Source: Bacteroidota bacterium (GTDB lineage: Bacteria; Bacteroidota; Bacteroidia; UBA8524). Taken from it: a DNA stretch of 64,000 nt. The notes beneath the pieces are model-generated. The model was not told the DNA's origin. It ran no database searches and was given only the letters and a program-made list of their open reading frames with translations. The position numbers and the translations under genes were made by a program. Below, piece by piece: positions 1-64,000 of this stretch. The stretch's first letter is position 1, and the number at the start of each line of letters is the position of its first letter. The stretch covers positions 101,820-165,819 of the forward strand of contig WBUH01000010.1 in assembly GCA_008933805.1 (NCBI GenBank), given 5' to 3'.

Positions 1-1517
1 GCATTAAAAGGGAACTGAACACCAAATCCTACGGGGAATGAACCTCCTTTAGCTGCTGCATACGCTTTGCAGTTAAACTCAATCACTTTATTAGTAGCAT
101 TAGCTATGGCTTCAAACTGCCAGCGCAATACCAAGTCGTTCATGTCATAATCGCCGGTGTGTGGCCACAAATCTTCAAAAACAAGGGTGGCATATTCACC
201 TTCGGCAGGATAAACCCGGCGGTATGCTTTTGTTGCATCACAAGGAAAATCATCATACACATCGGTTACACCGTCATTATCGCAATCGCCGGGTTTGTCA
301 ATCGGAGGAACACCGGTTTCATCAATTGCATCTACCGGATTTGATGTTATATATACAATTACATCGTTAAAGTCTTCATCGCTTGAGCTGTTATCACGTT
401 TCAAATCTTCAAAACCCATTACAAATCGTTTTGATACATCATCATATACCAATGCTGTGTGTTGTTTCCAGCTACCCGACTCATTATTAAACTCTTTGTT
501 TGTGTACCAAACATTATAACCTGCAGTTAATGTGGCATTACCACTGTTAAAACCGTTTGAAGCAATTGCAAAACCAATTACATAACCGGGCTTAAAACGT
601 CCGATTTTAACTTTATTACCTGATGAAAGTGCGCCACCGCTGCCGCTAAATGAACAGTTAGGAAATACAGCGTACAATGAATCTATATCGTTGGCCGAAG
701 TAGGCACCGTATCTTTATGATATACGTAATAGAACAATGAGTTTAAGTAGCCGGCTCCTTCGTGAACAAAGGTTACAAACACATCTGATAACGAGTCGAT
801 TTTAAGGTTACGCTGGTTGTTTTCAAGCAAATAATCGGGGTGATAATTGGGCACTGAACGGCTCTCGGGAAATGAGGCAGTAATTTTATTTAAAAATGTC
901 TGAGTTAAATTATCACCGGGGCTTTCTAAATAATTAGGCACACCGCTGCTGTTCCAAGTTCCTAAACGTTTCGAGAATTTATCGGCCACACCTGCTTTGC
1001 GAACAAACATAGCATTGGCTGGGTTACCAATATCGTGGTAGTTTTTAGCCTGTGCAATGCGTGATTGTATTTTACCGTTTGAATATTTAAACGTGATTTT
1101 TTTACCATCTACGGGTAACGCAACGTTATTAGGAATACCTACACTAAAAGGGTAAATAATTACCGTTTGCAAATAGGTTGGTAAACTAACTGCGCCTGTT
1201 AACCGACCATCAGCATCAGTTACACCTGTGTACAACAACCTTGGCTTTTTTAAAGTAGGGTCTAAAACATCGTCATAAATATTCACTTTTACACCCCTAA
1301 AAGCATCGCCAACACCGTCCGCTAAAAAAACATCGATATTTACCTCATGCGTTGTTGAATAATCAAAATTATTAGGCACCACCATCTTATCGATACTGGT
1401 TACAGGGTTATTAGCACCCTGTTGTCCTGTAGGGTTATCAATATTATCCCTTTTACAGCTTTGCAATAATGCTATCAAACCGATGGTAGCAATTATTATG
1501 TAATTTTTAGTTTTCAT
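1..1517 (-). CDS. LruC-domain lipoprotein, C-terminus cut by window edge
   Basis: The reading frame is open from an ATG at 1515-1517 to the window edge, about 505 codons with no stop. The N-terminus MKTKNYIIIATIGLIALLQSC is a lipoprotein signal with a lipobox ending at Cys, so the product should be anchored in the envelope. Near the end lies a Ca-binding-like acidic stretch (DNDGVTDVYDDFPCD) followed by the block TLVFEDLWPHTGDYDMNDLV. That block is characteristic of the LruC / DUF4842 family of large Bacteroidota surface lipoproteins. The middle resembles an immunoglobulin-like region followed by a DUF4114-like region. The molecular function of the family is not established. The gene is divergent from the TonB receptor at 1976, with 458 bp between them. 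Family call is secure; function is unknown. Confidence 0.85.
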   Translation of the reverse strand, partial: MKTKNYIIIATIGLIALLQSCKRDNIDNPTGQQGANNPVTSIDKMVVPNNFDYSTTHEVNIDVFLADGVGDAFRGVKVNIYDDVLDPTLKKPRLLYTGVTDADGRLTGAVSLPTYLQTVIIYPFSVGIPNNVALPVDGKKITFKYSNGKIQSRIAQAKNYHDIGNPANAMFVRKAGVADKFSKRLGTWNSSGVPNYLESPGDNLTQTFLNKITASFPESRSVPNYHPDYLLENNQRNLKIDSLSDVFVTFVHEGAGYLNSLFYYVYHKDTVPTSANDIDSLYAVFPNCSFSGSGGALSSGNKVKIGRFKPGYVIGFAIASNGFNSGNATLTAGYNVWYTNKEFNNESGSWKQHTALVYDDVSKRFVMGFEDLKRDNSSSDEDFNDVIVYITSNPVDAIDETGVPPIDKPGDCDNDGVTDVYDDFPCDATKAYRRVYPAEGEYATLVFEDLWPHTGDYDMNDLVLRWQFEAIANATNKVIEFNCKAYAAAKGGSFPVGFGVQFPFN

Positions 1518-1596
1518 ATAGCGTAGGTGTTTGGCTAATGCTGTGATTTGATGTGATGTAATAATACTTGCAGTAGTTCTGTTTAAAATTCTAAAA

Positions 1597-1615
1597 CAAA
1601 GGTAGCCGCGCTACC
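1597..1615 (-). promoter_or_regulatory. Promoter -7 box and overlapping dyad upstream of LruC gene
   Basis: Read on the minus strand, 1597-1604 is TACCTTTG, a match to the Bacteroidota -7 consensus TAnnTTTG. The box overlaps an inverted repeat GGTAGC-CGC-GCTACC at 1601-1615, which is placed where a repressor could cover the promoter. The leader would be about 80 nt. The remainder of the 458-bp gap (1518-1975) is AT-rich and holds only this promoter and the divergent one at 1924-1955. Confidence 0.55.
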
Positions 1616-1923
1616 ATCTAATAACATTGCACAATTACAGGATTATAACTAAGTTTTATTTAAACAGCGGTATCCATTATACAAATCGTAAAACGTTTTC
1701 TAAAACAATGCTAAAGAAATGGAAATAAAACATAAAATACTGAAAAACAACTAATTAAAACAATCACCACTTACATAATCCCTGCCCAAATAAAACTCAA
1801 CTCCATTCACCACCATTTCCCCTCAATTTATTGTACAAATCCTCCCGACCACATTTATAAAAATATTCAACCGGTACATTTTTCACCTTTCACTCCTAAA
1901 AAACTACACTTCATCGGTACTAG

Positions 1924-1955
1924 TTTTAAATAGCCGTCAGCATACCTCAACTTTG
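1924..1955 (+). promoter_or_regulatory. Probable promoter of TonB receptor operon
   Basis: A TTTT at 1924-1927 and CAACTTTG at 1948-1955 are spaced 20 bp apart, which resembles the Bacteroidota TTTG/TAnnTTTG promoter with a C instead of T at the first -7 position. The predicted start site leaves a leader of roughly 15-20 nt before the ATG at 1976. Confidence 0.45.
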
Positions 1956-1975
1956 CCTCACTATATAAAACAACT

Positions 1976-4363
1976 ATGAAAAGACTGTTAAGTATTACAG
2001 CGTTAATTATCTGCTTTTCTTTTACTGCCAACGCCCAACTTACCCAAACAGTAAGGGGCACGGTTACTGACAAAGAAACCAACACTGAGCTGATAGGTGC
2101 TACTATCATCTTACTAAACTCTGAACCGGTTTTGGGTGCCACTACTGATGTGGATGGCAAATTCAGGATTAGCAATGTTCCGGTAGGTCGTCATACCATC
2201 AAAATCACCTATACAGGCTATAAAGAAGTGGTAGTGCCCGATGTGATTGTAAACTCTGCCAAAGAAGTGGTAATGAATATTACTATGGAAGAAGATGTGG
2301 TAGAAGCCAGCGAGGTTGTAGTTACGGCTAAAAGCGACCCCGGAAAAACCAATAATGAATTGGTAACGGTGAGCGGACGCTCATTTACTATTGACCAAAC
2401 ACAACGCTACGCAGGCGGCTTGGGTGACCCCAGCCGTATGGCTAACAACTTTGCGGGAGTAGCGGGTGGCGGTAACGACCAACGTAATGACATTGTGATA
2501 CGTGGAAACTCTCCGCTGGGCTTATTATGGAGACTTGAAGGGGTAGACATTCCCAACCCTAACCACTTTGGCAACCAAGGTGCTAATGGCGGGCCTGTGA
2601 GTATTTTAAACAACAACACACTATCAAACTCGGATTTTATCACAGGGGCCTTCCCTACCGAATACGGTAACTCTCTATCGGGTGTGTTTGATTTGAAAAT
2701 GCGCGACGGAAACAATGAGAAATATGAACATACCGCCCAGATTGGTTTTAGCGGGGTTGAGTTTATGGCCGAGGGACCTATTAAAAAATCAAAATCATCA
2801 TTTCTAGTAAACTACCGCTACAGCACCCTCGATTTTTTAAGCAAGTTGGGATTTAGCTTTGGCAGCAGTGGCGCACCCCGCTGGCAGGATTTAACTATGA
2901 AATTGAATTTTGGTAAAACCCGTTTTGGAAACTTTAGTCTGTTTGCCATTGGCGGTATCAGCGGTACACTGATACAAGACAGCAAAAAAGAAGCATCTGA
3001 AATTGCCAAACTTGCCAACCCACAAGATATTGACTTTAACAGCGGCATGTTTGCCACGGGTTTAATACACACCATATCATTGAGCAAAAACAGCTACATG
3101 AAAACGGTTATCAGTACTTCGGGTGAACGCAACCGTACATTAATAGACTCGTTAAACCCCTCAACACAAAAAATACGCAACCTCGCTCGCGAGACTTATA
3201 TAGTACGTAACTCGATACACAGTTTTGTAAACCAAAAACTAAATGCAAAACACAGCCTGAAATTCGGTGTAATCGGAACCCGAATCTCAGCAGGTGCAAA
3301 CGACAGCTTTTACAGGTTTGACAGTACATCAGGCGGACAGAACTATTCATCATGGGTACGTCAATATGACTATGATAACAAAGAAATGTTTTTGGGACAA
3401 GCCTACGGAAACTGGAACTGGAAGATAAATGAAAAGGCTACGTTGAATGCAGGCTTGCACTACAACCATCTTTTTTATAACAACAGTAATTCTATTGAGC
3501 CACGTGCTTCGCTCAAATACAAACTAGCTACCCGACACTCGCTGAGTTTTGGGTACGGTATGCACAGCCAAATGCAACCCATCCCTGTGTATTTTGAGCT
3601 AACCCACCTTGACCCTATGCGTACCCAAAGCATAGAAACCAACCGCAATATTAAGTTTACGAAGAGCAACCACTTTATAGCAGGATATGAAATGCTGGTA
3701 AACCAAAACGTGCGCTTTAAAACAGAAGCATACTATCAATACTTAAACAATGTAGCGGTTACTCAAAACCCAAGTACTTATAGTACCATAAACTTTGGTG
3801 CCGATTTTGGTTTCCCCAACGTAGATAGTCTGGTAAACAAAGGACTGGGGCGCAACTACGGAGTTGAGTTTACAGTAGAACGTTTCTTTAACAAAGGTTT
3901 TTACTACTTGGGCACCCTATCGTTGTACGAAAGCGAATACTTAGCCAGCGATAATAAATGGCGTAATACTGCCTTTAACGGAAACTTTGTAGCAAATGCT
4001 TTGGTTGGGCGTGAGTTTAAAACCAAAAATAACGGCATATTAAGCCTTAATTTGCGTGTGACGTATGCAGGCGGCCGTCGTTACTTGGCTGTTGACCTTG
4101 ACGAAAGTCGCAAAAAAGGATATCAGGTGTTTGATGATTCAAAAGCGTATGCCGAACGTGAGAAGGATTTTTTCCGCACCGATTTCCGCATCGGGTTTAA
4201 GAAAAACGGCAAGCGCGTAACCCATGAGTGGGCTATTGATATTCAAAACATCTTTAACATTCAAAACGTTTTGACCCGCCAATACAACCCCAAAACAGGA
4301 AACATTGAAGCTTTTAACCAAATAGGTATATTTCCGGTACCGTTTTACAGGGCACAATTTTAA
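1976..4363 (+). CDS. TonB-dependent receptor with carboxypeptidase-like N-terminal domain
   Basis: This 795-residue protein should be an outer-membrane, TonB-energised transporter or receptor. It has a signal peptide (MKRLLSITALIICFSFTANA). Next comes a CarboxypepD_reg-like beta-sandwich at about 25-110 (VRGTVTDKETNTELIGATI), then a TonB-box-like ASEVVVTAKS. The plug domain lies at about 130-260 (RGNSPLGLLWRLEGVDIPNP), and a 22-strand-type barrel fills the rest. It ends in Phe (YRAQF), the usual last residue of BAM-assembled barrels. No SusD partner is encoded next to it. A LytS kinase and a LytTR regulator follow on the same strand. The substrate cannot be deduced; the neighbouring kinase suggests it may be linked to signalling. 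Confidence 0.85.
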   Translation: MKRLLSITALIICFSFTANAQLTQTVRGTVTDKETNTELIGATIILLNSEPVLGATTDVDGKFRISNVPVGRHTIKITYTGYKEVVVPDVIVNSAKEVVMNITMEEDVVEASEVVVTAKSDPGKTNNELVTVSGRSFTIDQTQRYAGGLGDPSRMANNFAGVAGGGNDQRNDIVIRGNSPLGLLWRLEGVDIPNPNHFGNQGANGGPVSILNNNTLSNSDFITGAFPTEYGNSLSGVFDLKMRDGNNEKYEHTAQIGFSGVEFMAEGPIKKSKSSFLVNYRYSTLDFLSKLGFSFGSSGAPRWQDLTMKLNFGKTRFGNFSLFAIGGISGTLIQDSKKEASEIAKLANPQDIDFNSGMFATGLIHTISLSKNSYMKTVISTSGERNRTLIDSLNPSTQKIRNLARETYIVRNSIHSFVNQKLNAKHSLKFGVIGTRISAGANDSFYRFDSTSGGQNYSSWVRQYDYDNKEMFLGQAYGNWNWKINEKATLNAGLHYNHLFYNNSNSIEPRASLKYKLATRHSLSFGYGMHSQMQPIPVYFELTHLDPMRTQSIETNRNIKFTKSNHFIAGYEMLVNQNVRFKTEAYYQYLNNVAVTQNPSTYSTINFGADFGFPNVDSLVNKGLGRNYGVEFTVERFFNKGFYYLGTLSLYESEYLASDNKWRNTAFNGNFVANALVGREFKTKNNGILSLNLRVTYAGGRRYLAVDLDESRKKGYQVFDDSKAYAEREKDFFRTDFRIGFKKNGKRVTHEWAIDIQNIFNIQNVLTRQYNPKTGNIEAFNQIGIFPVPFYRAQF

Positions 4364-4369
4364 TACTAC

Positions 4370-4402
4370 CATCCCTGCACTTTGTGTAAAGGTGCAGGGA
4401 TG
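4370..4402 (+). terminator. 11-bp stem-loop between receptor and kinase genes
   Basis: CATCCCTGCAC (4370-4380) pairs perfectly with GTGCAGGGATG (4392-4402) around an 11-nt loop. No T-run follows, only AATAAACAAAAGG. It is therefore a weak terminator, an attenuator or an mRNA-stabilising 3' structure rather than a classic intrinsic terminator. It would lower kinase expression relative to the receptor. Confidence 0.5.
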
Positions 4403-4416
4403 AATAAACAAAAGGC

Positions 4417-5472
4417 ATGAAATACAAAGCGAAAATTAAACAACAAAACAGTACCAAAGCATCGCTATTGGTAATACTAATTATCGCTATAGTAGTGCCC
4501 TTGTATTATACATTAGATACCTATTTCACAAAAGGTGAAAGCCCCTCGCTTGGGTGGTTGAACAGCATTTTTAAAACGTTTGTATTTACGGCCATTATAT
4601 CCACCGTACTTTATACTGCCAGCATCGGCACTACCAAACTGTTAGAAAAGGTGTTGCCGTGGCAAAAATACGGGCGCAAACGCTTTTTTACCGAATTGGT
4701 AGTAGTGGCCTTAGTAACCATTTTGCTATCAAGTGCCGTGGGGCAAATATGGTATAACTATGTAGAGGCTTGTGAGAACCCTACCCCTATTGTCTTTAAG
4801 GTGGTAATAATATCTTTAATAGTTACTACCATTGTTACTGCCATTTATGAGGCGGTATATTTATTAAGCCAATGGAATGCTGCACTTATCAATACCGAGA
4901 AACTGAAAAAAGAAAACCTGCAATCACAGTTTGACTCGCTAAAAAACCAGGTAAACCCGCACTTTCTTTTTAACAGCCTGAATACGCTTGCCACTATTAT
5001 CCCTGAAGATTCTGACCAAGCAGTGCAGTTTGTGCAAAAGCTAAGCAGTGTGTACCGTTATCTATTGCAATACAAGGATAATGAAACGGTGGACTTAAAA
5101 ACGGAGCTGGACTGTATAGATGCCTACTTCTTTTTACAGCAAATACGGTTTGGAGATAACTTGCACGTGCATGTAAACATCCCTCCCTCCTACTATACTA
5201 AGCAAATACCGCCGCTAACCTTGCAAATACTGGTTGAAAACGCCATTAAACACAATATTATATCGTTGCAAAAGCCTCTAACGGTAGAAATTTATGTGGA
5301 TGACGCCCAAATGCTGGTAACCCGCAACAACCTGCAAAAGAAAAAATCAGTAGAAAGCAGCACAAAAATTGGCTTGCAAAACCTGATGAACCGCTTTGAA
5401 TACATTTACGGACAAGGTATTGACATTTTTGAAACCGAAACTGATTTTATTGTGAAGGTACCTTTGGGGTAA
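4417..5472 (+). CDS. LytS-type membrane histidine kinase
   Basis: A 351-residue sensor kinase of the His_kinase (PF06580) class. Four hydrophobic segments fall in the first 150 residues (for example LLVILIIAIVVPLYYTL and FFTELVVVALVTILLSSAV), followed by a short coiled-coil linker. The phosphoacceptor block is QVNPHFLFNSLN with His182. The ATPase N-box is LVENAIKHNII and the G-box region is KIGLQNLMNRFEYIYG. It has no separate extracytoplasmic sensor domain, so the membrane helices probably sense. It lies 53 bp after the TonB receptor and 38 bp before the LytTR regulator, which is its likely partner. Confidence 0.88.
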   Translation: MKYKAKIKQQNSTKASLLVILIIAIVVPLYYTLDTYFTKGESPSLGWLNSIFKTFVFTAIISTVLYTASIGTTKLLEKVLPWQKYGRKRFFTELVVVALVTILLSSAVGQIWYNYVEACENPTPIVFKVVIISLIVTTIVTAIYEAVYLLSQWNAALINTEKLKKENLQSQFDSLKNQVNPHFLFNSLNTLATIIPEDSDQAVQFVQKLSSVYRYLLQYKDNETVDLKTELDCIDAYFFLQQIRFGDNLHVHVNIPPSYYTKQIPPLTLQILVENAIKHNIISLQKPLTVEIYVDDAQMLVTRNNLQKKKSVESSTKIGLQNLMNRFEYIYGQGIDIFETETDFIVKVPLG

Positions 5473-5510
5473 TGACTTGATTTGATAACGATATATTTGA
5501 TTACAGCGTA

Positions 5511-6266
5511 ATGAAAATTGTAGTAATAGAAGACGAAGCTCCTGCAGCCCGCAGACTAATGGGGTTGATACAGGAACACAGGCCGCTGGCTGAAATTGTT
5601 GCGCATTTTGACAGTGTTGAAACCGCTGTTGACTGGTTGCAAAACAACCCGCCGCCTGATTTGGCTTTTATGGATATACAACTGGCCGACGGACTTAGCT
5701 TTGATATTTTTGAGGCAGTACCAGTAAAATGTCCGGTGATATTTACTACCGCTTACGACGAGTATGCAATAAAGGCCTTCAAAGTAAACAGCATCGATTA
5801 TTTACTAAAACCTATTGACAAGGGCGAACTTGCTACCGCGTTTGCTAAATACGACACACTGGCACAGAAACCACAAAACGGAACCATTGATGTAGGTGAG
5901 TTGATAAAGGTATTTAGACCTGACACTTATAAATCGAGGTTTTTGGTTAAGCAAGGGCAACGCCTGATACCCGTGGGAGTTGAGGACATTGCCTATTTTT
6001 ATGCAGAAGACAAGCTGGTTTTTATGCTTACCAATATGGGCAACAAGTATATTGTGGATTACACCATTGAACAGCTTGAGGGCAAACTGAATCCTGAGAA
6101 GTTTTTCAGAGCCAACCGCAAGGTAATCACCTCACTTGAAGCAGTGAAAGACGTGCATATTTCATTTAACGGCAAACTAAAAGTGTACCTCAAACCCGAT
6201 TTGAGCGAGGAGTTATTTGTAAGTCGCGAACGTGCACCCGAGTTTAAAAACTGGCTGGGTAATTAA
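5511..6266 (+). CDS. LytTR-family response regulator
   Basis: A 251-residue DNA-binding response regulator. The receiver domain occupies about 1-120, with the acidic pocket E7-D8-E9, phosphoacceptor Asp55 in FMDIQLADG, the conserved TTAYDEYAIKAF switch region, and Lys in YLLKPID. A LytTR domain occupies about 140-245 (FLVKQGQRLIPVGVEDIAYF and FFRANRKVITSLEAV). It sits directly downstream of the LytS kinase, as is usual for this pair in Bacteroidota. Its stop lies 3 bp from the end of the convergent thioesterase gene. Targets are unknown; the receptor upstream is an obvious candidate. Confidence 0.9.
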   Translation: MKIVVIEDEAPAARRLMGLIQEHRPLAEIVAHFDSVETAVDWLQNNPPPDLAFMDIQLADGLSFDIFEAVPVKCPVIFTTAYDEYAIKAFKVNSIDYLLKPIDKGELATAFAKYDTLAQKPQNGTIDVGELIKVFRPDTYKSRFLVKQGQRLIPVGVEDIAYFYAEDKLVFMLTNMGNKYIVDYTIEQLEGKLNPEKFFRANRKVITSLEAVKDVHISFNGKLKVYLKPDLSEELFVSRERAPEFKNWLGN

Positions 6267-6269
6267 TGC

Positions 6270-6785
6270 TTACGGATGAATAAAAAGGGCTTTTAGCTCA
6301 GTAGCATCGTCGGGCTTCATGCGGCCTGCAAGAATAAGGCGCAACTGGCGACGGCGCAATGCACCATCGTAGCGTTTCACCTCATCTTCGGTTTCGGGTT
6401 TCAACTCAGGCACGTGTATCGGCCTTCCGTTTCCATCCACCGCCACAAACGTATAGTATGCCTCGTTGCACTTCACACGGCGGCCTTTGGGTATGTTTTC
6501 GCACCATACCTCAATAAACACTTCCATGCTTGTTTTAAAAGAGCGGCTCACCTTTGCAGTAAGGGTAACCACATCACCCAAAGCAATCCCTTCGTTAAAA
6601 GAAACACTATCTACACTGGCAGTAACCACAATACGGTTGCTGTGTTTTTGTGCTGTAATGGCAGATACAATATCCATCCAATGCAGCAAACGTCCGCCCA
6701 TAAGGTTGTTCAGCGTATTGGTATCGTTGGGCAATACCAATTCATTCATCACCGTGTATGATTCAGAAGGGGTTTTATGTGACAT
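6270..6785 (-). CDS. Acyl-CoA thioesterase, hotdog fold (YciA/BFIT type)
   Basis: This 171-residue cytoplasmic protein matches the bacterial acyl-CoA thioester hydrolase family. It opens with a strand before the family signature PNDTNTLNNLMGGRLLHWMD, where the conserved N, G-G and D residues form the CoA-binding and active-site helix. It continues with a hotdog sheet (ASVDSVSFNEGIALGDVVTL) and has the EVWCEN and NEAYYTFVAVD strands. It would hydrolyse acyl-CoA to free acid and CoA. It lies 45 bp downstream of the reductase gene on the same strand and is probably co-transcribed with it. Confidence 0.85.
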   Translation of the reverse strand: MSHKTPSESYTVMNELVLPNDTNTLNNLMGGRLLHWMDIVSAITAQKHSNRIVVTASVDSVSFNEGIALGDVVTLTAKVSRSFKTSMEVFIEVWCENIPKGRRVKCNEAYYTFVAVDGNGRPIHVPELKPETEDEVKRYDGALRRRQLRLILAGRMKPDDATELKALFIHP

Positions 6786-6830
6786 TTTATAAAAAGTTTA
6801 AACAGAAAAGGTACTGTGCAAAGCACTCTC

Positions 6831-7919
6831 TTATTCGTAAATCAGCTTCACCTTAGGCGTAGTTGGATGACTTTGACAGGTAAGTATATAGCCTTGCGAA
6901 ATTTCGCTATCGCTAAGCCCCTCACGCTCATCCATCTCAACTTGTCCTTCCAGCAGTTTAGCACGGCAGGTAGTACACACACCAATTTGGCAAGCATACG
7001 GAGGATCAAGGTTTTCGTCTTTGGCAGCCTCCAAAATGGTAGTACCCCTAGGCACTGTTATTTCATGCTCGCGACCGTTAAGCAAAATCACTGCTTTTTG
7101 GCCGCCGGCAGTATCTTCATCATCGTATGAAACCGCCGCAGGAGCAGCAGTTTTCACAGGTTCTTTGCTGGTGGGTGCGCTAAAATACTCGTTGTGTACT
7201 TTACCGCCGGGTATTCCAAGCATTTGCAAACCATTCTTCACTTCATCCATCATCCCCGTAGGGCCGCATATGTAGTACTCGGTATTGTAACCGTCTACAC
7301 GGGTTTGCTTCACCATATCAATGTACTGTGCAGCAGTGGGGCGTCCGCTCAACCCTGTCCATCCGGCCGGAGCAATATCATAGCAATACACCACTTTAAG
7401 TATCGATGGGTATTTAGCAACCATATCTTCCAGTTGCTGCTTAAATATTACCGATTCAATATCCCTGTTACAGTATATCAAACTAAGCTTGCTGTTGGGT
7501 TCTTTATCAATCACTGATTTTATGATTGACATTATAGGGGTGATACCGCTACCGCCCGCAAACAACACATAATGGTTTTTGTTGGCAGCATCCAAATTCA
7601 CTACAAACTTGCCCATCGGCGGCATTATTTGCATCACCTGTCCTTCAAAGGCATCATCATTCATAAACGATGAAAACACACCGCCGTCTACCTTTTTAAT
7701 GGTAACCGCAGGGTCGGCATCGGTGATGGGGCTGCTGCTGAAGGAGTATGCCCTGCGTACTTCTTTACCATTTATGGTAGTAGAAATAGTAAGGTATTGA
7801 CCCGGCAGATAAGTAAACTTCTCTTTCAGGTTTTCGGGTATATCAAAAACAAAAGAAGCCGCATCTTTTGTTTCACGTACAATGCGCTTTATTTTTATGG
7901 GATAAAACAGTTCTGACAT
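6831..7919 (-). CDS. FAD / 2Fe-2S oxidoreductase (PaaE-like ferredoxin reductase)
   Basis: A 362-residue soluble electron-transfer protein. It has a flavin-binding barrel (PGQYLTISTTINGKEVRRAYS, with RxYS binding FAD) and an NAD(P)-binding domain (FAGGSGITPIMSII and YYICGPTGMM). A C-terminal plant-type ferredoxin domain carries the cluster cysteines CQIGVCTTCRAKL plus a distal Cys in ILTCQSH. This order matches PaaE and related phenol/phenylacetyl-CoA oxygenase reductases. No oxygenase subunits are nearby, so its partner is unknown. I start at the ATG at 7917-7919 (MSELFYP); an upstream in-frame TTG would add five residues but is less likely. Confidence 0.85.
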   Translation of the reverse strand: MSELFYPIKIKRIVRETKDAASFVFDIPENLKEKFTYLPGQYLTISTTINGKEVRRAYSFSSSPITDADPAVTIKKVDGGVFSSFMNDDAFEGQVMQIMPPMGKFVVNLDAANKNHYVLFAGGSGITPIMSIIKSVIDKEPNSKLSLIYCNRDIESVIFKQQLEDMVAKYPSILKVVYCYDIAPAGWTGLSGRPTAAQYIDMVKQTRVDGYNTEYYICGPTGMMDEVKNGLQMLGIPGGKVHNEYFSAPTSKEPVKTAAPAAVSYDDEDTAGGQKAVILLNGREHEITVPRGTTILEAAKDENLDPPYACQIGVCTTCRAKLLEGQVEMDEREGLSDSEISQGYILTCQSHPTTPKVKLIYE

Positions 7920-7962
7920 GCTTATGGGTAACAACTAACAACCGTTAATGGTTTTAGCGGCG

Positions 7963-7994
7963 CAAAGTTATCCCTTTGCGAGATAAGAAACAAA
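7963..7994 (-). promoter_or_regulatory. Promoter of the reductase-thioesterase operon
   Basis: On the minus strand TTTG (7991-7994) and TAACTTTG (7963-7970) are separated by exactly 20 bp, a full match to the Bacteroidota TTTG-N19-21-TAnnTTTG promoter. It gives a leader of about 40 nt before the ATG at 7919. Confidence 0.7.
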
Positions 7995-8033
7995 CAGCCT
8001 GTTTTTGTTGCACAAAGTGCCGCTGCAATAACA

Positions 8034-8065
8034 TAAAAAAAGCGACCTCACACACAGGCCGCTTT
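8034..8065 (-). terminator. Strong intrinsic terminator with no assigned upstream gene
   Basis: Minus-strand RNA reads AAAGCGGCCU, a GUGUGUG loop, then AGGUCGCUUU, a 10-bp stem with one G-U pair. It is followed by seven Ts (8034-8040). It points to transcription arriving on the minus strand from 8066 upward, where no conventional gene is present; the next gene in that direction is divergent. Confidence 0.7.
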
Positions 8066-8202
8066 ATGAAAGAAAAAAGTTAAAAACTGTGCTTAAAATA
8101 CTATTGGGGGTCAATTATTTTACGCATACTACCAGAACTACCTTGATAATTATGACGTGCAGCAGTTTCGTAGTACAATATTATACAGCACTTAGTATTA
8201 CT
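8066..8202 (-). other. Candidate small transcript with a short ORF
   Basis: This part of the 446-bp gap 7920-8365 ends in the minus-strand terminator at 8034-8065. On the minus strand one frame is open from 8202 to a TAG at 8101-8103. From a TTG at 8176-8178 it would encode MYYETAARHN followed by YQGSSGSMRKIIDPQ (25 residues). An internal ATG at 8125-8127 would give only the 8-mer MRKIIDPQ. A near-consensus -7 box, TAATATTG, occurs about 8176-8183. It could be a small-protein gene, a leader peptide or a small RNA. I do not recognise a family. Between 8203 and 8327 I see nothing else definable. Confidence 0.35.
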
Positions 8203-8327
8203 TTACAGCCGGTTAGTGAAGAGTATTTTTCAGTTAGTTAACAACTGTTTTACAGCTTTCACTATCCCAAACCCACTTCCTACTAACGCATACTCTTAAA
8301 ATTGAAAAAAATAGCAGTATTTGCAAC

Positions 8328-8357
8328 GTTTATAACCCTCGTGAGGTGGTATATTTG
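8328..8357 (+). promoter_or_regulatory. Promoter of the propeller kinase operon
   Basis: TATATTTG at 8350-8357 matches TAnnTTTG exactly, with GTTT at 8328-8331 18 bp upstream as a -33 element. Only 8 bp separate the box from the ATG at 8366, so the mRNA may be nearly leaderless. Confidence 0.55.
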
Positions 8358-8365
8358 ATAGGGAT

Positions 8366-11323
8366 ATGATAAAAACACATCGTTTATTGGTTTTGGTTGT
8401 TGCTATGGTGCAAGCTGTTTTGCTATACGCCCAAGACCCCTATTACACTACAATATCGCTTAGTAACGGCCTGCCTTCTAATACTGTGTACGATGTTATG
8501 CAAGACAGTAAAGGATTTATATGGCTGGCTACTGCCGACGGGCTTTGCCGTTACGACGGGTTTGAATGCATTACGTATAACGGCCCCGACCAAACTTCCA
8601 AATCGGGAGGCTCACTAAAAGAGGATAAGTATGGCCGTATTTGGTACGAAAACTTTGACGGCTATTTGTATTACTTGAAAAACGACACCCTGCATGGGCT
8701 GGCAAACCAAAAGAAACCTACGGGCTATGTAGGGTTTGCCATTTTGGGTGACCGAATAATAGCCACACACAGAAACTCAATTGATTATTACAATCTTACT
8801 ACACTTGAGCACATTGCATCCGAAAAGCTGGATAGCGGGTTTATATCAAACGCCATTAGCACTACTAAAGATTATTATGTAGCTACTTCAAATTTGTACA
8901 ATGTAAGGTATAACCCTGCCAACGAAACCTACAAGCTAATAGCTACACCGCTAAAAACCGATTTTGCAATAGGACGTATTTGTATTACTGACAGAGGGGT
9001 GTTGTGTTATAACCAAGTAAAAGAACAACGGGTTGCTTTTGAAATGACAACAGATGGGGTTGTTTCAAAGTTTAATATGCCCAGTATAAACTTCATACAC
9101 ATTATTAAATATGTTGGCGGTTACTACTGGATTTGTACACCCGCAGGCGTGTACGGCATTGACGACAGGGGTAATTTTATAAACAACGGCAAACCATTTT
9201 TTTCTGACAAAAATATTTTAGGGGTATACAAAGACCGCGAGGGCAACTTCTGGTTTCAAACAAGTGCCGACGGTATTTTGCTGGTGCCCGACATTAATAC
9301 GCGTATGTGGGAGCTTGGCGGTTTGCACCCGGGCTCAATATTTGTTCAGGGAAACACCGCTTATGTAGGTACCCAAGCGGGACAGATACTACAAACCTAC
9401 CTGCCCGATTTTTCACACAAAACGCTTTTCCTATATGCAGGCGGCCATGATATTAGCAACCTTTATGTTGATACCATCGCCCAAAGAATATTTGCCAGTT
9501 CATCAATGTTTAAAGAACTTGATTATGCCGGCAAGCCCATGTCTGAATCTGTAACCTCGGTAAAAGATATTGAACGGATTGACGACAAATATTACGCCTA
9601 TGCCGCCTCGGGAGTATTGGGATTACTCACCACTTCCAACAGTAAAATGTCGGAAAAAAGCGTCTGGGACAAGGTACACTTCAGCAAAATCAACCACACC
9701 TCATGGAAGACCTCATCAATGCTCAAAGAAGGTCTCCGCGCAAAATCGGTAGCCCACATCCAGGGAAGCAACAAGATATTTTTTGCCACTAATTTAGGTT
9801 TACAGCTTCTTACCCCTAATGGCATCAGCGAGGCAAAGTACCAAAACAAAAGCCTTTTTATACTGTCGCTGCATCGTTACAAAAACAAGATTTTCGGCTT
9901 AAATACAAACGGCATTATATACACAATCAATGCACAGGGCGAAATCTCTACACTTAACATTGCAGGAAATGCCCCTGTTGGGATAAACCGCATTAAAGTT
10001 GTAAAGAATTTTCTATTCCTGTTTGCAGGTAAACAGCTGTTTTATATTGATTTGAATGATAACAGCTACACTGCCAATAAAATATACAATAGTATATGGG
10101 CCAACGAAATAAACGACATTGAGGTATGGAATGACAAACTGGTGTTTGCCCTGCAACGTGGCTTGATTATGGTTGATTTTGGAGCAAAACCAAATGCATT
10201 AAGCACCAACTTTGTTGTTAACCGATTTAACATTAACAACAACTCTTTTGACATTGCAAAACCCATCAGTGTTTCGCACACTCAAAACGATATCGAAATT
10301 AATTACTCACTATTATCCTTCAACCCGGGTCACACGGCCACTTTATATTACAACATTAACGAAGAGGGTTGGAAAGCCGCACCGGCAAACAGTAGAACAC
10401 TTAAACTAGCCTCATTGTCTCCCGACAATTATACTATCCAATTTAAACTGGGCGAAACCCTTTTACCCCAAACCATACAGTTTACTATTAAAAAGCCCCT
10501 GTGGCAACAATGGTGGTTTTGGACATCGGTTTTTGTTGCTTGCCTGCTTACTGCCTTTATTTATTACCGCTGGAAACTAAGCGTGCAACGTAAAGAAAAC
10601 CAACAGGCCGTAGAAAAAATTGAACTCGAAAAAAACTTGCGACAATCCATGCTCACTTCCATCAAGTCGCAAATGAACCCGCATTTCTTTTACAACGCAC
10701 TTAACACTATACAGTCTTTCATCTTTACCGATGATAAACGAAGTGCTTCAAGCTACTTGGCTAAGTTTTCAAAGCTTACCCGCATGATATTAGAAATGTC
10801 GGAAAAAGACACTGTAAGCCTTACTGAAGAGGTGGATGCACTAATCCTGTATTTAGAGTTAGAAAAGGCTCGCTTTAACGAAGATGATTTTAACTTCAGC
10901 ATTGTAGTTGACAGCAGTTTAGACCTTGACATTGTTAAAATACCATCGATGATTGTGCAACCCTATGTAGAAAACGCGATTAAACACGGATTACTGCACA
11001 AAAAAGGCAAAAAGAAGCTTACTGTTGACTTCTATATTGAAGGGAACAATTTGTGCATCAGTGTGGATGATAACGGAATTGGCCGTAAAAAATCAGGCGA
11101 ATTGGCCAAAATAAAATCTGATAAGCATAAGCCTTTTGCTACAAGGGCTAATCTTAAACGTATTGAAATACTAAACAAAGGAAACAATAAAATTGGGGTT
11201 GAGTACAACGATAAAGCCGATTTTTCAGGCATAGCCACCGGAACTACAGTACACATAACCATCCCCGTAAACCCAGAGAACACTTTATACAATGAACCCA
11301 CCTATCAAAGCCATAATAATTGA
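8366..11323 (+). CDS. Beta-propeller sensor histidine kinase (two-component regulator propeller, LytS core)
   Basis: A 985-residue membrane kinase. A signal peptide (to about residue 22) leads into a periplasmic beta-propeller opening with the Reg_prop motif GLPSNTVYDVMQDSKGFIWL. Further propeller blades run to about 620, followed by a Y_Y_Y-like domain at about 640-705. One transmembrane helix lies at about 716-737 (WWFWTSVFVACLLTAFIYY). The cytoplasmic His_kinase block is SQMNPHFFYNALNTIQ, with His at about 773, and the ATPase motif is YVENAIKHGLL near 870. Similar sensors in the phylum detect periplasmic ligands, often glycans, but the ligand here is unknown. The gene overlaps the following LytTR regulator by 32 bp, implying translational coupling. 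Confidence 0.88.
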   Translation: MIKTHRLLVLVVAMVQAVLLYAQDPYYTTISLSNGLPSNTVYDVMQDSKGFIWLATADGLCRYDGFECITYNGPDQTSKSGGSLKEDKYGRIWYENFDGYLYYLKNDTLHGLANQKKPTGYVGFAILGDRIIATHRNSIDYYNLTTLEHIASEKLDSGFISNAISTTKDYYVATSNLYNVRYNPANETYKLIATPLKTDFAIGRICITDRGVLCYNQVKEQRVAFEMTTDGVVSKFNMPSINFIHIIKYVGGYYWICTPAGVYGIDDRGNFINNGKPFFSDKNILGVYKDREGNFWFQTSADGILLVPDINTRMWELGGLHPGSIFVQGNTAYVGTQAGQILQTYLPDFSHKTLFLYAGGHDISNLYVDTIAQRIFASSSMFKELDYAGKPMSESVTSVKDIERIDDKYYAYAASGVLGLLTTSNSKMSEKSVWDKVHFSKINHTSWKTSSMLKEGLRAKSVAHIQGSNKIFFATNLGLQLLTPNGISEAKYQNKSLFILSLHRYKNKIFGLNTNGIIYTINAQGEISTLNIAGNAPVGINRIKVVKNFLFLFAGKQLFYIDLNDNSYTANKIYNSIWANEINDIEVWNDKLVFALQRGLIMVDFGAKPNALSTNFVVNRFNINNNSFDIAKPISVSHTQNDIEINYSLLSFNPGHTATLYYNINEEGWKAAPANSRTLKLASLSPDNYTIQFKLGETLLPQTIQFTIKKPLWQQWWFWTSVFVACLLTAFIYYRWKLSVQRKENQQAVEKIELEKNLRQSMLTSIKSQMNPHFFYNALNTIQSFIFTDDKRSASSYLAKFSKLTRMILEMSEKDTVSLTEEVDALILYLELEKARFNEDDFNFSIVVDSSLDLDIVKIPSMIVQPYVENAIKHGLLHKKGKKKLTVDFYIEGNNLCISVDDNGIGRKKSGELAKIKSDKHKPFATRANLKRIEILNKGNNKIGVEYNDKADFSGIATGTTVHITIPVNPENTLYNEPTYQSHNN

Positions 11324-12044
11324 CGACGAACCAAGGGCAAGAGTGCTGCTGAAAGGGCTACTGAACGAGTATTGCCCCGAGGTTCAAGTAATGGCAGACT
11401 GCGAAGACTTACCCAATGGAGTAAAGGCGATACGCAAACACAAACCCGAATTAATATTCTTAGATATTGAAATGCCGGGACATAGCGGGCTTGAACTGCT
11501 TGACTTTTTTGACGATGAGGAAATAGATTTTTCCATCATTTTCACTACGGCCTATAATCAGTATGCCATACAGGCGTTTAAGCTATCTGCAATTGATTAC
11601 TTATTGAAACCCATTGAACCTGATGAATTGGAAGAAGCACTAAAACGTTATCGCAAACATCAGAAAAACGAGATTGGTTTTTTGCGCGATGTATTGGGCG
11701 GAACATACGTTACCAAAATAGCAGTGCCGGTGGGTAATATGGTTAAGTTTATTGAGCTTGACACCATCATGTATCTTAAAGCGGATAATACCTATACTGA
11801 AATTGTAACAGCCGACGAAACTAAACTGGTAGTAAGCCGCACGCTTAAAAACTTTGAAGAGGCTCTTGCAGGCTCGCAAACCTTTTTCCGTTGCCACAAA
11901 TCATTTATGGTGAACATAAACTTTGTGGCCAGTTACGTAAAAAGCGACGGCGGATATTTGCAACTCAAAAACGGCTTTCAATTACCTGTTACACCTGATA
12001 GGGTAAGCGAGTTTCTTAAATTCAGCACGTTTATCAAGCGATAA
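11292..12044 (+). CDS. LytTR-family response regulator, partner of propeller kinase
   Basis: A 250-residue regulator. The receiver has IIIDDEPRAR at the N-terminus, phosphoacceptor Asp58 in IFLDIEMPG, the switch TTAYNQYAIQAFKL and the Lys-Pro turn LLKPIEPDE. A LytTR DNA-binding domain covers about 140-245 (IAVPVGNMVKFIELDTIMYL and FFRCHKSFMVNINFVASY). The start ATG lies inside the 3' end of the kinase gene (32-bp overlap). It is homologous in layout to the regulator at 5511, so the window carries two independent LytS/LytTR modules. Confidence 0.9.
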   Translation: MNPPIKAIIIDDEPRARVLLKGLLNEYCPEVQVMADCEDLPNGVKAIRKHKPELIFLDIEMPGHSGLELLDFFDDEEIDFSIIFTTAYNQYAIQAFKLSAIDYLLKPIEPDELEEALKRYRKHQKNEIGFLRDVLGGTYVTKIAVPVGNMVKFIELDTIMYLKADNTYTEIVTADETKLVVSRTLKNFEEALAGSQTFFRCHKSFMVNINFVASYVKSDGGYLQLKNGFQLPVTPDRVSEFLKFSTFIKR

Positions 12045-12074
12045 ACACTCCTTCGCCCCATAAAATATCCGATT

Positions 12075-12104
12075 GCTTATAAGTGCTGTTGGTTACTATT
12101 TTTG
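12075..12104 (+). promoter_or_regulatory. Promoter of exported protein gene
   Basis: TATTTTTG at 12097-12104 matches TAnnTTTG, with a TTG ending at 12075 located 21 bp upstream. The predicted leader before the ATG at 12122 is about 12 nt. Confidence 0.55.
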
Positions 12105-12121
12105 TATCTTTATAGTAACTT

Positions 12122-12616
12122 ATGAAAGCACTTTACACACTTTGCTTTTTACTTGTATCAATCGTTGCAAGCACGCAAGCTAACATGCCTGCCGATCTTG
12201 ATTTTACTTCAAGCCGTAAATACTTTACACTTAAATACCCCAACGACTGGAATATGTTTGAAAATCCTGACGGCACCTATCATTTTGAAAAACCGGTGTA
12301 CGGTACAGGCACGTTTGAGATTAAAGAAAGTCGTAACTTTAGCGATAGCAGCGAGATAATGCACTACCTTGACAATGAAAGTTTCAGTCACCCTAACGCT
12401 AAATACCAATATAACGAAAACAAAACCATCCTGCACTACAACAGTATTCTACTGATTGAAGGTAAAGAAACAATGGTGTTTGTGTGGCTGGTGGCAAATA
12501 AAAACACCGTGCTTACCTGCCGCTATTTGGTGGATAACAAGCAAAAAGCGGATGCAAAAGCACAAACAGAACTGCAATCAGTGAACTTGATGATACAATC
12601 AATTACGTTTTTATAA
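12122..12616 (+). CDS. Exported protein of unknown function (PsbP/DUF3805-like)
   Basis: A 164-residue protein with a clear signal peptide (MKALYTLCFLLVSIVASTQA). It is followed by a compact domain starting SSRKYFTLKYPNDWNMFENP. That opening, a strand then a YPxxW motif, resembles PsbP-like and DUF3805-type domains, which are periplasmic folds without known catalytic function. No cysteine cluster, lipobox or membrane helix is present after the signal, so it is probably periplasmic. It has its own promoter and stands alone. Functional role is unknown. Confidence 0.6.
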   Translation: MKALYTLCFLLVSIVASTQANMPADLDFTSSRKYFTLKYPNDWNMFENPDGTYHFEKPVYGTGTFEIKESRNFSDSSEIMHYLDNESFSHPNAKYQYNENKTILHYNSILLIEGKETMVFVWLVANKNTVLTCRYLVDNKQKADAKAQTELQSVNLMIQSITFL

Positions 12617-12678
12617 ACCGCGTAAAACCTTATATTTGCACTTGTACACACAGGGCTGATTAACGGGGTGCATACTTT

Positions 12679-12731
12679 ATTGCACAATTTGCAAAAATTT
12701 TGTGCAATTGTGAATTAAATACGTAACTTTG
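12679..12731 (+). promoter_or_regulatory. rplS promoter with overlapping dyad
   Basis: TTTG at 12699-12702 and TAACTTTG at 12724-12731 are 21 bp apart, a full Bacteroidota promoter. A dyad ATTGCACAA (12679-12687) / TTGTGCAAT (12700-12708) overlaps the -33 element and could be an operator. Because the -7 box includes 12729, the longer in-frame TTG start of rplS cannot be used from this promoter. Confidence 0.7.
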
Positions 12732-12755
12732 CAGTCCTTTTTAAAAACCACAGAG

Positions 12756-13109
12756 ATGGACTTGATTAAACTGGTTGAAGCCGAATACTTAAAAACCAAT
12801 AATTTCCCCCAATTTAGGGCGGGTGATACTGTTACCGTACACTATAAAATTAAAGAAGGTAACAAAGAGCGTATACAACAATTCCAAGGTGTGGTGTTGC
12901 AACGCCGCAATGCAGGAATGAGCGAAACTTTTACCGTTCGTAAAATATCAAACGGTATAGGTGTTGAGCGTATTTTCCCCGCAAATAGCCCATTTATTGA
13001 CAAAATTGAAGTGAACAAGCACGGTAAAGTTCGTCGTGCCCGTATATTCTATCTTCGCGATGCTAAAGGCAAGAAAGCCCGTATCAAAGAAAGAAGGATT
13101 GCAAAATAA
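12756..13109 (+). CDS. rplS: 50S ribosomal protein bL19
   Basis: The 117-residue product is ribosomal protein bL19, which sits at the 30S-50S interface. The family signature [20 protein letters not shown] and the C-terminal basic segment [20 protein letters not shown] are both present. I place the start at the ATG at 12756 ([11 protein letters not shown]), because the upstream TTG at 12729 lies within the promoter. It is not preceded by trmD or rimM as in many bacteria. It stands as a single-gene unit with its own promoter and a strong terminator. Confidence 0.95.
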
Positions 13110-13130
13110 GACACTACATTTTCAAAAGGT

Positions 13131-13168
13131 AGCCCCAAGGTTTAAACACTTTGGGGCTTTTTTATTTT
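13131..13168 (+). terminator. Intrinsic terminator of rplS
   Basis: AGCCCCAA (13131-13138) pairs with TTGGGGCT (13151-13158) across a 12-nt loop, followed by TTTTTTATTTTAT. The rest of the gap to 13397 (about 230 bp) holds nothing I can define. Confidence 0.85.
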
Positions 13169-13397
13169 ATGGCAGTACGGGATGCTATTAAAACAATTAA
13201 GCTACTCTAAACTATAGACAGACCTATCTCAACACAATAAAGAAGCCGTACAACACACTAGAAGGCCAGAGAATGCTCTTTGAAATGCTCATCACTATCA
13301 GAGCAACTAAAACTGTTTAGCACAAAGCTTTTGCTTCCGCTAAATTGATTTCGGATAATTTAAAACTAATTATGAAGCAGGCTCTTAAAGACCTAAG

Positions 13398-14093
13398 TTA
13401 CTCCACCACAGTTAACCTGCGGGGTTTTAGCGTATAAACAAAGCTGATGCCGCCACCCACTTCGGTAGCACTTTGAAGAGGAATAGAAGACACACGAGAA
13501 ATATTAAGGGTAACTTCTCCCGATAAAGGTTGCAATACATTGGCAGGCACAATAAGTTTACCTTTCGTAGGAATATTTTCAACCACAAACTCTTCGGTAC
13601 GCACGGTATCGCTAAGGGTAATACGCAAGCTTTCGCCATGTTGCAAAGGCTGTGTAAACAAAGGCAGCTCAAGAGGCATTCCTTTTTTCACTTCGGCAGG
13701 AGGTGTGCCCATCAATACAGGGTTGAATTTTAATTTATTAACGTGTTTCTTCCCTTCGGTATCTATATACACAAACTCACATTCTCGCCCGTTCTCAATC
13801 GGTTTTTTGTAGGCTAAATTATACCCTGCACCACTAACAACATTGGTTGATAAACGCATACTATCCCCGTTAAAAGTGACTTCGGCGGGTTTTGTTAATA
13901 CTAGGGTAGTGCCATTGCTGCCTCCAAACCGATATGTTGCATACGCCCATGTAACATTTTCACTCTCATCGTACGAAATAGAATACTGCTGGTGAATAGT
14001 GCTTTGTTTCACATCCCCTGAATTTGCCACCTCGTTAGAAGCACATGAACTTAAAATAACTGCGGTAATAAAAAATAGTAATATCCTTTTCAT
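13398..14093 (-). CDS. Lipoprotein of unknown function
   Basis: A 231-residue protein with a lipoprotein signal (MKRILLFFITAVILSSCASN, lipobox LSSC). The mature part is predicted all-beta with no recognisable catalytic motif; it contains a strand-rich block ending FVYTLKPRRLTVVE. It lies 13 bp downstream of the VWA membrane protein and is probably expressed with it, so both may act in the same envelope structure. I do not recognise the family. Confidence 0.65.
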   Translation of the reverse strand: MKRILLFFITAVILSSCASNEVANSGDVKQSTIHQQYSISYDESENVTWAYATYRFGGSNGTTLVLTKPAEVTFNGDSMRLSTNVVSGAGYNLAYKKPIENGRECEFVYIDTEGKKHVNKLKFNPVLMGTPPAEVKKGMPLELPLFTQPLQHGESLRITLSDTVRTEEFVVENIPTKGKLIVPANVLQPLSGEVTLNISRVSSIPLQSATEVGGGISFVYTLKPRRLTVVE

Positions 14094-14106
14094 AAATAAT
14101 TTATCA

Positions 14107-16215
14107 TTAATAGGCTCCGTTGCGACGGCGCAAGAACCACTCAGTAGCCAGTAGTGCCAGCAATATAAAAAATACCCATCTAAGGTTGATAATATCTTTA
14201 AACGCTGTTTGCATATAGCTTACTGGTTTAATGTCTTCACGTTTTTTAATCAGCTGGGTAAGCTTTTCTATTTCGTTGGCATATACCATGCTACCCCCGT
14301 TTTTCTCGGCCAGTGAGCGCATTAATTGGTGGTCGGCAACGGTCTCCAGCAACTCTACTTGCAACGGTATCACAGTAAACCTGCCGTTAAGGGTTTCCTC
14401 GCGATTACCAACTTTCACAGTCGCCTTATATGTATAGTTTCCTGCGGCAAAATAACCGGCATTCAGGGTATATGCTGTAGTTGCTTTGCTAAAGGTATAG
14501 GTAAACGATTTCCCGTCCTGACTTTTGATATCCATCTTCACATCGGGTTCAGTAATGGCTTCATAACTTTCGTTATATACCTGCGCATCAAATACCACCT
14601 TCTCGTTTTCGTTAAACGTGTTTTTCTGAGCATTCACCCTGAATTTACGGGTATCGTTTTTGGCAGCCAAGTACTGGATGGTTTTGGTCATTACCTCATT
14701 CGTAGCGTCGTGATTTTTATTGCGTTCAAAATCTTGTAACCTCCAACGCCAGTAGCCTTCACCTAATATCACACCCATACGTCTGTCGGTGCTTTGGTTA
14801 AAGTAGATTAGCGGCTGTTGGGTTTTTATCGCACCTATTTGCTGCTGCAACAAAGTGTTTGCCGATGCAGCCTGCGAATAAGTTCCGAAAGGAGTTTTCA
14901 GCGGTGGCCAAAAACGCAAACGGGCCTTGGTTTCTTCACTAAGGGTAAACAGCGAAAACCCGTCGTTTAGCAAGGGTAGAGCGTCGTTAATTTGATTGCG
15001 GTAATTACTGATAGCTATCCCCGTTCCTAAATCGTTAAACATCGGGATGAGGGTTTGTGTGCCAATAATGTGTAACACCGGCAACTTGCTGTTCTCAACA
15101 GCGGCAAGCAGGTTTTCAGCAGGGTTTTCAATATTAGGAAGCTGATGCAGTATTACCAGGTTGTATTTTTTAAGGTCATTATAGTTAGTGAAACCTGAAG
15201 CAAATGTGATTACTACCTCGTAGTTCTGATTGCTTTCCACCGCTTGTTTAATCCCTGCCAAATCAGGGTGCGGTGCAGGTGCCAGCAATAGGATTTTATT
15301 CCGTCCGTCAAGTACTTCAATAAAAAAGTCTTTGCGGTTATTTATGTAGCTGATTTCATCGCTCACGGTAGTAAGCTGTACGATATAGTGTTGCGTACCG
15401 GGTTCATCTGCGGCTAATTGCAGGTTCTCGGTTAGTGATAAATTATCGTTTGTAATAGCTAGTTCTTTACTGAATAATATTTTACCATTTTTGCTAACGG
15501 TTAAGGTTGTTTTAGCCCCATTGAGCTTGCTGGCAGCAACCGTTATTTCAGCAGGGAAAGTATTGCCCAAATACGCAATTTTGTTGTTTCGGATGCTTTT
15601 TACCAAAACATCGCGGGGCACGGTAGTATCGCCCAAAGCAACGGTAAACACAGGTACTTTGCTGTTTTCTGCTGCATACACAGGGTTTGAACCGCTGTTG
15701 AACAACCCATCGGAAGCAATGATTACTGCGCCAAGGTTTTGGTTTTCGTACTGACTGGTAATCTCGGTAAATAAGCTGCTGAGGTTGGTTTGCTTGCCGC
15801 TGTAATTAAATGAAGTTCCCTCACTCACTTTGTCCTCTAACCCAAACAGTTTCACATCAAAGTCTTTACGCAGCTCTTCGGCAAGGGCTTGTAGTTTTTT
15901 GGGGTATTCGTTTTTGTAAAAGGCAGAATCTTTATTGGCTGTAATCGACTGGCTATTGTCTTGTGCCAATACAATTACAGGCTTTTGTATTTTTTTGGTT
16001 GACGATTTTATAAAGGGTGCTAATAGTAAAAAGCACAACAGAAAAACACTTAAAAATCGAATAGCTATAAGTGAGATATATAACGGCGAACGGCGTTTTA
16101 CCTCGTCATCACCAAAGGGATTACGGGTATATAGCAGCCATGCCGCTCCTGCTGCACCCAGCAGGCAGGGTATAATCCACCAAAGCGGATAGGTTGTTTG
16201 TATTTGCAATATCAT
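14107..16215 (-). CDS. VWA-like membrane protein, about 700 residues
   Basis: A 702-residue inner-membrane protein. Two N-terminal helices (WWIIPCLLGAAGAAWLLY and SLIAIRFLSVFLLCFLLLAPF) precede a von Willebrand A-like domain whose metal site reads AQDNSQSI, a DxSxS variant. The core continues LGAVIIASDGLFNSG and VPVFTVALGD. A central Rossmann-like segment (ILLLAPAPHPDLAGI) and Ig-like strands follow. A C-terminal helix (WVFFILLALLATEWFL) ends in an RRR cluster. The architecture resembles the BatA-like and uncharacterised VWA proteins common in Bacteroidota. I use the ATG at 16213-16215; an upstream TTG would add four residues. Function unknown. Confidence 0.75.
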   Translation of the reverse strand: MILQIQTTYPLWWIIPCLLGAAGAAWLLYTRNPFGDDEVKRRSPLYISLIAIRFLSVFLLCFLLLAPFIKSSTKKIQKPVIVLAQDNSQSITANKDSAFYKNEYPKKLQALAEELRKDFDVKLFGLEDKVSEGTSFNYSGKQTNLSSLFTEITSQYENQNLGAVIIASDGLFNSGSNPVYAAENSKVPVFTVALGDTTVPRDVLVKSIRNNKIAYLGNTFPAEITVAASKLNGAKTTLTVSKNGKILFSKELAITNDNLSLTENLQLAADEPGTQHYIVQLTTVSDEISYINNRKDFFIEVLDGRNKILLLAPAPHPDLAGIKQAVESNQNYEVVITFASGFTNYNDLKKYNLVILHQLPNIENPAENLLAAVENSKLPVLHIIGTQTLIPMFNDLGTGIAISNYRNQINDALPLLNDGFSLFTLSEETKARLRFWPPLKTPFGTYSQAASANTLLQQQIGAIKTQQPLIYFNQSTDRRMGVILGEGYWRWRLQDFERNKNHDATNEVMTKTIQYLAAKNDTRKFRVNAQKNTFNENEKVVFDAQVYNESYEAITEPDVKMDIKSQDGKSFTYTFSKATTAYTLNAGYFAAGNYTYKATVKVGNREETLNGRFTVIPLQVELLETVADHQLMRSLAEKNGGSMVYANEIEKLTQLIKKREDIKPVSYMQTAFKDIINLRWVFFILLALLATEWFLRRRNGAY

Positions 16216-16374
16216 GCGTTTGAGCAAAAATAAAGGTTAACAGGCATAAAGCCACAGGCTGTATCTATTTATACCTTTCTTTATCGAAAAGTAAGTGATA
16301 TGCCTTGAGGTAACGTTGGTAACTGCTGAATTAGTGCAGGGAAAATCATAGTTATACTTTTAAAATACTTGCTC

Positions 16375-16493
16375 TTTACTTTTTGTTTGGGCAAAAAGTA
16401 AACAAAAAGCCCACCACGAAAACCAAATTCAAGTTTTGCCTTTCAAACTACTCGCTACCCTGAACGAAAACTTGAATTTCGCACTTTTCGTGG
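16375..16493. repeat. Double inverted-repeat intergenic element
   Basis: In the 398-bp gap 16216-16613, two hairpins lie head to tail. The first pairs TTTACTTTTTG (16375-16385) with CAAAAAGTAAA (16392-16402), a perfect 11-bp stem with a 6-nt loop. The second pairs CCACGAAAA and AAATTCAAGTTTT (16414-16437) with AAAACTTGAATTT and CTTTTCGTGG (16467-16493), interrupted only by short internal mismatches. No ORF is present. This looks like a dispersed non-coding repeat rather than a terminator. Only one copy is in the window. Confidence 0.6.
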
Positions 16494-16554
16494 ACAACAG
16501 CCGCACAAAGAGCCAATACTCCAAGCATCATTGATTTTACTTGGGCAGATAAAA

Positions 16555-16590
16555 GAAAACGGTGAACAAGCAAATGCTGTCCACCGTTTC
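16555..16590 (-). terminator. Probable terminator of grpE-dnaJ operon
   Basis: AAACGGTG (16557-16564) and CACCGTTT (16582-16589) form an 8-bp stem with a partly paired 17-nt loop. On the minus strand it is followed by TCTTTT. It lies 24 bp beyond the dnaJ stop codon. Confidence 0.6.
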
Positions 16591-16613
16591 TATAAGTTAT
16601 TATATTACTATTA

Positions 16614-17780
16614 TTATCCGTTGATAAACCCAAGGAGGCTGGATGCTCCGATGGCAAAACAACCGAAAAACTCTTTCATACGGCCGAAAAAGCTTTTATC
16701 AGTATGAGCAGGATTGGGCTTAAAGTTCTCAGCATCGCGAAGTTTTTCAAGCAGGGCTTTTTCTTCGTTGCTAAGTTTTGTGGGAGTATAAATTTTTATC
16801 TGCACCAATTGGTCTCCGCGTCCGTAACCGTTCACTGTAGGCAAGCCTTTACCTTTCAGGCGCAATACTTTACCCGATTGTGTACCGGCATCAATTTTAA
16901 TTTTTGCACGGCCTTCAACCGTTGGCACTTCGATACTGGTACCCAACGCTGCGTCAGAAAAACTGATGTCGTGTACATACAGCACGTTCTGTCCGTCGCG
17001 TTTCAGGTTTTCGTCTTCAATCTCCTCAATCTGAACTATCAAATCACCGTTAGGACCTGTGCCACCGGGCGCTGAGTTTCCTTTGCCGCTTACCGATAGT
17101 TGCATTCCTTCTTCAACACCTGCAGGGATTTTTAGCTCCACAAATTCTTCCTGTGCGATTAAGCCGTCGGGACCAACACCCGCGGGACGTTCAGACACAA
17201 TTTTACCACTACCGCTACAAGTATTACAAGTGGTAGTAGTTTGCATCTGACCTAAAATTGTATTGGTAACTCGGCGCACAGCACCAGCTCCGTTACAAGT
17301 TGGGCAAGTTTTGAAGTTAACACCCTTGGCCACCGTCATGCGGTTGTACTTCACCTTCTTTTCGGCGCCTTTGGCTATTTCTTGCAGGGTAAGTTTAATT
17401 TTTATACGGATGTTTGAGCCTACGGCTCCCCTACTGCCTCTTCCTCCTCCGCCAAAGAAGCTCTCAAACGGGCTTCCTTGACCGAAAATATCCCCAAACT
17501 GGCTGAAAATATCATCCATACTCATACCACCGCCACCTCCGTAGCCGCCACGGTTGCCCATGCCTGCATGCCCGAATTGGTCGTATTGGCTGCGTTTGTT
17601 TTGGTCGCTTAGCACCTCGTAGGCTTCGGCAGCTTCTTTAAACTTCTCCTCAGCCTCTGGGTTGTTGGGGTTTTTATCGGGGTGGTACTTTATCGCCATT
17701 TGGCGGTAGGCTTTTTTAATTTCCTCCGCGGTGGCGTTTTTCCCCACGCCCAATATTTCGTAATAATCTCTTTTAGCCAT
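16614..17780 (-). CDS. dnaJ: Chaperone DnaJ with a single zinc centre
   Basis: A 388-residue Hsp40 co-chaperone that stimulates DnaK ATPase. The J-domain (1-70) has the HPD motif in [10 protein letters not shown]. It is followed by a Gly/Phe-rich linker ([18 protein letters not shown]) and the C-terminal substrate domains. The cysteine-rich region carries only two CxxCxGxG motifs, CPTCNGAG and CNTCSGSG. Canonical DnaJ has four: motifs 1 and 4 form one zinc site and motifs 2 and 3 the other. By position the two retained are motifs 2 and 3, and the others are replaced by [13 protein letters not shown] and [13 protein letters not shown]. It overlaps grpE by 1 nt (TAATG). Confidence 0.95.
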
Positions 17781-18391
17781 TATTCGCCTATTACAACTTT
17801 TGCAAAACGTATCACTTTATCTTTAAGGGTGTAGCCCTTTTCAACCTCGTCAACCACTTTGCCTTTAAGGTCATCGGTAGGTGCGGGTATTTTGGTAATC
17901 GCTTCGTGGTAATCCACATCAAAAGGCTGCCCTTTTGACTCAATGGCTTTTACCCCTTTTTGCGAAAGTATATTTAAAAACTTGGTGTGTATTAATGTTA
18001 CACCTTCTTTTACAGCTTCAATATCGGTTGAGTTTTCAAAGGCTTTTTGGGCACGTTCAAAATCATCCACCACAGGAATAAACGACAATAAAATGTCTTT
18101 TCCCGCAGTATCCATCAACTCAATGCGTTCTTTAGCATTGCGGCGTTTCATATTATCAAACTCGCTGTACAGGCGCAGGTATTTATCATTCAGCTCAGCA
18201 ATTTCGGCTTTCAGTTTTCCTTCAATGCTGGCTTGTGTTTGTGCTTCTTCATCTGCCGTTGTGCTATCGTTTTCAGCCACAGGCCCATTTCCTGCCTTTT
18301 CGTCTCCCTTTGCATCAACGTTCACTTCGTTTTCAGCAGTAGTTTCTTTGTCGTTCAATTCTTCCCTGTTCTCAGTTTCGTGGTTTGTCAT
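17780..18391 (-). CDS. grpE: Nucleotide exchange factor GrpE
   Basis: GrpE releases ADP from DnaK. The 203-residue product has an acidic, low-complexity N-terminal tail (to about 65). A long coiled coil follows ([20 protein letters not shown]), then the family core [12 protein letters not shown], and a C-terminal beta domain with [13 protein letters not shown] and [20 protein letters not shown] start at the ATG at 18389-18391 ([11 protein letters not shown]); an in-frame TTG farther upstream would add 18 residues unlike other GrpE proteins. The stop overlaps the dnaJ start by one base, so translation is coupled. Confidence 0.95.
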
Positions 18392-18509
18392 ACGTTTGTT
18401 ACCAAAAATTTTTCGGGTTAATTTATTTAATCCTGATGTTTTCAATATTTTATAGCTACCCGCCAGCTTGCAATATTACTGCCAAAGGGTTTTGTTGTCA
18501 AAATGGCAG

Positions 18510-19253
18510 TTATTTCCGCTCCACATTTCCGCTTCCTATCCGTTCCACTTTTAGCGGCTCTTCAACAGGTTCGGCGTAATAAAAGATATTACCGCTGTTG
18601 CCTACAAGGGCATGCAGCACTTTAAACGGCTTCACGTGCAACTCGTTTATCCCGTAATGGTAGGCAAATGTGTAATCGCCTTGCATGTTGCGGGCGTCCA
18701 ATTTTCCTGCATCAAACATCACAGGCACAAACACTGCCGCATACCCGTTGATATCTACCACCCCCGTTGATTCGTGATTTACTTCAAACTTCCCTGCTTT
18801 TACGGTTAGGTTAACTTTACCCGCACTGCGCTGGTAAACCACCAATGAATCTGACTGAAGCGTATCTGTAAATTCAATTTCAGCGGCATCGTTCAGTGTG
18901 ATACCATGCAAGATTTTGCAATTAATTTCTACAATTATTTTTTTGCTGAAATCCCGGGTCCAGTTGCAAACATTACGGTCGTCAATAATTAGTTGACCGT
19001 TATCTACTGCCACCGATACATTCTTTATCACATTTCCGCCGCCCCTTAGCACTACTTTTTGAGGTTGTGCTGTGTCTTGCGTAATACGCAACACCAATCG
19101 GTCGCTGGCAATAATCGATTGAAAGTTACTCACTGTTACCTCACGGCTACCGTTTTTACCCGCTGCCATAAAGCATTCTTCCGGTCCTATTTTGTCTTTA
19201 CAGGCCGAAAAGAAAAACCCTATAATGAGTAATATGTATACGTGTTTTTTCAA
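18510..19253 (-). CDS. DUF2807 (GIN-domain) lipoprotein
   Basis: A 247-residue lipoprotein (signal MKKHVYILLIIGFFFSAC). Its mature part follows the DUF2807 beta-helix pattern: FQSIIASDRLVLRITQD, NVSVAVDNGQLIIDD, GITLNDAAEIEF, and a final IGSGNVERK. These proteins are common envelope components in Bacteroidota with no settled role. Its start overlaps the upstream barrel gene by 4 bp (ATGA), so the two are translationally coupled and probably work together in the outer envelope. Confidence 0.8.
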   Translation of the reverse strand: MKKHVYILLIIGFFFSACKDKIGPEECFMAAGKNGSREVTVSNFQSIIASDRLVLRITQDTAQPQKVVLRGGGNVIKNVSVAVDNGQLIIDDRNVCNWTRDFSKKIIVEINCKILHGITLNDAAEIEFTDTLQSDSLVVYQRSAGKVNLTVKAGKFEVNHESTGVVDINGYAAVFVPVMFDAGKLDARNMQGDYTFAYHYGINELHVKPFKVLHALVGNSGNIFYYAEPVEEPLKVERIGSGNVERK

Positions 19254-20368
19254 CGGTTATTTATTCGGTAATTAACACCCCATTCAAAATAATCAGCACG
19301 GGCAAAATGCACTTTTAATGCTGTATATATTCCTACTTGTTTTGTAATCTGCCCTCTAAGTCCAATTCGTTGGTAAATAGGGCCTTTTACTTTGTTGGTA
19401 TTGTATAAATACGCCGCTATGTCTGTAATTAACGCCAGCCTGCCAAACTGTAACTCGTGTCCTACTTTTACCGCAACTTCTATCGCTTTGTCCGCGTTCC
19501 CTTTTGAGGCGATACCCTTTCGGTTTTCTACGTAAAAATTCCCTTCGTCATAAAACAAATCCAACCCACCGCCAAACTTACTTTTTGCAGCAAGTGTGCG
19601 CAGGTATTTAAACTGCAAACTACCTACTAAAACGCGTTTAGGGAAAATGTAGTCGGTGTATTTACTGGCAAAGGCCGCAGTTAACAGGTATGAGTTGCGC
19701 AGGGTATCCATATCATTGGGTAACTCTTCTTCTACCTTTTTGATTCTTAAATAACGGGTATAACCAATTTTTATTTCGGGTGAATTAATCCCCAAATTGG
19801 GCATTTTAAAATTACCGTTTGAAAAATGGGTGAGGCCGCCAACAAGATTCAACTCGCTTTTGGGTGAGAGCGGAATATTGATAATACCGTGTACGCACAA
19901 ACTGCCGTTGAGGTGCGAACCAACAGCATTATTGCTAGTATTTGTGGCCACATCAAACGGTTGGGTAACGTACCCCAACCCCCAATTAACTTTTAAATTG
20001 AAATTGGCTCCGAATTTTTTAAAAAACGGAAACTCAACATAAGGCAGCAACCCGTAGACCGAACCTACAATATTGGGATTGCCGTAGTACAGATACAATA
20101 CATCAACGCCCCATGCAGGCTTGTTATAAATGCGGTGCCACTGCTTGCGGTTGGCTGTTTGAAATTTAAACCCCAACATACCGCCGTACACGTGTGCCTT
20201 AAGATTAGCCACTGAGCCTTTATGCGCCCAAACATACCCACCCAATGCTGAAGCAGTAAAGCCCCACTTTTCTTGGGGTTGTTGGGCAAACGCGCTAAAA
20301 GGGAGCAGCATAGCAAAGGCTATAAGAAGCCTTTGTGCGCAAGTGGTTGCCCATATCCCTTTTAACAT
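19250..20368 (-). CDS. Acyloxyacyl hydrolase-like outer-membrane barrel (PagL-like)
   Basis: A 372-residue protein with a signal peptide and a strand-rich barrel. The segment LVGGLTHFSNGNFKMPNLGIN matches the His-Ser region of the PagL lipid A 3-O-deacylase / acyloxyacyl hydrolase family, with His and Ser as likely catalytic residues. It is much longer than classical PagL (about 170 residues), as is usual for the Bacteroidota members. A role in lipid A remodelling is a family-based inference. It is followed with a 4-bp overlap by the DUF2807 lipoprotein and lies 17 bp after the aldehyde dehydrogenase stop. Confidence 0.7.
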   Translation of the reverse strand: MLKGIWATTCAQRLLIAFAMLLPFSAFAQQPQEKWGFTASALGGYVWAHKGSVANLKAHVYGGMLGFKFQTANRKQWHRIYNKPAWGVDVLYLYYGNPNIVGSVYGLLPYVEFPFFKKFGANFNLKVNWGLGYVTQPFDVATNTSNNAVGSHLNGSLCVHGIINIPLSPKSELNLVGGLTHFSNGNFKMPNLGINSPEIKIGYTRYLRIKKVEEELPNDMDTLRNSYLLTAAFASKYTDYIFPKRVLVGSLQFKYLRTLAAKSKFGGGLDLFYDEGNFYVENRKGIASKGNADKAIEVAVKVGHELQFGRLALITDIAAYLYNTNKVKGPIYQRIGLRGQITKQVGIYTALKVHFARADYFEWGVNYRINNR

Positions 20369-20385
20369 ACTATGGTAAGACGGTA

Positions 20386-21942
20386 TTACAGGTTAAATTG
20401 TATGCCTTGTGCCAACGGTAATTCAGTACCGTAGTTGATGGTATTGGTTTGACGGCGCATATACACCTTCCAAGCATCTGAACCGCTTTCGCGACCGCCG
20501 CCTGTTTCTTTTTCACCACCGAAAGCCCCGCCGATTTCAGCACCCGAAGTGCCTATGTTTACGTTGGCAATACCGCAATCGCTGCCGGCTGCTGCCAAAA
20601 AGCGTTCGGTTTCTAAGATATTGTTTGAGAATATTGATGAACTCAACCCTTGTGGTACATCGTTTTGCATAGCAATGGCTTCATCTATATTGCTGTATTT
20701 AAGCAAGTATAAGATGGGGGCAAAAGTTTCGTGCTGCACAATAGGGTAATGGTTTTGTGCTTCGGCAATGGTGGGTTTTACGTAACAACCCGATTCATAG
20801 CCTTCGCCTGAAAGTACTTCACCGCCTACTAACACAGTACCGCCTTGTTGTTTCAGTTGCTCAAGGGCGGTTTGGTAATTTTTCACTGCGTCTTTATCAA
20901 TCAACGGACCTACCAATGTGCCGTTGCTTAATGGGTGACCGATGTTTAGCTGTGGGTAAGCCGACACCAGCATATTTTTAAATTTGTCGTAAATACTGTC
21001 TTGGACAATGATACGGCGGGTGGTGGTACAACGCTGTCCGCAAGTACCCGCAGCACCGAATATTACGGCGCGCAAAGCCATATCAAGGTTGGCATTTTCG
21101 CTGATAATGATGGCGTTGTTTCCGCCCAGCTCCAACAAGGCACGACCTAAACGTGCACCTACGGCTGCACCCACCAGTTTACCCATGCGGGTAGAACCTG
21201 TGGCCGAAACAAGGGGCATCCGCTTATCGTTGCTCATTAGCTCACCAATGCGGTAATCACCAATTATCAAGTTAAATATACCTTCGGGAAGGCTGTTTTC
21301 TTTCAATACTTCTGCCATCAGGTTGGTACAGGCAATGGCAGTAAGGGGTGTTTTTTCAGAAGGTTTCCAAACGGTTACATCTCCGCAAACAGCAGCCAAC
21401 ATGGCATTCCAGCTCCACACCGCTACGGGGAAGTTGAAGGCCGAAATAACGCCCACAATTCCTAAAGGATGGTATTGCTCGTACATACGGTGGTTGGGGC
21501 GCTCGCTGTGCATGGTTAACCCGTGCAACTGGCGTGAAAGACCCACTGCAAAATCGCAGATGTCTATCATCTCTTGTACTTCGCCCAAACCTTCCTGTAA
21601 AATTTTACCCATCTCGTAGCTTACCAACTCGCCCAGCGGTTGCTTGTATTCGCGCAACTTGTTACCGTACTGACGGATGATTTCACCGCGTTTTGGTGCG
21701 GGTACGGTACGCCAGTAGGCAAATGCCTCTTGGGCTTTTTCCATCATGGCGTTGTATTCGGCTTCGGTAGCCATTTTTACTTTGGCAATCAGTTGCCCGT
21801 CGGCGGGTGAGTATATTTCACGCACTTCGGCAGCGGCGGGACTTGCCCACACCTGTCCGGTGCTTGAAGCTTCGTTAAGGTCGTTTATTCCTAATTTTGA
21901 TAGGGTTTCTTTAGCACTGTATGTTTGAGAAGAAGTAGTCAT
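20386..21942 (-). CDS. Aldehyde dehydrogenase, ALDH7-like
   Basis: A 518-residue NAD(P)-dependent aldehyde dehydrogenase. It shows the Rossmann motif NFPVAVWSWNAMLAAVCGD, cofactor segment VWKPSEKTPL, the turn SATGSTRMGK, the catalytic Glu in LLELGGNNAI, and the nucleophile Cys in GTCGQRCTTTRR. The motifs and length fit the ALDH7/antiquitin branch, which oxidises alpha-aminoadipate semialdehyde (piperideine-6-carboxylate) in lysine catabolism. Exact substrate is an inference. It heads a probable operon with the PagL-like and DUF2807 genes. Confidence 0.88.
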   Translation of the reverse strand: MTTSSQTYSAKETLSKLGINDLNEASSTGQVWASPAAAEVREIYSPADGQLIAKVKMATEAEYNAMMEKAQEAFAYWRTVPAPKRGEIIRQYGNKLREYKQPLGELVSYEMGKILQEGLGEVQEMIDICDFAVGLSRQLHGLTMHSERPNHRMYEQYHPLGIVGVISAFNFPVAVWSWNAMLAAVCGDVTVWKPSEKTPLTAIACTNLMAEVLKENSLPEGIFNLIIGDYRIGELMSNDKRMPLVSATGSTRMGKLVGAAVGARLGRALLELGGNNAIIISENANLDMALRAVIFGAAGTCGQRCTTTRRIIVQDSIYDKFKNMLVSAYPQLNIGHPLSNGTLVGPLIDKDAVKNYQTALEQLKQQGGTVLVGGEVLSGEGYESGCYVKPTIAEAQNHYPIVQHETFAPILYLLKYSNIDEAIAMQNDVPQGLSSSIFSNNILETERFLAAAGSDCGIANVNIGTSGAEIGGAFGGEKETGGGRESGSDAWKVYMRRQTNTINYGTELPLAQGIQFNL

Positions 21943-21964
21943 TGCAAAAATTTTTGCAAAGGTA
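21942..21964 (-). promoter_or_regulatory. ALDH promoter with 18-bp palindrome at the start codon
   Basis: Minus-strand TACCTTTG at 21957-21964 matches the -7 consensus. Between it and the ATG (21940-21942) lies TTGCAAAAATTTTTGCAA, an 18-bp perfect palindrome at 21942-21959 that spans the predicted transcription start. It could be an operator or a structure affecting initiation. Confidence 0.5.
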
Positions 21965-21998
21965 CAATTTTATAGCGGTTTGTTGGATGGGAGTGGAA

Positions 21999-22326
21999 GT
22001 CATGCTGAACTCGTTTCAGCATCGAACTCACAATTTACGATTGATACCAATGAGATCCCGAAACTAGTTCGGGAAGTCTGGCAACCGCACCCTTCGGCAG
22101 GCTCAGGAAACCATCCGCACTAACCCCACTGTCAAATTGATCGCAGCGAAATTTCCTATCGCAACTTTGCGAACACGACGCTACAACACATTTGTTATAA
22201 GATGCTTCCTTCGTCAGCATGACAGATTGGGCTTGCAATGCTTGCACCCCGTCATGTTGAACTTGTTTCAACATCGCAATACCAATTCACGCTAACTACC
22301 AATGAGATCCCGAAGCGAGTTCGGGA
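21999..22326. repeat. Pair of 76-bp dispersed repeats plus inverted related unit
   Basis: Two 76-bp copies in the same orientation occupy 21999-22074 and 22251-22326. Each begins GTCATGyTGAACTyGTTTCA and ends with an inverted repeat TCCCGAA-N5-TTCGGGA; the ends are well conserved and the middle varies. Between them, 22201-22223 (GATGCTTCCTTCGTCAGCAT and GAC) is an inverted related unit, and 22090-22107 carries CCCTTCGGCAGGCTCAGG, the reverse of the repeat type at 47837. This repeat type is widely seen between genes in Bacteroidota. It fills most of the 451-bp gap 21943-22393. Confidence 0.8.
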
Positions 22327-22347
22327 GGACGGCGGCCTATAAACAAC

Positions 22348-22370
22348 AAAAGCCGCACAAGGCGGCTTTT
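22348..22370 (-). terminator. Intrinsic terminator of the subtilase gene
   Basis: AAAAGCCGC (22348-22356) pairs with GCGGCTTTT (22362-22370), a 9-bp stem with a 5-nt loop. On the minus strand it is followed by GTTGTTTATAGG, T-rich but interrupted. It lies 24 bp past the subtilase stop. Confidence 0.75.
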
Positions 22371-22393
22371 GAGTAGTGTATTTGCTTAGGGTA

Positions 22394-23986
22394 TTATTTC
22401 TTTTTACCCTTTGTTTTCATAGCAAGTTGCACAGCGTTGTAGGCGTTTACCACACCACCGCTAATGCACAGTTCTTTAAAATCAACCAAAGTTTCAGTAC
22501 CGGGGGTTTTCACTTTAATAGTGATGGGGGTTACTGATTTCATAATGATTGATTTCACTTGTTCAGCAGTCAGTTCAGGGAAGTATGAACGGATTAGCGC
22601 GCACACACCTGCAGTTACAGGCGAAGCCATACTGGTTCCGCTAAACGAAGCATATTTATTATCAGGGGTGGTTGAGTTAATCTCTACACCGGGAGCAAAT
22701 ACGTCCACATTCTTTTTACCGTAGTTAGAAAACTCAGCAGGAATGTTTTCGCCGTATTCGTGAGCACAAGCACCTACTTCAATCCAGTTTTTAGCAGATC
22801 CTTTGCCTTCAAATTTATCGGTAGGGAAGTTATCTTCAAGATCAGTGTTTTTTGCATCGTTACCGGCAGCGTGCACCAGCAATACGTCTTTGCTTTCAGC
22901 GTATTTAACTGCTTCGTCAACCACTTGCTTGTTATAGCTGAAAGATTTACCAAAGCTCATGTTAATTACCGTAGCACCGTTATCCACTGCATAGCGGATA
23001 CCGTTGGCAACGTCTTTATCACGCTCGTCGCCATCAGGCACAACGCGCACAATCATAATCTTAACGTTGTTGGCAACGCCATTAATACCTACGTTGTTAG
23101 AACGTATCGCACCGATAATACCTGCTACGTGGCTACCGTGGTCGCCTTGCGGGCCGCGGTAATCGTTGTTACCGTACACACGCTCGTTTTGGTCTTTGTA
23201 GTTATCACCCACAATGCTGCGGGGGTCAAAATCAACGTTGTAGCGGTGTTCAACTTCATTTTTGTAGTAGTTCAAAATACCGTCAAACTGCTCCTTAATA
23301 CCGTCCATATCCATACCGTATCCAAAGAAGGTAGTGATGTATTTTGCAGCCAGCTCTTGGTAGGTACCTTTTGCTTTGTATTTTTTAATTTTATCAAGGG
23401 TTATTTTGCTGCCTATCTCTTTTTCAATTTCATCTACTGCCTGAATTATGTTTGAGAAACGGAAGTAGTTGTGGCTGGCTTCGTAATGACTTTCGAAGAA
23501 AGCAGGCTTTACTTTTTTGATATAGTAATCGTATTGTTTTTTCTCTTCTTTGGTCAGTTTCTTAACATCAACTGTAGCAAATTTCTTGCTGTATTCGGCA
23601 TACACACGCGTTAACTCTAAGGCTTCAACATCAATGTTTCCGTCTTTACCGCCTATAAAATTCCAGCCGTGTACATCGTCAATATAACCGTTACCGTCAT
23701 CGTCTTTACCGTTGCCGGGCACTTCTTTGTCATTTGTCCAGATAATATCGGCAAGGTCTTCGTGTTTAAAGTCAGTACCATCGTCAATTACAGCCACAAT
23801 CACTGTTTTAGATTCTTTCCCTTGCAACAACTCATTGTAAGCCCTTTCAGCACTTACACCCAGTATTGAGTCTTTTTGCAAGTCAAGGTTAAACCAGTTT
23901 TCGGGCGCGCCGCCGCCTTGAGCCTGCACGGCAACAAAAGCCAACAGCAGCAACAGCGATAAGAAATAGTTTTTAATCTTCATCAT
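22394..23986 (-). CDS. Exported subtilisin-like serine protease (S8) with large insertion
   Basis: A 530-residue secreted protease with a signal peptide (MMKIKNYFLSLLLLLAFVAVQA). The catalytic triad is Asp68 in VIDDGTD, His at about 286 in GDHGSHVAG, and Ser at about 449 in SGTSMASPV. Roughly 215 residues separate Asp and His, far more than the 30-40 usual in subtilisins. The extra part is Lys-rich and predicted helical (KKLTKEEKKQYDYYIKKVKP). There is no T9SS sorting tail; it ends KTKGKKK. It stands as a single gene. Targets unknown; periplasmic or extracellular protein turnover is likely. Confidence 0.88.
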   Translation of the reverse strand: MMKIKNYFLSLLLLLAFVAVQAQGGGAPENWFNLDLQKDSILGVSAERAYNELLQGKESKTVIVAVIDDGTDFKHEDLADIIWTNDKEVPGNGKDDDGNGYIDDVHGWNFIGGKDGNIDVEALELTRVYAEYSKKFATVDVKKLTKEEKKQYDYYIKKVKPAFFESHYEASHNYFRFSNIIQAVDEIEKEIGSKITLDKIKKYKAKGTYQELAAKYITTFFGYGMDMDGIKEQFDGILNYYKNEVEHRYNVDFDPRSIVGDNYKDQNERVYGNNDYRGPQGDHGSHVAGIIGAIRSNNVGINGVANNVKIMIVRVVPDGDERDKDVANGIRYAVDNGATVINMSFGKSFSYNKQVVDEAVKYAESKDVLLVHAAGNDAKNTDLEDNFPTDKFEGKGSAKNWIEVGACAHEYGENIPAEFSNYGKKNVDVFAPGVEINSTTPDNKYASFSGTSMASPVTAGVCALIRSYFPELTAEQVKSIIMKSVTPITIKVKTPGTETLVDFKELCISGGVVNAYNAVQLAMKTKGKKK

Positions 23987-24013
23987 AAATGTACTTTTTC
24001 AGTTATAGTTAAA

Positions 24014-24021
24014 CAAAAGTA
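24014..24021 (-). promoter_or_regulatory. Promoter -7 box of subtilase gene
   Basis: Minus-strand TACTTTTG matches TAnnTTTG. It lies 27 bp upstream of the ATG at 23986. No clear -33 TTTG at the usual spacing was found. Confidence 0.45.
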
Positions 24022-24092
24022 AGGGTAGGATACTATAAACGGTTACTTTTTGGATAAAACGCCTTTTTTGCGGGACAATGTTAACCGCGCAG

Positions 24093-24839
24093 TTAAATGG
24101 CTTGATAAATTACAATGCGCGAAGGGCTGGCATCACTATCAAAAGCACCCGCAGCTATGGTAAGCAGGTATTGGCCGTTGGCAACAGCATCGGGCACGTA
24201 TATCAATTCAGTAATGGTGCAATTCATTCGGGTTGCCTGCGGGTAATTCCAAAACGCATGATGGGCAGCCAGTGCTCCACCATCCTCTTCCCTATCCACC
24301 GATGGCATATCCACCAGCAAATGTTCAATACCGCGTTCTCTAATCCAATCGGCAGCTTCTTTGCTTAAGTAAATAGGATTAGTTCCGCTGTACCTTTTTA
24401 CTTTTTTATCCGTTCCATTAGGCAATGTGCGGATAATAAGGGCTTTGGCATCGTGTTTCACAGCCGCTGCCAATAGTTCAGCAGTAATGATAAAATCGCC
24501 GTCGGGCAACCTATCGGGGGTAATTGATACCAACTCGGCATCAAACAAAAACTCTTTTAAACACTCGTGCAAAGCAACGCGCTCTTTACTGATATGCCCT
24601 ACACACTCAGTGTGAGTACCATTTCCGTGTGCGTTGAAGGTGATGTTCTCACAATTACATGCACCACCCATAGCGGTTGACCCTACAAATCCTCCTGCAA
24701 CCAGTGGTGTTATCACTGCATCGGGGATATAAAAAGCATTTACGGTATCAGGCCCTTGCAACACAGCCAAAGTAAGCTCTATACCCTTTTGGGTATCAAA
24801 AGAAACTTCTGCGCCACCAACAACAGTTTTTAGTATCAT
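24093..24839 (-). CDS. Cyclase-family hydrolase (kynurenine formamidase-like)
   Basis: A 248-residue metal-dependent hydrolase of the cyclase family (PF04199). The signature HGNGTHTECVGH matches the HxGTHxDxPxH metal site, with Glu in place of the usual Asp. Further support comes from ALIIRTLPNG and IEHLLVDMPSVDREED. Characterised members include arylformamidase, which hydrolyses N-formylkynurenine, but the family is broad. I use the ATG at 24837-24839 (MILKTVVGG); an upstream TTG would add eight residues. It is divergent from the kinase at 24952. Confidence 0.75.
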   Translation of the reverse strand: MILKTVVGGAEVSFDTQKGIELTLAVLQGPDTVNAFYIPDAVITPLVAGGFVGSTAMGGACNCENITFNAHGNGTHTECVGHISKERVALHECLKEFLFDAELVSITPDRLPDGDFIITAELLAAAVKHDAKALIIRTLPNGTDKKVKRYSGTNPIYLSKEAADWIRERGIEHLLVDMPSVDREEDGGALAAHHAFWNYPQATRMNCTITELIYVPDAVANGQYLLTIAAGAFDSDASPSRIVIYQAI

Positions 24840-24951
24840 AATACGGGAGCAAAGTAATGGCAATACATCAAAAACCCAAGCAAAAACCTTTATGCAATAA
24901 CAGCCTGCCCTGCGAGCGTTTAAAAATGGTTAATATTGTGTAGAGTTTTGT

Positions 24952-26145
24952 ATGGAATATAAAGTAAAACGTGTGTGGAAACTGCTGTTATTGCTGTTTG
25001 CCATTTGTATAGCCCTTTTCTCGTTGTTGTACACACAAACCCTTGCCAGTAAACTGGCCGAACAGGAAAAGCGTAATATGGAAATTTGGGCCCATGCTAC
25101 TAACCTGCTTGTGAACTCGGTGAGTTATGAGGGCGAGGACGAAGCCATTGATAAATTTATCAGTGATGCAAATACGTTTTGTATTAATGTAGTGAAGAAG
25201 AACACCACTATCCCGGCTATCATGCTTGACCAAGAGGAAAACATTATGACGTTTGTGAACCTCGACTCGAATAAGCTGGCTACCGACTCGAAATACCAAT
25301 ACAAAAAGCTGGAAGAGATGAAGCTTGAGAACAATGACACTATCATCATCAACATTTCTGACCAAGCTAAAAACTATATTTATTACGAAAACTCTACGCT
25401 GCTTAGTCAGTTGCAATACTTTCCCATCTACCAAATGACGCTTATAAGCTTGTTTTTGCTGGTATCGTATTTTGCTTTCAACGCATCACGCCGAAGCGAG
25501 CAAAACCGCGTATGGGTGGGGCTGGCAAAAGAAACCGCACACCAATTGGGCACGCCGATATCCTCGTTGCTGGCTTGGATTGACCTTTTTAGAGCATCGG
25601 AAGGCAATATTGACAGTGAGCTGATTACTGAAATGGAGCACGATGTAAAACGATTGGAATTGGTAACCGAACGTTTCTCGAAAATTGGCTCAGAACCGGA
25701 ACTAAAACCCGAAAATATTGAGCAGGTACTTGAAAAAGCTGTGGGCTACTTAAAAAACCGTGTGTCAAGCAAAGTAGCCTTTACCATTGACGCCTCACGA
25801 CTAACGCATCCTACGGCACAGGTAAATATTCCGTTGTTTGAGTGGGTGGTTGAAAACCTATGTAAAAATGCTATTGATGCGATGGAAGGACAAGGAAAAA
25901 TAGATTTTATGATTACAGAAACCCGCAAAAAAATAATTATCGATGTGCGGGATACGGGCAAAGGCATCCCTTCCTCGCAATTTAAAACGGTTTTTAAACC
26001 CGGCTTCACAACCAAAAAGCGCGGCTGGGGTTTGGGGCTATCGCTGGTGAAACGTATCATTCAAGATTACCACAAAGGCAATATCTTTGTAAAAGCCAGT
26101 GTAGTAGGCGTTGGTACTGTTTTTAGAATTGTTTTGAATAAATAA
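24952..26145 (+). CDS. Membrane sensor histidine kinase (HisKA/HATPase), orphan
   Basis: A 397-residue kinase. It has helix 1 at about 10-28 (LLLLLFAICIALFSLLY), a periplasmic sensor region of about 130 residues, and helix 2 at about 160-178 (MTLISLFLLVSYFAF). The H-box is AKETAHQLGTPISS with His197, the N-box ENLCKNAIDAM, and the G-boxes DVRDTGKGIP and KRGWGLGLSLV. No response regulator is adjacent. It is the first gene of a tight set with two TonB-domain lipoproteins, ruvX and def (gaps of 1 bp or overlaps). The sensed signal is unknown. Confidence 0.88.
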   Translation: MEYKVKRVWKLLLLLFAICIALFSLLYTQTLASKLAEQEKRNMEIWAHATNLLVNSVSYEGEDEAIDKFISDANTFCINVVKKNTTIPAIMLDQEENIMTFVNLDSNKLATDSKYQYKKLEEMKLENNDTIIINISDQAKNYIYYENSTLLSQLQYFPIYQMTLISLFLLVSYFAFNASRRSEQNRVWVGLAKETAHQLGTPISSLLAWIDLFRASEGNIDSELITEMEHDVKRLELVTERFSKIGSEPELKPENIEQVLEKAVGYLKNRVSSKVAFTIDASRLTHPTAQVNIPLFEWVVENLCKNAIDAMEGQGKIDFMITETRKKIIIDVRDTGKGIPSSQFKTVFKPGFTTKKRGWGLGLSLVKRIIQDYHKGNIFVKASVVGVGTVFRIVLNK

Positions 26146-26146
26146 A

Positions 26147-26575
26147 ATGAACCCACTGATAATTATACTTATAGCCTGTATAGTGGCAGCAGGCTGTGCT
26201 TCGTCTGCTGTTGTAAAAAAAGAAACTCTGGAAACAACAAAAAGTACCCCGCAACAATATACATATATCGATACTACCTCTGATGAGATTCCTACGCATT
26301 ATCCAGGTGGAGATGCCGCAAGAATTGAGTTTATCAATAACAACCTTGTATATCCTGAAAATGCCAAAAAAAACAGCTTGATGGGGACTGTATATGTTAC
26401 ATTTATAGTGGAAACCGATAGCTCAACAAGTAATATTGTTGTTACAAAAACTTTTGATGAAGAATGCGGTAAGGAAGCTGCAAGAGTAGTTTCATTAATG
26501 AAATGGGTTCCCGGAAAACAAAAGGGGAATAAAGTGCGAGTGAGAATTTCTATGCCAATTAAATTTAGATTATGA
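26147..26575 (+). CDS. Lipoprotein with TonB C-terminal domain, copy 1
   Basis: A 142-residue protein. It has a lipoprotein signal (MNPLIIILIACIVAAGC), a linker of about 35 residues, then a TonB C-terminal domain. That domain starts HYPGGDAARIEFINNNLVYP and ends MKWVPGKQKGNKVRVRISMP followed by IKFRL. TonB normally has an N-terminal transmembrane helix that couples to ExbB/ExbD and a long periplasmic spacer; both are absent here. It starts 1 bp after the kinase stop and overlaps copy 2 by 4 bp. It may bind receptor TonB boxes or act as an envelope adaptor; energising transport is unlikely without the helix. Confidence 0.8.
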   Translation: MNPLIIILIACIVAAGCASSAVVKKETLETTKSTPQQYTYIDTTSDEIPTHYPGGDAARIEFINNNLVYPENAKKNSLMGTVYVTFIVETDSSTSNIVVTKTFDEECGKEAARVVSLMKWVPGKQKGNKVRVRISMPIKFRL

Positions 26576-26961
26576 TAAAGCCTTATAAAATTATAGTATT
26601 ATTTGCCATTATTGGTCTTTGCGCTTGCAAAACAACAAAAACAGAAGAACCTGTTTTTGAGATAGTTGAAGTAATGCCTGAATATCCGGGTGGAGATGAA
26701 GCGAGACAAAAGTTCATCGCCCAAAATATTGTTTATCCTCCGCTTGCTATTGAAAATAATAAGCAAGGCACTGTAATTATTCAGTTTGTCGTTGAGAAGG
26801 ACGGCAACGTTAGTAATGTGACAGCTTATAAAAGTTTTGACGAAGATTGCTCAAAAGAGGCTATCAGAGTAGTAAAGCTGATGAAATGGAAACCGGGGGA
26901 ACAAAGGGGCAAGAAAGTGCGAGTTAAGATGTTATTACCAATTAAATTTAAATTGAAATAA
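26572..26961 (+). CDS. Lipoprotein with TonB C-terminal domain, copy 2
   Basis: A 129-residue paralogue of the preceding gene, overlapping it by ATGA. The signal is MIKPYKIIVLFAIIGLCAC with lipobox LCAC. The TonB C-terminal domain begins EYPGGDEARQKFIAQNIVYP and ends MKWKPGEQRGKKVRVKMLLP. The two copies share the unusual SFDEDCSKEA / TFDEECGKEA segment, including a conserved Cys, so they arose by tandem duplication. The pair looks more AT-rich in codon choice than ruvX and def downstream. ruvX begins 1 bp after its stop. Confidence 0.8.
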   Translation: MIKPYKIIVLFAIIGLCACKTTKTEEPVFEIVEVMPEYPGGDEARQKFIAQNIVYPPLAIENNKQGTVIIQFVVEKDGNVSNVTAYKSFDEDCSKEAIRVVKLMKWKPGEQRGKKVRVKMLLPIKFKLK

Positions 26962-26962
26962 T

Positions 26963-27376
26963 TTGCCACGCATTATAGCCATAGATTACGGCACCAAGCG
27001 GGTGGGACTGGCGGTTACCGACGAGTTGAAAATTATTGCTACCTCGCTGGGTACTGTGCACGCGAAGGATGTGATTAACTACCTGAAAGAATATTGCACG
27101 CAAAACAACGTGGAAACTTTTGTGGTGGGCCTACCCAAGCAAATGGACGGCAGTGCTTCTGAATCAGAAAGGCATATACAGGCATTTTTAAATGCCGTAA
27201 AGAAGAATTTTCCTACGATGCCCGTGGTTCGCTACGATGAACGGTTTACTTCTAAAATTGCCTCCCGCTCTTTAATAGATAGCGGAGTGAAGAAAAAAGA
27301 CCGCCAAAACAAAGAATTGTTGGATACTGTGAGTGCTGTATTAATTTTGCAGGATTATTTAGAGACTGTACGATGA
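26963..27376 (+). CDS. ruvX: Putative pre-16S rRNA nuclease / Holliday junction resolvase-like RuvX
   Basis: A 137-residue RNase H-fold protein of the YqgF/RuvX family, implicated in 16S rRNA 5'-end maturation. Motifs are [15 protein letters not shown] with the first catalytic Asp, [29 protein letters not shown], and [20 protein letters not shown] with the last acidic residue. No ATG exists at the expected N-terminus. A TTG at 26963 gives [10 protein letters not shown], which fits the family start. It overlaps def by ATGA. Confidence 0.92.
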
Positions 27377-27939
27377 TTTTACCAGTAATTGCCTACGGCG
27401 ACCCCGTATTGAGGAAGGAAGCCGAGGACATAACCCCTGATTACCCTAATTTGAAGGAACTGATTGCCAACATGTACGAAACCATGTATGCAAGCAGCGG
27501 TGTAGGCTTGGCCGCCCCCCAAATAGGATTGCCCATTCGCCTGTTTGTGGTGGATGCGGCTCCTATGTTTGAAGATGAAGAAGGGGACGCTAAAAAAGAA
27601 TTTAAACGCACCTTTATTAATGCCTACATATTGGATGAAGAAGGCAAAAAATGGGATTTTGAAGAAGGTTGCCTAAGCATCCCTACCATCCGCGAGAAGG
27701 TTAACCGCCACTCGAAAATAAAAATCGAGTACAGGGATGAAGATTTTAACCTTCACGAAGAGGAGTTTGACGGCATTATTGCCCGTATTATCCAACACGA
27801 GCACGACCATACTGACGGCAAACTATTTATCGACCACATTAGCCCCTTGCGCCGCCGTTTGCTGAAAGGCAAACTGAACGACATTAGCGCGGGTCGCGTT
27901 CATACCGACTACCGCATGAAGTATCCCATCAAAAAGTAA
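27373..27939 (+). CDS. def: Peptide deformylase
   Basis: A 188-residue metalloenzyme that removes the N-formyl group from nascent proteins. All three motifs are present: [18 protein letters not shown] (Cys metal ligand) and QHEHDHTDG (HExxH with two His ligands and the catalytic Glu). The C-terminus [13 protein letters not shown] is typical of the Bacteroidota form. It overlaps ruvX by 4 bp and ends the operon begun by the kinase. A perfect 17-bp hairpin follows. Confidence 0.96.
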
Positions 27940-27981
27940 TTTGATTATCTCTAAAGGATTAAAAATCCTTTTCAATTTATA

Positions 27982-28019
27982 TAAACACGAAGCGGGACTG
28001 ACGTCCCGCTTCGTGTTTA
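27982..28019. terminator. Bidirectional terminator / palindromic element
   Basis: A perfect 17-bp stem, TAAACACGAAGCGGGAC (27982-27998) with GTCCCGCTTCGTGTTTA (28003-28019), closes a TGAC loop. It sits between the 3' ends of def and the convergent TonB receptor gene and could terminate both. T-tracts are short, and the core GGGAC..GTCCC recurs in the palindrome at 34776-34821, so it may belong to the same repeat class. Confidence 0.6.
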
Positions 28020-28057
28020 ATTATAGCAGTAATTGGGTGTCAACCCTTTTGTTTCCC

Positions 28058-30529
28058 TTAAAACTTCATAGCAAGCGTTACAAAAAAGTTGGTAGTTGCC
28101 GCAGGGTAATATGCTGCGGGCGTGGTAACCGTGCGATTGCCGTTGGCATCCTGCACCATACTGTTGCCCCAACCGCCCAAAGCACCCGATGGACTGTATA
28201 ACGTATTGCTAAAGTTGTTTACACGTACGCTAAGGGTTTGCTCACCCATACCTGTCCATTGGTCAAGTTTTATACCAAGCACTGCATCACCTACAAAAAA
28301 CGAAGGCAACGAAAGGCTTTCGGTCTCGGTATTATCCAAGTATTGCTTGCCTACATAGCGACCATTCAGCTCAATACTTAAAAACGGTAGCGGGCTGTAT
28401 TTTACCCCTTGGTTAATAATCACCGCAGGACTAAACGCAGGGTTGATATTTTTGAAGGTAACCCCATCATTGCCGCTACCTACTGGGTTGCCGTTTTCAT
28501 CGGTAATGCTGTAATACTGGGTAAAGCTATTGATGCTGTTGCTGCTAAAGCTTGAAGCATGGGTAATAGCCCAACGCTTATCAATAACAAGCATACCATC
28601 AATCTCAATACCGGCACGGGTGCCGCTACCTGTGTTTTGGGTAATGGGCGAGCCAAATTGGTTTAGTAACCCTGTATTGGCAATTTGGTTGTTAAACGCC
28701 ATGTAATACACGTTAGCGTTCACCCACAGGTTTTTGGTTGAAATCTTGGTACCCAACTCAATATCGGTAACGGTTTCAGGCTTCAAATCGTCCTGTTTAA
28801 TATCGCGCCAGGCAAGGTCGTCGCGCAAGTAATCGCTGCGGGTGGGTTCACGCCCGGTCATCCCTGCATTCAAATAAAAACCTATGTTTTTATCCAGTTG
28901 GTAGCTCACTCCTACTTTAGGGTTGATAAACAACCACTCCATTGGCTCTACATTATACTCGGTAAACAGGTATTCCATTTTGTCAACCTTGTACTTCCAG
29001 CTTGCTCGGCGTGCTTGCACATCGGCAAAAAAAGTAAGCTTCTCCCCTACTGTATAAGCCGCCTTTACAAAAGCGCTCATTTCTTGCTTAGTGCCCGTGT
29101 TTGAGTACCACACATGGCCGGGGGTTACGCCCGCAGGCAAGGTTTGCGCCCAAGCTACTTGGTTAAAGTGCCTGCTCACAAACTTATTGGCGTGAACACC
29201 CACACTCACATTCAGTTTTTTAGCTGTGTAATTAAGCGAGGCGAAACCACCTGTAAACTCTTGGTCTAATCGGTAGCGGGCTACAAAATCGGTAGTAGTC
29301 ACCGTATCGCCGTTGCGAACAATAGTGTCTGAAGGGGCGTTGAGGTATGAAAGCGGAGCACCGTACCACAAATAATCAAAATACGGAGCATCGCCCTTCA
29401 CATAATACGCCGATGCAGATGCATTCAACTTCGACGAAATATGATAAGTGTATTGCAACTGGTAAAACCGTTGGCGAAACTCATCCCTTTCTTCGGGAGT
29501 TAGAGGGTTAGCCCTGCGGTTTTTCTCAAGCGTGGCCTTATCTATCGCGGCATATGACAGTTGAGATTGCGAAATACCGCCCCACGCATTGAATTTTAAC
29601 AACGAGCGTTTGCCAAACAACCCGCCGCTCAAAAAATAGGACTGATTGTGGCTTTGCGAATGCTCGCGGTAACCGTCTGAACGTAAATCCGACAAGCGAC
29701 CGTAAAACGCCACCTTACCATTGGCTAAACGTCCTGTTTGGTATTCCACCGTATTCCTCATAGAGTTGAACGATCCGAAACCGCTGTGCAATGAAAACGA
29801 AGGACTTTCGTCAAGGTTTTTGGTAACCACATTAAGCGAGCCGCCCAATGCCGCAGTACCGTTGCTGCTGGTACCTACCCCGCGCTGAATTTGAATTTCA
29901 GATGCGCTGCTGGCCAAATCACTAAAGTTGTTGGTGTAAAATCCTTGCGTTTCAGCATCGTTCACAGGCACCCCGTTAATGGTCATATTAATACGAGTTT
30001 GGTCGATACCGCGCAACCTGAAACCCGAATACCCCATGCCGTTTCCGGCATCAGAATATGAATTAACAGAGGGCGTGGCGATAATCAAAGCGGGGATGTC
30101 ATGCCCTACATACCTCGCCTCAATATCAGCCGTTTTTAGCGAACTGAGGGTAATGGGCGTTTTAGCCGAAGCCCTAAAAGCCTCTACTACTACCGCCTCA
30201 CTTTCTACCACCTGTTCTTCTAAGTTAAAAACAAGGGGTTGCGAAGGGTCGGCAGCCGATACAGTAAGCAGCATTTGCTGTGTTTGGTAGCCGGTAAGAC
30301 TAGCCACAAGGGTGTAAGTTCCGGGTTTAACGCCGGCAATGGTAAATTGTCCGATTTTGTTGGTGGTTGCCGATTGGCGGGCCACATCGTCTACCTTCAA
30401 CTGCAAATACACGTTGGCTAGCGGTTGGCCGTCGTTTGCTTGGTAAACATAACCGGTAAGTGTTGTTTGGGCAATAAGCCCTGTGGTGAGAACAAAGGCC
30501 CCGAAAAAGGCCAGAATGAAACGAAACAT
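28058..30529 (-). CDS. TonB-dependent receptor under TPP riboswitch (predicted thiamine uptake)
   Basis: An 823-residue outer-membrane receptor. It has a signal peptide (MFRFILAFFGAFVLTTGLIA) and a carboxypeptidase-like domain at about 22-110 (LTGYVYQANDGQPLANVYLQ). The plug domain contains SGFRLRGIDQTRINMTINGV and a GVGTSSNGTAALGGSLNVVT segment. The barrel ends in Phe (VTLAMKF). A TPP aptamer lies in its leader, and TPP-controlled receptors of this class in Bacteroidota take up thiamine compounds. I place the start at the ATG at 30527-30529; the longer in-frame ATG at 30604 falls at the edge of the aptamer and adds a Cys-rich segment unlike a signal peptide. Confidence 0.88.
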   Translation of the reverse strand: MFRFILAFFGAFVLTTGLIAQTTLTGYVYQANDGQPLANVYLQLKVDDVARQSATTNKIGQFTIAGVKPGTYTLVASLTGYQTQQMLLTVSAADPSQPLVFNLEEQVVESEAVVVEAFRASAKTPITLSSLKTADIEARYVGHDIPALIIATPSVNSYSDAGNGMGYSGFRLRGIDQTRINMTINGVPVNDAETQGFYTNNFSDLASSASEIQIQRGVGTSSNGTAALGGSLNVVTKNLDESPSFSLHSGFGSFNSMRNTVEYQTGRLANGKVAFYGRLSDLRSDGYREHSQSHNQSYFLSGGLFGKRSLLKFNAWGGISQSQLSYAAIDKATLEKNRRANPLTPEERDEFRQRFYQLQYTYHISSKLNASASAYYVKGDAPYFDYLWYGAPLSYLNAPSDTIVRNGDTVTTTDFVARYRLDQEFTGGFASLNYTAKKLNVSVGVHANKFVSRHFNQVAWAQTLPAGVTPGHVWYSNTGTKQEMSAFVKAAYTVGEKLTFFADVQARRASWKYKVDKMEYLFTEYNVEPMEWLFINPKVGVSYQLDKNIGFYLNAGMTGREPTRSDYLRDDLAWRDIKQDDLKPETVTDIELGTKISTKNLWVNANVYYMAFNNQIANTGLLNQFGSPITQNTGSGTRAGIEIDGMLVIDKRWAITHASSFSSNSINSFTQYYSITDENGNPVGSGNDGVTFKNINPAFSPAVIINQGVKYSPLPFLSIELNGRYVGKQYLDNTETESLSLPSFFVGDAVLGIKLDQWTGMGEQTLSVRVNNFSNTLYSPSGALGGWGNSMVQDANGNRTVTTPAAYYPAATTNFFVTLAMKF

Positions 30530-30603
30530 TTGTTTGATGAATATTTTGGTTAAACAACAGCACATGGCAGGGGCAGCCCTGCGCCTTAAAATTGTTAAAC
30601 CCA

Positions 30604-30755
30604 TCTTATTCCCTTCGCAGGCATTATCCCGTTCAGGTTCAAAGGGTATGATCTCAGCCGTAGAAGTTTTTGGTTTTAAGTTTTATGTTTTAAGAAGGAC
30701 TTTAAACATACAACCTGAAACTTGGAACTGCCTTCGGCACCCCTAAAGACTCATC
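30604..30755 (-). promoter_or_regulatory. TPP (thiamine pyrophosphate) riboswitch
   Basis: Read on the minus strand, all conserved THI-box blocks are present in order: GGGGTGCC (30736-30743), GCTGAGAT with CTGAGA at 30652-30657, ACCTGAAC (30631-30638), GGATAATGCC (30620-30629) and GCGAAGGGA (30610-30618). The variable P3 arm is enlarged by about 70 nt. That insert is itself nearly self-complementary: 30678-30694 pairs with 30700-30723, and it is built from TTTTAAG-type heptamers. Downstream, a GCAGGG...CCCTGC hairpin lies before the start codon at 30529 and may be part of the expression platform. Confidence 0.93.
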
Positions 30756-31032
30756 GTCGGTGCAAAGCAACACAAAAAATCCCAGAGTGCTTACACAATT
30801 TTAACATAGTGCCCATACCCCACTGTAAATGTGTTTCTTCAAGTTACGGTGTTACTTAGTTACACGGTTACCGTGTTATTTTTGTTACGCACTGCCCAAG
30901 GGTTTGCGGGTTTGGGTTGTATAAAGGGTGGTTACAGCTTTCAAAGAACTATGTCCGATGAAGAGTAATTGGCAGAAAATTATAAATGAACCTGCCCCCA
31001 ATAAATCAATTGAAATTATACTGATTTTACTT

Positions 31033-31111
31033 GTTATACCGACGGGCATAAAGCCCGCCTCTTGTAAAATGGTTCGTCCCGAATGGTTTTAAACCATTCG
31101 GGACGTTATAC
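31033..31111. repeat. Palindromic intergenic element flanked by GTTATAC repeats
   Basis: Part of the intergenic gap 30756-31156. CGGGC-ATAAA-GCCCG (31043-31057) is followed by CTCTTG and then a 15-bp stem with a single-base loop: CGTCCCGAATGGTTT (31075-31089), T, AAACCATTCGGGACG (31091-31105). The unit is bracketed by GTTATAC at 31033-31039 and 31105-31111. Elsewhere in the gap I see a small hairpin ACACGGT-T-ACCGTGT (30862-30876) and CTGAAT-TTTAT-ATTCAG (31121-31137), which may help terminate the minus-strand gene at 31157. No ORF is present. Confidence 0.6.
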
Positions 31112-31156
31112 TCAAAAGAACTGAATTTTATATTCAGGCAAATGTAAAAGAGAAGC

Positions 31157-31939
31157 TTACTCTATCACCTCTTCCTCCCCTTTTACATCAAGGTTGTAGA
31201 AGAAACCAACATTTACCCCTACTGAAAGTAAACGGTATTTTAAATCGCCCGAAGTAGTATTAAACAAGGGCACGGTAAGCATAGGCTGAGTGATAAAGCC
31301 CAACTTGTTTGAATAATTATAGTTACCCCTAAAACCCAGCATTCCGCTAATATTGGCAAAATTGGGTCGCAGGTAAGTGTTTTTAAGATTAAACGAGCGG
31401 TCGTTATCAATTGTAAAACCCTTTAGTCGCACAGCAACACGGTCTTGCAGCAGAAAATTCAACGATGCCCCGTAGCTCACAAAAAACTCCCAGTGCTTTG
31501 ATTTCTTTTGGTTGAAGTACACACGACGGTTTAATAACGCAGGGATATCCAAGTAATCAAACACGTAATTCAACTCAGCCGTTGGCGAAGGAATGGTTAA
31601 AATGGTTTGATCCAGCGGTTCTAAATCAGGATGAATAACCGTTTTGGGCAGCAAGTTGCCCACTACCTTCACAAACCCTGTATTGGTGTATTGAAGCCCG
31701 ATTTGCAACGTAGTGTTTTTGCCCAACTCTTTTTGGTATTGCAAGAACACAGAATACCCTAAACGGTTTTTCTCTGAAGTTGACAATGAATCGTTGCGCT
31801 TCACCGACTTACTATTCGAAAACCGAAACGTGTATTGCGGCTGAAAGGTAGCTGCTATGTAATTGTATTTGTGCTGGGTTTGCGCAAAGGCAGCCACAAC
31901 AGCAAAAAGCGATACAGCAAGCAGGATACATTTTCTCAT
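31157..31939 (-). CDS. Outer-membrane beta-barrel protein of unknown function
   Basis: A 260-residue exported protein (signal MRKCILLAVSLFAVVAAFA) with alternating amphipathic strands such as LGYSVFLQYQKELGKNTTLQ and LSVGVNVGFFYNL. These are typical of the OMP_b-brl family of small 8-12 strand barrels. It ends with an acidic tail, KGEEEVIE, rather than a terminal aromatic residue. No catalytic motif is seen. It lies 10 bp downstream of valS and is probably co-transcribed, but a functional link is not evident. Confidence 0.7.
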   Translation of the reverse strand: MRKCILLAVSLFAVVAAFAQTQHKYNYIAATFQPQYTFRFSNSKSVKRNDSLSTSEKNRLGYSVFLQYQKELGKNTTLQIGLQYTNTGFVKVVGNLLPKTVIHPDLEPLDQTILTIPSPTAELNYVFDYLDIPALLNRRVYFNQKKSKHWEFFVSYGASLNFLLQDRVAVRLKGFTIDNDRSFNLKNTYLRPNFANISGMLGFRGNYNYSNKLGFITQPMLTVPLFNTTSGDLKYRLLSVGVNVGFFYNLDVKGEEEVIE

Positions 31940-31949
31940 AGGTTCGTTT

Positions 31950-34595
31950 TTAGTTAAGAGCCGCTAAGTTGTCATTTAGCAGCCTCAGTTTTGCTTCGGC
32001 ATCTGCTTTTTTCTGGCGTTCGCGTTCCACAATATCCCCTTTGGCATTTGCTACAAACTTTTCGTTACTCAGTTTGGCATCTACCGATTTAAGGAAACCT
32101 TGCAGGTAGCTTATTTCTTCTGCAATTTTAGCACGCTCTGCAACAGGGTCAATACTCTCTTCTAAAAATACGTACAACGCATCGTTTTTAACCAACAGTT
32201 GCAACGCTCCTTGGGGTTTTTCGGTTAAAAACTCCAACTGCGAAACATTGGCCAGCTTGCGGATAATGTATTCAAAACTGCGGTAAGCGGCAGCGGTGGT
32301 ATCGTTTTCACATACTAAAGCCGTTTTCAGTTCGTCTTTATGCGACATTCCCTTGCTGCTGCGCAGGTTGCGCATTTCGGTAATAAAGTCTATTGCAAGC
32401 GATGAAATGGCTTCAACGCCTTCTTTCACAGTAGGGTAATCTTCAACAATGATGGGTTTGGCCGGATTACCGTCGTTCAAATCGTGGTAAAGCTCCTCAG
32501 TGATAAAGGGCATAAACGGATGAACGATTTTCAGTAATTCTGAGAAATGGGCAATAGTAGCATCAAAAGCACCGCGGTTAATGGGTTTGCCGTATTCAGG
32601 CTTCACCATTTCAAGATACCAGGCACAGTAGTCGTCCCACACCAGCTTGTAAACAGCCATTAGAGCCTCGCTAAGGCGATATTCTTTAAACTTGTCCTCT
32701 ATATCCTTTAAGCCTTCGTTAAGCTTGTAGGTAAGCCATTTCGATGCTAATTGGTTAGCTGCTACAATCTCTGCATCCACCGCACTGTCTTCTACCACTT
32801 CCCAACCTTTTACCAAACGGTAAGCATTCCATATTTTGTTACAAAAATTACGGCCTTGCTCCACTTGGCTAATATCGAACATTACATCATTGCCCGCCGA
32901 CGATGAAAGCAGCATGCCCATACGCACACCATCGGCACCGTATTGGGCAATTAAATCAAGCGGGTCGGGTGAGTTGCCCAATTGCTTGCTCATTTTGCGG
33001 CCTTGCTTGTCGCGAACAATCCCTGTAAAATATACGTTCTTAAACGGTTTTTCGCTCCTGTATTCGTAGCCCGCCATTATCATACGCAACACCCAGAAGA
33101 AAATAATCTCGGGCGCGGTAACTAAATCGTCAGTTGGATAAAAAGCTTTTATATCATCGTTATTAGGGTCTTCAAACCCGTCAAACACGCTGATAGGCCA
33201 CAACCATGATGAGAACCAAGTATCCACAACGTCTTCGTCTTGTTTCAGATGTTGGATGTCAGATGTTGGATATTGGGATTTATATTTATCGAGGGCTTCA
33301 TCGTGGGTGGCGGCAACCACATAGTTGCCTGCCTCATCATACCATGCAGGTATACGCTGACCCCACCACAACTGGCGCGATATGCACCACTCACGGATAT
33401 TCTCTACCCAGTGGCGGTAGGTATTTTTAAATTTGGCAGGGTGAAACTTAATTTCATCGTCCATTACCGCCTGCAATACTTTTGGGTTCTTTTCAATGAA
33501 TTTCTTCATATCCACAAACCACTGCTTGCTTAGGCGGGGTTCAATCACAGCATCGGTACGCTCGCTGTAACCTACGCTGTTTTTAATGTCTTCAATCTTA
33601 TTTATCTGTCCGGCTTCTTCAAGGTCTTTCACAATCTGCTTGCGCACTGCAAACCTATCCATGCCTACATAATATCCTGCTATCGAAGCTATAGTACCGT
33701 CTTCGTTAAAAATATCAATGGTATCAAGCTTGTGCTTTTTGCCCAGTTCAAAGTCATTAATATCGTGGGCAGGGGTTACCTTTAAGCAACCGGTACCAAA
33801 CTCAATATCAACGTACTCATCAAAAATTACAGGTACTTCGCGGTTCACCACGGGCACAATTACCTTTTTGCCTTTCAAATGAGCATATCGTTCGTCGTTA
33901 GGGTTCACGCAAACAGCAGTGTCACCCAACAAGGTTTCGGGACGGGTGGTAGCAATGGTTAAGTAACCATCTTCACCCGCAATTTTATAATTGATGTAAA
34001 ATAATTTCGATTGAACGTCTTTGTGGATTACCTCTTCATCACTTACCGAGGTTTTTGCCGAAGGGTCCCAGTTTACCATCCGCTCACCGCGGTAGATAAG
34101 TCCCTTCTCATACAAATCAACAAATACATTAATTACGGCATCGCTCATCACGGGCTCCATCGTAAATCGGGTACGGTCCCAATCACAACTGGCGCCTAGT
34201 TTCTTTAGCTGTTCAAGTATTATTCCGCCGTATTTTTCTTTCCACTCCCAAGCGTGTTCCAAAAACTTCTCACGGCCTATTTCAGCTTTGTTAATGCCTT
34301 GCTCTTTCAGCATTTTTACCACCTTAGCTTCCGTAGCAATACTGGCATGGTCGGTACCGGGCACCCACACAGCTTCTTTGCCCATCATGCGCGCACGGCG
34401 GGTAAGAATATCCTGTATGGTATTGTTTAGCATGTGCCCCATGTGCAACACACCCGTTACGTTGGGCGGGGGAATGACCACACTGTACTTAGGTTTTGGT
34501 GAACGGGCATCGGCTTTAAAATAGCCTTTGTCCATCCAGTATTTATACCATTTGTCTTCTACTTCTGCGGGGTTATATGTTTTTGAAAGTTGCAT
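31950..34595 (-). CDS. valS: Valyl-tRNA synthetase
   Basis: An 881-residue class I aminoacyl-tRNA synthetase that charges tRNA-Val. The HIGH signature is PPNVTGVLHMGHML near residue 40. The editing CP1 domain includes TTRPETLLGDTAVCVNP, and the KMSKS signature is GRKMSKQLGNSPDPLD near 530. The C-terminal anticodon-binding and coiled-coil arm ends with AEEISYLQGFLKSVDAKLSN. Length is normal for the family. The 315-bp region upstream is packed with palindromes. Confidence 0.97.
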   Translation of the reverse strand: MQLSKTYNPAEVEDKWYKYWMDKGYFKADARSPKPKYSVVIPPPNVTGVLHMGHMLNNTIQDILTRRARMMGKEAVWVPGTDHASIATEAKVVKMLKEQGINKAEIGREKFLEHAWEWKEKYGGIILEQLKKLGASCDWDRTRFTMEPVMSDAVINVFVDLYEKGLIYRGERMVNWDPSAKTSVSDEEVIHKDVQSKLFYINYKIAGEDGYLTIATTRPETLLGDTAVCVNPNDERYAHLKGKKVIVPVVNREVPVIFDEYVDIEFGTGCLKVTPAHDINDFELGKKHKLDTIDIFNEDGTIASIAGYYVGMDRFAVRKQIVKDLEEAGQINKIEDIKNSVGYSERTDAVIEPRLSKQWFVDMKKFIEKNPKVLQAVMDDEIKFHPAKFKNTYRHWVENIREWCISRQLWWGQRIPAWYDEAGNYVVAATHDEALDKYKSQYPTSDIQHLKQDEDVVDTWFSSWLWPISVFDGFEDPNNDDIKAFYPTDDLVTAPEIIFFWVLRMIMAGYEYRSEKPFKNVYFTGIVRDKQGRKMSKQLGNSPDPLDLIAQYGADGVRMGMLLSSSAGNDVMFDISQVEQGRNFCNKIWNAYRLVKGWEVVEDSAVDAEIVAANQLASKWLTYKLNEGLKDIEDKFKEYRLSEALMAVYKLVWDDYCAWYLEMVKPEYGKPINRGAFDATIAHFSELLKIVHPFMPFITEELYHDLNDGNPAKPIIVEDYPTVKEGVEAISSLAIDFITEMRNLRSSKGMSHKDELKTALVCENDTTAAAYRSFEYIIRKLANVSQLEFLTEKPQGALQLLVKNDALYVFLEESIDPVAERAKIAEEISYLQGFLKSVDAKLSNEKFVANAKGDIVERERQKKADAEAKLRLLNDNLAALN

Positions 34596-34624
34596 ACGAA
34601 CCGCGAAAATACGGATTTTTAGCG

Positions 34625-34847
34625 ACGGGTGTTAAACCCGTTGTTCTCACAATGGAGTTTTCTCAATAGCGGCAGGTTTTATACCTGCCGAAGCTAGATA
34701 AACATTTCGGCGCGCATAAAGCCGCTTCTTGCGCAAGGGTTCTTTTTAGATGGGGTTGAAACCCCATCTTGTTACAATTACCTTCCGGCAAGGGACTTAA
34801 GTCCCTTGCCGGAAGGTAATTACAAAAGCGACAGGTTTTAACCTGTC
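34625..34847. repeat. Cluster of six short palindromes between valS and atpC
   Basis: Within the 315-bp gap 34596-34910 I count: ACGGGT-GTTAA-ACCCGT (34625-34641); CGGCAGGT-TTTAT-ACCTGCCG (34670-34690); CATAAAGCC...CTTGCGCAAG (34715-34738); AGATGGGGTT-GA-AACCCCATCT (34748-34769); a 46-bp loopless perfect palindrome (34776-34821, core AAGGGACTTAAGTCCCTT); and GACAGGTT-TT-AACCTGTC (34830-34847). Arms are unrelated in sequence but share a design: GC-rich arms, AT-rich centre, 0-5 nt loops. No ORF is present. Confidence 0.8.
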
Positions 34848-34850
34848 ATA

Positions 34851-34885
34851 CAAAACAAAAAAGCCGCCTGTAAACAGGCGGCTTT
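34851..34885 (-). terminator. Intrinsic terminator of atpDC
   Basis: AAAGCCGCCTGT (34860-34871) pairs with ACAGGCGGCTTT (34874-34885) around AA. On the minus strand the stem is followed by TTTTGTTTTG. It lies 25 bp past the atpC stop. It is also the seventh palindrome of the 34.6-34.9 kb cluster. Confidence 0.85.
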
Positions 34886-34910
34886 GTATAAATTAGTCGG
34901 TTAATCTTTA

Positions 34911-35141
34911 TTAAGTAAGTACTATCACTTTGTTTTCAAGTACCTCAATAATCCCACCGTTAATATCAAAGCTGTGGGTACCTTCAGCATCCACCACACG
35001 CACTTTACCTGCATTTAAACTGCTGATAATGGCGGCGTGGTTATTAAGCACCTCAAACGAGCCTTTGCTTCCGGGTACTTTCACACGGCTCACTGTGCCG
35101 CTGTATAATACCTTATCGGGGGTGATGATTTCTAATTGCAT
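34911..35141 (-). CDS. atpC: ATP synthase F1 epsilon subunit, short form
   Basis: A 76-residue epsilon subunit consisting only of the N-terminal beta-sandwich (MQLEIITPDKVLYSGTVSRV, and GSFEVLNNHAAIISSLNAGK). The C-terminal two-helix inhibitory domain of the approximately 135-residue proteobacterial form is missing, as is common in Bacteroidota. It therefore probably cannot perform the helical-domain ATPase inhibition. It lies 32 bp after atpD, with which it forms a two-gene operon separate from the other ATP synthase genes. Confidence 0.9.
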   Translation of the reverse strand: MQLEIITPDKVLYSGTVSRVKVPGSKGSFEVLNNHAAIISSLNAGKVRVVDAEGTHSFDINGGIIEVLENKVIVLT

Positions 35142-35173
35142 GGTTTAACTATTTATCGGTACAACTTTTACAA

Positions 35174-36730
<1,557 letters not shown>

Positions 36731-36784
36731 TTATTACTTAAAAAAAACTTCGTAACGATATTTGTTTAAACTTCTTATAGACGA

Positions 36785-37372
36785 TTGAAAAAACTTACCC
36801 CTGATTTTTACCTGCGCGAAGATGTATTGCAAATTGCCCGCGATTTGATAGGTAAAGAGCTTATAACCAATATAAACAGTACGATAACCAGCGGAATTAT
36901 TACTGAAACCGAAGCCTATGCGGGGGTGGTTGACCGTGCCAGCCATGCTTACGGTGGCCGCCGTACCAACCGCACAGAAACGATGTATGCCGCAGGAGGC
37001 ATTAGCTATGTGTATTTGTGCTATGGCATACACCATTTGTTTAATGTGGTAACTAACGTAAAGGAGGTGCCGCACGCGGTTTTAATCCGCAACATACAAC
37101 CTTTAAAGGGACTTGAAACAATACTGGAACGCCGCAGAAAAAAGAAGATTGATAAAACCTTGAGTACAGGCCCCGGCACTATGAGCGAGGCGCTGGGTAT
37201 AAAAACCCTGCACAACGGTTTTGATTTGACTGGAGATACCGTTTGGATTGAAGACGCAGGCATTACCATTGCAAACGAGACTGTAAAAATTACCCCACGC
37301 ATAGGGGTTGATTATGCCGGCGAAGATGCTAAATTACCCTACAGGTTTTTGGCTGAAAAGATTATCATATAA
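36785..37372 (+). CDS. 3-methyladenine DNA glycosylase, AAG/MPG family
   Basis: A 195-residue base-excision repair enzyme that removes alkylated purines. Family blocks are DLIGKELITNI, ITETEAYAGVVDRASHAYGG with the catalytic Glu, the metal/DNA-contact RTNRTETMYAAGGISYVYLC, and GPGTMSEALGIKTLHNGFDL. There is no ATG upstream of the conserved core; a TTG at 36785 gives MKKLTPDFYL, matching the usual N-terminus. The gene is divergent from atpD. Confidence 0.92.
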   Translation: MKKLTPDFYLREDVLQIARDLIGKELITNINSTITSGIITETEAYAGVVDRASHAYGGRRTNRTETMYAAGGISYVYLCYGIHHLFNVVTNVKEVPHAVLIRNIQPLKGLETILERRRKKKIDKTLSTGPGTMSEALGIKTLHNGFDLTGDTVWIEDAGITIANETVKITPRIGVDYAGEDAKLPYRFLAEKIII

Positions 37373-37413
37373 ATAATACTTTGCTAAGTAAATTACCGTT
37401 GTACTATTAAAAT

Positions 37414-38055
37414 ATGAAACGATACACAATTGCTACGCTCGTTCTCGTGCTTCTTACATCAGGGGTATGGCTGATTGGCAGAACAAAGCCCTCAAACACT
37501 AAAACCCCGCCAAACAAAATTGTTTTGGTAGAAGGAGATATCCTCTTTCAAAGCAGCGAGGGAGGACAGGGTAAGGCCATCCAATTAGCTACAGGTTCAA
37601 AATATAACCATTGCGGAGTTTTATACATAAAAGGAACAGACTTGTATGTACTGGAGGCAAACGGTCCTGTGGGACTAACCCCGTATGCAGACTTTATTAA
37701 CCGCACCGGTGGGGAGTATCGTGTTAAGCGACTTAAAAACAGGAACTCATATTTTAACGATAGCACTCTAAAGCTTTTTAAAGCAGAGGGGAATAAATAC
37801 AAGACAACACCGTATGACCCTTACTTCGGCTGGAACGATAGTTTAATTTATTGCAGCGAGCTGGTATGGAAGATATATAACCGTGCGTTGGGGCTTGAAG
37901 TTGGTAAACTGCAAAAGCTAAAAGAGTTTAATCTAACCCACCCCATTGTAAAAGCCAAACTTGAAGAACGTTTTGGAAAAAATATCCCTTACGATGAAAA
38001 GGTAATTTCTCCCGCGGCAATTTTTGAAAGCGAATTGCTGGAGACAGTGAGATAA
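37414..38055 (+). CDS. YiiX/YebB-like NlpC/P60 cysteine hydrolase
   Basis: A 213-residue exported or membrane-anchored protein with an N-terminal hydrophobic segment (ATLVLVLLTSGVWLIG). The permuted papain-fold signature is EGDILFQ, then KYNHCGVLY (His) and LIYCSELVWKIY (Cys). It fits PF05708 (formerly DUF830), whose members are putative amidases or peptidases acting on peptidoglycan or lipids. It follows the glycosylase by 41 bp but has no obvious functional tie to it. It is convergent with the DUF502 gene. Substrate unknown. Confidence 0.8.
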   Translation: MKRYTIATLVLVLLTSGVWLIGRTKPSNTKTPPNKIVLVEGDILFQSSEGGQGKAIQLATGSKYNHCGVLYIKGTDLYVLEANGPVGLTPYADFINRTGGEYRVKRLKNRNSYFNDSTLKLFKAEGNKYKTTPYDPYFGWNDSLIYCSELVWKIYNRALGLEVGKLQKLKEFNLTHPIVKAKLEERFGKNIPYDEKVISPAAIFESELLETVR

Positions 38056-38145
38056 ATAAAGTACCTTCTTCTAACCCTGAAACTATTTAGGCAGGAAGCC
38101 TTATGCCCGTAGGCAAGATTCCCATCAGTGCCACAGGTTGAAAAT

Positions 38146-38751
38146 CTAACTCTCGCCTTCTGTTTTTGCAGCTTCACCAATTTCGGTAACACCGCCCGTA
38201 ACAATAAACTTCATTACTTCGGAAGAGTTGGCATCAATCGATTTTACTTTATCGGCATTTACAATAAATACATTGCCCGAAAAATTATAGCTGTGCGGAA
38301 AATACACCGATACAAAACCTTCAAACCCAATGATGCTTAAATCTTTGTGCGTTACAAAACCCATTTTATAAATACCGTCGCCCATTTGCACAGCCACAGG
38401 CTCTTTAAACTTGCGTTTATCCCCCACAAAGGCTTCTAAAAAGTCTTTTATCGAGGTATAAATTACCTTTACACCGGGTACTTTTTCAAGCAGGTCATCA
38501 ATAATATCAAGAATTGGTCGCAGTAACAGTCCTGAACCCACAAACCCAATCAACGTTACGCCCACCAATATTACGGCAATACCTACACCGGGCACGTTAA
38601 AATCAAGCAAATGATCCAACCAGCGCACCATTTGTATCACCAGCCATACCGTACCCCCCACGGGAAGGATAATCAATATCCCCCGCAAAAAGTACTTCAG
38701 CACTTTGCTGGCTGCCAGTTTCAAAAAGTTTTTTGAGTATTTAAATTCCAT
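38146..38751 (-). CDS. DUF502 membrane protein
   Basis: A 201-residue protein with two N-terminal membrane helices (GILIILPVGGTVWLVIQMV and GVGIAVILVGVTLIGFVGSG), then a soluble domain. The conserved DUF502 sequences are IPVxxx-like KVPGVKVIYTSIKDFLEAF, GIYKMGFVTHK and FSGNVFIVNADKVKSIDANS. It lies 12 bp downstream of purD and is probably co-transcribed. Function of the family is unknown. The 90 bp between it and the convergent yiiX-like gene contains a GCCTACGGGCATAAGGC-like hairpin related to the palindromic elements at 31 and 34.7 kb. Confidence 0.85.
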   Translation of the reverse strand: MEFKYSKNFLKLAASKVLKYFLRGILIILPVGGTVWLVIQMVRWLDHLLDFNVPGVGIAVILVGVTLIGFVGSGLLLRPILDIIDDLLEKVPGVKVIYTSIKDFLEAFVGDKRKFKEPVAVQMGDGIYKMGFVTHKDLSIIGFEGFVSVYFPHSYNFSGNVFIVNADKVKSIDANSSEVMKFIVTGGVTEIGEAAKTEGES

Positions 38752-38763
38752 TTATGGGCTTAA

Positions 38764-40065
38764 TTATGCCTGCCCTTGCAACAAATCTTTGCCTATATCG
38801 CGGCGGTAAAATTTATTCTCAAATTGTATCACCTCAGCGGCCGCCAATGATTTTGAAACAGCTTCGTTAATATCACTACCAAAAGCTGTTAACGCAATCA
38901 CACGTCCGCCGTTGCTCACCACTTGTCCGTTATCGGTTTTAGTACCCGCCTGCAATACCAATACATCCTCAACATTTTCGATACCGGTAATGATTTTACC
39001 TTTTTCGTAACTATTCGGGTAACCTGCTGAAACCAGCATTACCGCCGTAGCCGTTTGGGGATTAATTTGCGGGGTAATGGTATTTAGCGTACCGGTTGCC
39101 ACGGCATTCATCACCTGTACCAAATCAGTTTGCAAACGTGGGAAAACCACTTCGGTTTCAGGGTCGCCCATTCGGCAATTGTATTCAATCACATAAGGCT
39201 CACCTGCCACACTCATCAGCCCTATAAAAATAATTCCTTTATAATCTATCCCCTCAGCCTTCAATCCTTTTACGGTAGGCTCCACAATACGTTCGCGCAC
39301 CTTATTCATAAACACATTATCCGCAAACGGCACCGGAGAAACTGCTCCCATACCACCCGTGTTAGGCCCTGTATCACCCTCCCCAATGCGTTTATAATCT
39401 TTAGCTTCGGGTAGTAAAATATAATTCTCACCATCCGTTACCACAAACACCGATAATTCAATTCCTTTCAAAAACTCCTCAATCACCACTCGCGAGCTGG
39501 CATCGCCAAACTTTGCATTTTGCAGCATTTCTGTCAGTTCAGCTTCTGCATCGGCCAAATTGTCGGGTATCACAACCCCTTTGCCTGCTGCCAAGCCGTC
39601 AGCCTTCAAAACAAAAGGAGGTTGCAATGTCTTTAAAAAGTCAAATGCATCATTCAACGTATCTTTTGTAAACGTTTTATAAGCCGCCGTAGGAATTAAA
39701 TGACGCGCCATAAATTGTTTAGAAAAATCTTTGCTTCCCTCTAGCTGGGCTCCTTCTTTTGATGGACCAAAAACAGGTATATGCCTCAACTCAGGGTTGT
39801 TAGAAAAATAATCCGAAACGCCTTTCACCAGGGGGTCTTCGCCACCGGGCACCAAAAGCGTTATATTATTATCAACACAAAACTTCCCAATTTTATCAAA
39901 ATCATCAACCGCAATATTCACATTGGTTCCGTATTGCTCAGTGCCCGCATTACCGGGGGCTATAAATAACTTAGCACACAACGGGCTTTGTGCCATTTTC
40001 CAAGCATACGCACTTTCGCGTCCGCCATTGCCCAGTAACAAAATTCTATGCTTAGTACTATCCAT
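38764..40065 (-). CDS. purD: Phosphoribosylamine-glycine ligase (GAR synthetase)
   Basis: A 433-residue ATP-grasp ligase of purine biosynthesis joining glycine to phosphoribosylamine. Blocks are ILLLGNGGRESAYAWKMAQS (GGRE loop), FVLKADGLAAGKGVVIPDN, RVVIEEFLKGIELSVFVVTD, GPNTGGMGAVSPVPF and EYNCRMGDPETEVVFPRLQT. Length is normal. It is divergent from secA, with a 187-bp gap holding the secA promoter, and is followed by the DUF502 gene. Confidence 0.96.
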   Translation of the reverse strand: MDSTKHRILLLGNGGRESAYAWKMAQSPLCAKLFIAPGNAGTEQYGTNVNIAVDDFDKIGKFCVDNNITLLVPGGEDPLVKGVSDYFSNNPELRHIPVFGPSKEGAQLEGSKDFSKQFMARHLIPTAAYKTFTKDTLNDAFDFLKTLQPPFVLKADGLAAGKGVVIPDNLADAEAELTEMLQNAKFGDASSRVVIEEFLKGIELSVFVVTDGENYILLPEAKDYKRIGEGDTGPNTGGMGAVSPVPFADNVFMNKVRERIVEPTVKGLKAEGIDYKGIIFIGLMSVAGEPYVIEYNCRMGDPETEVVFPRLQTDLVQVMNAVATGTLNTITPQINPQTATAVMLVSAGYPNSYEKGKIITGIENVEDVLVLQAGTKTDNGQVVSNGGRVIALTAFGSDINEAVSKSLAAAEVIQFENKFYRRDIGKDLLQGQA

Positions 40066-40191
40066 TCTTACGTATAAAAATCCGTGTGCAAAGTTGGCTA
40101 AAAATTAATATCCGCCAAAAGTATGTTGCAACCCAACAGTATAAAAACCGTTTAAAATTGTTTGGCACTATAAGTGCAAACACATAAACCA

Positions 40192-40222
40192 TTCCGCCCC
40201 AAGCGGAAATGTATTATTTTTG
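40192..40222 (+). promoter_or_regulatory. secA promoter with upstream hairpin
   Basis: TATTTTTG at 40215-40222 matches TAnnTTTG; the leader would be about 25 nt. Immediately upstream, TTCCGC-CCCAA-GCGGAA (40192-40208) is an inverted repeat occupying the -33 zone and may be a regulator site. Confidence 0.5.
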
Positions 40223-40252
40223 CCCACTTGATTTGAAAAAACAACTTTATAA

Positions 40253-43200
40253 ATGATAAACTCGATAATAAAAGGCATCTCAAAAATTTTCGGAGACAAG
40301 TCTGAAAAAGACATCAAAGAGATGAAACCTTTAGTGGATGAGATCAACCGCTATTTTGAACAGTATAAAGGCCTTAGCAACGATGAACTAAGGGGCAAAA
40401 CCATAGAATTTAAAAACCGCATTGCCGATTTTCTGAAAGAGGTTGATGCTGAAATTGCCGAATTGAGACTACGTGCTGAAGGCGGCGAATTGAACATTGA
40501 AGATACCGAAGGTATTTTTAATGAGATTGATAAACTTAAAAAGAAACGCGACGAGGAACTTGAAAAGATTTTGAAGCAAATATTGCCCGAAGCCTTTGCA
40601 GTAGTAAAAGAAACCGCCCGCCGCTATACCGATAACACCGAACTTGAAGTAACCGCTACTGATAACGACCGCGACCTTGCTGCCCGCAAAGGCAATGTGC
40701 GTATTGACGGTAACAAAGCTTATTACAGCAACACTTGGGAAGCTGCCGGAAATACCGTTACATGGAACATGGTGCACTACGATGTGCAGCTGATAGGCGG
40801 TATGGTATTACACAGCGGTAAAATTGCCGAGATGGCTACCGGTGAAGGTAAAACGCTGGTATCAACGTTGCCTGCTTACCTAAACGGACTTTCAGGACAA
40901 GGGGTACACATTGTAACGGTGAACGATTACCTTGCCCGTCGTGACTGTGAGTGGAATGCTCCATTGTTTGAGTTTCACGGATTAAGGGTAGATTGTATTG
41001 ATTACTACCAACCCAACTCGCCACAACGCCGCAATGCGTATATGGCGGATATTACCTACGGCACCAACAACGAATTTGGTTTTGACTACCTGCGCGATAA
41101 CATGGCGCATGATATTGAAGACCTTGTGCAACGCAAACACCATTATGCAATGGTGGATGAGGTGGATAGCGTGTTGATTGATGATGCGCGTACTCCGTTG
41201 ATTATATCAGGCCCGGTGCCAAAAGGCGACCAACAAGAGTTTTTATTCCTTAAACCACGTATTGAAAAACTGGTAGAAACTCAACGCCGATACCTGAATA
41301 CTGCCCTTGCAGATGCAAAAAAACTGATTGCCGAAAACAACGAAAAAGAAGGTGGTTTGCTATTGTTGCGTTGCCAACGCGGTTTGCCTAAAAACAAAGC
41401 CTTGATTAAGTTTTTGGGTGAGCAGGGAATGAAGCAATTGCTTCAAAAAACCGAAAACTACTACCTGCAAGACCAGCAAAAAGAAATGCCCAAGGTAGAT
41501 GCAGAGTTGTATTTTGTAATTGACGAAAAAACCAACAGCATCGACCTTACTGAAAAAGGTATTGAATTGATTACCGGTGCAGGTGAAGACAAAGAATTTT
41601 TCATTATGCCTGATGTGGGCAGTGAGATTGCCGAAATTGAACGCACCGTTACCGATGCTGATGAAAAAATACGCCGCAAAGAATCGTTGATGCGCGATTA
41701 CTCAATCAAGTCTGAGCGCATCCACTCAATCAATCAGTTGCTTAAAGCATACTGTATGTTTGAGCGCGACGTAGAATACATTATTGATGGCGGTAAAATT
41801 AAAATTGTAGATGAGCAAACAGGCCGTGTACTTGACGGACGCCGCTACAGCGATGGTTTGCACCAAGCAATAGAAGCCAAAGAGAACGTAAAAGTTGAGG
41901 CTGCTACACAAACCTTTGCTACCGTTACCCTGCAAAATTACTTCCGTATGTACCACAAATTAGCGGGTATGACCGGTACGGCTGAGACCGAAGCAGGTGA
42001 GTTCTGGGAAATTTACAAACTGGATGTAGTGGTAGTGCCTACCAACCGCACCGCAATCCGTAAGGACGACAACGACCTTATCTATAAAACCAAACGCGAG
42101 AAATACAACGCCGTTATTGATGAAATTGTACAGCTAACCCAAGCTGGTCGCCCCGTATTGGTGGGTACCACTTCGGTGGATGTTTCAGAGCTTTTATCAA
42201 AAATGCTTACCCTGCGCAAAATCAAGCACAACGTGCTAAACGCTAAACAACACCAGCGTGAAGCGGATATTGTACAAGAAGCAGGACGTGCAGGTACTGT
42301 TACCATTGCTACCAACATGGCGGGTCGTGGTACGGATATAAAACTGGGCGAAGGTGTGAAAGAAGCAGGCGGTTTGGCCATTGTGGGTACCGAAAGGCAC
42401 GAATCACGCAGGGTTGACCGTCAGTTACGCGGTCGTGCAGGTCGTCAGGGTGACCCCGGTTCATCACAATTCTTTATCTCACTAGAAGACGATTTGATGC
42501 GTCTGTTTGCCTCACACCGTATTGCCAGTGTAATGGACAGGTTTGGGCACAAAGAAGGCGACAATATCCAACACTCGATGATTTCAAAATCAATCGAGTC
42601 GGCACAGAAAAAAGTAGAACAAAACAACTTTGGTATCCGTAAGCGTTTGCTTGAATATGATGATGTGATGAACAGTCAGCGCGAGGTAATTTATACCCGC
42701 CGCCGCAACGCACTATTTGGCGATAAAGTGAAGCTGGACATCAACAACATGATATACGATTCTGCTGAGGACATCATAGGCACCTACCAAGCAGAGTCGG
42801 ATTTTGAAGGTATGCAAATGGAACTTATCCGTTTGTTTGCCCACGAAACTGCTATCACCCGCCAAGAGTTGTTAGAGCAAAAAGCCCAAAAACTAACCGA
42901 GCGTTTGTTTATGGAGCTTACCGAGCATTACGAGCGCAAATCAAAATTCTTTATTGATGTGGCAATGCCCGTAATTAAAGAAGTGTACGAAACCCGCGGC
43001 CAAAGCGTGGGCAATATTGCAGTGCCAATTACCGATGGTGTAAAAGCCTTGCAAATATTGGTGAACCTGAAACGCGCCTACGAAACACAAGGCCGTGAAA
43101 TGGTTACCGCTTTTGAAAAAATGGCCACCCTTGCTTTGATAGACGAAGAGTGGAAAGAACATTTGCGTGAAATGGACGATTTGAAACAAGCCGCCCAAAA

Positions 43201-43570
43201 CGCTGTATTTGAACAAAAAGACCCCTTGTTGGTATATAAATTAGAGTCGTTTAATCTGTTCAGAAACATGATTACACGTCTTTCTAAAGACATATTATCA
43301 ATACTATTTAAAGGACAAATAGCTACCCAAGAAGCTGAAAACGTACGCGAGGCACAAGCCCCAAAACGTACTGATATGAGCCGCTTGCAAACCCGCCGTC
43401 CGCAAGAAGTGGCCGCGGCAGCAACAAGCGATGGCTCACCCGTTCCTCCTCCACAAGAAGAGCGTGTGCCCCAAACTCCCATCAAAGCTGAGTTGAAAGT
43501 AGGTCGTAACGACCCTTGCCCTTGCGGTAGCGGCAAGAAGTTTAAAAACTGTCATGGCATTAACGAATAA
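40253..43570 (+). CDS. secA: Preprotein translocase ATPase SecA
   Basis: The 1105-residue motor drives protein export through SecYEG. Walker A is [20 protein letters not shown] near residue 200 and the DEAD-type motif is [21 protein letters not shown]2 carries [16 protein letters not shown] and the [18 protein letters not shown] arginine-finger region. The C-terminus is a zinc-binding SEC-C tail, [18 protein letters not shown], used for SecB and ribosome contact. The protein is about 200 residues longer than E. coli SecA through insertions typical of Bacteroidota, notably at about 340-420. Confidence 0.97.
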
Positions 43571-43606
43571 CAGACTAAAAAAGGAGCAAGCGTAGCGCAG
43601 GACATT

Positions 43607-44263
43607 ATGGATTTATCGGCATGTATTGAATACACGCGACTGAAACCCGATACCAGTCGTGATGAAGTGATTAAGATTTGCACACAGGCTATACAACACA
43701 ATATGTTTGGCGTGTGTATCCCCCCGTTTTTTGTAAGCACTGCACGGAAAGTAATAAACGAGGCCAAAGCCCCTGTAAAAGTAATTACGGTTGTAGGGTT
43801 TCCTTTTGGCTACGGACGTACATCGGCAAAGGTTGAAGAAGTGAAACAGGCATTGCGCGATGGTGCCGATGAGATAGATGCAGTGGTAAACATTGCTGCT
43901 GTTAAATCGGGCGACTATAATGCTGTTGAAAACGACATTAGCAGTATGGTAACTGCTTGCCATCTGCAAAACAAAAAAGCTAAGCTGATTTTTGAAACCG
44001 GCTTGCTAACTACCGAAGAAATTGTAAAACTTTGTGAAATAGCCGTTGCCAATAGTGCCGATTTTGTGAAAACATCAAGCGGTATGTTGCCCGGTGGTAT
44101 CACTCCTGAAACCGTAGCAATGCTTCGCAGCTTGCTACCTGATAAAACCTTGATTAAAGCCTCGGGCGGAATACGCAACCGCGAGCAAGCCGTCAAGATT
44201 ATAGAAGCAGGAGCTGCCCGTATAGGTTCATCACACGGTTTAAAATTATTAGACGTAAAATGA
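43607..44263 (+). CDS. deoC: Deoxyribose-phosphate aldolase
   Basis: A 218-residue class I aldolase converting 2-deoxyribose-5-phosphate to acetaldehyde and glyceraldehyde-3-phosphate in deoxynucleoside catabolism. The Schiff-base lysine lies in DFVKTSSGM, and the second conserved lysine in TLIKASGGIRN. The N-terminus CIEYTRLKPDTS and the GFPFGYG phosphate region support the assignment. It begins 36 bp after secA and overlaps the following SPOR gene by ATGA. Confidence 0.95.
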   Translation: MDLSACIEYTRLKPDTSRDEVIKICTQAIQHNMFGVCIPPFFVSTARKVINEAKAPVKVITVVGFPFGYGRTSAKVEEVKQALRDGADEIDAVVNIAAVKSGDYNAVENDISSMVTACHLQNKKAKLIFETGLLTTEEIVKLCEIAVANSADFVKTSSGMLPGGITPETVAMLRSLLPDKTLIKASGGIRNREQAVKIIEAGAARIGSSHGLKLLDVK

Positions 44264-44676
44264 AAAAACTTGCCTGCACCCTTTTTGCCATTTTAGCCAC
44301 AGGCCTTATTGCCACCTTTGCTCAAGACACTACAAAGGGCAAAGTAACCATTAATGTGGACGAAAAGGTAAATGAATACATTGAGCAACGCAGGCAAGAA
44401 AACGTAAACGACAGTTTAAGCAAAGGGTTTCGCATACAAATTATCGTTTCGCAAAAACGCAACGATGCCAAGCTGGCTAAAGAAAAGTTCAGCAATATGT
44501 ATCCCAACTGCCCCGTGTACCTTACGTTTGATTCGCCCTACTTCAAAGTACGTGTGGGCGATTACAAAACCAAGCTGGATGCCCAGGCGTTGCTGTTTAA
44601 ACTCACCCATGATTTTCCAACTCTTATTTTAATCGAGGATAAAATCAACCCGCCACCGGTTGAGCCTTGCTACTAA
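44260..44676 (+). CDS. SPOR-domain exported protein
   Basis: A 138-residue protein with a signal peptide (MKKLACTLFAILATGLIATFA), a short coiled-coil-like linker and a SPOR domain. The domain runs GFRIQIIVSQKRNDAKLAKE to YFKVRVGDYKTKLDAQALLF. SPOR domains bind denuded glycan strands of septal peptidoglycan, so the product is probably periplasmic and linked to the cell wall. It overlaps deoC by 4 bp, but a functional tie to deoC is not evident. A terminator follows. Confidence 0.85.
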   Translation: MKKLACTLFAILATGLIATFAQDTTKGKVTINVDEKVNEYIEQRRQENVNDSLSKGFRIQIIVSQKRNDAKLAKEKFSNMYPNCPVYLTFDSPYFKVRVGDYKTKLDAQALLFKLTHDFPTLILIEDKINPPPVEPCY

Positions 44677-44702
44677 AACGCGAAACTTCGTTTAAAAATA
44701 AT

Positions 44703-44740
44703 AAAAGCCTGCCGTATTAAGTACAGCAGGCTTTTGTTTT
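44703..44740 (+). terminator. Intrinsic terminator after deoC-SPOR
   Basis: AAAAGCCTGC (44703-44712) pairs with GCAGGCTTTT (44726-44735), followed by GTTTT. The inner loop GTA-TTAAG-TAC extends the stem. It may also serve the convergent VOC gene in the opposite direction. Confidence 0.8.
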
Positions 44741-44755
44741 AAAAATCTTCCGCCT

Positions 44756-45175
44756 TTACTTATCACTATACTTCTGTGATAAACTAAACCAATTACCTGA
44801 GTCGTCACAAAAAACAGCCTCAAGTGCATAGGGTTGCTCTTTAGGTGCCTGTAAAAACTTCACCCCTTTTGCCTTTAGTTCTTCATAAGTTGCATGGCAA
44901 TCGTGCGTATTAAACACCCCGAATCCCAATTTTCCATCAGCAATCAGCATTCTTAGTTTAGCAGCTGTATCGGCATCAAACATCATCCCGGGTTCTACGG
45001 CAGCCAAAATCAACTCAACATCGGGCTGGTCTTTTGGCCCCACAGTCAGCCAACGGAAACTGTCGCCAAGACGGGCATCAGTTCTCACTTCAAATCCAAG
45101 CTTGTTTACGTAAAAATCATAGGCGCTGTCTTGATTCAGCACATAAATAGTAGCATGTGATAATTTAGTAATCAT
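44756..45175 (-). CDS. VOC (glyoxalase/bleomycin-resistance) family protein
   Basis: A 139-residue protein with the two-module VOC fold: N-terminal KLSHATIYVLNQDSAYDFYV and C-terminal FLQAPKEQPYALEAVFCDDSGNWFSL-type strands. The metal-ligand pattern (His near the N-terminus, Glu in PDVELILA, Glu in ALEAVF) suggests a metal-dependent isomerase or dioxygenase, but the substrate is unknown. The AraC-type regulator immediately upstream on the same strand (64-bp gap) may control it or be co-expressed with it. Confidence 0.8.
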   Translation of the reverse strand: MITKLSHATIYVLNQDSAYDFYVNKLGFEVRTDARLGDSFRWLTVGPKDQPDVELILAAVEPGMMFDADTAAKLRMLIADGKLGFGVFNTHDCHATYEELKAKGVKFLQAPKEQPYALEAVFCDDSGNWFSLSQKYSDK

Positions 45176-45239
45176 AGTATTATTAGTTGTTATGCGACAA
45201 AAGTACTCCGCCGGTAAATACCCGTTTTATTCAAAATTG

Positions 45240-45674
45240 CTATATCTCATCCAAAATACCTTCCGGCCCCAGTTTACTTAAAAAACAAAAAGGTATCACC
45301 CGTGCGGGGGCAGTTTTCACAACATTTTGCAGTACAATACACATTCGCCTGTACTGGGTTGGGGTATGCCCTGTATGTTGTTTAAATTTCTGGGCAAAGG
45401 TTTGCTGGCTTTCAAAACCAACGCGTTGGCATACAGTATTTATTGAGTATTTAGGCTTACAAAGCAATTCTTTTGCTTTATCAATACGCTTTTGTGTAAG
45501 GTATTGGTGCGGGGTACGGTTATACGATTTTTTAAACGTACGAATAAAATGGAATTTAGATACGCAAGCCTCTGCCGATAGGGTATCCAAATCAACAGGC
45601 AATGCAAAATGCTTGTCGATAAACAGCTTGGTGTTTACAATACGCTTGTTCAATTCCACACGGTAAAAATACAA
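45240..45674 (-). CDS. Small AraC-family transcriptional regulator
   Basis: The 144-residue product is essentially only an AraC DNA-binding domain. Two helix-turn-helix units are seen: DLDTLSAEACVSKFHFIRTF, and SINTVCQRVGFESQQTFAQK, followed by HTGHTPTQYRR. No ligand-binding domain is present. No ATG lies near the conserved start; I use the TTG at 45672-45674 (MYFYRVELNKR). The longer frame reaching 45827 would run through the promoter and start of the divergent methyltransferase and is unlikely. It probably regulates or accompanies the VOC gene. Confidence 0.7.
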   Translation of the reverse strand: MYFYRVELNKRIVNTKLFIDKHFALPVDLDTLSAEACVSKFHFIRTFKKSYNRTPHQYLTQKRIDKAKELLCKPKYSINTVCQRVGFESQQTFAQKFKQHTGHTPTQYRRMCIVLQNVVKTAPARVIPFCFLSKLGPEGILDEI

Positions 45675-45728
45675 ACACCTGTGCAGTGACCCAAAAGCTA
45701 TTTGCTTATAAACCCGTTTGAAAACTGT

Positions 45729-45736
45729 TACCTTTG
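45729..45736 (+). promoter_or_regulatory. Methyltransferase operon promoter -7 box
   Basis: TACCTTTG matches TAnnTTTG exactly and ends 7 bp before the ATG at 45744, predicting a near-leaderless mRNA. A TTTG at 45701-45704 is a possible -33 element, but its 24-bp spacing is longer than usual. Confidence 0.5.
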
Positions 45737-45743
45737 CACCCCA

Positions 45744-46478
45744 ATGGACAGTGAGTGGTTTAAAGACTGGTTTAATACGCCTTATTATCACATTTTGTAT
45801 AAAAACAGAGATGATAATGAGGCGCAATATTTTATCGACCGTTTGGTAGATTTTCTTCAGCCTTCAGAAGGAGCTAAATTCTTGGATGTGGCTTGCGGCA
45901 AAGGCAGGCACAGCATTTATTTAAACAATAAAGGGTACGATGTTACCGGTATTGATATAAGCCCCCAAAGCATTGCCGAAGCCAACCTGCACCAAAACCC
46001 TACCCTGCACTTTTTTGTGGCCGATATGCGTGAGCATTGCGCCCTTGAAGAATACGACATTGCGCTTAATCTGTTTACCAGTTTCGGGTATTTTGAAGAC
46101 CGTAGTGATAATCTGAAAGCCCTACATACTGTGTTTGAGGCATTAAAGCCGGGCGGACGTTTGGTGCTGGATTATTTTAACGCCGATAAAATACTTCCCA
46201 CATTAAAACCACAAGAAACCAAAACCGTTGAGGGGATTGAGTTTACCATCACCAAAAAAATTGAAAACGGCAGAATAATTAAAACCATCACCTTTTTTGC
46301 CGATGGCGAAGAGCACAGGTATAAAGAAAAGGTGGATGCCAGCAACAAAGCTGATTTTGAAAAGCTGTTTGCCAAAACTGATTTTAATGTGTTGAATATT
46401 TTTGGCGATTACCGTTTAGGTGATTTTGACAACCAACAGTCAGACAGGCTTATATTCGCAGTACAAAAACCTGCCTAA
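45744..46478 (+). CDS. Class I SAM-dependent methyltransferase
   Basis: A 244-residue cytoplasmic methyltransferase. Motif I is FLDVACGKGRHSIYLNNKGY, followed by VTGIDISPQSI, FFVADMRE, and a post-motif LKPGGRLVLDYFN. The N-terminus WFKDWFNTPYYHILYKNRD is typical of a widespread uncharacterised Bacteroidota group. I use the ATG at 45744 rather than an upstream in-frame ATG at 45702, which would lie before the promoter. Target molecule unknown. PAP2 and ZIP genes follow closely. Confidence 0.82.
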   Translation: MDSEWFKDWFNTPYYHILYKNRDDNEAQYFIDRLVDFLQPSEGAKFLDVACGKGRHSIYLNNKGYDVTGIDISPQSIAEANLHQNPTLHFFVADMREHCALEEYDIALNLFTSFGYFEDRSDNLKALHTVFEALKPGGRLVLDYFNADKILPTLKPQETKTVEGIEFTITKKIENGRIIKTITFFADGEEHRYKEKVDASNKADFEKLFAKTDFNVLNIFGDYRLGDFDNQQSDRLIFAVQKPA

Positions 46479-46482
46479 ACGC

Positions 46483-47055
46483 GTGCTTGAACAACTGATA
46501 CAGTGGGACACCCAATTGTTTTTGCTGATAAACAAAACCGGCAGCAATGCCTTTTTTGATTTTTTGATGCCGTTGTTGCGCGAAAAATGGATTTGGCTAC
46601 CCCTGTACATTCTTCTGATAGCTTACTTTTACAAAACCTACCGCCTAAAAAACACCCTTTACATTTTAGCAATTACCGTTGTCATGATTGTGGTAGGTAA
46701 CAGCGTTTTGGCCGATACGGTTAAACAGACTACTAAACGGCCACGCCCCTGCCACGAAATTACCTTAAAAGGCAAAATGACTGAACGGGTAGGCTGTGGC
46801 GGTCAATATGGCTACTTTTCGGCCCATGCAACCAACCACTTTGCCATGGCTGTGTTTTTTTTGTTACTGTTAAAAAAACGTTTCCGTTGGGCTACCTTCG
46901 CACTGCTATTGTGGGCAGCTTCAGTGGCTTATGCCCAAGTATATGTTGGCAAACACTACCCGCTTGATGTTCTCACAGGAGCATTGGTGGGCAGCTTGCT
47001 GGGCTGGTTGGCCTACCGTTTGCTAACAAAAACCCTGAAAGATATACAAGCATGA
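46483..47055 (+). CDS. PAP2-family membrane phosphatase
   Basis: A 190-residue protein with several membrane helices and the three PAP2 motifs: KQTTKRPRP, FSAHATNHFAMAVF (SxxT/S-H type) and VGKHYPLDVLTGALVG. Such enzymes dephosphorylate lipid phosphates, for example undecaprenyl pyrophosphate. The first conserved residues are LEQLIQWDTQLFLLINKTGS, so I start at GTG 46483, 4 bp after the methyltransferase stop, instead of an ATG 63 bp upstream inside that gene. It overlaps the ZIP gene by 4 bp. Confidence 0.82.
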   Translation: MLEQLIQWDTQLFLLINKTGSNAFFDFLMPLLREKWIWLPLYILLIAYFYKTYRLKNTLYILAITVVMIVVGNSVLADTVKQTTKRPRPCHEITLKGKMTERVGCGGQYGYFSAHATNHFAMAVFFLLLLKKRFRWATFALLLWAASVAYAQVYVGKHYPLDVLTGALVGSLLGWLAYRLLTKTLKDIQA

Positions 47056-47780
47056 GTTTCTACTGGTACGCAGCACTTTTTGCAGCCCCTTTTACAGGCG
47101 GTATAATGGGTTTTTTCCTTAACAGGGGAAAAGAATCATTTACCAAATTGTTGCTGGCATTTAGCGGCTCGTTTCTGTTATCGTTGAGTATACTGGTGCT
47201 GATGCCCCACGTTTTTAGCGGGCACGACAGCGAGTTTGCCGGAATGTTTGTATTGGCAGGCTTCTTACTACAAGTGTTTCTTGACTTTTTTACCAAAGGA
47301 GCCGACCACGGCCACTACCACCCCGACGAGAAAAAACACAGCCACCGCATACCCGTTTCGTTGATTGCTGCTCTCAGCATCCATAGTTTTATAGAGGGTA
47401 TACCCATTGGCACAGGTGCCTACCACAATGCCGGGTTCGGTACTGCTATGATAACTGGTATTGCCCTGCACGAAGTTCCCGCTGCGTTTGTATTGGTAAG
47501 CGTACTCCGCGCCAATCACCTCAACAATAAAATAGTATTTCCGTTAATGGTACTGTATGCTTCTATGTCGCTTATCGGTGCATTAGTAGGCAGCCAGTTC
47601 GACGGACTGAACGAAGAATCTTTGCACTACATACTTGCATTGGTAATCGGTTCATTCTTACACATCTCAACCACCATCTTGTTTGAAAGCAGCGAAAACC
47701 ACCGCTTCAACCGTATGAAACTAACCGCTATACTTATCGGTATTGTGGTAGGCTTGCTAAACCTGCTGGTACACCATTAA
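47052..47780 (+). CDS. ZIP-family metal transporter
   Basis: A 242-residue inner-membrane transporter with about eight helices. It has a His-rich cytoplasmic loop, DHGHYHPDEKKHSHR. The metal-binding helices are SIHSFIEGIPIGTGAY (HSxxEG) and GIALHEVPAAFVLVSVL (HExPA). It likely imports zinc or a related divalent metal. It overlaps the PAP2 gene by ATGA and completes the three-gene set begun by the methyltransferase. Confidence 0.85.
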   Translation: MSFYWYAALFAAPFTGGIMGFFLNRGKESFTKLLLAFSGSFLLSLSILVLMPHVFSGHDSEFAGMFVLAGFLLQVFLDFFTKGADHGHYHPDEKKHSHRIPVSLIAALSIHSFIEGIPIGTGAYHNAGFGTAMITGIALHEVPAAFVLVSVLRANHLNNKIVFPLMVLYASMSLIGALVGSQFDGLNEESLHYILALVIGSFLHISTTILFESSENHRFNRMKLTAILIGIVVGLLNLLVHH

Positions 47781-47802
47781 AAATCAGTTTTCAGTCTTCC
47801 GA

Positions 47803-47857
47803 TTTAAGTTTTAAGTTACGATAATTGCAGAGTTGCCATCCTGAGCTTGTCGAAGGG
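47803..47857. repeat. Heptamer run and CATCCTGAGC-type dispersed repeat
   Basis: TTTAAGTTTTAAGTTACG at about 47803-47820 contains the same TTTTAAG heptamer as the riboswitch P3 insert at 30674-30694. It is followed by CATCCTGAGCTTGTCGAAGG at 47837-47856, a dispersed Bacteroidota repeat type. A related unit lies inverted at 22090-22107. Confidence 0.6.
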
Positions 47858-47905
47858 CGGGCAGGCATACAAATAACCCAATAACAAATAACCGATAACC
47901 AAACC

Positions 47906-48682
47906 ATGACTGAATTTATAATAGTTGAACCCCGCTACGACCAACACATTGCCCTTATTCGCCTGAACAGGCCAAAAGAACTGAATGCACTTAACCTTCA
48001 ACTGATGGGCGAAGTGCGCGATGCTTTGAAAGAACTGGACAACGACGATGAGGTGCGGGTGATTATCATCACAGGCAACGAGCGTGCTTTTGCCGCAGGT
48101 GCCGATATTAAGCAAATGAGCGACAAAACCGCTGTCGATATGCTTAAAATTGACCAGTTTAGCACTTGGGACCAGATAAAACGCACCAAAAAGCCCATTA
48201 TTGCTGCCGTATCAGGGTTTGCATTGGGTGGCGGCTGCGAGTTGGTAATGCACTGCGATATGGTAGTGGCATCAGAAACGGCGCAGTTTGGCCAACCCGA
48301 AATTAAAATAGGGGTAATGCCCGGCGCAGGTGGTACACAACGTTTACCGCGCGCTGTTGGTAAAGCCCTTGCCATGGAAATGGTACTTACCGGTAATTTT
48401 ATCAGTGCCGAACGTGCTTTGCAAGCCGGTTTAATCAATAAAATAGTACCTGTGGAAGTATATTTGGAAGAAGCCGTGAAACTGGCTAAAGACATTGCCG
48501 ATAAATCGCCTATTGCAGTACAAATGGCAAAAGAAAGCGTGCTTAAATCATACGAGAGCAACCTTACCGAAGGCTTGTATTTTGAGCGTAAAAACTTTTA
48601 TATGCTGTTTGCTACCGAAGACCAAAAAGAAGGCATGGCTGCCTTTGTTGAAAAACGCAAACCTGATTTTAAAGGCAGATAA
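47906..48682 (+). CDS. Enoyl-CoA hydratase/isomerase (crotonase) family
   Basis: A 258-residue crotonase-fold enzyme. It has the oxyanion-hole segment RAFAAGADIKQMSDK, the second oxyanion region SGFALGGGCELVMHCDMVVA, and catalytic glutamates in FGQPEIKIGVMPGAGGTQRL. These fit short-chain enoyl-CoA hydratase, which hydrates trans-2-enoyl-CoA in beta-oxidation. No other fatty-acid oxidation gene adjoins it; the acyl-CoA thioesterase lies far away at 6.3 kb. It ends in a strong terminator. Confidence 0.92.
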   Translation: MTEFIIVEPRYDQHIALIRLNRPKELNALNLQLMGEVRDALKELDNDDEVRVIIITGNERAFAAGADIKQMSDKTAVDMLKIDQFSTWDQIKRTKKPIIAAVSGFALGGGCELVMHCDMVVASETAQFGQPEIKIGVMPGAGGTQRLPRAVGKALAMEMVLTGNFISAERALQAGLINKIVPVEVYLEEAVKLAKDIADKSPIAVQMAKESVLKSYESNLTEGLYFERKNFYMLFATEDQKEGMAAFVEKRKPDFKGR

Positions 48683-48700
48683 CCCAAGATTTTATAGTAT

Positions 48701-48740
48701 AAAGGCGTTAAAACACTACGGGTGCTTTAGCGCCTTTTTT
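48701..48740 (+). terminator. Intrinsic terminator of enoyl-CoA hydratase gene
   Basis: AAGGCGTTAAAACAC (from 48702) pairs with GTGCTTTAGCGCCTT (ending 48736), 14 of 15 positions pairing in RNA including one G-U, followed by a run of Ts to 48740. Confidence 0.85.
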
Positions 48741-48840
48741 ACTTTGTAGCAGGAATACATTAAAAATAACCTGCACAATTTGCAAAGGGCACTTAAATTA
48801 GCGCATCATAACACCATCACCATATAAAACCAAAGGAAAA

Positions 48841-49995
48841 GTGCACGATGCCTATGGCGTGAAGCTGGTGCACGGCGGTGAGGATTATTTTGCTCGACTT
48901 GAAAAGCTGATTGCTCACGCCGAACACGAAATACACTTCCAAACCTACATTTTTGATAACGACGAAACGGGCAAACGAATCACCGCCGCACTAATAAAGG
49001 CCGCCCAAAAAGGTGTTTCGATATACCTTGTGGTAGATGCTTACGGCTCTAAACACATAGGTGGACTTGCCAACCAATTAACAGCAGCAGGAGTAAAACT
49101 CCGCATTTTCGGCACAGTATATACAGGTCGGAAATGGGCTTGGGGACGTCGCCTGCATCACAAAATTGTAGTGATTGACCGCTGTATGGCCTTGGTAGGC
49201 GGGATAAATATCTCTAACCACTATTCGGGCATGGACGGAAAAACCCCGTGGCTGGATTATGCTCTGCTGGTAGAAGGGCCTGTTTGCAAGGATATTTTTA
49301 AAGTGTGCAGGCAAATCTTCACACAATGGTATATACCAAAAACTCGCCGTTTCAGGCTGTTTGAAAGACATACCCCACCCGACCACAAACAACACATCCA
49401 ACTGCTGCAAAACGATTGGTTGCGCGGCAAAAACCAAATAGCCCGTGCCTATATAAAAGCCATTAATGCTGCAAAAAAAGAGGTGATTATAGCCAACAGC
49501 TATTTTTTGCCCGGCAGCCGTTTTAGAAAAGCACTTAAAAATGCAGCCAAACGGGGTGTAAAAGTAAAGATACTGCTGGCAGGCACATCCGATGTGCCTT
49601 TTGCTAAAAAGGCGATTGAATACCTGTATGGCTATTTGTTGCGCAACAAGATTGAAATATACGAGTGGCAGCCCAGCGTATTGCACGCAAAAATTGCCTG
49701 TATAGACGGCAAATGGTGTGCGATAGGCTCTTATAACCTTAACTTTTTAAGTGCCTATGCAAGTATTGAGTTTGATATCAGCGTGATAGACGATGCCTTT
49801 TGCACCCGTTTCAGCAACCACCTTAATACGATGCTTAAACAACAGTGTGTGAAGGTAGTGAGCCCTGCACTACATACCCTGAACCCGCTTAAGAAGTTTT
49901 CTCTGTGGGCATCGTATGTATTAATACGCCTTTCCGAAGGACTGCTTACAACATTCCCCGGTCAACGTTTATTTAACAAAAACAGGTACGCTTAA
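48841..49995 (+). CDS. Phospholipase D-domain protein (cardiolipin synthase-like, no N-terminal helices)
   Basis: A 384-residue protein with two HKD motifs: HHKIVVIDRCMALVGG and HAKIACIDGKWCAIGSYN. It lacks the N-terminal transmembrane pair of ClsA and so resembles ClsB-type cardiolipin synthases, which transfer phosphatidyl groups at the membrane. The GTG at 48841 (MHDAYGVKLVHGG) is the only sensible start. It has an upstream AAAGGAAAA but no clear promoter; a 15-bp sequence at 48772-48786 is identical to one at the rplS dyad. Substrate specificity is inferred. Confidence 0.82.
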   Translation: MHDAYGVKLVHGGEDYFARLEKLIAHAEHEIHFQTYIFDNDETGKRITAALIKAAQKGVSIYLVVDAYGSKHIGGLANQLTAAGVKLRIFGTVYTGRKWAWGRRLHHKIVVIDRCMALVGGINISNHYSGMDGKTPWLDYALLVEGPVCKDIFKVCRQIFTQWYIPKTRRFRLFERHTPPDHKQHIQLLQNDWLRGKNQIARAYIKAINAAKKEVIIANSYFLPGSRFRKALKNAAKRGVKVKILLAGTSDVPFAKKAIEYLYGYLLRNKIEIYEWQPSVLHAKIACIDGKWCAIGSYNLNFLSAYASIEFDISVIDDAFCTRFSNHLNTMLKQQCVKVVSPALHTLNPLKKFSLWASYVLIRLSEGLLTTFPGQRLFNKNRYA

Positions 49996-50007
49996 ATTAC
50001 CGCCCTA

Positions 50008-50427
50008 TTAGTCAATGGTAGCAATCACCTTCAACTCAATAGCTATCGGCGTAGGCAGGCAGTTAATCTCAATGGTAGTGCGGCAAGGAGGGTTTTCTGC
50101 AAAATATTCTGCCCATAGCTTATTGTAAATCGGGAAATCATCTTTCATGTTGGTAAGAAACACCGTAACATCTACAATTTTATCCCAGCTACTGCCGGCA
50201 TCTTCAAGCACATAACGCACATTTTGGAAAACACTGCGGCATTGGGTCGCTATGTCATAGCTAACAATGTTGCCGTTTTCATCTAAATCAACACCGGGTA
50301 TTTTTTTGGTTCCGCGCTCGCGGGGACCAACGCCTGAAAGAAACAACAAGTTGCCCACACGGCGGGCATGAGGGTACAAACCTACGGGTTCTGGAGCTTT
50401 GCTTGAATGTACTGGGTTCTCTTGCAT
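50008..50427 (-). CDS. RidA-family protein, 2-aminomuconate deaminase-like
   Basis: A 139-residue YjgF/RidA-fold protein, which forms trimers with active sites at the interfaces. The opening KAPEPVGLYPHARRVGNLLF, then SGVGPRERGTKKIPGVDLDE and NPPCRTTIEINCLPTPIAIE, match the branch that includes 2-aminomuconate deaminase of tryptophan/2-aminophenol degradation, rather than generic RidA. The specific activity is a family inference. It follows the RNA ligase gene by 58 bp on the same strand, and its 3' end faces the phospholipase D gene. Confidence 0.78.
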   Translation of the reverse strand: MQENPVHSSKAPEPVGLYPHARRVGNLLFLSGVGPRERGTKKIPGVDLDENGNIVSYDIATQCRSVFQNVRYVLEDAGSSWDKIVDVTVFLTNMKDDFPIYNKLWAEYFAENPPCRTTIEINCLPTPIAIELKVIATID

Positions 50428-50485
50428 AACAGGTGCAATATTACATTTATTTTGTGAAGCTAACCTTTGTATGAGAACGATGCGG

Positions 50486-51484
50486 TTATTTTTCGCTCAA
50501 CAAAAACAGGTTTGAAATTACCTTAAATGAAATCCATGTACCTGACAAACTCCGTAACACAAGCCCTTCTCGGTTTGTTTGCGGATTAAGTGCTGACTTC
50601 CCATCGGCAAACTGCAACAGCATATCTATTGTTTCCGGTAATTTCATGGATGTTTCAATCAGCGGAACAGTATCTATTGACAATTCTTTTGTTAAGGCAG
50701 TAAACTCTTCAAACTTATAATATCGTCCATTATCTATATCAAATACTGAAAACACCTTTATCGTGCGCTCTTTTAATTGGTATGGGTTACCTTGTATACT
50801 TGGTCCGATTAGTTCACCTTGTAGGGCAATATTTTTATTCAGTTGCATCAACTTTTCTTTGATACCGAGTCTTGCAACTGTTTCCCAATACATATTATTT
50901 GCTTCTTCTAACTCGTAGTTTCGCTGGCAAACACCAAAACTACCTTCATAAGTGTAGCAAGTTATTGAAGTGCCATCTAGTTTCTCGGTTGCATAAAACT
51001 CAGTATTTTTATAAGAACCGTATTCGTCTGCCAAATTCTGTATCCGTTCTTCATCGGTTTTACTGATAAAAGATGGAAAGCCGCCTTTTATAGTACCCTC
51101 TGTACCTGCCGGAATCGGAGGCTCATATTTTGTTATACCTAATAAATCTGTTACCTCATAGCCAACAGGATATTGCTGTCCATTATCTATAATTGATAAT
51201 TGTAAAAGCAAGCCCTGCGATACTTGTCCACGCAACTTTAGTGTCCGTAATCTAAAGCCTTCTTTATCCTCCATTTTCTTAAAGGAGCTTTTGCGTAAAA
51301 ACTCAAACTCCTCCCTCACCGGCAAAAAAGAATCAATCTCACAATACACACATAAATCACCTTCTTTAAACTCACCTTTCTTTATCACCACATTCCAACT
51401 TTGTACAGTTGCTACTTCTATAGAATCTGCATCGGGAATTGGTGATACTTTTGCCACTCTTTCTATTCTCGCTAATTTTCTCAT
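50486..51484 (-). CDS. RNA ligase, DRB0094 / Rnl5 type
   Basis: A 333-residue nucleotidyltransferase-superfamily ligase. The N-terminus is an OB-like domain (MRKLARIERVAKVSPIPDAD, SIEVATVQSWNVVIKKGEF). The ligase domain has motif I EKLDGTS with the adenylated lysine, motif III-like VFSVFDIDNG, motif IV REGLVLRS and motif V SFKVISNLFLL. This order, with the OB domain first, matches the Deinococcus DraRnl family that seals 3'-OH/5'-phosphate RNA ends in nicked duplexes. I use the ATG at 51482-51484; a GTG 18 bp upstream is possible. It looks more AT-rich than its neighbours, and no repair or tRNA-cleavage partner is adjacent. Confidence 0.88.
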   Translation of the reverse strand: MRKLARIERVAKVSPIPDADSIEVATVQSWNVVIKKGEFKEGDLCVYCEIDSFLPVREEFEFLRKSSFKKMEDKEGFRLRTLKLRGQVSQGLLLQLSIIDNGQQYPVGYEVTDLLGITKYEPPIPAGTEGTIKGGFPSFISKTDEERIQNLADEYGSYKNTEFYATEKLDGTSITCYTYEGSFGVCQRNYELEEANNMYWETVARLGIKEKLMQLNKNIALQGELIGPSIQGNPYQLKERTIKVFSVFDIDNGRYYKFEEFTALTKELSIDTVPLIETSMKLPETIDMLLQFADGKSALNPQTNREGLVLRSLSGTWISFKVISNLFLLSEK

Positions 51485-51554
51485 AGTTAAATTCCAAACC
51501 ACTGCAATATATTTATTTTGCCTGTCACGCTAAATTTTGTTCGACTAAATCTTA

Positions 51555-51586
51555 TTTGCTATACAAGCATTGCACACCTAATTTTG
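51555..51586 (+). promoter_or_regulatory. Promoter of small lipoprotein gene
   Basis: TTTG at 51555-51558 and TAATTTTG at 51579-51586 are 20 bp apart, a complete Bacteroidota promoter. The leader would be about 15 nt before the ATG at 51606. Confidence 0.7.
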
Positions 51587-51605
51587 AAGCAAGAACTTTA
51601 TACCC

Positions 51606-52085
51606 ATGAAACAGTTTTTAGCATTTGCCCTATTATCAGTTTTATTGATTACTGCTTGCAAACACAAGGACGAAAAACGCGATGCCATTAGAGCAGAGAT
51701 GAGTGCTATTGAAAAAGACTGGGCCGCAACCGCCGATATGGTGAACAACTGGGGTTTGCAATTAAAAGAGGGGCTTAAAGATGTTAAGATTGACAGCGCA
51801 ACTGCTGATAGTGCTGCTATAAAATGCCTTACGCTGAAAACGGATTATGAGGCAGCCACTCTGAAATGGGAGCAGCACACAAGGGCTTATGATGCTTGGA
51901 AAAAAATGTTTGAAGACGGGATTGTGAAAACCGACGATGCCCTGAAATCTTTACGTGAGTTTAAAGAAGTAGTGGAAACATTTAACACGATGCTGGAAGA
52001 GTGGAAAATCCGTTTGGATGGCTGCAATACATCGGCACAGGCAAGCCGTTTGCAAGGTATGTTTGGAGAAATAGTCTACGCTTAA
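51606..52085 (+). CDS. Small helical lipoprotein of unknown function
   Basis: A 159-residue lipoprotein (signal MKQFLAFALLSVLLITAC). Its mature part is highly charged and predicted all-helical with coiled-coil character (KDEKRDAIRAEMSAIEKDWA, ALKSLREFKEVVETFNTMLE). Two further cysteines (KCLTLK and DGCNTS) might form a disulfide. It has its own promoter and is convergent with truB, 2 bp apart. I do not recognise a family. Confidence 0.7.
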   Translation: MKQFLAFALLSVLLITACKHKDEKRDAIRAEMSAIEKDWAATADMVNNWGLQLKEGLKDVKIDSATADSAAIKCLTLKTDYEAATLKWEQHTRAYDAWKKMFEDGIVKTDDALKSLREFKEVVETFNTMLEEWKIRLDGCNTSAQASRLQGMFGEIVYA

Positions 52086-52087
52086 TG

Positions 52088-52804
52088 CTATTGAACCGCC
52101 CGCTTTTCTTTTATATCGTTCACTAAATCTTCAACCTCAACCGCGTCTTTCAATAGATACTCACCGATACGGGTGCGGCACAAACTGGCCAAATAAGCTC
52201 CGCTGTTCAGTGCGCGACCAAAATCATAGGCAAGGGTACGTATGTAAGTACCTTTACTGCACACCACCCTAAAATGTATATTGGGTAGTTCTACCCCAGT
52301 AATTTCAAACTCTTTAACCTCAACACTACGGGGTTTAATTTCAACCTCCTTGCCTGCGCGGGCATTCTCGTAGGCACGCTGACCGTTAATCTTAATCGCC
52401 GAATACGAAGGTGGTATTTGCTCAATAACCCCTGTAAATTGTTGGGTAGCCTCTTGCACCATTTGCGGGGTAATATGCTCCCACGCAAAGGTTTGGTCAA
52501 TCTCAGTTTCCATATCAAACGACGGACGGGTTGCGCCCACAGTGATAGTACCTGTATATTCCTTCTCTTGCGCCTGCACCTCATCAATGCGTTTGGTAAA
52601 CTTACCTGTACACAAAATCAGTAGTCCTGTGGCAAGTGGGTCTAAAGTACCCGCATGGCCTACTTTTTTAGCACGGCTCACATTGCGGATTTTTTGCACC
52701 ACATCAAACGAAGTCCACCCTGAAGGTTTGTTCACCAACAGTACTTTACCCTCGTTATACTCAATAGTAAGAGGGTGTTGAGGTATAAAAGATTTATTAT
52801 CCAA
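52088..52804 (-). CDS. truB: tRNA pseudouridine-55 synthase
   Basis: A 238-residue enzyme making pseudouridine 55 in the tRNA T-loop. The catalytic Asp lies in KVGHAGTLDPLATGLLILC. Other blocks are VNKPSGWTSFDVVQKIR, QIPPSYSAIKINGQRAYENA and CSKGTYIRTLAYDFG. There is no ATG at the conserved N-terminus; a TTG at 52802-52804 (MDNKSFIPQ) is the best start. It is the last gene of the ftsX-DUF3098-uppP-truB set, a gene order conserved in Bacteroidota. Confidence 0.95.
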   Translation of the reverse strand: MDNKSFIPQHPLTIEYNEGKVLLVNKPSGWTSFDVVQKIRNVSRAKKVGHAGTLDPLATGLLILCTGKFTKRIDEVQAQEKEYTGTITVGATRPSFDMETEIDQTFAWEHITPQMVQEATQQFTGVIEQIPPSYSAIKINGQRAYENARAGKEVEIKPRSVEVKEFEITGVELPNIHFRVVCSKGTYIRTLAYDFGRALNSGAYLASLCRTRIGEYLLKDAVEVEDLVNDIKEKRAVQ

Positions 52805-52814
52805 GAAAAACAGA

Positions 52815-53612
52815 TTAAACGATGCTTAATTCAATCCCTAAAAAGTACAGGATTAATATAGTAGCACCCACAAAAATACGGTAATAGCCAAATACTTTAA
52901 AACCGTGTTTGGTTAGATAGCTGATAAACGTTCGGATGGCCAACGCAGCCACAATAAAAGCCACCACATTGCCAAAAGCAAACATAGAGACATGGTGTGT
53001 ATCAAGCACCAAAGTGCCTTCTTTGTAATGGTCGTATAGGGTTTTGGCAGTAGCAGCAAACATGGTAGGCACTGCTAAAAAGAAGGAAAACTCTGCCGCC
53101 TGTTTTTTATTAAACTTTTGTGCCAAGCCCCCGATAATAGTCGCCGCTGAACGCGAAACCCCGGGTATCATCGCTATCACCTGAAAGAAGCCAACAATAA
53201 ACCCTTCTTTATAAGTCATTTCCCTGTCGGGTTGCTCAAGGCTTTCTTTAAAAATTTTATCTAGAAACAGGAATAAGATACCGCCAAGAAGCAGAGTAAC
53301 TGCCACAACTATTACATCTTCAAGCAATTGGTCGATATAATCACTGAAAGCAAGTCCGAAAACGGCCGCGGGTAAAAAAGCGATAAACAGTCTCAGGTAA
53401 AATTTCCACGATTGAAAAAACCGCTTGTAATACAGGGCAACTACTGATAAAATAGCACCAAACTGTATGCCCACGGTAAACAACTTCACAAAATCGTTTT
53501 TGGCAATCCCCATCACCGATGAGGCAATAATCATGTGACCCGTAGAGGATACGGGCAAAAACTCGGTTATACCTTCAATTACTGCAAGTATAAACGCCTG
53601 GATATAATCCAT
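52815..53612 (-). CDS. uppP: Undecaprenyl-diphosphate phosphatase
   Basis: A 265-residue polytopic membrane enzyme that recycles the undecaprenyl carrier for cell-wall synthesis. Signature motifs are [19 protein letters not shown] and [15 protein letters not shown], with the catalytic Ser/Arg/Glu residues. About eight hydrophobic helices are seen. It overlaps the DUF3098 stop by 1 nt and lies 10 bp from truB. Confidence 0.95.
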
Positions 53613-53872
53613 TAATTAGTGTTTTTAGGTTTTCTGAAAATCGCAAAAATTTCGATAACAAAACCTGCAATCACAATAACGGGAGCAACAGTAATACGGC
53701 GTGCTTCAAAAATATCACCATCGGCAGGTCCTGCCATCAAAGCAAAACCAATGGTTAGCACCACTATACCGGCCAACATAAGGATATAATTTTCTTTGCC
53801 AAACACAAAACTGCGTGGTCCGTTCACACTTTTGGTTTCTTTAGTAGTGGTGGTTTTAGTTTCTTTTGACAT
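53612..53872 (-). CDS. DUF3098 membrane protein
   Basis: An 86-residue protein. After a charged N-terminal tail ([20 protein letters not shown]), the conserved [20 protein letters not shown] begins the first helix, and [20 protein letters not shown] forms the second. This two-helix DUF3098 protein nearly always sits between ftsX and uppP in Bacteroidota. That position suggests a role in cell envelope or division, but the function is unknown. Its gene is 25 bp downstream of ftsX. Confidence 0.9.
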
Positions 53873-53897
53873 TGTGATAATTATTTCAAGTTCAATA

Positions 53898-54755
53898 TTA
53901 ATACAATCGTTCCACTTGCATGCGCAAATATTTGCGGGTTACAAAGGTACTGCTTATAAGGGTAAGCAAAAAGGCAAAAAGAGCCAACGCCCCTCCTACC
54001 ATTGCATACTCAAGCCAGTTAAGATAAGTTACCAGCTCTTGTTCATACATATAAAAGCCATACACCACAACGCCCAACAGCAATAATGCTATAAGAGTGC
54101 CGTATAGGCCGTGTACAATGGCTTTCGCCACAAAAGGCTTCATAATAAAACCATCGGTGGCACCCACCAGTTGCATGGTTTTTATTGAAAAACGCTGAGA
54201 AAACAATCCCAAGCGTATTGTGCCGTTAATCAGTGTTACTGAAACCAACAAAAAGATGATGCAGAGAGCCAGCAAAATGCCGCCAATTTTGCTCACGTTT
54301 TCGTTAATCTTATCCAGCAAGTTGGCTTTGTAAACAATATCGCGTACAGAGGTATATTCAAGCAACGAGGTTTTTACCTCAATCAAATTAGTTTCAGAAG
54401 CAAACTCCGATTTAAAATACACCCTCAACTCGCTACCTAACGGATAATACCCGATAGTACTCACAAAATCCTTCCCTATTTCATCAGAAAATGCTTTGTT
54501 CACAGCCACCTTATCAAGGTACTGCACACTTTTCACCTTCTGGTTTCCTTCAATAGCCGTTTTTATTTTCTGCACTTCGGCTTCGTCGGCATCAGGCTTA
54601 AACATCACGGTCATCTCTACATTCTCAAGCAGCGCTATCGACTGCTTGCGTGCTGTAAACAGCACCACCAGCAGCAACCCAAGCATAAAAAGTACCATTG
54701 CAATACTGATTACCGTAGGGATGGCCGATGAACCCGATGTTTTGTTTTTACCCAT
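53898..54755 (-). CDS. ftsX: Cell division protein FtsX
   Basis: A 285-residue membrane protein, the permease partner of FtsE, which regulates septal peptidoglycan hydrolases. It has an N-terminal helix (IPTVISIAMVLFMLGLLLVV), an extracytoplasmic loop at about 40-160, then three helices in the FtsX domain (GILLALCIIFLLVSVTLING, and VHGLYGTLIALLLLGVVVYG). The motif SIKTMQLVGATDGFI is diagnostic. No ftsE is adjacent, which is usual in this phylum. Confidence 0.92.
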   Translation of the reverse strand: MGKNKTSGSSAIPTVISIAMVLFMLGLLLVVLFTARKQSIALLENVEMTVMFKPDADEAEVQKIKTAIEGNQKVKSVQYLDKVAVNKAFSDEIGKDFVSTIGYYPLGSELRVYFKSEFASETNLIEVKTSLLEYTSVRDIVYKANLLDKINENVSKIGGILLALCIIFLLVSVTLINGTIRLGLFSQRFSIKTMQLVGATDGFIMKPFVAKAIVHGLYGTLIALLLLGVVVYGFYMYEQELVTYLNWLEYAMVGGALALFAFLLTLISSTFVTRKYLRMQVERLY

Positions 54756-54910
54756 TATATATTATAAACGCAGATAGTGCGAAAATAATACTAAATGTAA
54801 CGTATGCAAAAGCACAAAGACAGTTGTGGGTTATTTGTGGTTAAGTTACCTCGTTTACTCTTACCGCAACAGGCGTATAAAGCATACCGGATAAACCGCC
54901 GGACCCGTAT

Positions 54911-55609
54911 ATGGAGAACAGAATTATTTATACCCCCATTAAACAATGGGCACAAGAAGACCGCCCCAGAGAAAAATTAATGTTGCACGGAAAAGGCACC
55001 TTATCACAGGCTGAACTGCTGGCAATACTGATAAGTACAGGTACTAAATCCAAGTCGGCGATTGATTTGGCCAGAGAAATTTTAAAAAAATGTGGCGACG
55101 ACATCAACCATTTGGCAAAAATGTCCGTTAAAGAGTTGGTAAAGATTGACGGAATTGGCGAAGCAAAGGCAATTAGCATTGTTGCAGCCATTGAATTGGG
55201 AGGAAGAAGGCAAATAGCCGAGGTGAAGCAGAAAAAATCAATTGGGCACAGCAAGGACATATACGACCTGTTTAAACCCAAACTGGCCGATTTGATGCAC
55301 GAGGAGTTTTGGATATTGTTGCTAAACCAAGGACTGAAAATAATTGGTGAACGACAGGTGAGCGAGGGAGGAATGACAAGCACGGCAGTTGATGCCCGTA
55401 AAATATTCAGGCTGGCAATTGACGAAGGGGCGGCCAGTATTGCACTGGCGCATAACCACCCTTCGGGCAGTTTAAAACCCAGCAACGAGGATATTTTGCT
55501 AACCAACCGTCTGAAAGAAGCAGGCAAGCTATTGGATGTGAAAGTTATCGACCATGTAATAGTTGCCGAAACAGGTTTTTATAGCTTTGCTGATGAGGGA
55601 ATGTTATAA
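54911..55609 (+). CDS. radC: RadC-family JAB-domain protein
   Basis: A 232-residue protein with an N-terminal UPF0758/helix-hairpin-helix region (GTGTKSKSAIDLAREILKKC, MSVKELVKIDGIGEAKAISI). A C-terminal JAB/MPN domain carries the metal site EGGMTSTAVDARKIF and LAHNHPSGSLKPSNEDILL (HxH...S..D). The historical link to DNA repair is doubtful; a metal-dependent hydrolase role is likely. It is a single gene, divergent from ftsX. Its start MENRIIYTPIKQWAQEDRPR is typical. Confidence 0.92.
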   Translation: MENRIIYTPIKQWAQEDRPREKLMLHGKGTLSQAELLAILISTGTKSKSAIDLAREILKKCGDDINHLAKMSVKELVKIDGIGEAKAISIVAAIELGGRRQIAEVKQKKSIGHSKDIYDLFKPKLADLMHEEFWILLLNQGLKIIGERQVSEGGMTSTAVDARKIFRLAIDEGAASIALAHNHPSGSLKPSNEDILLTNRLKEAGKLLDVKVIDHVIVAETGFYSFADEGML

Positions 55610-55712
55610 CTACAATGTTTAACGAATAAAACACCGTGCCTGCCGAAAGGTTAGGTATATTTGGAAAATGGTATATCATTAATTATTTTGCGCCACTTAA
55701 TATTTTTGTGTG

Positions 55713-57248
55713 ATGAAAAGAGCTACTACTAAAGTTTTACTTGCTTTTGCCTTACTTTTCGGAGGTGCTGCCTATGCACAACCGGGAGCCCCAACTCCGG
55801 CTTTCCCTGCCGACGGTGCTGTGAAAGTAGGCCTAAACGAAAACTTGATTTGGAACAACACATTTACAGTTGATAGTTTCAGGCTACAAATTTCTACAGA
55901 TACGTCTTTTAATACCCTTGTATTGGATACAACACAAGGAGCAAACATTTTATACAAACTGCGCAAGGGTTTACTTTCAAACTACGTAAACTACTACTGG
56001 CGCGTACAAGGTATTGATATGATTGGTGCCGGCCCATGGTCAGCAAGAAGCACTTTCAGAACCATCGATAACTTGCCGTTGGCTCCAGCGTTGCTAAAAC
56101 CAACCAACAACTTTAAAAACACTCCCGTATTCCCTGATTTTATATGGGCCAACGTTCCCCGTGCCATAAACTTCCAAATACAACTGTCGGCCACACAAGG
56201 CTTCACTGATACATTGCGTATCGACAGTGTACTAAACAGCGGTAAAAACGTTTTGGAATTCTCATACGATACCTTGAAAATAGGCACTACCTATTTCTGG
56301 CGCATGAGGTCAGAAAACGAAGCAGGATGGGGCGCATGGTCAAACGTGTTCAGCTTTGAAAGCTCGTTTTTCCCGCCAACAAAACCAAAATTACTTGCAC
56401 CTGCTGATGGTTCGGTTAACCAATACCTTACCCCAACTTTTGATTGGACAACTTCAGACCAAACAACCCGCTACCGTATCATAGTTGCTACCGACCACAA
56501 TCTTACTTCGATTGTTTACAGCGACTCTTCTGATAAAAACTCGGTATTGTGGTTCCAAGATAATAACAGGTTGCTAAACCCAAGCACTACTTACCACTGG
56601 ACTGTAGCTGCCGGTAACGATGACAACTTCTACAGCCGTAACTCTGATACTTTCAGCTTTACCACAAGTGCTATTAACCCTCCTCAAAGGCCAGTTAACC
56701 TAACTCCAAAAACTGCCAGCGTACAACACTCACGCAGGCCAACGTTTACTTGGACTGAAACCGGCCCATACCCTGCTGATAGCTTCTATCTGCATATTTC
56801 TACATTCAACTCATTTACTGATACTGCCCGTTTAGTAGGTACCACTACCCCCACTTATACTATCCCAAACAACAGCCCAATAATGTTTGATAAAGTACAT
56901 TACTGGCGTGTAGTTGCTAAAAACGACGGTGGTTTCTCTCCTTGGTCATACTACTGGAATTTGACAACTTCAATCAACAACCCTGATGTGAACGCTTTTA
57001 CAGCTAAACTATATCCAAACCCTGCTACCACTTCAACTTCGTTTGAATTTGAATTGAAACAAGCACAAACCGTGCGCATAGCAGTAACAGATATCAGTGG
57101 CCGTGAAGTACTAGAAGTTTACTCAGGTAAACTTGACGCATCAAAACACAATATTGCCATTAACGTAGCTGAGCTACCTGCCGGTAACTATTACACAGTT
57201 ATTTCAGGAGCTGACGCCATGCAGGCAATACCTTTCATCAAGCAATAA
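55713..57248 (+). CDS. Secreted protein with FN3-like repeats and T9SS sorting domain
   Basis: A 511-residue exported protein (signal MKRATTKVLLAFALLFGGAAYA). Four fibronectin-III-like modules of about 100 residues each start at approximately 28, 125, 225 and 325. They repeat the pattern P..G......P.F.W and end with YYWRV, YFWRM, YHWTV or HYWRV. The C-terminus (FTAKLYPNPATTSTSFEFEL, ISGREVLEVYSGKL) is a type A type IX secretion sorting domain, so it is displayed on or released from the cell surface. I use ATG 55713; a GTG 3 bp upstream is in frame. TATTTTTG at 55701-55708 may be its -7 box. Ligand unknown. Confidence 0.85.
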   Translation: MKRATTKVLLAFALLFGGAAYAQPGAPTPAFPADGAVKVGLNENLIWNNTFTVDSFRLQISTDTSFNTLVLDTTQGANILYKLRKGLLSNYVNYYWRVQGIDMIGAGPWSARSTFRTIDNLPLAPALLKPTNNFKNTPVFPDFIWANVPRAINFQIQLSATQGFTDTLRIDSVLNSGKNVLEFSYDTLKIGTTYFWRMRSENEAGWGAWSNVFSFESSFFPPTKPKLLAPADGSVNQYLTPTFDWTTSDQTTRYRIIVATDHNLTSIVYSDSSDKNSVLWFQDNNRLLNPSTTYHWTVAAGNDDNFYSRNSDTFSFTTSAINPPQRPVNLTPKTASVQHSRRPTFTWTETGPYPADSFYLHISTFNSFTDTARLVGTTTPTYTIPNNSPIMFDKVHYWRVVAKNDGGFSPWSYYWNLTTSINNPDVNAFTAKLYPNPATTSTSFEFELKQAQTVRIAVTDISGREVLEVYSGKLDASKHNIAINVAELPAGNYYTVISGADAMQAIPFIKQ

Positions 57249-57271
57249 GTATTCGAATTTTAGCCATTAAT

Positions 57272-57306
57272 AAAAAAGAGGGGGCATTAGCCCCCTTTTT
57301 TATTTA
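57272..57306 (+). terminator. Intrinsic terminator of the T9SS cargo gene
   Basis: AAAAAGaGGGGGC, ATTA, GCCCCC, then TTTTTTATTTATT. A six-pair G-C stem extended by A-T pairs, 23 bp after the stop. The rest of the gap to 57537 contains a probable -7 box TAGATTTG at 57504-57511 for the TPR gene and nothing else I can define. Confidence 0.85.
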
Positions 57307-57537
57307 TTCGGCATCATAATGGCATATACAAATACAGGTAGTGTAGCCTGCCATAAAAGCATTTTGCGACAATATGACTGTTTTAACTAACGCACAATTG
57401 TTTGCATACTATTTGCTACAGGTAATTACGTTACTATTATGAGGTGTTGATTAAGGGTAAATAACTTAATATATCCCTAAACCAATAAGCACACATTATT
57501 AGTTAGATTTGTTATACCACTAATTTGTATTAAGACG

Positions 57538-58935
57538 ATGATGGAAGGTGATGATTTCTTAGGAGAAGATATCCAGTCAAATGCTGAACGATATGAGAGG
57601 ATGTTGCAAAATAATGAGCCTGCCTTTTTTGACCCTGATGAGTTAGAGGAACTGGTAGATTATTATTTTAACGAAAACAAACTGAAGAAGGCCTTGCAAG
57701 TGATTGAATTTGCAATGGAACAATACCCTGCCTACGTTATTTTTTATTTAAAGCAATCGCAAATAAGTTGTGTACTGGGCGATTTTGAAGAAGCCCTGAC
57801 TGCCATTGAGAAAGCCGAAACACTTGAGCCTTATAACTATGAAGTATTTATAGTGAAAGGGGAAGTGTTTGACCAAATGGAAAACTTTGAAGAGGCGATA
57901 GATAACTATAACAAGGCACTTGAACTTACTGAAGAGAAGGCAGAAATTTACCTTAACATGGCGTATGCCTATCAAAACTGGGGTAAATATGATGAAGCCT
58001 TAAACCTGTTATTAGCCATTTTAGAACTTGAGCCTGAAAACGAACAGGTGCTGTACGAGGTAGCTTACTGCTATGAGGTAATGGACCGCTTGGAAGACAG
58101 TGTGGTTTTTTACGAGCAGTACATCGACCAACAACCCTATTCGTATGCTGCTTGGTACAACTTAGGCACTATACTTTACAAACTTGAGAAATACGAAAAA
58201 GCCATTTGGGCATACGATTTCTCGATAGCCATTAACGAAAACTTCAGTTCGGCCTATTTTAACAAAGGCAATTGCCTTGTTGAGATGGAGAAATACAAAG
58301 AAGCTGTTGACAGCTACAAACAAACCATTGAGCTTGAAGGCCCCGATGCCATTATATACTGTAATATTGGCAGCTGCTACGAAAAAATGGAGCAGATGGT
58401 TGAAGCCCGCAGCTTTTATAAAAAGGCTACCAAGCTAAACCCAAAACTGGCCGAAGCATGGTTTGGTATAGGTATTACTTTTGAAGCCGAAGAGCGCTAT
58501 TTTGATGCCCTTAGCTTTATGAAACGTGCCATTAGTCTTGAAGAAGACGATGCCGAATACTGGTTTTCATTAGGCGGAGTATATTACCACCTGAACTATT
58601 TTGAAGACGCTGAGAAAGCTTATAAAAAATCAACCTCGCTAGACCCATACAGCTACGAAACGTGGCTGGATTGGTCGTTTGTATTGATTAAACAAGGTAA
58701 TACCCAAGAAGCAATTGACTTGCTTGAAAACTCGCTGAAGTATTTTGACGAGTACCACCAAGCATACTACCGTTTGGCGGCCTATTACTTTAACGCCGGC
58801 AACTCAGTAAAAGGTCTTGAAAACCTGCAAACGGCATTAGAAGCCAATGCAGCAGAGCATCACCTGTTTTTTGAGTACGCTCCGTCATTCAAAGATTCAA
58901 TAGCTATTCAAACCACCATTAATTCATACCTGTAA
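57538..58935 (+). CDS. Tetratricopeptide repeat protein
   Basis: A 465-residue soluble protein with no signal peptide, made of about eleven TPR units from residue 30 to 450. Examples are EEAIDNYNKALELTEEKAEI, YEKAIWAYDFSIAINENFSS and YLNMAYAYQNWGKYDEALNL. TPR arrays bind peptides and assemble complexes; no enzymatic domain is fused. It is strongly acidic, and its start is MMEGDDFLGEDIQSNAERY. A TAGATTTG -7 box at 57504-57511 likely drives it. Partner unknown. Confidence 0.85.
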   Translation: MMEGDDFLGEDIQSNAERYERMLQNNEPAFFDPDELEELVDYYFNENKLKKALQVIEFAMEQYPAYVIFYLKQSQISCVLGDFEEALTAIEKAETLEPYNYEVFIVKGEVFDQMENFEEAIDNYNKALELTEEKAEIYLNMAYAYQNWGKYDEALNLLLAILELEPENEQVLYEVAYCYEVMDRLEDSVVFYEQYIDQQPYSYAAWYNLGTILYKLEKYEKAIWAYDFSIAINENFSSAYFNKGNCLVEMEKYKEAVDSYKQTIELEGPDAIIYCNIGSCYEKMEQMVEARSFYKKATKLNPKLAEAWFGIGITFEAEERYFDALSFMKRAISLEEDDAEYWFSLGGVYYHLNYFEDAEKAYKKSTSLDPYSYETWLDWSFVLIKQGNTQEAIDLLENSLKYFDEYHQAYYRLAAYYFNAGNSVKGLENLQTALEANAAEHHLFFEYAPSFKDSIAIQTTINSYL

Positions 58936-58981
58936 TCGGTGGTTTCATCACCCTTTACACTATTTATTTAGGCAAAACCAA

Positions 58982-58989
58982 TACATTTG
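58982..58989 (+). promoter_or_regulatory. comA promoter -7 box
   Basis: TACATTTG matches TAnnTTTG exactly, with TTTA about 58963-58966 as a weak -33 element. It ends 6 bp before the ATG at 58996, predicting an almost leaderless transcript. It also overlaps and so excludes the in-frame TTG at 58987 as a start. Confidence 0.5.
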
Positions 58990-58995
58990 CCCTGT

Positions 58996-59769
58996 ATGCC
59001 AAACATGTATAATTTTCCACTTAGCCAACTACCAGCACGAAGTGAAAAACCCCGCAACAGCGGCCTAACCATGGTAATGGATAAAGGCCTTAGTTTGCGC
59101 GAAGCCGAGGATTTTATAGAGATGACCGCCGGCTACGTTGATTTGATTAAACTTGGGTTCGGTACTTCTATCATCTCACCCAACCTTGATAAAAAAATTG
59201 CATTCTATCAAGAAGCAGGCATACCCGTTTACTTTGGCGGCACTTTATTTGAGGCCTTTGTGGCACGCAACCAACTGAACGATTATGTTGATTTGCTGAA
59301 AAAGTATAACCTTAAACACCTTGAAATATCCGACGGTTCGCTGGATATGACACAGGAAGATAAATGCAACTACATTCGCCGTTTTGCACAAGACTTTATT
59401 GTGATATCAGAAGTAGGCTCAAAAGATGCCGAAAAAATCATCCCTCCGTACAAGTGGATTGATATGATGACCAAAGAGATTGAGGCCGGTGTTTGGAAAG
59501 TAATAGCTGAAGCACGCGAAAGCGGAAACGTAGGTATTTTTAGAGGAACAGGTGAGATACGCTCAGGCTTGATAGAAGAGATACTAACCCGCATACCACA
59601 AGATAAAATTATTTGGGAAGCCCCGCAAAAAGGCCAGCAGCTTTGGTTCATAAAACAATACGGAGCCAATGTGAGCCTTGGAAACATAGCCCCCAACGAA
59701 GTAATACCCTTAGAAACCATGCGAATTGGACTTAGGGGAGATACATTTCATTTTTACTTAGAAAAATAA
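58996..59769 (+). CDS. comA: Phosphosulfolactate synthase
   Basis: A 257-residue TIM-barrel enzyme of the ComA family, which adds sulfite to phosphoenolpyruvate giving (2R)-phospho-3-sulfolactate. Conserved blocks are SGLTMVMDKGL, DLIKLGFGTSII, GIPVYFGGTLFEAFVARN, LEISDGSLDMTQEDK, VGSKDAEKIIPP and IWEAPQKGQQLWFIKQYGAN. In methanogens this begins coenzyme M synthesis. In Bacteroidota its product could feed sulfolactate or sulfonolipid precursors, which is inference. I use the ATG at 58996. YqeY follows 13 bp downstream. Confidence 0.88.
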   Translation: MPNMYNFPLSQLPARSEKPRNSGLTMVMDKGLSLREAEDFIEMTAGYVDLIKLGFGTSIISPNLDKKIAFYQEAGIPVYFGGTLFEAFVARNQLNDYVDLLKKYNLKHLEISDGSLDMTQEDKCNYIRRFAQDFIVISEVGSKDAEKIIPPYKWIDMMTKEIEAGVWKVIAEARESGNVGIFRGTGEIRSGLIEEILTRIPQDKIIWEAPQKGQQLWFIKQYGANVSLGNIAPNEVIPLETMRIGLRGDTFHFYLEK

Positions 59770-59782
59770 GAGGAGAAACAAG

Positions 59783-60232
59783 ATGTCGCTATTTGATAAA
59801 ATAAGTACCGATTTAATGGCATCGATGAAAGCACGCGATGCCGCACGTACGCGCACACTGCAAGGCATGAAAGCCGCTTTGCTGATACTGAACACCCAAG
59901 AAGGAAGGCAAACCCCTCCTACGGATGATGAATACATGAAAGCCTTGCAAAAGCTGGCCAAACAACGCAAAGATTCGATTGACATATTTGCGGCACAAAA
60001 CCGCAACGATTTAGTGCAAAAAGAAAGCGAAGAATTGGCCGTGCTTGAAGAATACATTCCGAAGCAAATGGGCGAAGAAGAAATTACGGTTATTCTTAAA
60101 CGAATTGTAGCAGAAACAGGTGCTAAAAGCCCCGCCGATACTGGCAAAGTAATGCCCGTAGCAATGAAAGAAATGGGAGGTAAAGCCGACGGTAAAATAA
60201 TTTCTGCTATATTGAAAACCATTTTGCAATAG
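59783..60232 (+). CDS. GatB/YqeY-domain protein
   Basis: A 149-residue all-helical protein of the YqeY family, related to the tail domain of GatB that contacts tRNA. Conserved parts are LFDKISTDLMASMKARDAAR, KLAKQRKDSIDIFAAQNR, EELAVLEEYIPKQMGEEEI and GKVMPVAMKEMGGKADGKII. Function is unsettled; a tRNA-related role is suspected. It has an AGGAG about 12 nt upstream of the ATG and ends 6 bp before the TonB receptor gene, so comA-yqeY-receptor may be one operon. Confidence 0.9.
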   Translation: MSLFDKISTDLMASMKARDAARTRTLQGMKAALLILNTQEGRQTPPTDDEYMKALQKLAKQRKDSIDIFAAQNRNDLVQKESEELAVLEEYIPKQMGEEEITVILKRIVAETGAKSPADTGKVMPVAMKEMGGKADGKIISAILKTILQ

Positions 60233-60238
60233 CCCAAT

Positions 60239-62770
60239 ATGAAAAAAGGTATAGCAAAAGCAGTGGCATCACTGCTTTTTTTATTTATAGCTCACTATGT
60301 ATCAGGCCAAAGGGTGAAACTGCAACCTGTAGACGACCTTACTAAAGCCGACATTACGGCTTATAAAATACAAGGCATTAAGGGCACCACACTCTACAAA
60401 TTAAAAGACACCCTGAGCAGAGAAGACTTTGCCGCTTACGATTCTATCATGGTAAGTGCTTACGGGTATTACGATGAATGGCTAAAGGGTGTAACCATCC
60501 CTAACATCCAAATACCTGTACTGGTAATGAAAGTAAAACTGCTGTCTAAACCTGTTGAGGTAGAAGAAGTAGTAGTTTCAGCATCAAAATTTGTAGAAAA
60601 AAAGAAAGACGTTGCACAAAGCATTGTTATACTGCAACAGCGCGATATAGCCTTTGCAGGCCAACCCAACACCGCTGATTTATTGCAAGACAACGGTAAC
60701 GTATTGGTACAGCGCAGCCAGTTAGGCGGCGGCAGTCCCATAATGCGTGGTTTTGAGGCCAACAAAGTACTGATTGTGGTTGATGGCGTGCGGATGAACA
60801 ATGCCATATACCGGGGCGGACACTTACAAAACGTACTGCGCATTGATAACAACATATTAGAACGTGTAGAGATTGTTCAAGGCCCGGGCAGTGTTGTTTA
60901 CGGAAGCGATGCATTAGGCGGGGTGATGCACTTTATGACATCGGAGCCTATATACAGAAGCTCTACAGATACAGTGAGTGCAAGACTGCATGCGGGTGCC
61001 ATGGCACGCTACGCATCGGCAGCCAATCAGCTTTCGGGCAATTTTAACTTTAATTTAGGTTGGGATAAAGTAGCTTGGTTTTCAAGTTTCTCATACAGTC
61101 AATACGGAGCTTTAAGGCAAGGCTCTGTGGGGCTTTCAGGAGACCGTGAAGCTTGGAAAAACTCTTACTTCTATCAACGTATTAACGACCGCGACACCAT
61201 GCTGGCCAACCACAATCCCTTGGTGCAAACAGCATCAGGGTATGAACAGTTAGATGTTATTCAAAAATTGAAATTTAAAACGGGTGATGTTTCACACCTT
61301 GTAAACTTCCAATATTCAACCACCGGAAACGTACCCCGCTACGACAGGATGAGTTTAACCGACTCAGCCGGAAACGCCAAGGTAGCCGCCAACCGCTTTT
61401 TAAACGAAAACCCAACCACCAACCGATACACCAATGCGGAATGGTTTTATGGACCTGAAGAGCGGATTATGCTGGCTTATACCGCCAAACTATCAAGAAA
61501 TGTGGTAACTAAACCAAAACCATACGAAACAATGAAGGTGTATCGGGAATATGGTCGTATAACCGCTTCATGGCAAAGTGTTAAAGAAAGTCGCCACAAC
61601 AGGGGTTGGCAAAAACCTACACGCACCGACCGTTATGAGAAGGTACAGGTAATATCTGTTAACGCTGATTTTCAAGAGTCAATCGGTAAAAACGAATTAC
61701 GTTACGGTGCCGAAGTAAACTATAACGATGTAACCTCAACCGCTAAAACCGTAAACATAATTACCGGAACCGAAGGCAAAGCCACCACCCGTTACCCCGG
61801 TGGCGGCAGCAATATGCTATACAGTGCCTTATATGCCACCCTAAACCGTGAGATGGGCAAACATTGGGTATTGAACGCCGGACTTCGTGGTAACTTCATT
61901 ACGCTTAACGCTGATTTTTCAGATACTGTATTCACAAAACTTCCTTTCCCTTCGGCAGCGCAACGCAATGGTTCTGTTAATGGTCAGTTAGGGATTGTTT
62001 ATAACGGCAATTACGGATGGCGTTTTGCGGCATTGGTTGCAACCGGCTTTCGCGCACCTAATGTAGACGACATGGGTAAGGTGTTTGACTCAGACCCTAA
62101 GCAAAAATTATTAATTGTTCCTAATGAGGATTTAAAGCCTGAATATACTTACAATGCAGAACTAAAAGCCTCGAAACAGTTTGGTAAACGCACTATCATT
62201 GAAGCAACAGGCTGGTACACTTTATACAGCGGCGCTATTGTTACCCTGCCCTACCAACTAAACGGCAGCGACAGTATAAGCTACGATGGAACGATGAGCC
62301 GTGTGTATGCTGCACAAAATGCAAACAAGGCTTATTTGTATGGCGGCGCATTGGTAGCGCGCTGGGCATTTGCCAAAGATTTTGAACTGAACGGAGCTGT
62401 AAACTATACTTACGGCAGAATAAAAACCGACAGCACCGGCTACCCCTTAGACCACATTGCACCCGTTTTTGGCCGTGCAGGTGTAAAGTGGTTGCACAAT
62501 AAAATTAACTTGGAGTTTTTCACTTTGTTCAACGGAGCTAAAAAACTGGCCGATTACAACTTAGTAGGTGAAGACAACTACTACGATGCTACCCCCGAAG
62601 GTATGCCTGCATGGTATACACTAAACTTGCGCGGAGCCTATGCTGTAAACCAGTTTACTACCTTCCAGCTAGGGATTGAAAACCTTTTAGACCAAAATTA
62701 CAGGGTATTTGCCTCGGGTATTAGTGCACCGGGCATAAATGTAACAGCTACGTTGCGCGTGCAGCTATAG
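60239..62770 (+). CDS. TonB-dependent receptor
   Basis: An 843-residue outer-membrane receptor with a signal peptide (MKKGIAKAVASLLFLFIAHY...SG). A degenerate carboxypeptidase-like segment lies at about 25-100. A TonB-box-like EVEEVVVSASKF precedes the plug (LLQDNGNVLVQRSQLGGGSP, GFEANKVLIVVDGVRMNNA, VQGPGSVVYGSDALGGVMHF). The barrel includes TGFRAPNVDDMGKVF and ends NVTATLRVQL. The plug and the TGFRAPNVDD block resemble heme/siderophore-type receptors, but the substrate is not determined. It begins 6 bp after the yqeY stop. Confidence 0.85.
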   Translation: MKKGIAKAVASLLFLFIAHYVSGQRVKLQPVDDLTKADITAYKIQGIKGTTLYKLKDTLSREDFAAYDSIMVSAYGYYDEWLKGVTIPNIQIPVLVMKVKLLSKPVEVEEVVVSASKFVEKKKDVAQSIVILQQRDIAFAGQPNTADLLQDNGNVLVQRSQLGGGSPIMRGFEANKVLIVVDGVRMNNAIYRGGHLQNVLRIDNNILERVEIVQGPGSVVYGSDALGGVMHFMTSEPIYRSSTDTVSARLHAGAMARYASAANQLSGNFNFNLGWDKVAWFSSFSYSQYGALRQGSVGLSGDREAWKNSYFYQRINDRDTMLANHNPLVQTASGYEQLDVIQKLKFKTGDVSHLVNFQYSTTGNVPRYDRMSLTDSAGNAKVAANRFLNENPTTNRYTNAEWFYGPEERIMLAYTAKLSRNVVTKPKPYETMKVYREYGRITASWQSVKESRHNRGWQKPTRTDRYEKVQVISVNADFQESIGKNELRYGAEVNYNDVTSTAKTVNIITGTEGKATTRYPGGGSNMLYSALYATLNREMGKHWVLNAGLRGNFITLNADFSDTVFTKLPFPSAAQRNGSVNGQLGIVYNGNYGWRFAALVATGFRAPNVDDMGKVFDSDPKQKLLIVPNEDLKPEYTYNAELKASKQFGKRTIIEATGWYTLYSGAIVTLPYQLNGSDSISYDGTMSRVYAAQNANKAYLYGGALVARWAFAKDFELNGAVNYTYGRIKTDSTGYPLDHIAPVFGRAGVKWLHNKINLEFFTLFNGAKKLADYNLVGEDNYYDATPEGMPAWYTLNLRGAYAVNQFTTFQLGIENLLDQNYRVFASGISAPGINVTATLRVQL

Positions 62771-62773
62771 TTA

Positions 62774-63070
62774 TCAGCTGTTTTGTGCTATGGCCTGTTC
62801 AAGTATGTGACCGGGCATAGCTCCTGATTGCCTCCATTTTACCTCGCCGTTTTTAAACAAGATAAACGTGGGTACACCCTGCACATTAAAGGCTTGTGCA
62901 GCTTGTGGATTCTTGTCTACATCCACTTTGATAATTTTGGCTTTATCGCCAATCTTCCCTGCTACATCTTTTAAAATGGGAGCCATTGTTTTACAAGGAC
63001 CGCACCACTCGGCTGAAAAATCAACCAATACGGGGGTTTCTGAGTTTATTAATTCTTGAAACGTTTTCAT
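62774..63070 (-). CDS. trxA: Thioredoxin
   Basis: A 98-residue cytoplasmic thioredoxin. The active site is [20 protein letters not shown], and the cis-proline loop is [16 protein letters not shown]. It reduces protein disulfides using electrons from thioredoxin reductase (not in this window). It lies 1 bp after the DUF6132 gene and ends 3 bp from the convergent TonB receptor. Confidence 0.92.
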
Positions 63071-63071
63071 C

Positions 63072-63257
63072 TTACTTCTTAAAGGTTGAGAACAACAAGC
63101 CGCCCATCATAGCTCCGTAGGCAGAACTGTTAAACGGTTTTGAGGTAATGGCGCAAGTACCGCTGTCACAGCCTACAAAATTCCAATACAAAAAGCCTGC
63201 TACAGCACCTACCGCAATCCCGATAATGGTTAGCTTATGCTTACTCAAAAAATTCAT
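63072..63257 (-). CDS. DUF6132 small membrane protein
   Basis: A 61-residue protein with two hydrophobic helices ([17 protein letters not shown] and [14 protein letters not shown]). They surround a Cys-containing loop [19 protein letters not shown], a pattern of the DUF6132 family, which resembles short rhodanese-associated or sulfur-related membrane peptides. The CxxxxC pair beside a thioredoxin gene suggests a redox link, which is inference. It is co-transcribed with trxA, with 1 bp between them. Confidence 0.8.
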
Positions 63258-63291
63258 ACTTGAATAAAATCAAAAAATGTGCCGCGAAAAA

Positions 63292-64000
63292 CTATAAATG
63301 GTTGTTATTCACCAAAAACTCAACAATCTGTTTCAATGCCTTATCGGGCACCATTCCTGTGCGCACTATCTCTTTCTTCGCAACCCCTTTTATGGCAATT
63401 TCCCACGTCATAGACCCTAAACCACCGTTGGTGGCAGTGGCTACTTCTTTCCAATCAGGCGATTTAAAGGTATATAGCGATTTGCTATCATCTCCTTTTG
63501 ATGTTTTATCGTATCTGCCTACCAAAACACCGTCTTGCATTATCTTATAATTCTCAACAATGAGCTTGGCCTTCTTGTTTCGCACTACAGGAGCATATTT
63601 TCCCGTATCAGTTTGAGTAGGCTTTACGGCTATTTCAGCCTTCTTTACACTATCTCCTGCGGCCATCACTACATCCAAACTATCCTTGTTCACATTAGCA
63701 GTAAAACCCTGCGGATTTTTATCGCTATGCATTGCCAGTAGTTTTTTAACTGCAGCCATGTTACCCGCACCGTTAGCCACCAAATTATGCTCAACAATAA
63801 AATCAGGCAATGTGGTTATTGATTTTTTTGGCACGTCCAGTTTTTGACGTTCCTTGATAAACGAGAATTCAACATTAACATCACCGGTTAGCTTCCCTAC
63901 CAGTTTCGTCACATCACCCGGCTCAGTTATGTATATCACCTCTTGGCTTGCAAGATTCTTCACCACGTATTCGTTCCCTTCATCCGATATCCTACGGCTT
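63292..64000 (-). CDS. Unknown protein, N-terminus cut by window edge
   Basis: The frame is open from the stop at 63292-63294 to the window end. It does not begin at the GTG at 63966: upstream codons continue SRRISDEGNEYVV without a stop. At least 236 residues are present. The visible part is soluble-looking with no membrane helix or recognised motif. It has a strand-rich C-terminal block (SKSLYTFKSPDWKEVATATN, GGLGSMTWEIAIKGVAKKEI) and ends KQIVEFLVNNNHL. I do not recognise a family. It probably belongs upstream of DUF6132-trxA on the same strand, 34 bp away. Confidence 0.65.
   Translation of the reverse strand, partial: SRRISDEGNEYVVKNLASQEVIYITEPGDVTKLVGKLTGDVNVEFSFIKERQKLDVPKKSITTLPDFIVEHNLVANGAGNMAAVKKLLAMHSDKNPQGFTANVNKDSLDVVMAAGDSVKKAEIAVKPTQTDTGKYAPVVRNKKAKLIVENYKIMQDGVLVGRYDKTSKGDDSKSLYTFKSPDWKEVATATNGGLGSMTWEIAIKGVAKKEIVRTGMVPDKALKQIVEFLVNNNHL

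Follow-up and report, generated by a model that had tools for sequence, protein, structure and literature searches.

Palindromes in the valS–atpC spacer of a Bacteroidota genome: a cluster of REP/REPIN-like elements and their probable TnpA_Y1 subclass 1.2 transposase

The 315 bp spacer between valS (31950–34595, minus strand) and atpC (34911–35141, minus strand), within the 64,000-nucleotide stretch of DNA analysed here (the window), carries a cluster of palindromes. These palindromes form a cluster of REP/REPIN-like elements; they do not represent a novel palindrome class. The spacer is probably a landing site for such elements, and its one complete three-hairpin unit (unit B) is probably the cognate repeat of a TnpA_Y1 transposase with the subclass 1.2 signature, encoded on contig C1 of the same genome.

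All seven palindromes listed by the initial annotation were found at about the places given, at 34625–34641, 34670–34690, 34728–34737, 34748–34769, 34776–34821, 34830–34847 and 34860–34885, and their number is far beyond chance. When hairpins with loops of up to 5 were counted in the spacer and in 1000 dinucleotide shuffles of it, the spacer had seven with a stem of at least 5 (shuffle mean 1.05, maximum 6), six with a stem of at least 6 (mean 0.36, maximum 3) and five with a stem of at least 7 (mean 0.11, maximum 2); none of the 1000 shuffles reached the observed number at a minimum stem of 5, 6, 7 or 8. In a 400 kb sample of the genome, intergenic DNA contains 1.33 hairpins of stem ≥7 per kb versus 0.11 in shuffles, and four or more of them occur together in only one of 195 intergenic regions, which makes the spacer cluster exceptional. 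The annotation had also allowed that such clusters might be as frequent in shuffled sequence, or that each palindrome might be a terminator; 34860–34885 is the only clear terminator. This palindrome (11 pairs, then TTTGTTTTG on the minus strand) is, judged from its sequence, the intrinsic terminator of atpC and stands outside the repeat-element design; read from 34885 to 34860, it alone in the spacer combines a G+C-rich stem with a following T run.

The initial annotation had taken the seven palindromes for a single series that shares architecture without sequence. A BLASTN search of the spacer against its own genome gave 58 matches, contrary to that claim, and these fall in two blocks (34748–34847 and 34656–34726); the supposed series comprises two repeat families, a lone hairpin and the terminator. 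The lone hairpin (34621–34641, plus strand; ACGGGT-GTTAA-ACCCGT, 6 bp stem) has an AGC foot tag and weak matches elsewhere in the genome, and shows a weak match (34618–34695, E = 0.004) to R1, a covariance model of the block 34748–34847.

That block is the complete family B unit (plus strand; R1 match at 34744–34853, 123.6 bits, E = 6e-21 on the window). Unit B is about 100 bp long and consists of a short hairpin, a linker, a 46 bp perfect palindrome, a second linker and a second short hairpin, the outer hairpins being AGATGGGGTTGAAACCCCATCT first and GACAGGTTTTAACCTGTC last. Hairpin H1 (34748–34769), AGATGGGGTT-GA-AACCCCATCT, has a 10 bp perfect stem and a tip that is conserved in other copies. 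The central palindrome (34776–34821) is a 23 bp stem with no loop; its tip GGACTTAAGTCC and the AATTAC of its base (AATTACC/GGTAATT) are common to other copies. A linker with the foot tag ACAAAAGC, an AxAG tag (34822–34829, plus strand), precedes hairpin H3 (34830–34847, plus strand), GACAGGTT-TT-AACCTGTC, an 8 bp stem in which 96.7% of cells are paired over 30 copies. When right halves are aligned on the hairpin centre, position −20 is A in 45 of 45 and position −19 is G in 36 of 45. The tag of family B is usually AAAAGC or AACAG and not the 5′ tetranucleotide GTAG/GTGG expected at the foot of a REP hairpin. Each half runs through TAAT, a spacer, the AxAG tag, a few free bases and a hairpin with the tip GGRTTnnAAYCC; since the two halves are built alike in mirror image, with the same tag and tip, unit B resembles a REPIN, that is, two inverted tagged hairpins, with the difference that a long loopless palindrome sits between them.

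The block 34656–34726 (minus strand) is a partial unit of family A, which recurs in tandem arrays on contig C5. It comprises a hairpin at 34670–34690 with an AATAGC tag and a decayed hairpin at 34706–34726; BLASTN aligns it at 80% identity over 64 nt to C5:73164–73227 and C5:73398–73461, and its hairpin part is 94–97% identical to several genomic loci. Hairpins of a related design adjoin the transposase gene on contig C2. The arrays on C5 of the source genome (G000), at about 31000–31750 and 73100–73650 (L208, L209), have a period of about 234–245 bp and include family A hairpins. Two other three-hairpin units in the window match R1 more weakly than 34748–34847: one at 27947–28055 with the variant tip GGGACTGACGTCCC (E = 1.4e-6) and a family A-like one at 31035–31143 with CGTCCCGAATGGTTTTAAACCATTCGGGACG in its centre (E = 9.5e-5). 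A further hairpin repeat lies at 22002–22326 (ATGCTGAACTCGTTTCAGCAT and TCCCGAAACTAGTTCGGGA, two copies each); as comparable hairpins are found again in the 400 kb genome sample, and a relative (G010, L078) has a similar sequence upstream of valS, it may be a widespread Bacteroidota repeat.

Over the source genome, R1 gave at least 123 matches on both strands, or at least about 67 distinct sites after merging of the strands, these being lower bounds because scoring covered the top 150 of 2352 candidates; the window unit scores best. None of 20 genomes of relatives has an R1 match. Among the copies read, 54 of 55 lie outside open reading frames, and 12 of 52 placed copies lie in convergent spacers versus 26 of 200 in the background, a preference for gene ends too weak to claim. 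Family B has many dispersed, extragenic copies, and two of its units flank a Y1 transposase gene in the same genome, the features expected of a REP/REPtron system. The valS–atpC gene order is not kept in 20 relatives, and no empty site was found by joining the flanks of family B copies in the sequence searched; neither approach revealed an excision or insertion event for family B, which counts against the REP/REPIN-like reading.

In their middle part, the arms of the central palindrome vary freely in sequence and keep their pairing. Identity between copies is 97% at the tip (k = 1–6), 76% at the base (k = 17–21) and 32% in the middle (k = 7–16). That arms differ completely, as first described, is therefore true of the middle of the central arms, but the outer tips (GGRTTnnAAYCC), the A(N)AG tags and the central tip and base are common to the copies; the accompanying suggestion that fold-back shape is what is copied or selected finds support in the same middle stretch, which is almost always paired. 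In an alignment of 30 copies (A2), 94.6% of cells are paired compared with 77.8% after shuffling, and double-changed cells number 192 compared with 51; for the central arm the figures are 97.3% paired and 128 double changes compared with 31, and its pairing falls to 46% when the partner column is slid by one. In 55 copies read directly, 536 of 550 pairs at k = 6–15 are Watson–Crick, with four G·T and six A·C, and all four pair types are found at most of these positions; A2 gives the cleaner figure, since the 55 copies were picked with a pairing threshold and A2 without one. As wobble pairs are no commoner than their mirror mismatch, the pairing looks to be maintained in DNA rather than in RNA. 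The closest copies, differing at one or two positions, show 16 changes in both arms and six in one arm, so that most are compensated already, and transversions (238) are at least as common as transitions (193). At one locus (L175, G000:C2:385360–388469), three family B copies share almost the same flanks and probably arose by recent local duplication; they carry uncompensated changes in the outer hairpins and one in the centre. The perfect arms of old copies may reflect selection on the fold or shape, or hairpin-templated repair between the arms; template switching is a known route to perfect stems (PMC8794818).

The initial annotation had noted that the window contains no Y1 transposase gene, and we find the same: the genome encodes three Y1 (HUH) transposases, all outside the window, on contigs C1, C2 and C3, each with hairpin repeats on both sides of its gene. 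One complete family B unit lies upstream of the C1 gene (305257–305682) and another, similarly oriented, lies downstream; R1 detects both. The C2 gene stands between three-hairpin units belonging to a second sequence family, and a third family supplies tandem hairpin repeats on either side of the C3 gene. Identity to the C1 protein is 60% for the C2 protein and 45% for the C3 protein, and each gene is present in one copy. The HUH motif (DHVH) is intact in all three proteins, which all carry the TnpA_Y1 subclass 1.2 signature Y---Q--HH (YIQNQQKHH, YIQNQQQHH and YIRYQEKHH). The C1 protein matches the transposases of IS608 and ISDra2. All three score 80–95 bits against the NCBIfam IS200/IS605 model (NF033573), above its cut-off of 55, and 30–38 bits against the RAYT model (NF047646), below its cut-off of 80, which rules out a canonical RAYT assignment. 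With three Y1 transposases in the genome, one of them flanked on both sides by unit B, the earlier choice of REP elements and RAYTs as the closest known idea was right in kind; the proposal of a wholly undescribed class went too far, the element being REP/REPIN-like and paired with a transposase from a subclass for which no such partner was known.

Hairpins accompany subclass 1.2 genes across the phylum. Loci were taken from 30 genomes of relatives and from GTDB genomes, and 89 of them, mostly from Bacteroidota, have the full Y---Q--HH motif; they are the best matches to the query and not a random sample of the subclass. Perfect hairpins with a stem of at least 7 were counted in two sets of intergenic DNA from the same contigs, one up to 400 bp from the gene and the other, the far set, at distances above 800 bp. 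Over the 89 loci their density is 4.5 per kb near the genes versus 0.88 per kb far from them, about five times higher, with 1.9 per locus compared with 0.17 in shuffled flanks. At least one such hairpin lies within 400 bp at 66 of the 89 loci and three or more at 27; the 23 loci that have none, about a quarter, count against the REP/REPIN-like reading. With the source genome left out there are 151 hairpins in 36.0 kb near and 42 in 48.5 kb far (p = 6e-24), or 39 to 11 by locus (p = 5e-5). Upstream and downstream flanks have a 16-mer in common at 38 of 83 loci, compared with 1.8% of mismatched loci and none of 69 far flanks. Seven loci from other organisms (L097, L099, L109, L111, L119, L132 and L147) also carry short-long-short triplets, one example being AAATGGTTAAAACCATTT, then TGCATAGCCCGTGGTTTAAACCACGGGCTATGCA, then AAACCGTTTTAACGGTTT. 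The pattern CCNNGGTTNNAACCNNGG is found 47 times in Cnuella takakiae, 30 in Larkinella knui, 25 in Flavobacterium sp. Root901 and 14 in F. antarcticum, and at most twice in any control. Several other genomes have the flanking triplet at the transposase gene and nowhere else, a distribution expected of IS ends or of a lone REPtron, and this counts against the REP/REPIN-like reading. Arrays of a ∼52 bp CGCCCC hairpin repeat, at a subclass 1.2 gene and elsewhere (L153 and genome G042, Chitinophaga vietnamensis), are a tandem, non-triplet form of the association. Subclass 1.2 genes with hairpins nearby were also seen in assemblies named Spirochaetes, Saccharibacteria and Anaerolineae (L091, L137 and L143), reflecting either horizontal transfer or misbinned contigs.

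The units could alternatively be non-autonomous remnants of IS200/IS605-type insertion sequences, either solo ends or MITEs, which ordinary IS transposition has moved rather than a domesticated REP system. We consider this unlikely, but we retain such readings because dispersal varies and the triplet is found only at the gene in some genomes, and the proteins do score as IS200/IS605 transposases. Against them, the genome holds three single-copy paralogues (45–60% identical) instead of a gene-bearing element in several near-identical copies, the flanks of the C1 gene are whole triplets in direct repeat and not distinct left and right ends, and solo copies far outnumber genes.

It is highly unlikely that the host keeps the palindromes as transcription terminators or to stabilise the 3′ ends of mRNA. 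Apart from the clear terminator at 34860–34885, the only T-rich tail is a weak one in unit B, at H3 on the minus strand (34848–34829), and the other hairpins have no T tract; ten of the 52 placed copies lie between divergent genes, a share equal to background, and G·T is no commoner than A·C among the 550 pairs of the central stem, so nothing points to selection for pairing in RNA. As copies are not confined to gene ends and most hairpins have no T tract, termination is not the general role of family B. A structured regulatory RNA or small-RNA family, for which the strong fold (z = −12.4) and the covariation might speak, is exceedingly improbable: an Rfam search gave 19 weak matches with none at the gathering score, unit B scores on both strands and adjoins a transposase gene, and wobble pairs are not in excess. 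Chance clustering would suit only CTTGCGCAAG, a palindrome with a 5 bp stem that is by itself at chance level, and we give it a negligible probability; it is refuted by the shuffles, the BLASTN matches and the R1 copies at dozens of sites.

Under the preferred REP/REPIN-like reading, unit B would fold into three hairpins when single-stranded, for example on the lagging-strand template, and TnpA would recognise the AG foot tag together with the tips of the hairpins, with the remainder needed only as a double helix. Most likely, by analogy with REP/IS200-type systems, TnpA would use its Y1 tyrosine to cut and rejoin the folded unit; this would spread copies that lie mainly between genes, and we infer that unit B transposes. 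A bolder and more tentative proposal, possible but in our judgement doubtful, is that subclass 1.2 constitutes a phylum-wide Bacteroidota REP system with a three-hairpin substrate, and that the variable middle of the palindrome arms stays perfect through hairpin-templated copying in which one arm serves as template for the other, perhaps during its own single-strand processing, and not through base-by-base selection. Unit B offers a likely DNA substrate for HUH nucleases that in 2018 were separated from IS transposases, their close kin, as lacking both IS properties and REPs; the function of subclass 1.2 thereby becomes testable by a simple strand-cutting assay. The central palindrome, with a near-random middle, almost perfect pairing, dozens of diverged copies and no wobble bias, is a natural data set that bears on whether template switching or selection keeps stems perfect (cf. 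PMC8794818).

To judge from the literature searched, neither the three-hairpin unit nor its association with TnpA_Y1 subclass 1.2 has been described before; nothing was found there on flank palindromes in other genera or on REP-associated transposases in Bacteroidota, subscription journals and preprints being outside the search. Numerous REP-like sequences in Bacteroidota are described in a 2025 survey that makes no mention of transposases (PMC12306157). The CGTC-tagged repeats (PMC3733652), compared by description only, are likewise palindromic and occur in Bacteroidetes among other phyla; unlike family B, they were reported without association with a transposase gene. With the IS200/IS605 family (IS608, ISDra2) there is a homologous HUH-Y1 nuclease in common, and the subterminal DNA hairpins of these IS are read in single-stranded form; the present system differs in having no multi-copy gene-bearing element and whole triplets in direct orientation on both sides. 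The description of TnpA_Y1 subclass 1.2 in 2018 (PMC6006769) fits the transposases in the Y---Q--HH motif, a length of about 140–160 amino acids, low copy number and a mostly Bacteroidota distribution. That description has the subclass generally without typical terminal secondary structures ('REP: no'), whereas hairpin repeats flank most of the loci examined here and are dispersed in some genomes; the hairpin search of that survey was automatic and aimed at GT[AG]G-tagged hairpins (PMC6006769), a tag that family B hairpins do not carry. Atypical, non-GTAG structures that flank the gene and recur in the genome are known from TnpA_Y1 subclass 2.6 and class 3, and subclass 2.6 is also mostly found in Bacteroidetes; both differ from the C1–C3 transposases by motif (Y---NP and Y----Q without HH, respectively; PMC6006769). 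The closest parallel is with the REP/BIME/REPIN elements and their RAYT (TnpA_REP) transposases (PMC2817692, PMC3116915, PMC8266576). Like these, unit B is short, intergenic and palindromic, exists in dozens of copies and has a conserved foot tag and inverted pairs, and a single-copy HUH-Y1 gene is flanked by repeats of lineage-specific sequence. It departs from them in its AxAG rather than GTAG tag, which counts against the REP/REPIN-like reading, and in being built of three hairpins, the central one a long palindrome with no loop; the transposases, below the RAYT cut-off, have Y---Q--HH and not the class 2 motif Y---NP. The known contacts of TnpA_REP with the loop, stem irregularities and GTAG tag (PMC8266576) would, by analogy, fit the fixed tip and tag and the free stem of unit B.
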